From Pristionchus mayeri (taxonomy: Eukaryota; Nematoda; Chromadorea; Rhabditida; Neodiplogasteridae), in assembly GCA_036245805.1 (NCBI GenBank), contig BTRK01000006.1:12308365-12372364 (forward strand): 64,000 bases of DNA. Reading direction: 5' to 3'. The position numbers were made by a program, and so were the translations under genes. The notes beneath the pieces were generated by a model, which saw only the letters and a program-made list of their open reading frames with translations, had not been told where the DNA came from and did not search any database. Of the stretch, positions 1 through 64,000 are shown one piece after another (the first letter of the stretch is position 1; every line of letters begins with the position of its first letter).

Positions 1-1341
1 ATTTGGGCTACGATGCATGACAAGCATGGATAGCCTATGGCATGCATAATGTTATTCAAATACAGTGCCGAGGCAACAGTAATGCCTGTTTAAAGTTCTT
101 TATTAAAATATTTCTGTACAAATTATTTATTGTTTTGAGGACTCAAATACATTTTGTGATTTTCAACAAAAAAACAATTTGGAATCTGTTGATCATGTAA
201 CCAAATCCGATTAACGGTAAACAACTTTCCCGAGCGAATTTGGAAAAGCCAGATTTAGGAACTATTTCTTCACCTATCGTAACCTGATCAAATTTTTGTG
301 CACTGGGTAAATTCATAATTAGAAATTAGCTCGACGGGGTTCGTAGTTACGGATAATAGTTGGATGCGACTGTTGAGGCTTAACATTTCGTAAAACTCTC
401 TTGCCGTCTCGGGCGATCCGAAAAAGTTGTTCATGGTGCTCCGCTCCGCTCCGCCTCATCCCCAACATATTTTTCGGATCGCCCTCGGCCTCACGAGCCT
501 TTCACATATTTAATAGCAGAATCATGCACACTCCACTCAACAACTGAACTCTACCAGTTTTGGACGAACACTTTTAGTACCTTGGAAGTCGTATCATGTT
601 TCAATTCTCTCACCTTGAAGATGATAAAAGTGACTGCGAACACATTTATCGCCACATTTAAAATTTGAGGTAACACGTCCAGGTAACACGTCTAAAAGCA
701 CGAAATGAGTTTAATGATATAACGACAAAAGTGTGTATACATGCATCTATATTTCAACTTTCTTTTTGCCACGGAGCACGTCACGTTAAACCAGTTTTAA
801 GATTTAAAAAATATATGAATAACATACAAAAAAATGGATAGTGATTCCCTTGCTTGAAATGAGCTCTAGGTCCAATTTTAGGATAGCCCAGAAGCTGCAC
901 AGAATGAGACTATCATGAAATGGAAAAGAAAGGAGAAGGATGAATAGGTGGAAACAAGGGAAGATAGTAACGACGATGCGAGGAGGAAAGACAAGGGCTA
1001 GAGGGGAACTACAGGAAGTGAGAAAGGGTAGGAAGAAGGATAGAATATGGAGAACTGAATTGGTTCCTCCAGTGTAGCCAAGACAGTCTAATAAGACAAG
1101 GAAAAGAGTGCTTTTCCTAGTGAAGTCATGGATGCGATCTACCAGCGGATCAATGAGAAACGATGATTACTGTATCCCCTGCGATATAAAATGAGCGGCA
1201 AAAGAAGAGTACCGTTTATCGGTCAGGTCAAGCGGAAGTTTGAATTAGAGAAATCGCCCGAGAGAGGAGTCTGAAGCATAATGAACTGTAAGATGCAAAC
1301 TGGTATTTGTTTGCAAAACATTGTAAATTAGAAAAAAAACC
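1..1341. other. no gene recognised
   Basis: No open frame with exon-like splice borders was found on either strand. The stretch contains a small inverted repeat (411-484), a purine-rich tract at about 900-1070, and otherwise AT-rich sequence that looks intergenic or intronic. Confidence 0.5.
411..484. repeat. short inverted repeat, relative of the 31.5-31.9 kb repeats
   Basis: The arm GGGCGATCCGAAAAA at the left end is matched in reverse complement at the right end, around a spacer carrying a CCGCT tandem. It is followed by GCCTCACGAGCCTTT, which is also found at the end of the two repeats near 31.6 and 31.9 kb, so these belong to one dispersed family. Confidence 0.75.
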
Positions 1342-1385
1342 TTCCCCAACAATTTAAAAACAATTGTTTTTAAATTGTTGGGGAA
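1342..1385. repeat. 44-bp perfect palindrome
   Basis: Two 22-nt arms, the left starting TTCCCCAACAATTT, are exact reverse complements with no spacer. It could fold as a hairpin in RNA. No gene is adjacent. Confidence 0.9.
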
Positions 1386-1732
1386 ATTGCGAACGATATA
1401 GTAAATTATGGGATTGCCAGTTTAACATTTACAATGTTAGCGCTCAAATTTAAAGTGTTGTTGTTGCATTTATATAATTATGAACCCCTGTCTATTCTAT
1501 GAAATTTATCTCGATGTGAAACGCATTTCAATTGTTGTATTTCCATTATCTTTAAAATTCGTTGTGAATCTAAAGAGTCTGGAGGAGGTCGATGGTGATT
1601 TCTTGCGTCAAATCTCGAGGATCTCCTCATCATTGATTTTTACTTTTCTTACTTTTTTAAAATCAAAAATTACTAGCGCAAAAAGGAAGATGGCTGATTT
1701 AGTGACAAGTTTGTGTACGCTTGATCTTGCAG

Positions 1733-1936
1733 AATAATATAAAATATCAAAACCAAGAGATCAAAGATTTAAATATGAACATTTACCGTAACCGTGCGAG
1801 TGGACAAGCAGCAAATTCGACTTCATCTCTGCGACGTGACCAAGTTATCATCATATCCACCTCCAGAATCAAGCAACGATTCAACGGCATGAGCGACCGC
1901 ACCGCCTCCTTCACCAGGAAGGTCAACGGAATCTAA
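1733..1936 (+). pseudogene. duplicated terminal-exon-like ORF, copy 1
   Basis: A TTGCAG acceptor precedes an open frame of 67 codons that ends in TAA, followed by AATAAA at once. The product is hydrophilic and Ser/Thr/Arg-rich, with an Asn/Gln/Lys-rich start and an end reading like SFTRKVNGI. An almost identical copy lies at 7731-7928, a diverged inverted copy at about 7200-7420 and a short inverted fragment near 1560-1610. No family is recognised. No convincing upstream exon was found, so this is probably a copied last exon rather than a complete gene; a short gene starting at the internal ATG (1775) is possible. That the frame stays open in both direct copies is notable. Confidence 0.4.
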
Positions 1937-2259
1937 ATAAAATTCGAGATTAAAAGAATCTATTATTTTGAGTATTGCTGTTGAGTGTTCCGATCGTCTG
2001 GACCGATTTCCGGCTCCATGCTTCCTTCATATCACAGATCTCCTGTAAGAATGCAGGAATGGATGCGACAGAAAAATAGTTTATGTGAAACGCATTTGAA
2101 TTGATCGCTTTGCAAAATCTATGAAATGTTTCACGCTATTTTAATGCAGGCAAAAGGCAATGTTGCGTTCATCCTTTGTGTAAATCCCAACGTTCACCTT
2201 ATCTTCTGATGTTCAAGCACCCGATGAGCAGTCGAAAAAGTCAAGTCTGCAAAAAATGA

Positions 2260-2484
2260 TTAATTATATGGCCCAATATTTCTAGCCCTGGGATGTTGAA
2301 CATCGCGAACGTGGCTAGCGAAAGTGCGAAATGCAGATACAATGACAGAAATTGAAAGGCATCGTTTGAAAGCGCTGGCACTGGCACAACAATGATATCC
2401 AAACGTGGTATCCGTCCGAGCTCTGAAGGCACGCTCTCCGTTCCCCCGCAGGCGAAGGTCCGCTTTTGTACCTACGATGATCAC
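2260..2484 (-). pseudogene. Rho/Rac-like GTPase fragment (G4 region)
   Basis: On the minus strand a frame begins with IIVGTKADLR, close to the Rho-family G4 guanine-specificity motif (VGTK.DLR). Further on it has a CASAS stretch where the G5 motif (CSA) would lie. The rest diverges quickly, no splice-bounded exon fits, and no P-loop is linked to it in the same orientation. I read it as a decayed fragment. Two plus-strand fragments at 5.6 and 6.6 kb resemble the N-terminal part of the same family. Identification rests on short motifs only. Confidence 0.35.
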
Positions 2485-2759
2485 TCAGAGAAACAAATGC
2501 AGGTCTTTCCGAACTGCCTCCGTGCTCATGTGCTACAGTAAATAGTAGCTACAGTCGCGAGCATAAATCACCGGACACTTTTGGAATGGGTTTGAACTTT
2601 ATAACAAGGAAAATTTCAATTCTGCTTGTAGGACGTTATGCACCAAATTCATCAGAGATTTTTCTTTTTGATATTGGGGTATGACGCAATCGCACAGTCG
2701 TTGAGTAGTAATGACGCAATCAAAATTTACTTTTTCAAAACGGCATTATTCTTACATGG

Positions 2760-2970
2760 CACAGCGTGTCAGAGTAAATCGAAAACCTCATTTGCGTGGC
2801 AAAGGGATTTGATTGGACGAGCCATTGCCACTCGCATCGCCGCTTCGCCACTCGCTTCGCCACTCGCTTTGCATCGCCGCTCAACTCTCTTCGGAGAGTT
2901 GACAATGACTAATCCAATCAAATTCCTCCGCCACGCAAATTAAGTTTTCGATTCACTCTGACACGCTGTG
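2760..2970. repeat. foldback repeat with 59-bp arms
   Basis: The arm beginning CACAGCGTGTCAGAGT is repeated in reverse complement at the right end with a few mismatches. The loop carries a small tandem of CGCTTCGCCACT units and an internal hairpin (ACTCTCTTCGGAGAGT). It resembles a MITE. Confidence 0.8.
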
Positions 2971-3470
2971 CGCCTATGATAGGCTCCTTGATCACACAAA
3001 TATCATCCATTAGCTACCTCTTCGATGCATTACTAAGTTTTCCACTCAAAACTCTGGAATAGATACCTGCGTAAGTAATGAGTCCCTTCAATGAAAATGG
3101 AACAAAATATTCGAATGCGTTTCATTTCTACTGTAGTGTCTTCTCGCCTGTCCGACTGGGAAGTTATCACGTTGAATTGAATATAGTCCATTCTTGATCA
3201 AGTATCCGTAAAATTTGGTACCCTGGAAGGCGATTGGGTTGTACTGCTGAACGAATCCTTTAATTGAGTAGGCCACGGCCACTGCACTCAAGATTTATCC
3301 TCCATAATAGTGCTGAACGGAGAGAATCACGAGGCGGAAGTCGACTAAGATGTTAGGAATACTCGTAATATGCAAAACATCCGCACTTCATTTTGCATTA
3401 TTGACTGCATTTTTTATATATTGAACACCCAATGGGAAAGGATCTGAGGTGAGGAGATCCTCGGCATTTG

Positions 3471-4027
3471 CAAAGTGGGGGGGGGGGGGTGTCAAAAGAG
3501 CAACGGTCAAAAGAGCAACGGGGTGCCATTCGCTGGAGATTCGAGCTAGCCACTTGGGAGTTGGTGCATTGTAACCAGTATGTGCTACCCCACATTTACA
3601 TATATAAATCTTGTCACCAGGCGATCATGAGTTTCACTCCATATCCATGAATAGGGATTCATGGTCCAAAATTGTGAATTTGAGTGGAAAATCATGGTTA
3701 GATAAACACCAAATATAGTAACCAATCCATACTCAAGTTACTTGGTTAAAGTAGTCACTGGAGTACTAGAATATCGATTAGTCACGACATTGGCTGTTTA
3801 TCTAATCATGATTTTCTATTCAAATTCGCAATTTTGGACCATGAACATGAATGGACCATGAATTCATGGATATGGAGTGAAACTCATGATCGCCTGGTGA
3901 CAAGAATTATATATGTAAATGTGGGGTAGCACATACTGGTTACAATGAACCAACTACCAAGTGGCTAGCTCGAATCTCCAGCGAATGGCACCCCGTTGCT
4001 CTTTTGACACCCCCCCCCCCCCAAAGT
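3471..4027. mobile_element. G-tract-capped foldback element, copy 1
   Basis: About 545 bp begins with 13 G (3477-3489) and ends with 13 C (4010-4022). The arms are inverted copies over about 200 bp, including GCCACTTGGGAGTTGGTGCA and CACCAGGCGATCATGAGT. CAAAGT lies on both outer edges and may be a target-site duplication. A second member is at 59642-59934. There is no coding capacity, so it is a non-autonomous foldback/MITE-type element. Confidence 0.75.
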
Positions 4028-4538
4028 GGATGAAACTCAACCGTTTCCCTACTGGTTGCATTCACACAAAGTGTATAGTTCCACGTGAAATTGAGAAGGA
4101 AAATTAGAATGCGTTTCACATTGAGTGTAAAGAAAGTCGCTCATCACTTCTGAGATCACTCCTTCATCCATCGTCCAAGATAAAATGAATTAAAAACAAT
4201 GCTAGACTCCCTGATCTCAAAAAAAAAATTTTCCCCTTGCTAGCTTGCCAATCTAGACTCTGGTAACGATGGCTCTGGGTAAACAATGAGACTATCGTTG
4301 TTTGTATTCATGTTATTTTAAATACGAGAGCCCGATCCACAGACCGATCACAGAAGCGATGAGCAACTGTTTTTGCATTTGATGTGAAACGCATTCAAAT
4401 TGCTCAATTGTCGTATATTTTATATGCGCAGTGATTACATTCGGAGAACACGATTGAGTTTCACCCTCGTTGTAAATCCTGTGCATGATATACTCATCAT
4501 TGTTCTTTCAATTTGTATTTAAAAAATAATATGTGTAC

Positions 4539-5560
4539 ATATGAGGCCGGTTGCCGAAGAGTCAAACAAGGCTTGGCACATCAAAATTTCGAAAACTTGT
4601 GGAAAGGGGTTTTCGAAGGTGCTGATCATCATGGTATGCTTCATTTTGCACAAATCCGACAGGTGCAGCCGGGCTGCAAGTAGCCTCGTTTTAGACTTTC
4701 GTTAATAACTCAAAAACAACATTACCGATTGACTTGGAATTTTTACAGGAAGTAAATATGATTATGATGAATACAATCAATTATTTACAACAAGACATTG
4801 TTTATACAATTTCATTGAAAATTCAGTTATCGAATACCAGGGAGAAGTGGAAGCTGATTTTTAGATAGACAAATGCGCCTTGCCGAGAGGATCATTTTTC
4901 GTATACTATGTGCATGTTTTCATCCTTTCGCTTTTTTGATATGTAAATAGTTCTGTGTCATTCTTCACATTACCCAGCTCGCCGACGTGTGGGCAATACT
5001 AAATTGAAATGCGTTTCACTTCGAATGTAAAATAGTGAAACGAATTCGATAATAGGTGGTCAATGGAAGATGAAACATATTTCAATTTTGTATTGCCCAA
5101 GCATCGGCGAGCGGTGCAATATGAAGAATGACCCAGAAAATGGATCATATCAAAAAAGCGACAGGATGAAACCATGCACATAGTATACGAAAAATGATCG
5201 TCTCGGTAAGGCGCGTTTGTCTATCTAAAAATCAGCTTCCACTTCTCCCTGGTATTCGAGAACTAAATTTTCAATGAAATTGTATAAACAATATTGTGTT
5301 GTAAACAGTTGATTGTATTCATCATAATCATATTTATTTCATGTAAAAATTCCAAGTCAATCGGTAATGTTGTTTTTGAGTTATTAACGAAAGTCTAAAA
5401 CGAGGCTACCTGCAGCCCGGCTGCACCTGTCGGATTTGTGAAAAATGAAGCATACGATGATGATCAGCACATTCGAAAACCCCTTTCCATGGGCTTTCGA
5501 AATTTTTATGTGCCAGCCCCCACACACGGTTGATCGACTCTTAAGCAACCGGCCTCATAT
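4539..5560. repeat. 1-kb foldback element
   Basis: Arms of about 480 bp, starting ATATGAGGCCGGTTGC and ending GCAACCGGCCTCATAT, are inverted copies at high identity around a centre of a few tens of bases near 5040. No transposase ORF is present. It could form a long dsRNA hairpin if transcribed. Confidence 0.85.
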
Positions 5561-5564
5561 TACT

Positions 5565-5745
5565 TGTTAAGCACTGGCTGGCACTGGCTGAGGCATGATC
5601 AACTATTGCATACAACCCTTTGACAACTATGCGGGTGAGTATCAGAGAACCACAGATTATGGATGCCTTTGCAAGAATTGACAATCTTCATTTCACGTGA
5701 TGCATCGCCGGCCAGAGCGGTGAGAGAGTAAACATAATGAAGAGA
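5565..5745 (+). pseudogene. Rho-like GTPase fragment, copy 2
   Basis: One frame reads PFDNYAGEYQRTTDYG, resembling the switch I region of Rho GTPases (FDNY/FENY). It is closely similar in DNA to the fragment at 6640-6835. Stops interrupt it at once and the preceding P-loop is missing apart from an ACTGGCTGAGGCATGATCAA remnant. It is a broken copy; the assignment is tentative. Confidence 0.35.
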
Positions 5746-6616
5746 CGCATTTCATGCAAAGCCATCTACACCAGGGTGTTGAGTGTCGAGCTTGGTGGTA
5801 CTTCCAAGTGGTAGCAAACGGATGGCATCTGGGTGGTCAAGGACCTTATCATTGTATGTATAAATTATATTTTGCACGAGATGCGGCTGAAAGATCTCAG
5901 GCGAGACTAGCGACTTCCTTTACAATTGACGTGAAACACATTTTAATGGTTTAATTTAGAATATCTTTGAAAGAAACACCTTGTGAAAAGAAGCTGCAAA
6001 CGAACAGTGAGTTTCATCATCTTGGTAAATTTCGAGGATCCGCCCATAATTGATAATGACAGCGATCATGGCCCTTGTTTCAAAAAAGAAATAACTATTT
6101 CAAAATTTAAAAGAAATAACTACAAAGAATCTGTAAAGATCTTTGCTTCAGTGAGAAAGCGTGTTGTGTTGTCTCTTGCGGATTAAAGAAGGGGTAACAT
6201 GAATGAATGCTAGGGAGTCCCACCACGAAGATATTGCGCTCGCAATGGGAAACTGTAGCGAATTTACCCCTAGAAAGAAGCGAAACATAAGTGGAACGAG
6301 TGAAACATAAACGAATTATGCACGACCCTGCGCCGTCAATGAACTTTGCGCGTATGTAAATAGCATCATAGCTGTCTGTGAAACTTCGGATAAAGTGAAT
6401 CATGATCGGGATTCTTGCATCTATTACACACACATAGTGGCTAATTAAACTAATTTTTCGTGTTACTCCTTCTTTAATTTCAACCATGAATAACAAGTGA
6501 TCAAATATGAATGATCACATGGTGGAAATCATACGAGTGGACGATTCGACTGCAGCAATGCGACACGCAGATCTTCTCCTAATTCCGCCTAAAGGCTACC
6601 TTTATTTAGCCCAGAT

Positions 6617-6835
6617 ATGGAGAAAGATTCTCGAGTGCTCAAGTGCGGGCTGGTTGGAGACGCTGATGTGGGCAAGACAGCACTGGCTGAGGCATGATCA
6701 ACTAATGCACACTTAACGAATGGATTCACAACCCTTTGACAAATATGCGGGCGATTATCAGAGAACCACCGTTTATGGATGCCTTTGCAAGAATTGATAT
6801 CTTCATTTCATCGGTGAGAGAGCACTCATAATGAA
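6617..6835 (+). pseudogene. Rho-like GTPase fragment with P-loop
   Basis: From the ATG at 6617 the frame encodes a start containing VLKCGLVGDADVGKT, matching the Rho/Rac layout in which a GxxxxGKT P-loop follows a few residues after Met. The frame then meets TGA. In a shifted frame PFDKYAGDYQRTTVYG resembles switch I. The duplicate at 5565-5745 shares the downstream part. A stop plus a frameshift means this is a pseudogene fragment. A genuine first exon with a missed donor after ALAEA is conceivable, but no matching exon was found. Confidence 0.45.
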
Positions 6836-7199
6836 GATACTATTGTTTCCTAAATCGTCCTTACTATAGAGTAGAGTAACGAGCTTGACTCAATATCCAA
6901 CCTGTGATTAGAATGTAATTTCAAATGTCTGTAATTAAAATTACATTTTGCAATATAATAACAATGGCAAGATCTTCGACGCGCTGACCGATTTACTTTA
7001 CGATTAAGAGCATTACTTGTTTCTCAATTTCCATTATCTTTTTTGAAATTCGTTGTAAATGCATCCGGAAAATGATTGAGTTTCATCCTTTTTGTAAAAC
7101 CCGAAAATCTTCTATTCATTGATCAGCGGTCCCTACGCTTTCAAAATAATAAAAAAAATAGCAAAACAACAGTACAGAGCGGAGATTTTGTGGAGATTT

Positions 7200-7420
7200 T
7201 GTTCTTGGTGTGCTTGCTTTTGCAGATAAATATCACGATCGGAACGCTCAAAAGCAGAACACCAGCGCCCTTTTGACTTCGAATTTTATCTCGGGTCAGA
7301 GGACCTTCCTGGTGAAGGAGACGATGCACTCGCTCATACCATTGAGGCGCTGTATAAGTCTGGAGGCGGAGGTCGATGATGATTTCTTGCGTCTTAATCA
7401 GTGTGTTGAGTGTTAAGTTT
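7200..7420 (-). pseudogene. inverted diverged copy of the duplicated ORF
   Basis: Read on the minus strand, this contains a diverged version of the end of the ORFs at 1733 and 7731: the DNA equivalent of FNGMSERTASFTRKV appears as LNGMSECIVSFTRKV-like, followed by a stop and the same GAGATAAAATTCGA-like and GTTCCGATCGT sequence. It lies about 300 bp from copy 2 in opposite orientation. Confidence 0.5.
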
Positions 7421-7730
7421 GGTACGCCTTCCAAGTGACAGCAAAATGAACATATCACTGCCTTATTCATTGTATTTTGAATGTGACACAGCCCGATAGA
7501 CACGATGAGCGACCGTCTTTACAGTTGAAGTGAAACGCAATCGAATTGTTCTCTTCCATTGTCTTGTGAATCAAATCGGAGAACACGATTGAGTTTCATC
7601 CTCTTTGTAAATCTCGAGGATCTCCTCATAGTTGATTTTCCCTGTGCATGCTTTCTAAAATCAAAAATTACTAGCGCAAAAAGGAAGATGGCTGATTTAG
7701 TGACAAGTTTGTGTACGCTTGATCTTGCAG

Positions 7731-7928
7731 AATAATATAAAATATCAAAACCAAGAGATCAAAGATTTAAATATGAACATTTACCGTAACCGTGCGAGTG
7801 GACAAGCAGCAAATTCGACTTCATCTCTGCGACGTGACCAAGTTATCATCGTCTCCACCTCCAGAATCAAGCAACGATTCAACGGCATGAGCGAGCGCAC
7901 CGCCTCCTTCACCAGGAAGGTCAACTGA
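7731..7928 (+). pseudogene. duplicated terminal-exon-like ORF, copy 2
   Basis: This has the same structure as copy 1 at 1733: a TTGCAG acceptor, a 65-codon open frame, TGA, then AATAAA. Homology to copy 1 extends from about 7655 to 8075, with only a few substitutions, several of which change amino acids (for example Asp to Glu before RTASFTRKV). Function is unknown and no upstream coding exon is evident. Confidence 0.4.
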
Positions 7929-8159
7929 ATCTAAATAAAATTCGAGATTAAACGAATCTATTCTTTTGATTATTGCTGTTGAGTGTTCCGATCGTCTGGA
8001 CCGTTTTCCGGCTCCGTGCTTCCTTCATATCACAGATCTCCTGTAATAATGCAGGAATGGATGCGACAGAAAAATATTTTGGGTCATGGATTTCGCTGAA
8101 AAGAAATTACGCATTCACATTTTTTCCTCAAAAAAATGATTTAACAGTCGTGATATACC

Positions 8160-9490
8160 TTAACACACGTCTTCTGAGAGATCGCAGGTGGGGTTTGACA
8201 AACTGTTCAACGTAGTCCAATCTCCACAAACTTTTCAACTATGATACATCTAAGGCCCACTAACGTCTAATTAACATTTTGGAGCCGGAAATTGAAAAGT
8301 GCCTAAAAGCCGTCTCTGGCAATTTCAAAATTTTGAAAATTCATAACTTACGTCAAAGTTGAGTAGGAACTTCAGCAAAAACAGAAAAGTGATCGCCATG
8401 ACGAGGTGAACAACTTTTATGTTGAGGTCGAAAACGAGAAATGAATATTAAGTATTGATATTGTAGAAAGTGTGTTTTGTCGATATCCAAAAGTTGAAAA
8501 AAATCGATGTCGTAAAAAATAATATTCCAATTGCTAATGAGATCTTCTCGGATTCGGAATCTACGTCGTTTTTTACACCGGGAAAAGTTATATTTTCAAA
8601 AATCGCGAATTGATATCGCGCTTTTTTTCGCCGAAAACATGCCAGATCGCGTGATTTTGCTCAAGATCCAACATTGTACTTTCTAATTTTTGTGTCGAAA
8701 TCGCTCAGATATATCTTTTCTTTCAATTTTAGATGCTTACCAACCTTTATGCACCAATTTCCATCGAAAAAAACGGAGATTTCAAAATTTTCAAAAATCC
8801 TGTTTTTCTCAAATTTTCTCAATTTTTTGGGAAGCAAAACATGATTTTCGAAAATTTTGAAATCTCCGGTTTTTTGGACGGCAATTGGTGCTTAAGGGTC
8901 GGTAAGCATCTAAAATTGAAAGAAAAGATATTTCTGAGCGATTTCGACAGAAAAATTAGAAAGTAAATTGTTGGATCTTGAGCAAAAACACGCGATCTGG
9001 CATGTTTTCGGCGAAAAAGAGCGCGATATCACGTTCGCGATTTTTGAATATAGAACTTGTTCCGGTGTAAAAAACGACTTAGATTCCGAATCCGAGGAGA
9101 TCTCATTAGCAATTGGAATATTATTTTTCACGACATCGATTTTTTTCAACATTTGGATATCGACAAAACACACTTTCTACAATATCAATACTTAATATTC
9201 ATTTTTCGTTTTCGACCTCAACATAAAAGTTGTTCATCTCGTCATGGCGATCACTTTTCTGTTTTTGCTGAAGTTCCTACTCAACTTTGACGTAAGTTAT
9301 GAATTTTCAAATTTTGAAATTGCCAGAGACGGCTTTTAGGCACTTTTCAATTTCCGGCCCCACAAAATTAAATTTAAGTTACTTGACCATAGGTACATCT
9401 ACCACCAGGGTGGGGATGAGATTGAAGTACTTTGAACAGTTTGTCAAATGGTGGTCTCGAATTCATGCAATCTCTCAGAATACCTCTTTT
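8160..9490. repeat. 1.3-kb foldback element
   Basis: The left arm (for example CAAAGTTGAGTAGGAACTTC, then GATCGCCATGACGAGGTGAA) recurs in reverse complement at about 9215-9290. The arms are roughly 650 bp and meet near 8830. ORFs in it are mirror images of each other and are not coding. Its left flank (CAGATCTCCTGTAATAATGC) resembles the ends of the foldback at 34.8-36.3 kb. Confidence 0.85.
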
Positions 9491-9504
9491 TAAATGATGA
9501 AAAA

Positions 9505-9860
9505 CTCTCGATTTTTACCTTTGATTTGGATTCCCCACCCCAGAAATAGGCTACGTACATAGTTCATTGATCATAACACGGGGCTTATCATATCGCCACT
9601 CAGTAGGCAGAATGAGAACTTAGTTCAATTTTTTGAATGAAACACTTTTCTGCGTGTATCTCAATTACGGATTATGCAAAGTAGGAGTACTAATCGATAG
9701 CTCTAGGGCAGGTCTTCAAGAGCGACTAAGAGGACCAAGATGCCAAAGTTGCCCGTTGTCGAGATACGGCGTGAAAAGCTCTGTCACCGATTTACAGTGG
9801 AGCGAGTCCTCTCATCTTCCACGGTGTTCTACTCAATTCGTTTGTGCGCCGTATCTTCGA
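9505..9860. repeat. diverged single arm of the 34.8-36.3 kb foldback family
   Basis: The segment shares an ordered series of matches with the left arm of the ECHS1-intron foldback: CATATCGCCACTCAGT, TCTGCGTGTATCTC-like, ATCGATAGCTCT and GACTAAG-like blocks. It has no mirrored partner here, so it appears to be half of an element. Confidence 0.6.
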
Positions 9861-9867
9861 GAACCTT

Positions 9868-10060
9868 ATGAGAGAGTATGGGGGATGAAGAGAGTCAATG
9901 CTACAGTATGCAAAAGTAAGTTCAGACCTTTGCAGCACTACCGTACCGCTGCTGCCCTCTGAGGAGGAGGATGATGATGAGGAGGAGGTATATTTCGAAA
10001 TTCTTGCTCCGTCTCTTCATATCCCACACTCTCTCGCTGCTCGGCCGATTGAGAGTATGC
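9868..10060. promoter_or_regulatory. GAGA-type motif pair upstream of RRP15
   Basis: AGAGAGTATGGGGGATGAAG followed by AGAGT at about 9870-9895, and CCCACACTCTCTCGC at about 10023, are members of a bipartite GAGA motif that recurs through the window. They lie 560-750 bp upstream of the RRP15 start. A promoter role is an inference from position. Confidence 0.35.
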
Positions 10061-10601
10061 AGAATGTAGCGACGCTTACATCAATTACGACCTCAAGGAA
10101 AAGGAGGCGGAGCCTGCAGCTGCTGCAGCTGCAGCCCATTGCCGTCATCGACTTCCGGAGCAGGAACGGGACGCTGGCGATGATGATGATGGTTGGTGAA
10201 CGATTCAAACGTTCGCAGTAAGATCCAAATTGGAAGCGTTTCTCCGTCACTCAATAATATCTTTTGTGCGATCAGTGAAGAATTAATTTCCGCGAACTCG
10301 GTACTCATCCGACGTGAGAGCATGCAAAATTGAGAGAGTAAACTAGAAAGAAAGTACTGTAGTCAATTGCTAGAGAGCTTTAACTAGTACATAGTCAGAC
10401 CTTGTCATTAAACACGAAAAATGGATTAAAAGTGGGTAAATAATCAATTTAAAAATACAAACAAAAATGAATTCATGAAAAGTCAGTTCACGATCACAAA
10501 AAGTTTCAGATCTTCTTACAGTACACTAAGTTGAGTTATTTTCGGAATTTTTTTTGCAAACGTTTGTTTTGTTTATTTCGTTAATTTGCTGCTTTCTAAC
10601 T

Positions 10602-10617
10602 GATTTGTTGTTGCAGA
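10602..10617 (+). promoter_or_regulatory. probable spliced-leader acceptor of RRP15
   Basis: TGATTTGTTGTTGCAG is a strong nematode 3' splice site one base before the ATG at 10618, and no upstream coding exon joins to it in frame. This is the usual arrangement of an SL trans-splice acceptor. Confidence 0.55.
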
Positions 10618-13600
10618 ATGGCCGTCCGTGGCAGTGGCCAAATCGAGATCAGGGAGAGCTCGGACGAGAGCGACGCCGCAGCCTCCACCTGGTACCTGCC
10701 TAATTGATGTTTCAACTGTCGTATGAGGCCGCAACTGCTAGTTTCTTGTGATTACTATTACGTTTACTATTGTGGAATACATTGATGATTAGCTTAATAA
10801 AGAGAAAGTGGAACATACGCTTCCGCGCAGTGCGCTTTTCCTCTGGTGAACCATTATGAAACTTGTTGCGAAATTTAAAATAATGAGTAGATATATTAGT
10901 GTTAAGCCTTAAGCCATAGCCTTAACCTTAACTCGTCCTTAGCCTTAACCCGACCTTAAGCTCGGAGGAGATGGATCGCGAGGACGGGGACGAGAACGAC
11001 CACGTGAAAGACAAACCGACCAAGCTGAAGACCGTCTCCTTCCCCAGCCAGAAGAAGGCCTTCCTCAAGGAGCAGATGAGAGTCAGTGCGAACAGTTCTA
11101 TTTAAAACAAATCTAAGCCTTGGGCGCTATCCAGACCTTCCCCTTAGTCTACGTCTAAAATATCCCTAAGTAGCGCCAGCGCGCCGCTTCGCTCAGCGCT
11201 GACGCCGAACCCTATCAATCTGATCTTTTGACTTTAAGCCATTTTGAAATTGTTGTGGTCAATGGTTGGCTGTGAATTTCATTGTTAGATTTTTGCTGAG
11301 TTCATGAAACATAAATCCACAGTTCGGGATCGCAGAAAAACAGTGTAGCACGAAACGCTGAAATTTTAGTTACTGAATTGGCTTGATTACAATCCTACAC
11401 TACTGTGTGTGCACAACACGGCTTAGACTAATTAGGATCAGCCGTAGTCTAGGGCATAATAATTGGTGTTGTTTGTTAATTTAAAATAATAAAATGTTAA
11501 CTATCAGAAGAGAAAGCTGAAGACGAAGCGCGTGACGAAGAAGGAGGCCTCGCTCAAGCTCGTCCAGAAGCAGAATGCCATGAAGTGAGTGGTCGACTAG
11601 GGTTTCCATGTTCATGCTTTTCACGCGCTCAGGCGCATGTCTCTCAACATGACATTATATTTCGCGCGCCTGAAACATAGCCAAAAATGGAAATAACAAA
11701 AAGGGAAACCCTATTGTCTGCCGCTTTCCTAGACACTAGGTAGAGTGCGATCTATGACGTTATTATGCCGTTGTTATAGGCGGGATGACGTAATAGTTCT
11801 CATCCGACCTAGGGCCCTCTCCTTTTTCCATACTCCAGTCTCTTCTAGCCCGAGAGTCCACAACTTGATGAGAGATGAAGTGAGCGGAAGCATTTTATGG
11901 GAACTCATCGGCTGATGATTATTCTTCCGGCCTCCTTCTCTTTCCTCTTTCTTGTTCTGCGTCTGGGGTCCATTTTAGTATTATTGTGAAGCACTAATTT
12001 AGGAGGCAAACTCGGGAAATGCTGGATGGTGGAGGCGTAATAGGCACGGAGCTATTCTGAAAGGGGCTGCGCGATCATGATGGCTTGCAGCTGTTCTCTA
12101 ATTGTCATCGCTCTTTCGATCTTCGTGTAACTATATATAACACACTTTCTGAGAGAATAGAAATAGACTTGGCACAGGCCGAAAATTCGAATTCGTACTA
12201 ACTTCACCAATAGGTCGGCCTCCACGAGGGAAACCGACGAGCATCGCCAGATTTTGGTTCCGCATCCGCGCGATCGCGGGCGCGGATGTTGAAAATTTGA
12301 TCACGGTAACCTCGAAATTTTTAAATCGACTCGTATGACTGCGGCGGTAGGGGCGCTGCATCCCTTGATAAATTCTAAGACTTTTTTACTCCGGGGAGTT
12401 TTTAGATTAGATTCCATGAAACGCCGGAAATCGATAATTCAACTTTTGACTCGGACATTAATTCAACTCCCGAAATTTTTTTCAAGAACTCTCCTAAATA
12501 TTATTGATGATATAACTTCTGCTTGAGCCGAAGCATACTTCAGTAGAAAGGCGCGAAATATAAGGCGCCTTAAGGAAGTCAAAATGAAATATGTATGAAT
12601 TATGCTGTACTTTTTGGGTTACTGTAGGTGAGTGAACAAGTTGGACGACTTTTCCCAATTGGTGTAACATGTGTGAAAATCGATTTTAGACTATATTACA
12701 TCAATTTGGAAAAGTCGTCCAACTTGTTCACTCACCTACAGTAACCCAAAAAGTACACCATAATTCATACATATTTCATTTTGACTTCCTTAAGGTACCT
12801 TATATTTCGAGCCTTTCTACTGAAGTATGTTTTGGCTCACGCAGAAGCTATATCATCAATAATATTTAGGGGAGTTCTTGAAAAAATTTTGGGAAATTGA
12901 ATTCATGTCCGAAATAAAAGTGGAATTATCATTTACCGGCGTTAGATGGAATCTGATCGAAAAACTCCCCGGGGTAAAAAAGTCTTAAAATTTGTCAAGG
13001 AATGCAGTGCCCCTACCGCCGCAGTCATAGGAGTCGATTTAAAAATTTCGAGGCTACCGTAGTTTATTTTTCAAAATCCGCGCCCGCGACGCGCGGATGC
13101 GGAACGAAAATCTGGCGATGCTCGTTTCCCTCGTGGAGGCCGACCTATTGGTGAAGTCAGTAGTAATTTGTATTTTTGGCCTGTGCCAAGTCGCTGAAGA
13201 AATATGTTGATTTTCTCAGATAGTCTGTTATATAGCACTAGTCCGGCTGTACCCCGCCTTTGGCGGGGGCCCCGTCCTACCGGTGTAGGTTTCACTTTCG
13301 AAACTTGTTAACGCTCGATCTCTCTCCCTCCACATTTCGCAATGCGAACAGACGCCATCACAGTGCGCTTTATATATAGGTATAGATAGCTGAGCAATAC
13401 ACAGGCTTGCTATTGCTGAATCCTGAGATGCTGGAATTGTCTTCTCCTAATTTGCAGACTCGGCCTGACGAAGCCGGACGTTGTCAGGGACAGGGCGAAG
13501 GAGCGCACGCTGAGGAGAATCGCCACCTCGTGAGTTTTTATAATTTTAAATTTTAAATTTATTTTAAAGTTAATTTTAAAATTAAAATGCCCTGTATCAC

Positions 13601-16600
13601 GTGACATGCTATCGAAATTCTACAATTTGGGTTTTAAAAGAAACATGAATATTTTATAAGAGTTGAGACTTGGCAACCATGTCGTGACTCATCGCTTTTC
13701 TTATCAGTCATCAGCTCAACCAGTTTCGCCTTTACTACTGGTAAAACTGAATGAACTCGCTTGAAAAAGCGCGAGGTCGTAAACATTTGTGATTGTTCGA
13801 AGCGAGTTTCCTGGAGATTGGTGGATGAGTATTTTATAGAATGTAAGCGCAAAGCGGGAAATCGCCTGGTGAGCATGTAATGGTACTAGGACTGTTCGGA
13901 ATATTACACAGTTCCTAATTCGAGAGAACTTGTCTAGCTTCTGAAACTGGAAAATACCAGAACAATTGCCTAGACGATTTCGATGCGTACACCTCTCCTT
14001 GAGAAATGGTACTTGATGCCTAGATGTTAGAGAGCGCCCAGGACCATGCAAACCAGTTCAAATTGTCTCATTATTCTGCGAAAACGCTTTGTATATCCAT
14101 TTATCGATTGTAGCAAACTGTATGCCGAACGTTGCGCGGCACTCCAAGGCTAATTTAAACTCAATCTTGTGCGGAACCCCCTGTCGTATCCTACCGTATC
14201 ATACAGTAATCTATCGTATACTCGCACAAAAGTGGAATCAAAGGGAAAGTGTGAATAGCCATGATTCAGCTGGCGTCAGATGAGAGCTGTGACGTCATGC
14301 CTCTTTTGATATGTCAAAGGCAGCATGACGTCATAGTTCTCATCCGACCTAGTACCTACTAGACTTTACTGAACATTGCAGGGGCGTCGCGCAGCTGTTC
14401 AACGCCGTGACGGAGCGCCAGAAGACGCTCGACACCGAGATCCAGAAGCAGAAGGTACGATATTCATTGAACGCTGAACCATTGCATAGAACATAAAGAT
14501 AGGTTGATGTGGGCAGTGTTGTGCATAGAATCTGTAGGTAGAAAATAGTTGTCCTCTGGGGAGTGTGCATTGTGCCGAATGCGGTTAAACCCGAGTCAGA
14601 TAAGGAATTTGTGGTGCAGAGAATCACCTGTTGAGTTTATTCTTCCCCTCGTATTTGACAATATTTCCGGATATGGATTCCTAACGCATAAGTAATTATT
14701 CGTCTTTCGTTGCGCCGCCGAGCGTAGATAAAATATATATATTTGTGGATAAAGTGTTAACGGAGTACAGCTCGCTGGGTAGTCGGTCACACATTTTGGA
14801 CTCGTTCTGCTGAAAGTTAGGGCAATGCCCATACATGGCCGGTAGTTTGACAATTTTTGTTCACTGCAGTGGTTAGATGCATTTTCTTGAAAATTCAAGT
14901 TGTTCGAAACGCGAAAATCATGAATTTTGGATCCAATATTTAAATTTTTCGCATATTATAGTGATAAATGGATGCAATAAGAAAGTGAAGTGGTCTGAGA
15001 AAACTTTTTTCAAGTGGTTCCGTTCAACATTGTCGAACATATTCTTTGTATGGCAATGCCTGGACATGGATCCAATTTGTTTTTTTTTCGCCTCGGAGAA
15101 TACGACCCATTGAATGGCGTCGACCTCAAATTAGATATGGATAGCGTGAAACATCGAGTCGCAGAGGTTTTCATGAAGAGATTATCATTTATCGCCTGCT
15201 GCGCAACTCCAGACAGATGTTGCGAATGTGGAGCATCCAGTTACTGGTTGAAACCTGAATTTTTCCCTTTGTTGGTAAAACATCGAATTATGGTCACTAA
15301 TGATATCTCCGCTTGTGACTTCTCGTGATCGACCGTGTGAAGAATTTTAGATAGTCATGTGCCTGTGTAGCAAGAGATCACATGTTGAAAATAAATTTTG
15401 CTTTTATCGGAAGATAATAGAAGTTCTATGAAACACTGAGCATCTGGGCGAGTCTCGTGTGATGATTCTGGTCACTTTGCCACAATTAGTTAATTTATCA
15501 ATAAAGTTTGTAATAAAAGCTATAATTAGTTAATTAACAATTAATTAATTGCAGGGCGGCAAGCTGAAGAAGGAGAAGCTGTCGACGACGCTCAACTTCG
15601 GTCCGCCCGGCGTCGCCAAGCCGAAGAAGGTTAAAGATCTAATTAATTAAAGCTAATTAGTAGTTCATAATTACTCAACTACAAGTGAAAATAGAAATGT
15701 GCTATTAAGTGGGAAAGCTGTATTTTTTTCAGTAGAAAGAATTGTGCGAGGCAATGTGGGTAGGTTATTGAGGATGTGCTGAAACTAGGACATTGCTGGG
15801 TTTAAATGATCGGTATTTTTTCATTGTGTGTTTTCACGCTGGAGTCAACGGTTCATTGATGTGAAACGAATGGAGCGCTTGATGATACCTTGCTGTGGCG
15901 GGAAAGCACCTGCTCGAATCAACCACATTATATTAATATTTAATATAGACAGAGTGGATGGTGCGCATTTGTGTTAGCGGTTCATTGGAACTAGAATCAT
16001 TACGATGCGCGGAATATGGAATATTTTGTGTTTTTTTTGTGAATAGATAGATAGACATTCTCGAATTGTACTAAAGATAATCAAGCTATTCATAACTTCT
16101 GACTGTGGTGCGAAACCGCCTGCGCACTAGAATCTGAGCATGTATGTGCTGCTCCTACTTTTACACATTATTCGGTCCACCGTTTTTCTTCCCCTCTTGC
16201 TGCAGATGGTTCCTGAATTCGTTCCCCTATCCCTCGCCGATACTTCAAAGCGGTCGAAGCGATCGTAAACGCTGCATAGAAGCGCAGTGATCGAGCAAGA
16301 ATCTGGGGGCACTATCCACTCTTTGCCTTATCTCCCCGCTCACAGCAGGCGAGAGAGCATGGGGATTGGAGAGAGTCAGAGAAGCTGCAGAACCTTTCAT
16401 TGCTCCTGTGATAGAGACGAATAATCACACTCTTGCAATGCGTCGTTTCGCTTTTCTCTCTTTTTCTTCTTCTTCATATTTCGCGGGGGCGGCCGGCACA
16501 TGATATGCCTAAGAATAATAGGCCGACAGTTTACGATTGCTATCAGATTTCCGATAGTGCGCACTTCAGAAATGTGATTGATGAGATTGGGATCGGTGAT

Positions 16601-18926
16601 TGTGTCAAGGAAATTTCGGAGGTATTTCGCATCACTGATAATGAAGAAGAGGAGGAGGATCATAAGGAGATGCTTAACGATGGCCCTCGCCTTTTCCGGG
16701 GGTGCTGTCAGCGTGTTTTGCGATAGGAAGTGATGCGAGTGACGTGAGGGAGGCTCTTCCCCACCTCTCTCCCCCTATGAAGTGATAATAGCCCAGTGAT
16801 CAGGCTAATCAGCTCGCTCTCTCTCACTCTCCCGCACTTTGCTATCAGTGTCAGACTCACCGGTACCAGAAGCAAGAGCCTATTTTTAGGCCCCTCAACC
16901 CCCATCTTTTGGGCCCCTCGCTAACCCGATAACAAGTGTGTGTCATCGCGGAGCGCGTGAGATCGAAAAGTCCAGAAACTTCGAGGTGTGCGTGCACTTT
17001 CGAAATGTCACGCAGCCAGGCTAGCGAGTTCCTGTTAGTGTTATCGTAATGCTGCATTGTGAGGTGATATACACAATACTTAGAGGAATCGGGCTAGATG
17101 TTTTTCGAAATAGGACACGAGATCATTCGCACGTCGTCTAAAATGGTCGAGTTCTTTGGGTTCGTCGGGTGGAGTTCGATGATTTAGGGATACTGTAGGT
17201 CTAGTTGGGATACTGTATATTAATCCGGATGAGAACCAAAAAAGTACCCATGATCCAGTATTTTTAGAATAAGGTCGCACATTGGCAAACATGACTCTCG
17301 AAAATACTACAGAATTGTACTGTTTTCGGTGCTCATCCAACCTAGTACCCTAGTTGGATATCTGCATCTTGGAACATCGATCCACTGGCTGAAGTTTCTG
17401 CAGATTTTCACGACAATGTGAATCGCAGGCTAAATTTACCCTCGCTGCTCCCTTTAGTCTAATAGACGAGCAGGGGTAATTGCTGAGTATATCAGCGGGA
17501 ATGAATAGACGGAAGCTGTCAACCGTGTGATGAAGGCGCGTGGTTGGCATGAACTTTGCACGTTAATTCGAGCGCGAAATTTGGTCTCTCGATTTCGCAT
17601 CTACTCTCGGAAAGTTATCACTGCACTGAAGCGAAGAGGCTGTTACCCCTCGTATGTCGTACTCTCTGAATGGATTTACCCCTCAAGCCACGCGCTTCTT
17701 CAACCCCGCAATGCAAGTCGCGTGCTAATTCGAGTCCCTATTCTTACCCCCTTACAAACACACACGTATTGCTATCATGAGTGTGCGTGACGTGGGCGCC
17801 AGTCGGTAGTCCCAAGGACAACACGGGTCATGAATGGCAAGGTGTGTGTGCGCGTATCTTCCTTCTGGAGTATCGACGGGCAGGCTGATGAGAGAGTATA
17901 GGAATCGAGGAGACAATCGCCTGAATCGCGCACTTTAATGTGTATAAACTACTGTCTGCGCGGAGTGCACCACTTCTACACAACTCGGACTCGTTGATAT
18001 GATAGGATCACGAATAAGACAAGGAGCAGAGAACGAATAGTGGTCTGACTCTCTCCAGTTTGCATGCTCTCTCGCTCACTTTGCCCGTCGAGAGAGCGTG
18101 GGAATCGAGGAGAGTCGGACGGTTCCTCGGTAACAGAGAGTGAACAGAGGTCGAACACATCGATCAGGTGCACTCTTTCGCAAGAAAGAGACGATGATGA
18201 GAATGCCTTGTTTTGACTGCGCGATCGAGTCATGGAATCGAAATGTGGCACACACACAGACACCGGAAACGGACAGTTAGAGATGGTTACATGGAATTGA
18301 TTGTCGATAGGGTGAGAAATCGGGGTGGATGAAACACGAATGCGGCTGGCTGATTAATTAGGAAGGAATGACGGGGGTTTGGAATGCAGGAGATTGCAAC
18401 ACAGCTGGTCTCAGGATGCCATCATAGGGCGGTGGTCTTGTCATTCGTAACGCCTCGCGTCATCCCGGGCGTTATCTCCAGTAGGTCAGCGGTCGAGAGG
18501 GGGCGAGGGGGTGATAACGACGGCCGACGTCGCGGTCATTTCCGAGGGATGCAAGCATCACTTTTCGCTCGCGAATTCCTTACATGCCTTTGGATGAGAG
18601 TGGGTGTTGATGACTGTAGAATGATGATGGTATCATCAAATCAGTGACAGGAGGAATGTGAGGAATTATGAAGAGGCGAATCACAAGGGCGAATGTGAGA
18701 AAATTCGTCCCCCTCTTCCCCCCCCCCCCCTTGTGGTTAGTGACTGTGTTTGTGTGAGTATGTGGAAGATGATAAGGTGGATGAGAAACTAATCGATAGA
18801 GAGGAGTACGGTAGCAGTGATCAGGGACAACGGTAATATCAATCGATATTCCAGGAGGAGGTCGAGGACTGGCTGAACGACTCGCACGGCGAGGAGGACA
18901 TCAAGGAGGAGCCGATGGAGCAGTGA
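10618..18926 (+). CDS. RRP15: RRP15 homolog, ribosomal RNA processing protein
   Basis: Seven exons join in phase: 10618-10691, 10961-11081, 11508-11584, 13458-13529, 14382-14454, 15555-15629 and 18855-18926, giving 187 aa. Residues 1-50 are acidic and Ser-rich. A Lys-rich stretch follows, then the family hallmark RRIATSGVAQLFNAV (about 110-124) and a Lys-rich tail ending in an acidic segment. RRP15 family proteins are nucleolar and act in large-subunit pre-rRNA processing (family knowledge). The protein is shorter than human RRP15 (about 280 aa). Exon 2 uses a TTAAG acceptor instead of TTTCAG. Intron 3 holds a 1.1-kb foldback and intron 6 is 3.2 kb. The start is set by the acceptor just before the ATG. 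Confidence 0.9.
12135..13236. repeat. 1.1-kb foldback element in RRP15 intron 3
   Basis: The arms are about 530 bp with a short centre near 12680. AAGTCGTCCAACTTGTTCAC near 12711 mirrors GTGAACAAGTTGGACGACTT near 12632, and the outer ends carry ATATAACA/TGTTATAT. There is no transposase. It lies wholly between exons 3 and 4 in an intron of 1.9 kb. Confidence 0.9.
14279..14344. repeat. hairpin with paired TGACGTCA sites
   Basis: GATGAGAGCTGTGACGTCAT is matched by an imperfect reverse complement at 14325-14344. Each arm carries the CRE palindrome TGACGTCA. Related sequence ending ATAGTTCTCATCCGACCTAG is also at about 11800-11815. It lies in RRP15 intron 4, 37 bp upstream of exon 5. Confidence 0.7.
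15630..18854. other. large RRP15 intron 6 with GAGA-motif clusters
   Basis: No convincing exon was seen on either strand in 3.2 kb. GAGA-type motifs occur at about 16350, 17888 and 18048-18118. The last is a palindromic pair: GACTCTCTCCAGTTTGCATG facing CGAGAGAGCGTGGGAATCGA. A 13-C tract lies at 18718-18730. The concentration of motifs would suit an internal promoter or enhancer for the downstream bZIP gene; this is inference. Confidence 0.4.
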
Positions 18927-19491
18927 TGAGGCTACCGTACCCCGACGCCCTACCGTATCCCCGAGATACCGTGCCCCTCTAGAGTTACCGTAGCCCCCCG
19001 TTCCTCCCCTGATTCAGATCAAGAGCATCAAGCATATTCCTCCTCCCTCTCTCTCGCCCCATCCTTCTGATTCATTCCCCGCACTGACTAAGAACACTGA
19101 GAGAGACACTTGTTATTTTTTCGCCTCTCTCTCTTTTCCCCGTTCGTTCTCGCTTTTTCGTTTGTATTCTCCATGTTGCCTTCTGTTGACTCATTGTTGA
19201 TTTGTTGCCTTTGGATGAAGCGATTCATCAGAGAGACAGAGAGACGATCCATTCCTGAGGGGGCGTTTTTCATGAAAATGGGCGGAGCCAGCGGACGCGC
19301 TATTTCGTATCCTTTGTATTCTGACGTGTCCTCGAGCAGATAACGACGAGTATAAGGGGGGAGTCACCTCGCTCAGTCGTATCATTTCGCTCCCTCTCTC
19401 AGTCGACGCTCTTTCGCTCGATCGCTCTCTTCTCTTTCTTCCCAGTTGTTCTCGACTTCCGGTGATAATACCACCTATTCGATACCAGTGT
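18927..19491 (+). other. RRP15-bZIP intergenic region
   Basis: Only 565 bp separates the RRP15 stop from the bZIP ATG on the same strand. No AATAAA was found for RRP15. The region is CT-rich and ends with a CTTTCTTCCCAG acceptor at about 19444, suitable for spliced-leader addition. A two-gene operon is possible but unproven. Confidence 0.4.
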
Positions 19492-20270
19492 ATGCATCCG
19501 GCCGCGACTTCCCTTTCCCTCTCTGCCATTCCCATGACTGCCTGGTCGATGCCTGAGTCGATGGCGCAATTGTTCATCAAGACCGAGCAGCCGGAGATGC
19601 AGCAGCAACAGCTGCAGCTGCAGCTCCTGCAGCAAGCTAGCCTGCTGGCTGCAGCTGCCTCGTCGGCCGACCACTCCGGCGCCCACTCGACCACCACGCT
19701 GTCCAGCCCCTCCAGTTCGCCCTCGAACAGCCCCCGACCACTCAAGAGGTGAGCTACCGTGCCCTTTTCTATTGTGTTCTAGCTACAGTATCCCTTGACC
19801 TACCGTAACCTTGCCTGATTCAGGGGCCGACCTCAGCAGGAGATCGAAGACGACGCTGCCGATGCTGGAAGCCAGCGGCGCAAGCACCGCCGGCTCTACG
19901 CTCGCGAGTACCGCGCTCAGGTACTGTACTCTTACAGTAATCTATTAAGCCATTTCTCGATATTTATTATGTATCCTACCGTAACCCTCCTACTTTCCAG
20001 ATGCGCAAGAAGGTGGACGAGGTGGAGACCCTGCGACAGACGGTTGATCTGCTCCAGCGCGAGCGCGTCCAATCCGAAGCAAGGAGGCTCGAGACCGACC
20101 TCAAGTTGGCGCAGATGGAGCGCGCCTTGAGTGAGTCCACGCAGCGCGAAGCCGCCTTGTCCTCGCTGTTGACGCAGTTCATTCTCACTTCCATGCCCCA
20201 ACAGCAGGCTGTTCCCATTACCGTACCCGTTACCGTATCCACGTCCACTTCTTCCATCTCCCTGAGCTAA
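19492..20270 (+). CDS. bZIP transcription factor with Gln-rich N-terminus
   Basis: Three exons (19492-19748, 19824-19920, 20001-20270) encode 207 aa. Order: a possible sumoylation-type IKTE site (29-32), a Gln/Leu-rich tract (about 36-48), a Ser/Pro-rich stretch (about 67-84), an AT-hook-like KRGRP (85-89), a basic region RRKHRRLYAREYRAQMRKK (104-122), and a Leu-containing coiled coil to about 160. A Val/Thr/Ser-rich tail follows. bZIP proteins dimerise through the zipper and bind DNA through the basic region. The usual invariant Asn of the basic region is not visible here: Arg sits at the expected spacing. The start is the first ATG after the CCCAG acceptor; the in-frame GTG upstream is not used. 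It converges with SNW1. Confidence 0.85.
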
Positions 20271-20576
20271 TATTCATCCTGTACCGTACTAGCCCGCCAG
20301 TTGTGACATTATCGATCCCCTTCCGTCTCGCCGCACGCGCTCCTTCACATGGTCATTTGCGTACTGTACCTCCTGCTCTCATCGATTGATTTCTCATTCC
20401 ACAATATTTGTGAATCGGTTCGACTCCTCCAGATTGCAATAATCTCCTTCTCCCTTCTTTCACCCCACCAATGAGCTTTAATTGTTGTACATACCGAAAC
20501 AGGATTTCGTCTGTGTGATAATATTTGTCTCCAGGTTGTTACTTTATCGACTTTACACCGCTGTCACAGCTCTAAT

Positions 20577-20582
20577 AATAAA
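20577..20582 (+). terminator. polyadenylation signal of the bZIP gene
   Basis: AATAAA lies 307 nt after the bZIP stop and is the only canonical signal before the convergent SNW1 3' end. Confidence 0.6.
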
Positions 20583-20845
20583 CGATTTCCTCAAATATTC
20601 ATGGTTCCAAAACAGTCAGACAAACAGTCGAGTGTGCGGGCACTAACAAGGGGTGATGATTATAAATTAGGAAACTTGTGCGAATGTGATTGAATGAGAG
20701 GGAGAGAGATTGAAACGAAACGAGAAACGCAAAACGAGATAGAAAATCGATGGAATAATGGGATGAATGGACAATGCGAACGAGAAACAGAGAGAGATGA
20801 AACGGGTGGTGACGTCACCGTATGTCTCCTCGACGCCGACGTCGT

Positions 20846-23800
20846 CTAGTCTCTTCTCCTCTTCGAGTCGCCCTCCCTGTCGTCCTTGCCGTCCTTCCTC
20901 TTCTTCGTCACGTTCTGGAACAGATCGCCCAGACCGAAGACGTCCGCCTCCTTCTCGAACTGCAAAGAAGAAGAGCGTTAATCAGGCTCATTAATTGGCT
21001 TAATTAGCCAAAAATTGCTCAACAGTTCACTTCCTCCCGATCAATATCACTGTCCTACACAGTTGATCTTTACAGTCAACCACTTCCAGCGAGATTTGCA
21101 TATTCAAACGCAAAAAGTAGAGCATTAATTAGCCCCAATAATCGACTTCATTAGCAAAAAATTACTCAAGTTCACGTTCTCAGTTCAGTATCACTGTTCT
21201 GCAACATGGGGGCTGAACTCATTTCTTCTCTCTGTCACCCCCCCCCCCCCCCCCCTAATCTATCCGATGCTTCATCGCCCAATCGTGGCCGATAAGAAGG
21301 GGCTTAACTTGATCTTTACGAACTACTTCCGGTGAAATTTGCATATTCAAAAGTTTCAAACTTGTTAAAATCGTAAAAAATGCAAATGTTGCGTCAGAGC
21401 GGTCACGGGACCGGATGTGTTCGTTCGTCAGAAGGGTGAGAGAGAGTCAATATAGACACTACTCATCCTAGCATTGCCTTATCGTTAACAAATAAAAGTG
21501 ATCAAGTGTGGGGGATGGCGGGGCTGAGACTATGAATAAGTGGGCGCCTGACTATTTTTAGACTGATTCATCCAAGTTTCGAGTCTTTCCTATCACCGTT
21601 GTTTCTCACTGTTTTCTGACTCATGAGTACCACGGCCGCGTGCCGTTCTAAAAGAATGCATGAACAATTATGATTCGAGAAGGTACACACGCACATTCAC
21701 AGATACACAGGCACACTAAACTCCGTAGTGACTGGGCCCGAAAACAGTGTCGAAACACGAGTGTAATGCGTTTCCGGATACAAAGAACACAAGAATAATA
21801 AATAGTACAGGACCTATTGGATGATTCATGCAACATCAGTGTCAGGGGTGATCCCAAACTCGGCTTATTGATATCAAATCTGGCCGCGTCCCGATCCATA
21901 ACCAATCAACAGCTACCGTGACCAATCAATAAACCCCTGGTGCCGTACCTGAACCGGTCCCGAGCGGGCCGTCGATCCCTGGCCGTCCGCGCCCGAGAAT
22001 CCCTTGTCCGGCACGAAGCGGTTCGTCGACAGCACCTTGTCCAGATCATCCCCGTACACGTCCTTGTCCAGGTTCTTGCCTGTAATTAGCGATCGATAAA
22101 TCGATATCAGGTTCAAGTTACAGTAACCCTATTGGAATATTGGAACATGCAGTTTGCAATGGTTTCGTTTTTTCGCAAGTCGTTACCGTATTCCTCTATC
22201 CCAAATTTCTCCATAGCCACCGTGGACCGTTATGATAACCATTTTTTCGCCCTTCTTATCTCGTGTCAGTAAATGTCTATCCTTCCTTCACATTACTTTA
22301 GCAACCTCTCATTTCGTCACGACTATTTCGTTTTTGTTCGTTGAGAAATCGTTCAGTACTGTTGTGCAAATCACTGTTCTTTTCGAAATCTTCACTTTTT
22401 TGAGTCTTTAGTCATGATGCAATTTCGTAACAGCCACTTCTTCCGACGAAAGAGCGCGCAAAAGGCGGCGAGCGGAGCGCGCGCATTAATCATCGCATTC
22501 TTTCTCGCACTTTTATCATTGCCATCCGAATCATCGGCCATATTCCCGGAATCTCACAGGGTGAATCAGCGGGCGGCATTTCTCGGCCGCCCGCCGCCCG
22601 CCCGCCTTTGAGGGGTGCGGGACCGGAAGACGGGGGACTGGCGCTAGGAGTGATTAGTTTATTAGTATTTCGGCTGTGTTTAGTTCTTATCTTTGCAGCG
22701 ACTAAATCACTTTTACAGCACAATGTCGAAACTGCCATCTGACTGTATGTATTAGGTTGGTCGATAATGAATGCAAGATTTTTTTGTTCATAACATTTTT
22801 ATTTATAATTCAACAACACACAACAATCAATCAACAATATAATCACCATTGTACTGCACAACATTGGTCCACCTATTGGGCAGGTCATTGATGCCGTTCT
22901 CCCAGAAGAACGATGGCTGGGACTCGAAGAAGTTGGCGACATCGGTTTTCAGGTGGTCAAATTCCGCGAAGGTTTTGTTGCGTAGGAACAACTTGAGGGC
23001 CCGGAACAAGTGGTAGTCAGAGGGTGCCAAGTCAGGAGAATATGGCGGGTGGGGTACGGTTTCCCAGTTCAGTTCGGCAAGCTTGGACTGAGTTAACTTT
23101 GCTGTATGAGGTCGAGCGTTGTCATGAAGCAGGTATACTGTAGTTCGTCTCCGACGCTTCTGTTTCATCGCAGCGGCCAGATTGTCCAGTTGAGTACTGT
23201 AGAGGATAGAACTGACTGTTTTCCCTTGAGTGAGCAGGTCATAGTACAGCATCCCAGAAGCAGCACAGAAGAATCTTCTTTGGATGGGGGTCGGCTTTGG
23301 GTTGCGTTGGCGGCTCTTCTCCTCGGGGGATCCAGACAGCGTGACGGGTACTGTTATCGTAGAGGATCCAACTTTCATCTCCAGTCACGAGGTCTTCTAG
23401 AAGCTCCTTCCTGTGGGGGCGAAGGAGGAGAGATTGGCAGATGCTTGTACGGGTCATCCTCTGGCCATCGGTGAGTTGGTGGGGCACCCATCTGGATAGA
23501 ACTTTGTGGTAGCCAAGCGTTTTGAGGTGGTTGACAACAGTACTATGGACGCACCCAAGTGTGGTCGCCAGTTCACGGGTGCTTGATTCCGGCTTCTCCC
23601 TTATGGCACGGAGTAATTCAGAATCATCGGTGGTGATTGGGGGACCAGTGGAGTGTCCGCTTTCGAGATTCGTCTCTCCTTCCTCAAAGCGATTGAACCA
23701 TCGGTGTACTGTGCTGTAGGTAGTCACATCCTTCTTGAATGCTCCGTTGATGTTAGCAGTGGTCTTGCTCGCGTTGGCTCCGCGCAGCCATTCGTAATAG

Positions 23801-26800
23801 TACAAGACGTGAAGTTGGTCTTCGGTAATGTCGGTCATAGTTTATTCTACCTTGAAGCGGCCGCTTTTATATATCTTTAGGGGAGTACCTCCGAGAACAC
23901 TCTAGAACATTCTAGAGTTGGGAAATTGCCAACCTGCAAAAAAGCGGGAAAATTAAATTTTTTTAAAAATCTTGTATTCATTATCGACCAACCTAATATT
24001 ATTCCGAAATCCCCCTCGTGCTGCCCAAATCATCATCTGTACATTTTGAAAACAAATGAGGGCCTCATGATTTCGTACTCCATCACGCGCGCTCTCAGCC
24101 GCGTTATCATTTCATGCGTCTCTTCAACCAAAAAAGTGCGGCGAACAAAGAGCCGAGTTTCGTCGTTGATTCACAAAAGAATAAGATAGCGAGTATTCGT
24201 CTGACTCTCTCCAATCCACGCGCTCTCTCGTCGATCAGAGGGTAGGAGAGAGTGTGCGTGGAATCGAGAGAGCGGGACGGACCATTATTTAAAGATAAGA
24301 ATCGTGCCTGATCATCAGGGGTGATAAGGGAATTAGCGGAGGCGCCCCTGATAAGCCTCCGGCTTTTGGTACTCTGCACACCCTGCGAATCACGAAAGAT
24401 GTCATCATCACCAAAATGTCGCCGTATTCGCAGGGCGGCAACGGGGCTTATCACTTATCAGGCGCTTGCGCAATTCGTAGGTGATTTCGTGTCGCATCGG
24501 AGTGTGATGTGATCGCGGCCGGGCTCATAAACTACGAGAGCCATTGACGTCAAACCCTCGCCCCGCCAGAGACAATTCCGGCGGTGCGGAAACACCCCTG
24601 CGCAATGAGTCAGGCAGAAAGTCGCCCTGCCCTTCCCGTCACTTTCTCGGAGAAATTTCCAAACAGTTCGAAATTGCAAAATTCATCGTAAGGGGGGGGG
24701 GGCTGACGAAATTGGGCGCTCGTTTTCGAATTTTTCCCCGATTAATCATCGGATTCAAGCGCAACGCCTTATTCATTCCCTTCTCCACGAAAGACTAATG
24801 AGTGATGATCGAATAAAAAAAGAGATGGCGTCATCTTCGAAGCGTTCGTCTAGCTAGAGTGATCCAGGGGAATTGGTGCACTTAAAGCGACTAAATCAAA
24901 AGAAATTGCCTGTGATCCAACACTTGCCAGAATAAGGCTCAATCGATTTTGTTATTATTATGGATGGTGCAATACGTTAACACAGCATTACTATCTGCCA
25001 AATGCAATTCCTTAAGCGATATTTCTGAAACATAACTCAACCAAGTCCGATCGACAAAACTGCATCCACCTACCGCTACTAGGAGAGCTCCGTCATCGTA
25101 AATTTTAGCCTCAGCATACCCCCCCCCCCCCCAACAATCGACATTCTCATACCTGGTCTGTAGATGTGCTGCTGAATGTTGTCCGTGGCGCGCCAGGCCT
25201 TGTCGTACGGATTGTAGGAGTCCTCGTCCATCGCGCCCGAGTCCAGACCCTGCAAGCAAAGAGAGGGCGAGATGAGGGTGTCCAGATCGGCAAGAAGTAC
25301 ACTCCCAATCAAGGAGACGTATCGATAGTTTTCCAAATTTTTACAAAAAATTTTTTTTACTAAAGTCTCTGATCAATCGTTGTTTGACAACTGCAATAGC
25401 ATAAAAATACACAGCGAAACCCCGATCGCCCAAGGGCACAAGTTCACCCCAAAGAGCAACTGGCCAACTCCCCAATGTCTCCCTAGCTCATGCAGCCTTC
25501 CTCACAATAGATCCGAAAAAAAGCCCCAATCTTTCAGTATTTTCAGAGTCATCTCCCTCTCTCTCACTGGTCAGACTGACATTGCGAGAGAGTCAGACGA
25601 CATCTACATTCACTACCCGTACTATATCCCTGCACCCTCCCCCCTCACCTTGGACTGGTCGAAGAGGCGCTGATCGAATTGCGTCTCGCCCGACCTCGCC
25701 TTGTTGTCTGGCAGGCCGAGTACGATCTTCTCCGAGATGTCGCGCTCCTGCAATATCGATTACTAAATTTTTTTAATTGATTTATTGGTTATCTGAGAGA
25801 CATCATATCTGGCAGATATTATCTGCACTGATGAAATCTATTTAGGTTTAGCTGATTTTAATCACGGGGTCGTGTGCAAGAGATTGCTGAAAGAATTTTC
25901 GAAGCAATATATGACAAGTTTGAAACAGAAACACACGAGCTGATGTTCGTGTCGGAAATATTAATTAATTTTGTGTGAAACACGTACGAGGACAAGACTG
26001 CAGCATCACAGAACCAGTCACTATGTTGAAAAACCCGGAGCACGAAACATGATAGTTAGGAGGGAATGGGGCAAATAAATGCATAAATACAAAAAGAGAA
26101 ACGAATGGTTTTTGTGAAAGGGGCAAGTGCGAAATGACTGCTTCATTGTCAAGCCCTACACTATACCGAAATGTTGGAACACGAACCACAATGGCTGGTT
26201 GTGAAAAAAATATTCTGCGTGCTCAATTGTTACAATACCAACAAGAGGACACGTAAAATTATGAATACTCCCTCCTATCATGTTCAATGTTTATAGCCAG
26301 CAAGAGATACACAACGACAGCCGAAGACAGGCCACTCACCCGCTCTCTCCTGAGGCGATCCGCCTTGTCCGGCCTGTTCCTGGCGATGTTTCGCTCCTTG
26401 CGCGCGTCGTCTTGTCGATCGCGACTGCAAGGGGGGAGGGGAGAGATAATGTGTATTACCTGGATGCAAGTTCAATTCCCCCCTACCCACTCACCGGATG
26501 GCGTCTCTCTCCTTCGCCTCGGCGTCGTCCTCCTTGACGCGCGGCGCGGCCGCACGCTCCGCGCGCGCCTTCGCCGCCATCGCGCGCATCTTCTCCTCCT
26601 GCTCCGTCTGCAAAGAGAAGGGAGTTATGGCTAATTGGAGTAACTTATAGTAGCATAGTCCATAATTAGCAACGAGGGGCAAAGAAGGGGGTGAAATGTG
26701 TATGTTCTGCGGATCTTACTGAATATATCAGATGCTACATTCAGCTAGCCAAATTATACCCGACTGCAACTTGAAAAGGCTGGTTCGGAATCCTGGTTTG

Positions 26801-29800
26801 TTGACAAGGGATAAAAGTTGTTTCACAAGTACTTCAACTCAAAATTAGAATTTACATTTTGCTAGCAAAGTAATGCTCTCCTGAAACCTAAACATCCCTG
26901 GTCAATATCCTCATACAAAACACTCTCCCCTTGCTTACCTTCTTGTTCTGGGCGATCTTCCTCTCGAGCATCGCGCGCTGCTCCACAGCGTCTCTCGCCT
27001 GTAATTCATTTATCAGCCGGTCAATAACTTAATTAGTCATCATGCTAATTAATTAATTATTTACCTGTCGATCGGCAATATACAGCGCCTCGGAGAGACG
27101 CGCGAAGTTCTCGTTAATGTGTTGCTGCAAGGAGTTAGATCGATTACAAAGACCGATTATTAACTTCTACAGTACTCTCAAGGAGGATTACTGTTTCAAC
27201 AAGACTCTAATCGATCGATAATCTCACCTGCTGCAGTCCTCTACCGTCGGCGGCGAGTCTCTTGTCGAGGGCGACGGTGAAACCTGCGAGAAGGAGGACC
27301 CTTAGAGGGGCGAGCGGCCGACACTCCGGTATTGAGCAAATTTGCAACTACTTTAACGGCAGACCCAAACCCGAAAGGTGCTAGTCAACAGCAAAAAAGT
27401 AGTTTTTTTTCAGATCATTTGACTTTTAGCAACAGACTCTGCGCACCACTATCGTCTTCAAAGCGTCGACACTGTAACGCGCTCCCTGAAACCTATTGCC
27501 TGCGGGTCCGCTCACCCTTGGAGTTCCTCTAGTTGCACAATTCTATAGTTCATGCTATCGTTTTTCTCTTCCTAACGGAAACTGTAATAGCATCTTCACA
27601 GCAAGAACAGTTATGGGCTCCCTGAAACCTATTTTCTACGAGCCCGCTCATCCTTGGTATTCTTCTAGCTAGAAAAATGCTATCGTAGCTAATGATATCA
27701 TGTTCTTTTTTCAACTCAACGGAGACTGTACTAACACCTGCACAGCGGGAACATTGTTATGCGCTCCCTGAAACCTAGATCATGCGGGTCCGCTCACCCT
27801 TGGGGTTCTTCCAGTTGGAGATGCACGGCGGGATCTTCCAGTCCGCCTGATCCTTTACTGTGGTCTGCAAATTATATACTGTACAATGTGCAATCAATCG
27901 ATAATTTACCGCATTCAGACATCCATTTCTACTGCTGAATCTGGTGAGACTATTTAAGTTTATAAATATAAATAATTAAACAAATCCCCACCTTTCTGGG
28001 TGGGGAGTGCATCACGGGCGCGGGTGGAGAGGGCGGCGCCATCGGGATCTTCGAGTTGATCCTGCAAGTGATGGGGGACTAGGTGGGGAGAAGTGGTGTA
28101 AACTCGGTGAGTCCTTGCTGCAATGGTTCATGTTAAATATGCACAACACAGATCCGCGCTAACAATAAAAAACGATAGAGGCTGTAAAAACAATCCGAAA
28201 ATAATCAGAACAACGCTGAGAATTTGTGATGAGTATAAAAGCCGAAGATCCAACGTTTATTCCAGTGTAAAAAAACCTTAACGTAAGTTGAGCTCTAATA
28301 CACTGATAAGTTACCGTACCCGTACCGTAGCCCTTTGCCCCCACTCACTTGAACTTGGGCGGCTCCATAGGGTCCTTCTGCTCTTCCACCATGCGGATAA
28401 TGCGCTGCTGCGAGCCAGTTGCACCTGAAGGACCGTTGACTATATTCAGTCTATGTTCAGTGAAATTGTTCACATTCAGATGCAATAAAAGCACAGCACG
28501 TTTATCGGGTAAATCGGTTGTTTCAAGTTGAAGCTCCAGGTAGGTAGAGGATCATTCCTGTTCGCCCCACTGTTGCGAGTGCAAAAGGGCAGACAATAAT
28601 GACTAAATTCCTTCTATCGGATAATAAAAAAGTGACACTTCCTGCTCACCCGACTGCTGCGAGGGCGTGTAGCGCACGAACTGCGCGGGCGCCTGCTTCT
28701 CCGCGTGCCGCACGGGCAGCGCCGACTCCACCTAGAGAGAGGGAAATTGCGGATAATTGTTAAAAGTCATTTTTATATTGCCCGGGAATTTATGCTTATT
28801 AATGAATAAAAAAGAGATGCTTCAGGGATTCTTGAATAAAATAGAAAAATTTTGATTTGTGTTTCAGACTTTCCATAAAGCAAATGAAATTGCAACAAAA
28901 ACAATTTCTCGTTGATTGAATAGAGTAAATGAAAAATAACCACACCTTGCTCCTGGTGATCTTCTCGAGCGCCATGCGCGTCGCCTCGGTGATGTCGCGC
29001 ACCGTCTCGTCGTCGGGTCTTAATTGAATTAATTAATTAATACAATAAAATCTAGCGAATAAGCAATAACAAAAATATTTCTTTAACTGCGCAATTGAAC
29101 ATGCTCCAATGACAGCGCAGAGATGGGAGAGTATTTAGGTGAGCTAAAATTAAATAAATTTAAAATAGTACCTGTGGAAGGTCTCGTCGTCCTCGTCGAT
29201 GATCTTCGCCTTCATGTCGGCGAGCTTCGAGTAGACAATCTGCAATATTGAGCAATCTAACACCGGGTAAACCTTCCGTTTCAACGAAAATCTTTATAAA
29301 AATTCAGCAAACGTTTACCGGGTAAGACTTCAGCTGTTGTCGAAAAAATGCCAAAAATAAGGCATGTAACAAGGATTTTACCATAACAATGGCTAAGTTT
29401 ACAAAATATGAAATATTCATAGCTACATGGCTTGAAACCCAATCAAACCTTGTCCTTGCCGTGGCCGATTCTCGCGATCGCATCGTGCCTCAGCTTTCCC
29501 TCCGAGTCGAACTGCAGCGCAACCGTCTTGTCGTTCTTGCCCTGAATAATATTAATATTATATAATTTAAAATGTAATAATTAATCTTCTTCCGTGGTCC
29601 AAATCGATACGGATTCTTTGTGGACAGTTCGTAGCGAGAAAAATGTTGAACGGAGCATACGGAGAGGTACTAGGAGTGGATAATCGGTGCCTATGCAGTG
29701 CCACAAGAACAAATATGCTGCTAATTCAAATTAATATATTATTAAAATAAAATAATTATTAAAGTGTAACCTTTCGCTCGAGGCCCATGCCCAGAGGGAA

Positions 29801-30270
29801 CTGGGCGACGAAGATCTCCGGGAAGGCGCCACCATCGCCAAAGTCCTGCAGTTATATTTAAACTAAATTATAATCAAGACCCTGAAGCGGAGCAATAGAA
29901 GAAAGAAAGGAGAATATAAAAGTATACGCGACTCCTTGCTACTGTCGGCAAAGATTCCAAGTTTGGCAGCAAGTGCCAAACGTGGACCCAGAAAACAGTT
30001 TTGCCCTTTCCCTATTTTATGCGAATCTAGTGTAAAATACCTCGGGCGTCTTGGGCTTGTAGCCCTGTCTGTGGCCGTAGCGGGGCGGCTCCTTGACAGC
30101 GACCGCGAGTCCGACCGCGTCCTCCTTTCCTCTGAACCACGGGTCGCGCCGGACCGCCGAGTACTCGTCGGTAACGGCGGACGGAGTGGGCAGAAGACTG
30201 GAAGAGAGGCACAATTAGCTCCAAAATCGACTTGAAATCGAGGAACTCACTCAGTAAGCTTCACCGACAT
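20846..30270 (-). CDS. skp-1: SNW1/SKIP (Prp45) homolog, spliceosome factor
   Basis: Nineteen exons on the minus strand give 531 aa, near the human length of 536: 30270-30251, 30197-30041, 29845-29771, 29541-29449, 29239-29172, 29018-28946, 28731-28650, 28424-28349, 28061-27992, 27864-27798, 27283-27228, 27124-27065, 26998-26939, 26607-26495, 26424-26340, 25747-25649, 25249-25153, 22079-21949 and 20959-20846. All phases agree. Signatures: DFGDGGAFPEI near residue 60, YTPSQQ, RMVEEQKDPMEPP, the SNW motif CISNWKN (252-258), LDKRLAADGRGLQ, then NLDKDVYGDDL and a basic C-terminus after FGLGDLF. SNW1 works in the activated spliceosome and as a transcription coregulator (family knowledge). A TTTCAG acceptor at 30298-30303 precedes the start. 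Intron 17 carries a mariner; intron 10 carries decoy splice-junction copies. Confidence 0.97.
22752..23996 (-). mobile_element. mariner-family transposon in SNW1 intron 17
   Basis: The terminal inverted repeats start TTAGGTTGGTCGATAATGAA and match at the two ends with about one mismatch over the first 32 bp. TA dinucleotides flank the element (22750-22751 and 23997-23998), as expected for TA target duplication. Its 1,245 bp length fits mariner. It lies in the same orientation as the host gene. Confidence 0.95.
22827..23838 (-). pseudogene. mariner transposase, frameshifted
   Basis: Two overlapping minus-strand frames together cover a mariner transposase. The N-terminal frame (23838-23239) has the helix-turn-helix part and TGDESWILYDN with the first catalytic Asp. 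The C-terminal frame (stop at 22827) has LLHDNARPHT with the second Asp and YSPDLAPSDYHLF with the third, giving the mariner DD34D layout. A frameshift near 23250 separates them, so no full-length protein is made. The near-identical TIRs and otherwise open frames suggest a fairly young copy. Confidence 0.93.
24203..24276. repeat. palindromic GAGA-type motif pair
   Basis: GACTCTCTCCAATCCACGCG followed by CTCTCTCG faces AGTGTGCGTGGAATCGAGAG as an approximate inverted repeat. It has the same design as the pair at 18048-18118. It lies in SNW1 intron 17 just beyond the mariner. Function unknown. Confidence 0.6.
27479..27762. repeat. two degenerate tandem copies of the SNW1 exon 10 donor region
   Basis: A unit of about 140-145 bp beginning GCTCCCTGAAACCTA occurs at 27479, 27617 and 27763. 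The third carries the real end of SNW1 exon 10 and its donor. Read on the minus strand, copy 1 keeps CCAAGGGTGAGCGG with an intact GTGAG; copy 2 has ATGAG, so its donor is destroyed. All copies are in intron 10, downstream of the true donor. Confidence 0.85.
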
Positions 30271-31064
30271 CTCGAGGGAAAACGGCGGTTCGGTACCCTG
30301 AAACGGTAAATACATACACAAAATTTGAAGCGGGAGATGCGCACACATCATTTGAGCAACAATTAACACAAAAATCGCGATATAAAAACGGACACCGAGC
30401 GATAACCTGTTTCGAATAGCAAGCCAACTTTTGAAAACTAGAATTCACGCCAAGAGAATGTTGCAGGTCAGTATAAATTTGCTAGTGCGTTTGATTCTCT
30501 ACAGTGCCATATGAACTTTAAATAGACGCGCGTTGAGACCCACGGGACCGTGTTTAAGAACCAGGAAAAAGAACGCTTTCTCTTTCCCGGTTCTCATTCA
30601 TGAATATATTACGGCTCTCAGCGTTGAAACTCAAATCTTTCGGGATGTAAATATTTAATTTTACTCGAATTTTCGCTTTATGTTCTTTTAGTTCATCATA
30701 CCGTTGGTCTCCTACTAGTTCTATTGTTTATAACTACTCTGCTGCAACTGATAATCCGTGTTTGACTGTTCTCGACCAAGGTATCAAACTGTGCAATGTT
30801 GCTTTCCGACCTTTGACCTACCATCCACTCCTTCTTCCATGAATCTTTCTTACCGAATTGCATCGTGTAACGAATATATTTGGCGTAATTCTATCATGTA
30901 GTTCATTCGCTCACTATGTTTACCTGAATTCGCTGGTCTCTCACCGTTGACTCGTATCGAATATTGATCGAGTCCTTCCCCAATCGCATGTGAAACGGAA
31001 TATATGAAACCTTGTACCTGATCTTACGTGATACTGTCTATTACTGCATAAAGACATATCGTAA

Positions 31065-31095
<31 letters not shown>

Positions 31096-31133
31096 TGTCT
31101 GTCTGTTTGTCTGTCTGCCTTTGTTTGTCTGTC
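31065..31133. repeat. (GTCT)n microsatellite
   Basis: An imperfect tetranucleotide tract of GTCT/GTCC units runs for about 69 bp. It is a simple repeat and not coding. Confidence 0.9.
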
Positions 31134-31533
31134 ACACTTTTTCTACAAATCGATATAATTCGCTTCAAAATCATCCTATGTGCCTAAGACCTTGACCATA
31201 TGAAAACCCTTCACGAGTACTTTCAAAATTTGATCTTTGATCTTTGTAGTTTGTAGTTTGATCTTTTTCTTCAAATGATTCGAACGCGCTTCAAAATCAT
31301 CGTAGAAGGATAGGACCTGGACCGTTGGCATCCCCATCGCGAGCGCTTTTAAAATATGAAACTTGATCTTTGATCTCTTTTCTTCAAATTTCTCTAACTT
31401 GGCTCAAACACGTCCGCGTGACGTCGGACCTTTAGCATCCTCACGACGAGCACTTTCAGCACACCACACAACATGGTGCATTTTACCAAATCGCAGAAAA
31501 CTCAAATGCACCCCGTGCACCACCCGCCACACC

Positions 31534-31935
31534 ATCCCAACCTGCTCTCACTCCCCGCAGCGTAAGCGTTGTGAAAGGCTCGTGAGGCTGAGGGTGATTC
31601 GAAAAAGTTGGGATGGGGCGAAGCCCCATCCCAACTTGTTCGAATTGTCCGAGGCCTCACGAGCCTTTTACAACGTTTTAAGCAGGCTTCCACTTGCATA
31701 CCTTAGAACACGGTAACGTAGTTATTTGCGCATTCACAAACTCATCTTTTTGAAATATAGCACCTAGCTGTTTTAAAGTCTCCCAACTTGCTCTCACTCC
31801 CCGCAGCGTAAGCGTTATGAAAGGCTCGTGAGGCCGAGGGTGATTCGAAAAAGTTGGGATGAGGCGAAGCCCCATCCCAACTCTTTCGAATTGCCCGAGG
31901 CCTCACGAGCCTTTTACAACGTTTTAAGCAGGCTC
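31534..31935. repeat. duplicated inverted-repeat unit
   Basis: Two direct copies (31534-31687 and 31780-31935, period 246) each contain a foldback. In copy 1, GAAAGGCTCGTGAGGC and AAAGTTGGGATGGGGC are mirrored by GCCCCATCCCAACTT and GGCCTCACGAGCCTTT (31568-31673; copy 2 at 31814-31920). A relative is at 411-484. Confidence 0.88.
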
Positions 31936-32161
31936 TCACCAGTCGCGTCCAATTGTTATCCTTAAAAATACAACCCTGCGAACCACGTAGCGACCGAAGG
32001 TCGCTAGTTTAGCTATCATCCTTTAGCAATACAATCTTCCGAACCTCATTTGGCTTCTGTCTCTTCCATGCTTCTCCTTGTTGATAACGGATTTCGTCTC
32101 ACCGTCTCTTCATTTTCCACACTCTCTCGCCGATCGATCGAAATTCGAAATCTCTTTAGCA

Positions 32162-37187
<5,026 letters not shown>

Positions 37188-37409
37188 CTACCGTACCCCT
37201 CATTACCGTAATCTTTTAACCCGTAATTTTGGTTTCCTTGTACTTCACCTGAATCAGCTATTGCCTTATTTGCCGTATCCTTTATTTGCATCTATCTACT
37301 GAATCGATCGGAAACCGGTAGCTAGCATTATGTGTACATAGATAATTTTCATATTTTGCCATGTCACATAATTTCATCTTTGATCTTTGATCTACCTCGA
37401 TCACTCGCG

Positions 37410-40400
37410 TTAATTCCGAGATTCGAATTTCGCGCTCGATTGTTCCCCCCATTATTTTCATAGATAACAATAAAGCAAATTGAGGAATGAACGAAGCTGA
37501 GAAGTCGCTGAGAGTGACGTCATCTAACAGGGTGCTGACTGCGAGAGGAGAGGAAGTTAGAGAGGTATGGTTGAAGGGGAGGGGAAAGGGTGCGAGAAAG
37601 GAAGAGTAAAATTATTCGTTTTTGGAAAAGAGGATGAAATGCATTGTGGTTTCCAACTTTCTGAATACTTGAGGTAACATTGAAACACTCAATTGCAGTG
37701 TAAGTAAAATATCTCGAATTTCGTCCCTCTCTTTTTTTTATTTCTTGCTTATCTGAGATCCTCTAGTACTACCAAACCCATAACAAAAATGAGTAAGCAG
37801 AGAAGAAAGTATTAATTTATTGCGAACAAAGGATTGGAAGAACTGCTTCATCACGTTTTCAGTTGCCTTGTATTTCTTATGAAACATGAATGGGCGAGTG
37901 CCACCAGAAACATTTCAAAATGATGATAAGACGATTCACCACTTCCAGTCAGTAATGATACAAATTGAGGAATGGCCGAGACTGGGAAGAAGCGGGGGTG
38001 ACGTCATCTCACATGTTGCTGAGGAGGGAAGAGAAGGTACGGAGTGAGAAAGTGGAGTACAATAGGAGGAAATGGTCGAGCAGTAGAGAAGATTTTTAAT
38101 TCACGGGGTTGGTGGACGTCAACGCTTTTTTCCGATTGTCTGACAACTTAAGATAGTTCTGAAACACAGATCAGCCGTGTAAGTGAAATATCTGGAAATT
38201 CTTTCTTTACGTGTGTCAATGTTCTTGCGCCATGAGAATCCATTTGTCTTCTAGTACTACCAATAGCGCAATAAACATAGTCATTAGGAAATGATATTCA
38301 TGTGGATTTTATTGAAGTTGGAGATAATACAATGACTGTGGCATCATGTTATCGGTCTATCTTGTATATCTGGTGAAACAATAATGGGCAAGTGCCACCA
38401 GTAACACTGTGTAGTGCGGTGAAGAAGAGAGACCATTTCCAATCATTAATGATACAAATTGAGGAATGGTCGAGTCTGAAAAGAGGTGGAGGGTGACGTC
38501 ATCTCACACGTTGCTGAGGAGGAGAGAGGAAGGAAGGTACAGTGCTAATACATCTGTACTCCTGCAGTCGTCTAGTTCTACAAAAAGCTCAATAAGCATA
38601 GGCATTAGGATATTCATGTCGATTTTATTGAAGTTGGAGATAATACAATGACTGTGGCATCATGTTATCGGTCTATCTTGTATATCTGGTGAAACAATAA
38701 TGGGCAAGTGCCACCAGTAACACTGTGTAGTGCGGTGAAGAAGAGAGACCATTTCCAGTCATTAATGATACAAATTGAGGAATGGTCGAGTCTGAAAAGA
38801 GGTGGAGGGTGACGTCATCTCACACGTTGCTGAGGAGGGGAGAGGAAGGAAGGTACAGTGCTAATACATCTGTACTCCTGCAGTCGTCTAGTTCTACAAA
38901 AAGCGCAATAAGCATAGGCATTAGGATATTCATGTCGATTTTATTGAAGTTTTTTTTAGAAAACTGATAGAGAAAAAACTGTGGAATCACGTCATCAGTG
39001 TATCTTGTATGTCTCGTGAAACAAAAATGGGCGAATGCCTCCAGAAACACTGTGCAGTGTGCAGTGTGCGGAAGAAGAAAGACCACTCCCAGTCAGAAAT
39101 TATGTGAATTGAGGAATGGCCGAGGCTGAAACGCAGTGAGTGACGTCATCTCACACGATGTTGAGAAGGGGAGAGGAAGGTACGTAGTGGGAAAGTGGAG
39201 TACAATATGAGTGAATGGGCGAGCAGTAGAGAAAATTTTTTTAATTCACGCGATTGGCAGACAACAACCCTTCTTTCCGATTGTCTGACAGCTTAAGATA
39301 CTGCTGAAACACAGATCAACCTCGTTAGTAAAATTCTTGAATTTCTTTAATTGCGTCTCTCAAAGTTCTTGCGCAATTATGTCCTATAGTCATCGAGTAC
39401 TATCAAAAACACGATGCTAATAGGCATTACGAGAGGAGATTCTGAATTTTATGATGATTTTCAGAGACAAGGGGACTGCAGCATGACTATATCAGTGTAT
39501 CTTGTATATGTTGTGAAACATGAATCGGCGAGTGCCTACAGAAACACTGTGCAGTGTGTGGAAGAAGAAAGGTCACTCCCAGTCAGAAATTATGTGAATT
39601 GAGGAATGGCCGAGGCTGAGACGCAGCGCGTAACGTCATCTCACACGTTGCTGTCGAGAGGAGAGAAAGGTACGGGGTGAGAAAGTGGGATGCGATATGG
39701 GGGAATGATACAGTAGTAGAAGATTTTTTTATTGTGCACATGGTAGCCCATCAAGAACGCATTGTTCCGTTTTTTTATAAATTAAGATACTACTGAAACG
39801 CATATCGGCCATGTGAAAAAAATCTGGAGTGTCTTTAATTACCTCTCTTGAAAGTCGTGTGTAATTATATTCCTCTAGCCCTCTAGTACTAACGCGCAAG
39901 CATAGGCATTAGGAGAGGTGATTGTGAATTTTATTGTTTTTTTTATAGAGACAAAAGAGTATCTTGTATATCTTGTGAAACATGAATGGGCGAGTGCCAT
40001 CAGAAATACTTTGTTAGTCAATGATAATAATCATCGTCCTTTGTCCTTTGTCTCTTGAGTGTCTGGCATAGATTCTCCGAAATCTCATTCATTATTCACA
40101 TCTTATCATAATTATCGACATTCTTCTGCTTCTCACAAACTGATCTCCTTCCGTCGTTCCGATCGTTCTTCCCTCTCGTTCTTTGTTCTGTTGATTGACC
40201 CTATTCAATCTATCTCTAAATACTGTAAACTGCCGATTGCCATATTTTGTGCCGTCGCGTTGCGCTTTAATTTTCGTGGATCTAGCATTCATTCCGCGAT
40301 TCGAATTTCGCGCGCGATTGTTTCCTCCTATTTTCGAAATATTTAATTGTGACAATTGAGGAATGGCCGAGGCAGAGACGCCGAGAGTGGCGTCCTTCCA

Positions 40401-40470
40401 CACTTTGCTGTCGAGAGGAGAGGAAGTGAAGGAGGTACGGTGGGGGATAGATGCGTAGGGTCGAGTAGTT
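37410..40470 (+). repeat. array of seven first-exon modules of the FERRY3 homolog
   Basis: Seven diverged direct copies each contain ATTGAGGAATG, a coding-like stretch with GTGACGTCATCTCACACG, and a donor of the form GGTACGG. Start codons are at 37487 (A), 37972 (B), 38466 (C), 38782 (D), 39116 (E), 39606 (F) and 40363 (G). Spacing is about 316-757 bp; C and D are nearly identical. A and G share a different upstream sequence (GATTCGAATTTCGCG) from B-F, which have TGAAACA and an upstream CCAG. B and E have early stops. Donor phases differ: A and G phase 0, C and D phase 2, F phase 1. Only F fits the canonical exon 2 acceptor. Confidence 0.85.
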
Positions 40471-43400
40471 AATTTGTGGAGATGGTATGACGCTGTGATA
40501 TTAGCATTACTGGTTGTTCAGAGCTATGAGACTATAGCGAACCACAGATCAGCCAGGTCATTGAAAATTTTTAGTTGACTATCGAACGGATACTTTTTTA
40601 TGCCAAAATGTTGTGGATACTGAACTATCGGTGTTTAAATCGTGAATGATATTGATCTTTGATCTTTTCCGGTTTCGTGCGAGATTCCGATTCCTCTCCC
40701 CGCTCACTCTGATACGGAAGAGTACACTGCACACATCGTCGCCACTCAGAATGTACACCCAATGTACCACGAAGGTCAGCGAGATTGATCAGAGATCCAA
40801 TTGATATTTTAATGCTAATATAAATTTTTTTTATCAACTTAATATTGGAACGAAAAATGAGCTTGTGACGGAAGTAATCATGAAAATTGTACTAGGGGTT
40901 GAAAAAAATTTGTAAGATTTGTGTTTCATGATCTGGCCATTAGATGGACGGGTGCCGTTGCACTAATGATCCCTTGATCTGCGTTGTCAATATGATAAAT
41001 GTCACACTCTTCTAAATTCCAGAGTTGTCATCAGTCCTGGATTCGTTCATTCGTCGTGAGGAAGAGGAGAGAGAAGAGGAAAGGGACGATGAAGTGATTG
41101 AAGAGGCATTGAGAGAGGGAAGGAGTGTCGAGGTGCAGAGATGGAGTGAAGCACTCGAGAAGGTCAGGAAGATTTTTTTTCGATGAAACTGGATGCCAAG
41201 TCCATATTGTGAACGTCATTTTATCTATCCTTATGGACCATTTGTGAAGCATAAATTGTGTAGCATATCATTTGATTGACAGGAAAATGTTGATATTTTT
41301 TACCTCATGGTCAAAGACTCTAATGTGTGAGGTGCTGTTGACTTGTATGTAGAGCACTTGTGAATTCACGAATCATCGGGAAGGAATGGCAGTGTAGGCA
41401 CTCTCATAATAGATGAAAAATGGCAGAGAGTTATGGTAGTTGGTGTAACGTGGCGTGTACTCAGAATACGGTAACTTTGATATTTCCCTCATTTCAGCAC
41501 TCGCTGGACTCGCTCGAGGAGGCAGTGCGACTGGCGGAGACATTCGGACAGGTGAGCAGGCATTTATTTTTAATAGAATGAGAGGCCTGTTACGACTGAC
41601 TAGCTGCTGTGATGTGTAGGTATGATCACCTGTAGAAACGGGAAACTCATTGGTAAATTGAACTATTTTGGAATGCATCGTCGTTCTATTTTAAAGTATT
41701 TTTAAAGCATTCTCGAGCAGTTATTGTTTCCACTGCTATTGAATTAAATACACGCACCTACCCCCTGTGGAACAAATCATCCTGCTACCCAAATCAATTT
41801 TCTGAGGGAAATATCCAACTCGAATTAGGGTGATTTTGAAAAACTTCACTACTCGGTATTATCCCCGCTGCTATTGAAAGAACTAAATACACCAGCTGTG
41901 GCACCAATCATCCTACTTCCTAATTCGAATTTCTCATGGATATAATATTCTAATTAAGGTGATGCGTGAGTGCGATTCAGTGAGAATGGAAGCAGCGATG
42001 AGGAGAGAGGCCGAGATGGCCAATGAGGTGGGCGAGTGTTAATTAGGTGTTAATTAATTAATACCTAATCATTTATGCGCTGAAAACCCGCTAATCAAAC
42101 ATTATCTTGTTGTTGTTTTTATCGCGCCATGCACGGGAACAAACCTATTACAAGAAAAGTGTGAAGCACCGATTTGTGACCTGAACATATTTGTAAACAA
42201 TTAGGATATTTACATTTGTGCATTTGTGTTTCATATGGTGAGTAAAGGAAGAGTATCTACCATGTATTAAGTTTTGCTCGTGCTTTTCGGAACGAAAAAT
42301 GATAAATTAATTAATCCTGAAAATCTATGATATCCCTATTCTCTGTTCTTCTCAGGTGACCCGTCTGCTCTCCCTTCGAGATGCAGAGTTGGGAGGAGTG
42401 AGAAAGAGAGCGGAGGAACTAATGGAGAAGAAGAATATGGGAGAGGAGGAATTGAAGGAGTTGAGCAGATTTAACGAGGAAATGAGGGTCAGTTCATTTA
42501 CTTTTGTTCACGCACTCACTTCATTACTATTGAATCCGTGAGATTTTTACGGCTAAGTGCAATTAGTGCAACACCGATCGCACAAGGAACAATTTCCTGG
42601 ATTTATTGGAATCGTAGATACGATGTGCGCAATCAAAAGTATCTATTTAAAATGTGTGCGGTTAATCGCGTAAGCTAGGGCGCGGGGATTTTAATCGCCC
42701 GGAAGGCATAGTGAGTAGGCAATCCGATTATTCCTCCCGATCCGCGGGTAAGAAGTGAGCATACACGAATGATTATTCACGCTAGTTAGCGGGGGAAAAA
42801 TCAAAAGAACACATTGACAAGAGGTGACAAGAGGGCATTTCTCATGTTTGCTTGGATAGCCCGGCGCTTTTTCGTGTGCTCGGATGTTTTATCCCCTGAT
42901 CTGTGCTCGTGGAATGAGGAATGTGACAAGAAGTACTTCCGACTTGAGCCAACATTGAAGGAGTATTTGATATTTTTTGTTGGTTTTGTTCAATCCTGTG
43001 TAAGCGAGAAGGAGTTGCAAATGGGAACAATATCTTTCTTTGAAACAGCTAACCGTGTAGGAGCGCGTCCAGATTTGGAACTGTATTACCGATGTTTTGC
43101 TGTAGATATCCGAGATCCGAGCAAACAAAGAGTCCTATCCATAGACATCGTTTGAAACGAAGTATCAGGCAATCTTTCCCATTCCCCCGTGGTGTCAAAT
43201 GAGAGGCTGTTTGGTGTGGGGACGAGGAAGTAAGAAGAGATGAGGGGAATCAGAAACAGAGGGGCAACACTAGAGAAAAAGACACGAGAGGTGATGAGAT
43301 TCTGTGTGAGAAACAAGGAAGAAAGAAATCACTGGGACTATTTAATGAATTTGTAATGTATTCGATTCTAGAGATGCATTGAAGAGTGAAAATTCACTAG

Positions 43401-46400
43401 AAAAAAGATTCAGAACTATTGTAATGAATAATTTGCAGTACATCCAGGAGTCTTATGTGGAGGAGCTGAGGATGCTCGGAGTGAGACAAAGGAGCGAATT
43501 CAAGGAGATGGTGAGGGATTTCTCACATTCTTTGTAAATGATAATTGTTTGAATTTTGCAAAATAGAAGGGAGAAAAATTGGCATTTTCTGTCCGAACAT
43601 ACTCATAAGCATGCTTTGCGAGCCCAATTTCGCGGGTTCACAAAATTCGTATTTTACAGATTCGGCGCCTGACCAAAGATCCGACTTACGTGCCACAAGT
43701 AATGGGAACTGGAAGGGATGAGGATAGTCAGAGGTCAATATTTTCGAAATTAGAATTTTAAAAAACTGAGTTTATTACACGTGAGTGTCTTATTTGTACA
43801 ACAAAGTAGCGTTCGAGAAAGATTCGGGGGTTCGTTTGTACCAGTAAGGAATGGGGAAAGACGGACTATTGCATAGTCTGGGGGTGCAGCAAAGGGGGCG
43901 TGGCTTATTTGCCGAAGACGGGAGCTGCAGCATGCACGACCGGTGCAGCAGCAACGGCACCAGGGTAGGCGAGCACGGAGGGGTACGGACGGTAGTACTG
44001 GTAGAAGGAGTTGGCGGTGAGCTGGAAAGGGTGATTATGGTTAGCAAGGGTGGTTCATGTTGCAACTAGGTGCCATATCCTTGTAGAAGTTACGAAATTG
44101 ATAGTTGCTCGATTATGTTGCCAACAAAAATAAAAATAAATTGATGATACAGATTTCGGTAGCACTCACCACTCTGGGTCCTCCGTAGAAGTATTGACCG
44201 ACTTGGGCATCGCACACGGCGAACAGAGCAATGGCGAGAATGCACAGACGGATACTGAAGGGTAATCGATAATCTGGGATACGGCAGTCTGAGGATACTG
44301 TAGCATGCACATGATATAAAACATTGTTGTTTAAAAATACACTAGGTGCTAGGATACCGTATCAATAGATGGAACTCTTTACTCACATCTTGGCAATCAT
44401 TGCTGGAGGAGGTTGCTGGGGGAAGGGACGACTGGTGATGAGAGGGGGAGGAGGGAGATTATATACGCTGAGAGCCCCTCTCAACTGCTCGTAGATCTAA
44501 TACTTTTGTCTCTGTTGGCCTTCTCGTTTTTGTGTTAGGAGACACCGCACGAGCATGCGAGAGTTTTTCACGCGTGGCCTGACTGTCTGCCGTCTCTTCT
44601 ATGTCCCACACTCTCTCGCCTCCCTCTGCGCCCTCCCGGCGGTTGTTCTCGCCCTCCCCGTGTACTGAGACTGTGCAAACTGCGTGATTCCGATGCGACA
44701 CTCTCTCAAATTTGCACAGTCTCTCGCTCTGTTTGAGTGACGAGGGAGCATGCGGATTGGAGAGAGTACGACGAGTGATCTCAATTGCAACCCCCTCGGG
44801 GACTATCCCTTGTGTTATTTGACCTGGGTGTCAAGTGCAATGATTACCGGAGGATCGGCGTTTCAACGAGTGTCAAACTACTTCTTGTCAAATACGAGCG
44901 ATGGACTGACTCCCGAGAGATCTCTCTGTTCTCTCGGCAAGGCCAATCGGAGAGTTAGGAGGGAAGAGGGAGAATTCTTGAATGAAATAGGAGCAAATAG
45001 CTGTCGAGGTTGCGTATCCAATTACAGGGTGAAGAGGGTAACTGGATGTTTGGAAGTGGTTCTTGGGAGAACAGGTAGGTTGGGTCAGTGGTATTTTTGG
45101 ATGCGGGAATGGCGTGTAAGTTAGAATGTGATTCAGCTTAGCTTACGATGAGATCGTGCAACCAGAAAGTGATGGTTGATCTCGGATCATAATTCCCCCT
45201 TTTTCATCTTTCTTGCTCGGCATCCTAGAACGTGGAAGTAGTGATGAGCCATACAGCGTTTGTCGGCTTTAATTGGTGAATAGCGTTACGATTCCTGCGT
45301 TTTTTCCACGTATTGGTGCAGCTAGGATGTGTTTGAGCTTGTTTGGAGTAGTCGAGAAGGATTTGTGGATTGTTTTGTTTGAGAATTTTCGCGATCGAAA
45401 TTGATGATTCCGTGATCGGAGATACTGTTGTATGGTGGATGCAACCAGGAATCAATTGGTGCCGTGATCGGATTGAAATATAATGAAAAATAGCCCTGCG
45501 CATGGAATAGGAAATAAACAACATCTCATATGAGAACCTCCAAATTTTGAGCGGCATCGTGGAAATTGAAGAGCGGGGAAAGGATTTTTTAGAAAATGTA
45601 TGCAAAAATAATTTAATATTTTGTTTTCCAGCCTGAGCGGGAACAGCGGCAGTCATCCTCGGAAGCTCGAGGAAAGCTTCACGATCTACCTTGGTGAGAT
45701 GCGGTTACACGATTCCATCTAGTCGTAGCATTCTGGCATTCGATAATAGTTTGTGTACACCGCCTGATTACATTGTTTACAATCAGTTGAAACTATTTTT
45801 AAAATATTTTCCCAAGTATTGAATTTCGGTTTCACAACACTGTGAAGATGTTAGGATGTGTTACCGTCCCAATCCTTCCTCTGACTTCATTCTGAAAAAA
45901 TATAATCAATTCTTATGTACAGCGCTCTGATCTGGCCATCTCATTTGATTTGTGGCTAGTAGTATATATTTGATCTATGATCGTTTATCCTCCTTCTCTC
46001 TCGCAGGTGCTCAGCTGAAGACGATGCACAACGCGCGAATCGTAGTGGGCAGTGAACTGGGAGAGGAGAGGGACTGGAATGCGCCCCATGTGAGACTGCA
46101 GGTGAGACTTGGTCTTTGATCTTTCGTTGTATGCGCCGGAATACGATAGCTTCAACAAGCATCTTTTAAAAAATCGTAAGCTTCACCTTGTGCTTCGCTA
46201 TTTCTGATCCAGTTTCTCAAAAAAGAGTGTTTCCAGTTAGGCTCGAGTTTCGCAATGAGATTGTTATGCTGCGATTGCACGTGCGCTTCGATTAGTCCTG
46301 CTCCGAGGTGCCGAAAATAAAATTTATAATGAATTATGAGAATTACAGGCCTCTATGAGTCTGTACCGTCGTGAGTTGACTGCGACCGTTCTGCTGGTGG

Positions 46401-49282
46401 GCAGAGACCCCAAGTGGCACCTGCAGAGAAGGAGTGGTGAGAATTAAGCGAATTATGTTGTCATAATTAGTCATAATAATTGTGTACACTGTGATTGCGG
46501 CACTTCCGCAGTATGCCGTACCAGAATGAGAGGGGTAGGAGGAGGAGGAGGAATGACAGGATAGGGTAGGTGATGGTCGAAAATTATTTACTAAAATCAC
46601 TAACTAACCGTAACGCATGGTGCTCACCAGCTATACCGTCATAGCCTATCCTGTTATACCTCCTCCTCATTCCTACCCCTCTCGTTCTGGTACGACATAC
46701 TGCAGAAGTGCCGTGATTGCTATCTATCGAGGTTGCTGATTTTCTCCGGTTCTCAACTGTTTGTGAAACAAGATTTCCCACCATCTTAAGCACAACTATT
46801 TTTTCCGTTGATTTAAACATGTACAATTACATTTAAAACGTTAGTTAATCGAGATAAAAATAATGATTTCAGACTTTGCACGTCTCTGCGAGCGATCGAC
46901 CGAACTGCACTTCGCGCCTCTCGAGCAGCAATTGCGGGAGGTCGCAGAGGCAGCCAAGAGAGCCAACGGAAGCAGGAAGGACGGGTGGGTCATGCATGGG
47001 CAGCGATTGCTGCTGATCTTCTAAATCCGGGAGGGTGCCAACTAGTTAAGCCATAAAAGCGGCAGGGTATACAGAGCCTGGTACCCCAAAGTATAATGGG
47101 CACTATCCGAAAACCGGGAGGGTTTTGCTGCTAGCAGCAATGCTGCCGACGTTCATTCATTCATTCATTTATTCCGTTCAGTGTTAGCCACGACCCACGT
47201 TTGGGCTGGGTCGTGGCTAACACTGAGTCGAATGAAAACTACTGATTACTTTATATCATAAAACGACAGGACGCAATAGGGGGGCCTGTGTTCTGCTTTC
47301 TTGCATTTCGGCCACTATATTGTTCTCCCCTATTCTCTATCGCTGCTGTCCACAGTAGAGAAAGAAGTGAATATAATGGTTACTTTCATTATATTGTTTC
47401 CCTATTTCAGTGGATATCAGTCGGATGACACTTTCTCCACGGGCGATGTCTACGTGACGAGGCACTCGAATCTTGGCAATGTTCATGTCAGTTTTGTGCT
47501 TCTCATTTGAAAAGGTCTGTTACTGTGCAATAACTAGATTTTGATTGGTTTCACAAGTTGTAACTTTTTACCTTCTTTAGGAACCGATTCGTAAAATTTT
47601 TAAGCCTCGTGCTTGTGTGTTTCGACAGCTGGGTATAACTGATGGGAGTTGTGCACCAACGATAGTATTCCGGTTTGCTTCGAAAAATAATATCGAATAG
47701 CCGTTGCAGACAGGGTCGCTCCTGTGCGATAGAGTATGCAAAATAGACAGTGAAAATATCGATCGATTCCAGATCGTGTACCATCTGGTGGTCGACGAGG
47801 CAGATCAGTACAAGGACATCAACAGTCGGTGAGTGCGTGTATTCTGAGATCACAAATTATTTTCCCCACCTCTTCAAGAGTCGTCCTGGGAAGCGCGTAA
47901 CCTTGAAATAAGATTAACCCGTTGATCTGAATGAATAGAAAACCGTTAAATTCTGCTGATATTTTCCTGCCGAATGAATGCTACGAGAAATATATTTCTT
48001 CGCTCTGATCTCTTGGAAGCAATAGCTTCCTTGTATCTACGCTCTCCATATAATAATTCAAATATGCCTGAACCTATTTCCATCCGTAGGTACAATTACG
48101 AACTCTCAAGGACAGCAATCAAAAAATGAAATCGCTTTTGAATGTGCGTCACGGGTTGGCGATATTTCAACAAAGGTAGTAATGCGCTTCAGTTGTATAC
48201 CAAGTACAATCGATGCCTTCTTCAGTCGATGTACTTGACCCGCGATACAATTCTAATTCAAATCAGTGCTTGGATGTGAAATGCTAGTTTCACCGATACA
48301 AGCGAGATCTTTGTCACTGGAGTTTCTTTTATAGCGCACATAAAATTTTTTAACAATATATCTGCATAATACGTTTGAATATTAGGAAAATAAGATGAGA
48401 CGCAAAATCGGTTTTTTTTCTCTCTAAAACCGTAATATTTATTCTATTTAGTCACCCGTACCTCTCTGGTGTCCGCAACATCATCCGCCTCGCTTCTCGC
48501 TTCGGAGTGACTACTCTCTCCCTACCAATGCTATTCACTGACGCCGTGCACGAGGTGAGAAGAGGCGAACTTTTTGTTTCATGCAATTGGTTTATTGCTC
48601 ATGATTCCTGGTGCGTCAATGATATCTACTTGATCTTGGGAATAATAACATTAACTACGCTTGACGGTTAATGGCCTGTTGAAGTCGAGCTGAACATACT
48701 TTGTGTGTGATGGTTGCTTTGACTCAAATGGCTAGATCAGAAAATGTTAATTTGATCTCCGTAAATTGCAGTCGATGTCAGTGCAGTGGAGTGTGCGTCG
48801 TGCCGAGCTCGTGTTCAAGTGCGTCAAGGGATATCTCATGGAGGTATGCTGTAGACTCTAGATATACTGTAGTGTAGAGGGTGCTCTCTACAGTGTAGAG
48901 GACAATTATTGATCCACGATGATTATAATTTCTTCGCTAATGAGTCAGGAAATCTCTGGGAAAGTCACCCGTAAACTTTATGTTTCAACAAGACCTCATA
49001 TGTTTTAAAATCGAGTGGTGATCAATGAGTTCGCTTTACCCGTGAGTATAGAAAATACCATATTATATGCTCCTGAGACTCTTTCTCTCTAACCGCTTCC
49101 CTGTTTTCCAGATCTGTTCAACGGGTTGGTCGTCAGTCTCTCTCGGCGGTGCCTCTCTCTCGCGCGCCCCTCACTACAACATCAACTTCGTCCTCCCACG
49201 CGATATTTCGATCGATATTTACTCCAATATCGTATCCCTCTTCCCCACCATCTTCCATCTTGTGCCCTCGGTTACGGCGTAG
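39606..49282 (+). CDS. FERRY3: FERRY3 (C12orf4) homolog
   Basis: Sixteen exons give 479 aa: 39606-39669, 41023-41162, 41498-41551, 41959-42027, 42356-42487, 43439-43510, 43660-43733, 45632-45693, 46007-46101, 46349-46436, 46873-46984, 47411-47486, 47773-47828, 48452-48554, 48772-48843 and 49112-49282. The N-terminal half is a charged coiled-coil region. The C-terminal half has the family signatures SFTIYLGAQLK, YVTRHSNLGNVH (335-346), YHLVVDE and RRAELVFKCVKG (408-419). FERRY complex proteins link early endosomes to mRNA (family knowledge). Exon 1 is uncertain: module F fits phase 1 with TTCCAG at 41022; module G (40363-40434) would need the weaker CCAGAG at 41024. A tiny ATG-TGA uORF precedes F. 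Intron 7 hosts another gene. Confidence 0.87.
43771..43776 (-). terminator. polyadenylation signal of the nested gene
   Basis: AATAAA on the minus strand lies about 130 nt after the stop of the nested gene at 43905 and before FERRY3 exon 7 is reached. Confidence 0.7.
43905..44400 (-). CDS. small secreted protein nested in FERRY3 intron 7
   Basis: Three exons (44400-44387, 44254-44170, 44021-43905) encode 71 aa. A positively charged start and hydrophobic core (LCILAIALFAVC) ending before AQ make a clear signal peptide. The mature part is about 50 residues, Tyr/Pro/Ala-rich (GQYFYGG, QYYRPYPSVLAYP, AAAPVVHAAAPVFGK). It lacks Cys and has no recognisable domain. It resembles small secreted Tyr/Gly/Ala-rich peptides of nematode epidermis in style only. 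It lies wholly inside intron 7 of the opposite-strand FERRY3 gene, with its own TATA box and AATAAA, so it should be independently regulated. Confidence 0.85.
44458..44465 (-). promoter_or_regulatory. TATA box of the nested gene
   Basis: TATATAAT on the minus strand lies 58 bp upstream of the nested gene's ATG. Further upstream, at about 44600-44770, CCACACTCTCTCGCC and GAGGGAGCATGCGGATTGGA GAGA-type motifs occur. Confidence 0.6.
46489..46720. repeat. foldback repeat in FERRY3 intron 10
   Basis: An arm of about 78 bp containing GTACCAGAATGAGAGGGGTA is mirrored at about 46665-46690, with a 75-bp loop. The arms differ by a few substitutions and small indels in the AGG-rich part. Confidence 0.85.
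46985..47226. repeat. possible retroposon remnant with ATTC tail and hairpin
   Basis: In FERRY3 intron 11, GC-balanced sequence with two CCGGGAGGGT blocks ends in a short (ATTC)n tract at about 47153-47170. It is followed by a hairpin (47178-47226) with 20-bp perfect arms starting TCAGTGTTAGCCACGACCCA. The tail resembles the simple-repeat ends of some LINE/SINE copies; no coding sequence remains. Confidence 0.4.
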
Positions 49283-50209
49283 ATGTCTACGGTAGCCAAA
49301 AGAGTACGGTAGTTGCATAATTTATTGGATATCTCATTTTGTGATACTTTGTCATAATTTATGTTCTGTATACGGTAAATTCTCATGTAATTGTGATATT
49401 TATTATCGATTGAGTTCAAACTTCAATGTCACTCATTCGATCTTGGGCATTTGCCCTCCTAATTTGATAAAGGTCATTCCACTCTTTTCTCCCTCTTCTT
49501 CTTCCTATCGAATTGTGATCGGTTACTTACCCGAACTCGACTATCTTGACAAGAGGAAAATGAAGTACCGGAAACGGTGAGTGAATGAATTGTTATTGAC
49601 CTACCGCTGCGCTTTACCATCTGCTTCCCAATTTTATTGCGAACTGAAATCACAATTGTGTCCCCCGCAACGTTTGCGCTACTCCTGGTTCATAATATGT
49701 CGTGTTGTTAATTTCTCTAGTTCATCACTAATGTTAGTGATGAAATATAAAATAGACCTCATTCTGAATGTGCATGTTGATTTAGTGCTTCATAGCTCTT
49801 TCTAAGAATATTTGTGAAAATCCTAGATCAATGTTCGCTTCTCAAAGTTTTCACGCTTGCCGAACATTGCGAGACTGCGAATAAATAATCAGTTCCCTCA
49901 AGTATAGTGTTTCACATGATCCATAATATCTCGTTGTAGTAAACTGCACCAATGTTGTGTCTCTTTTTTGTATTTACAAAGTTCACTTAAATTTACAACA
50001 ATGATGTTAGTGAAATCCTTCTCCTTTGTCCACTTATTAGTCGCTTTTCGCCTCCCTTTGTCTCCTTTCACCACTGTTTCGTCTCTTCTCCCGTTGCCCC
50101 CGGTGATTTCATGCCTCGAGGCAAGTATAGCCCCCCTTCTCCCCCCTCTTGCCCGCTTCCTCAGTGCATCCCTAGTGACCATCCCCACTCCTCTCACTCT
50201 GTCACTATA
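49283..50209 (+). other. FERRY3-TTLL5 intergenic region
   Basis: No AATAAA was seen after FERRY3. An open stretch at about 49467-49577 ends in a strong donor (AAACGGTGAGTG) and could be an extra 5' exon, but it does not join TTLL5 in a way I can confirm. A CGCTTCCTCAG acceptor ends at 50164, 45 nt before the TTLL5 ATG, and may be a spliced-leader site. Confidence 0.4.
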
Positions 50210-62872
<12,663 letters not shown>

Positions 62873-63817
62873 AATCGTTCAAGCAAGAGAGTGTACCCTG
62901 AAATCGACTACCTAGAGAGTGGAGAAATCTTGAATACGTCAACCGTATTATGGCAGCACTGCACGTCTCCTGGATTAAAATAACTGGAAAGGGCTCCGGC
63001 AGTTGTGGGGGCTGTGTTCTGAAGATGAAAACAAATTCTCCTGCAATCAACGGACCTTGACATAGCCCCTGCGGTCACTATATCGCAATTTCTTAAAACT
63101 GGGGTGCGGTGGAATGGATCAGCTAACTAGGGCTCGTGCTCTCTGCACGCATCGGGAAAGAAAAGGCCTTTTATCCGCCGATTCTAGAGTCGCGAAATCT
63201 TTACAGCGAATGTGCCTTGAAGAACCCAAGGAGAAGCGGAACGGCAGTCGACGGAATACCGCTGAATACGCGATCGGAGAATTTCTCGATATTTCTTTTT
63301 TGATCGTGTTCGATTCCCCTTTACCATGAGAGTGAAAACGGCACAGGATGGTGCACTCAATGGCATTACTCTTACCTCACTAACTACCGTATACTAGGGC
63401 TGGCTTCTTGGAAAATGATCTCTTTATTCTGCGCATTCCCTCCCCGATCTGACAGCTGAGGGCATGAAGAGCGAAGAGAGTCATTTTACACACTAAGCAA
63501 ATCTTTCCGCACGGAAGCCGTGCGGAAAGATTTGCTTAGTGTGTAAAGTCCCAGCGGTCTCTGATCCTCGAGTGCGGGTTAGATATATCAGATTGTCTCC
63601 ATCCGGAACAGGGGACAACGACCAGCGGAAATTCCGCTGAGAAGGAGCAATGATTTTGATCTGTCATTTATGAATTCGACTCTACTCTAACAAGAGAGAT
63701 GCATCAGTGCGGGATCTATCAATCGATCATTCAATAGGTTCCCCGTCACTTGCCACTTCATAGGTACAATTAGTGAATCTGCTCATAAGAGCGTAATTCC
63801 TTCCTCTCTCTCCCGCA
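62873..63817. other. region between TTLL5 and the last ORF
   Basis: No exon was recognised. It contains a perfect hairpin at 63485-63547. Base composition is more balanced than typical introns, which would fit the 5' part of a retroelement, but no diagnostic motif is visible. Confidence 0.35.
63485..63547. repeat. perfect hairpin with 30-bp arms
   Basis: The arm TTTACACACTAAGCAAATCT plus ten more bases is exactly mirrored after a 3-nt loop (AAG, 63515-63517). Confidence 0.92.
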
Positions 63818-64000
63818 ATGCCCTCCTCTTCGCCTGAACTGGCGTCGCAGGAGTCCGTTGATCGCCTTACCGAGCTCGTTTTGAGCCTCCACGCCAAGCT
63901 AGACAAGTATGGAGCCTCCCTATCCCTTACTCCCGCCTCTCTCTCGCCTACGGCCCCGAACAAGCCAGCCGTCGATAATTCCACCTACGCCTCCGTCGTT
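63818..64000 (+). CDS. partial ORF running off the window
   Basis: From the ATG at 63818 the frame stays open for 61 codons to the window end. The product begins MPSSSPELASQESVDRL, has a short helical stretch (LTELVLSLHAKLDKYG) and a Ser/Pro/Thr-rich part ending STYASVV. Codon use looks coding. A helix followed by a Ser/Pro-rich linker and a YASVV-like motif is seen at the start of some retroelement ORF1/Gag proteins, but 61 residues are too few to decide. Confidence 0.4.
   Translation, partial: MPSSSPELASQESVDRLTELVLSLHAKLDKYGASLSLTPASLSPTAPNKPAVDNSTYASVV

What the first reader, a model, noticed from the sequence alone, without database searches (positions are those of the whole stretch)
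37410..40470. Seven-copy array of a gene's first exon, with phases that differ between copies
Seven diverged modules, each with ATTGAGGAATG, a coding-like stretch of about 60-80 nt and a GGTACGG donor, stand in a row upstream of the FERRY3 homolog. Only module F (39606-39669) has phase 1 and so joins the canonical TTCCAG acceptor at 41022 in frame. Modules A and G are open but phase 0, usable only with an acceptor two bases further on. B and E carry early stops; C and D are phase 2. A and G also share a distinct upstream sequence. This could be an alternative-promoter/first-exon array or a decaying segmental amplification that moved the functional start.
Basis: partly seen in the sequence, partly recalled or inferred. 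Interest (0 to 1): 0.85.

Follow-up and report, generated by a model that had tools for sequence, protein, structure and literature searches.

The report
Decaying tandem copies of a first exon
In the nematode Pristionchus mayeri the first exon of a conserved gene (FERRY3) was copied in tandem several times; the copy nearest the gene matches the first exon of related worms, and the others look like mostly broken leftovers.

Summary
The array is real. Seven copies of exon 1 plus the start of intron 1 of FERRY3 (Fy-3 family) lie between an enoyl-CoA hydratase gene and FERRY3; genome searches found no copy elsewhere. The genome is Pristionchus mayeri RS5460 by size and contig length. A 103-nt exon at 40672-40774 lies between the array and the acceptor at 41022. 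It opens in phase 0, so modules A and G, not F, fit it. G encodes the first exon seen in P. pacificus and P. fissidentatus and keeps a Phe aligned in 33 of 33 chosen FERRY3 sequences. A-F carry TCT (Ser) there; B and E have stops, and B-F are out of phase with exon 2. I read this as a tandem amplification of several ages (C and D share 300 nt at 99%), with G the working start and A-F mostly decayed. One oddity remains: the exon-2 acceptor reads TTTTCCG, not TTTTCAG. Either a weak in-frame acceptor 12 nt on is used, or exon 2 is skipped, and then F alone is in frame with a canonical acceptor. RNA data can decide.

The parts
32162..37187 (+). enoyl-CoA hydratase-like gene, 8 exons, immediately upstream
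   Evidence: complete reading with 7 of 7 acceptors AG; Pfam ECH_1 E 2.3e-46
37385..37459 (+). promoter-side block of module A, shared with 40265-40335
   Evidence: local alignment score 68, 0 of 300 shuffles reach it
37478..37564 (+). module A: motif + 78-nt open reading, phase 0, donor GTATGG; in frame with exon 2
37963..38036 (+). module B: phase 2, stop at codon 10
38457..38536 (+). module C: 71 nt, phase 2; acceptor-like site upstream reads CCAA
38773..38852 (+). module D: 71 nt, phase 2; exon block 80/81 identical to C
39107..39179 (+). module E: phase 1, stop at codon 8
39597..39669 (+). module F: 64 nt open, phase 1; frameshifts into exon 2, in frame with exon 3 only
40265..40335 (+). 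promoter-side block of module G, shared with module A
40354..40434 (+). module G: likely true exon 1 of FERRY3 (MAEAETPRVASFHTLLSRGEEVKE), phase 0
   Evidence: identical from codon 5 on to the start of P. mayeri model P0001 and alignable to exon 1 of P0002 and P0004; aligned Phe in 33 of 33 chosen rows
40665..40671 (+). expected acceptor of exon 2, TTTTCCG in place of TTTTCAG (no AG)
   Evidence: present in P0001-P0004
40682..40683 (+). next AG, in frame (GTGCGAG|ATT at 40684), loses VSCE; weak acceptor score
41498..49282 (+). exons 4-17 of FERRY3 to the stop codon
   Evidence: one continuous reading; Pfam Fy-3 E 8.5e-99 for the whole protein

Best explanation
Exon 1 of FERRY3 with its promoter was duplicated, giving A and G. 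The A-type copy was then amplified in place with the first part of intron 1, giving B-F; C and D came apart most recently. G, next to exon 2, stays the coding start and splices in phase 0 to exon 2. A-F are paralogous copies that lost the aligned Phe; changes at the exon end put B-F out of phase with exon 2, and B and E also have stops. They are now mostly inert upstream exons. A alone could still give a full-length protein from its own promoter block. Shown: repeat structure, absence of other copies in the searches made, exon 2, phases, match of G to exon 1 of relatives. Inferred: order of duplications, and that G is the start used in the worm. Unsettled: which acceptor exon 2 uses.
For: Exon 2 is in the window and in the models of all four Pristionchus species found. 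G + exon 2 + exon 3 onward reads through to the stop (516 aa, or 512 with the weak acceptor), and A likewise (518/514); F stops after 34 or 30 codons. G reads ETPRVASFHTLLSRGEEVKE, as P0001; P. pacificus has VQRVAEFRTLLSRGEEVKE at the aligned place. Phe at the aligned column in 33 of 33 chosen rows; in the DNA alignment A-F have TCT where G has TTC. The GEEV[KR]E end is kept in G and A; B, E and F lack 8 nt there and C and D differ too. C and D share 300 nt at 99%, against 64-71% for the usable intron comparisons with A or G. All genome hits lie in one 3.2-kb place.
Against: The exon-2 acceptor in this assembly lacks AG, and the next AG scores -4.9 against 0.2 to 10.2 for the 15 other acceptors left out one at a time. 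Upstream of G's ATG the only AG after 40284 is the one inside the motif itself (read), while B, D, E and F have acceptor-like sites. E-F, F-G and E-G differ less at non-synonymous sites than their introns do (p 0.005, 0.002, 0.001, uncorrected), a hint that E and F were coding for a time. The F form without exon 2 matches Fy-3 almost as well (329.1 against 332.3 bits). P0001 comes from this same locus and is probably a projected model, so it is not independent evidence of splicing.
Confidence: 0.66

Rival explanations
1. Start-site switch. The exon-2 acceptor is dead, exon 2 is skipped, and module F (phase 1), with its own acceptor-like site for a spliced leader, now starts FERRY3 by splicing to exon 3, giving a 479-aa protein without exon 2.
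For: Of the four acceptors tried, F to exon 3 is the only pairing with a canonical CAG that gives a full reading. Exon 3 has the best acceptor score of 15 (10.2 left out), the exon-2 acceptor lacks AG, and F has an AG 23 nt upstream of its ATG scoring 7.1. Non-synonymous differences are low between F and E/G. Pfam Fy-3 still matches this form at 329.1 bits.
Against: Exon 2 is intact and not clearly faster evolving than the rest: 28/34 against 389/455 identical to P. pacificus, 24/34 against 363/455 to P. fissidentatus. F lacks the Phe found in 33 of 33 chosen rows. The protein would lose an N-terminal stretch alignable across animals.
Confidence: 0.1
2. A working alternative-first-exon array: A and G (full length) and perhaps F (short form) are used from separate promoters or leader-splice sites.
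For: A and G are both open, both phase 0 and both have the shared promoter-side block. B, D, E and F have acceptor-like sites.
Against: 4 of 7 modules (B, C, D, E) give no full-length reading with any of the four acceptors tried. A has lost the TLLS core and the Phe. One protein search with exons 1-5 found no fragment. 0.8 to 5.3% of all AGs in the window score as high as these acceptor-like sites.
Confidence: 0.15
3. The modules are kept as non-coding regulatory units (a TGACGTCA, CRE-like site) rather than as exons.
For: Perfect TGACGTCATC in 5 of 7 modules, A-E. Exon blocks are more alike than introns in most usable pairs.
Against: G, the copy that matches relatives, lacks the site and F has TAACGTCA. 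A run of 12 or more invariant columns arises in 4015 of 100000 column shuffles, so the conserved motif is not striking.
Confidence: 0.05
4. Assembly artefact (collapsed or invented copies).
For: C and D are nearly identical over 300 nt, a place where an assembler can slip.
Against: The assembly was made from PacBio HiFi reads with a 10-kb minimum length (PMC11544036, passages), about three times the array; the other module introns are 64-93% alike in usable comparisons.
Confidence: 0.02

Closest known systems
Alternative first-exon clusters (vertebrate protocadherins, UGT1A; chelicerate Dscam 5' cassettes, PMC4835542: start of abstract seen; the rest recalled)
   Same: Tandem copies of 5' exons upstream of shared downstream exons
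   Different: There, as recalled, most copies are intact, in one phase and expressed; here phases differ, two copies have stops and no expression is shown
Tandem exon duplication with decay (pseudo-exons), general knowledge
   Same: Local head-to-tail copies of an exon with flanking intron, of several ages, one kept functional
   Different: The first exon with its promoter is involved, and there are six extra copies
FERRY3/C12orf4 (Pfam PF10154 Fy-3)
   Same: The gene itself is a plain member
   Different: Only the 5' end is unusual

Membership tests
FERRY3 (Pfam PF10154, Fy-3) | Match to the family profile over nearly its whole length | tested here: met
   E 8.5e-99, profile 2-496 of 498
Alternative-first-exon array | Each first exon is open and in phase with the common next exon | tested here: not met
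   2 of 7 (A, G) are in phase with exon 2; 1 of 7 (F) gives a full reading from the canonical exon-3 acceptor
Alternative-first-exon array | Each first exon has its own promoter | tested here: inconclusive
   Only A and G were found to share a promoter-side block; promoter activity not testable
Alternative-first-exon array | Transcripts start in more than one copy | not testable with these tools
   No RNA data held; one protein search with exons 1-5 found no fragment
Tandem exon duplication with decay | Head-to-tail copies including flanking intron, at one place | tested here: met
Tandem exon duplication with decay | One copy orthologous to the single exon of relatives, others degenerate | tested here: inconclusive
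   G matches exon 1 of relatives and most other copies are broken, but relatives were seen as protein only, so that they have a single exon 1 is inferred

The most novel reading that the evidence does not exclude
Exon duplication rescued a gene from a splice-site loss. The acceptor of exon 2 died (TTTTCAG to TTTTCCG), and a duplicated first exon that had shifted phase (F) now joins exon 3 in frame, so the start of FERRY3 moved upstream and a conserved N-terminal segment was dropped in P. mayeri.
Probability: 0.09. Interest if true: 0.72.

Novelty: new member of a known kind. Interest (0 to 1): 0.36.

Why it matters
It is a clean, single-locus example of first-exon amplification with copies of several ages, phases and states of decay beside a conserved gene. 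The lost AG at exon 2 makes one question directly testable with ordinary RNA reads: does the worm use a poor acceptor, or a phase-shifted duplicate exon? It also shows how an automatic gene model can hide a splice-site defect.

Tried and rejected
Rejected: that the acceptor at 41022 belongs to exon 2 (it is exon 3). Rejected: that the stretch before modules B-F derives from intron 2 or from G's intron 1 (64 or more of 300 shuffles reach the score in each of 10 comparisons of five such stretches; against the upstream of A the lowest was 15 of 300). Its origin is unknown. G's intron 1 shares only a short block with those of B and E (scores 31 and 27, 1 of 300 shuffles each); A and F gave nothing (215 and 134 of 300). 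Rejected: an Rfam RNA at gathering score or a tRNA in the window (0 and 0). Rejected: a dispersed repeat or transposon (all hits local; the tool scores only its best candidates and skips very common words, so this is not proof). Rejected as striking: the invariant 12-base motif and the CRE-like site.

Weak points of my own tests. The Ka/Ks counts are tiny (4, 5 and 6 non-synonymous changes in the three low pairs). They cover 15 pairs among A and C-G; B was left out (frameshifted), and stop and gapped codons were dropped. The comparison with intron rates was made on 6 chosen pairs, uncorrected, and forced alignment of introns inflates their mismatch. Intron comparisons of G with A, C and D aligned only 1-8 bases and were not used. 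A neutral exon stays open in 51-76% of simulations, so F being open proves little. The acceptor matrix rests on 15 sites that I had placed at AG myself, so 'all AG' is partly by construction. The 33 FERRY3 rows were chosen by me from 120 listed for length and spread; P0003 (fused) and 5'-short models were left out, and in the 10-row alignment the same column is 90% or more, not invariant. The array control is small: 20 stretches of 10 kb at round coordinates, in which TRF found 4 arrays with units of 100 bp or more (one a 10-kb satellite) and none with units of 300 bp or more; TRF itself sees only the C-E part of our array, so diverged arrays may be missed.

Led nowhere: literature searches for the locus or for first-exon arrays in nematodes (listings and abstract starts only, except passages of PMC11544036 and PMC7992802; no listed title concerns this array); solved structures for FERRY3 (0); structure prediction (switched off).

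Full report
Where it is. The window lies in contig C6 (57,250,744 bases) of a 290,818,952-base genome. The best FERRY3 homolog, PMAYCL1PPCAC_27500 of Pristionchus mayeri, comes from a contig of the same length, and the published P. mayeri RS5460 assembly is 290.8 Mb, from PacBio HiFi reads and Hi-C (PMC11544036, passages). So this is that assembly, and that protein is the model of this very locus.

The array. Seven modules, each opening with AATTGAGGAATG, stand in one orientation from 37478 to 40434. Genome searches with module F, with the stretch before an ATG, with a module intron, and with A plus its upstream return only places inside C6:12345564-12348805 (6, 3, 2 and 5 matches, each query's own place included). 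The tool scores only its best candidates, so this is strong but not complete evidence of uniqueness. Each module carries intron sequence after its donor; the unit is 485-494 nt for A, B and E, and 316 and 334 nt for C and D, which lack a piece of intron. C and D are 80/81 identical in the exon block and share 300 nt at 99%. Pairs with A or G are 78-84% alike in the exon block and 64-71% in usable intron comparisons. The array therefore holds copies of quite different ages.

The missed exon. The P. mayeri, P. pacificus, P. entomophagus and P. fissidentatus models all have a further stretch, VSC-IPIPLP...HPM, between the exon-1 part and the ELS/ELL start of the next exon. It is encoded at 40672-40774, 103 nt, with a donor GAAG|GTCAGC in phase 1 that joins 41023 exactly. 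Its start is phase 0. In the P. entomophagus model two exons of an enoyl-CoA hydratase-like gene take the place of exon 1 and run straight into this exon, again at the V and in phase 0, which suggests the same neighbour order there.

Frames. With exon 2 in place, A and G give full readings (518 and 516 aa); F stops after 34 codons, C and D after 82, B after 9 and E after 7. With exon 2 skipped, only F reads through from the CAG ending at 41022 (479 aa); A and G would need the poor GAG two bases on.

G matches exon 1 of relatives. From its fifth codon G reads as P0001 does, and it aligns with P. pacificus VQRVAEFRTLLSRGEEVKE. A Phe in this exon is aligned in 33 of 33 rows from nematodes to mammals, P0001 included (rows chosen from the 120 listed). 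A-F have TCT (Ser) at that place in the DNA alignment. G and A keep the GEEV(K/R)E end; B, E and F lack 8 nt there, and C and D differ there in another way. The simplest order is: G-like ancestor, duplication to A and G with the promoter block, change to the ACGTCATCT form, loss at the exon end, then B-F. This order is inferred.

The splice-site puzzle. The 15 other FERRY3 acceptors and the 7 of the neighbouring gene end in AG, as I placed them. The exon-2 acceptor reads TTTTCCG. The nearest upstream AG is at 40573; the next downstream, 40682-40683, is in frame and costs VSCE, but scores -4.9 on a small matrix from this gene. The length of this segment varies between animals (C. auriculariae is 7 residues shorter), so losing four residues may be tolerable. 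Exon 2 shows no clear acceleration: 28/34 identical to P. pacificus against 389/455 for the rest, and 24/34 against 363/455 for P. fissidentatus. A recent loss, a strain mutation or a sequence error all remain possible. P0001 does not settle it. Its name points to the PPCAC package, which maps both P. pacificus proteins and transcript frames with exonerate (PMC7992802, passages). Its start inside exon 1, and a KDG-YQ join for which I see no GT-AG path in the sequence, suggest a projected protein; were it built on a transcript, it would support G joined to exon 2.

Are A-F working? For: B, D, E and F have acceptor-like AGs 23 nt before the ATG, scores 7.3, 9.2, 5.2 and 7.1, as one might expect of leader-splice sites; C has lost the AG and A scores 2.0. 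G was not scored; the only AG between 40284 and its ATG is in the motif (read). But 0.8 to 5.3% of all 3808 AGs on this strand score as high as those four. Non-synonymous differences in E-F, F-G and E-G are below their intron rates (p 0.005, 0.002, 0.001), but not in A-F, D-F and C-F (p 0.13, 0.46, 0.41). The F form loses only 3 bits against Fy-3. Against: stops in B and E, phase 2 in B, C and D, loss of the Phe in all. I take the signal as a trace of past coding use at most.

Verdict. A real, local, multi-age amplification of a first exon with G as the likely working start.

Noticed in passing
34798-36314: Long inverted repeat in the last-but-one intron of the enoyl-CoA hydratase gene: arms of 445, 141 and 40 nt, 95-98% complementary; looks like a foldback mobile element.
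   Followed up: partly
46498-46713: Short inverted repeat (43-nt arms, 93% complementary, 130 nt apart) in a FERRY3 intron.
   Followed up: no
43880-44410: Apparent small reading on the minus strand nested in a FERRY3 intron, seen by eye only.
   Followed up: no
P0003 (P. entomophagus protein): Gene model joins enoyl-CoA hydratase-like N-terminal sequence to FERRY3 exon 2; may be a read-through transcript or a model error.
   Followed up: partly
L023:1-10000: A control stretch (C2:3000001-3010000) is filled by a satellite of about 170 bp.
   Followed up: no
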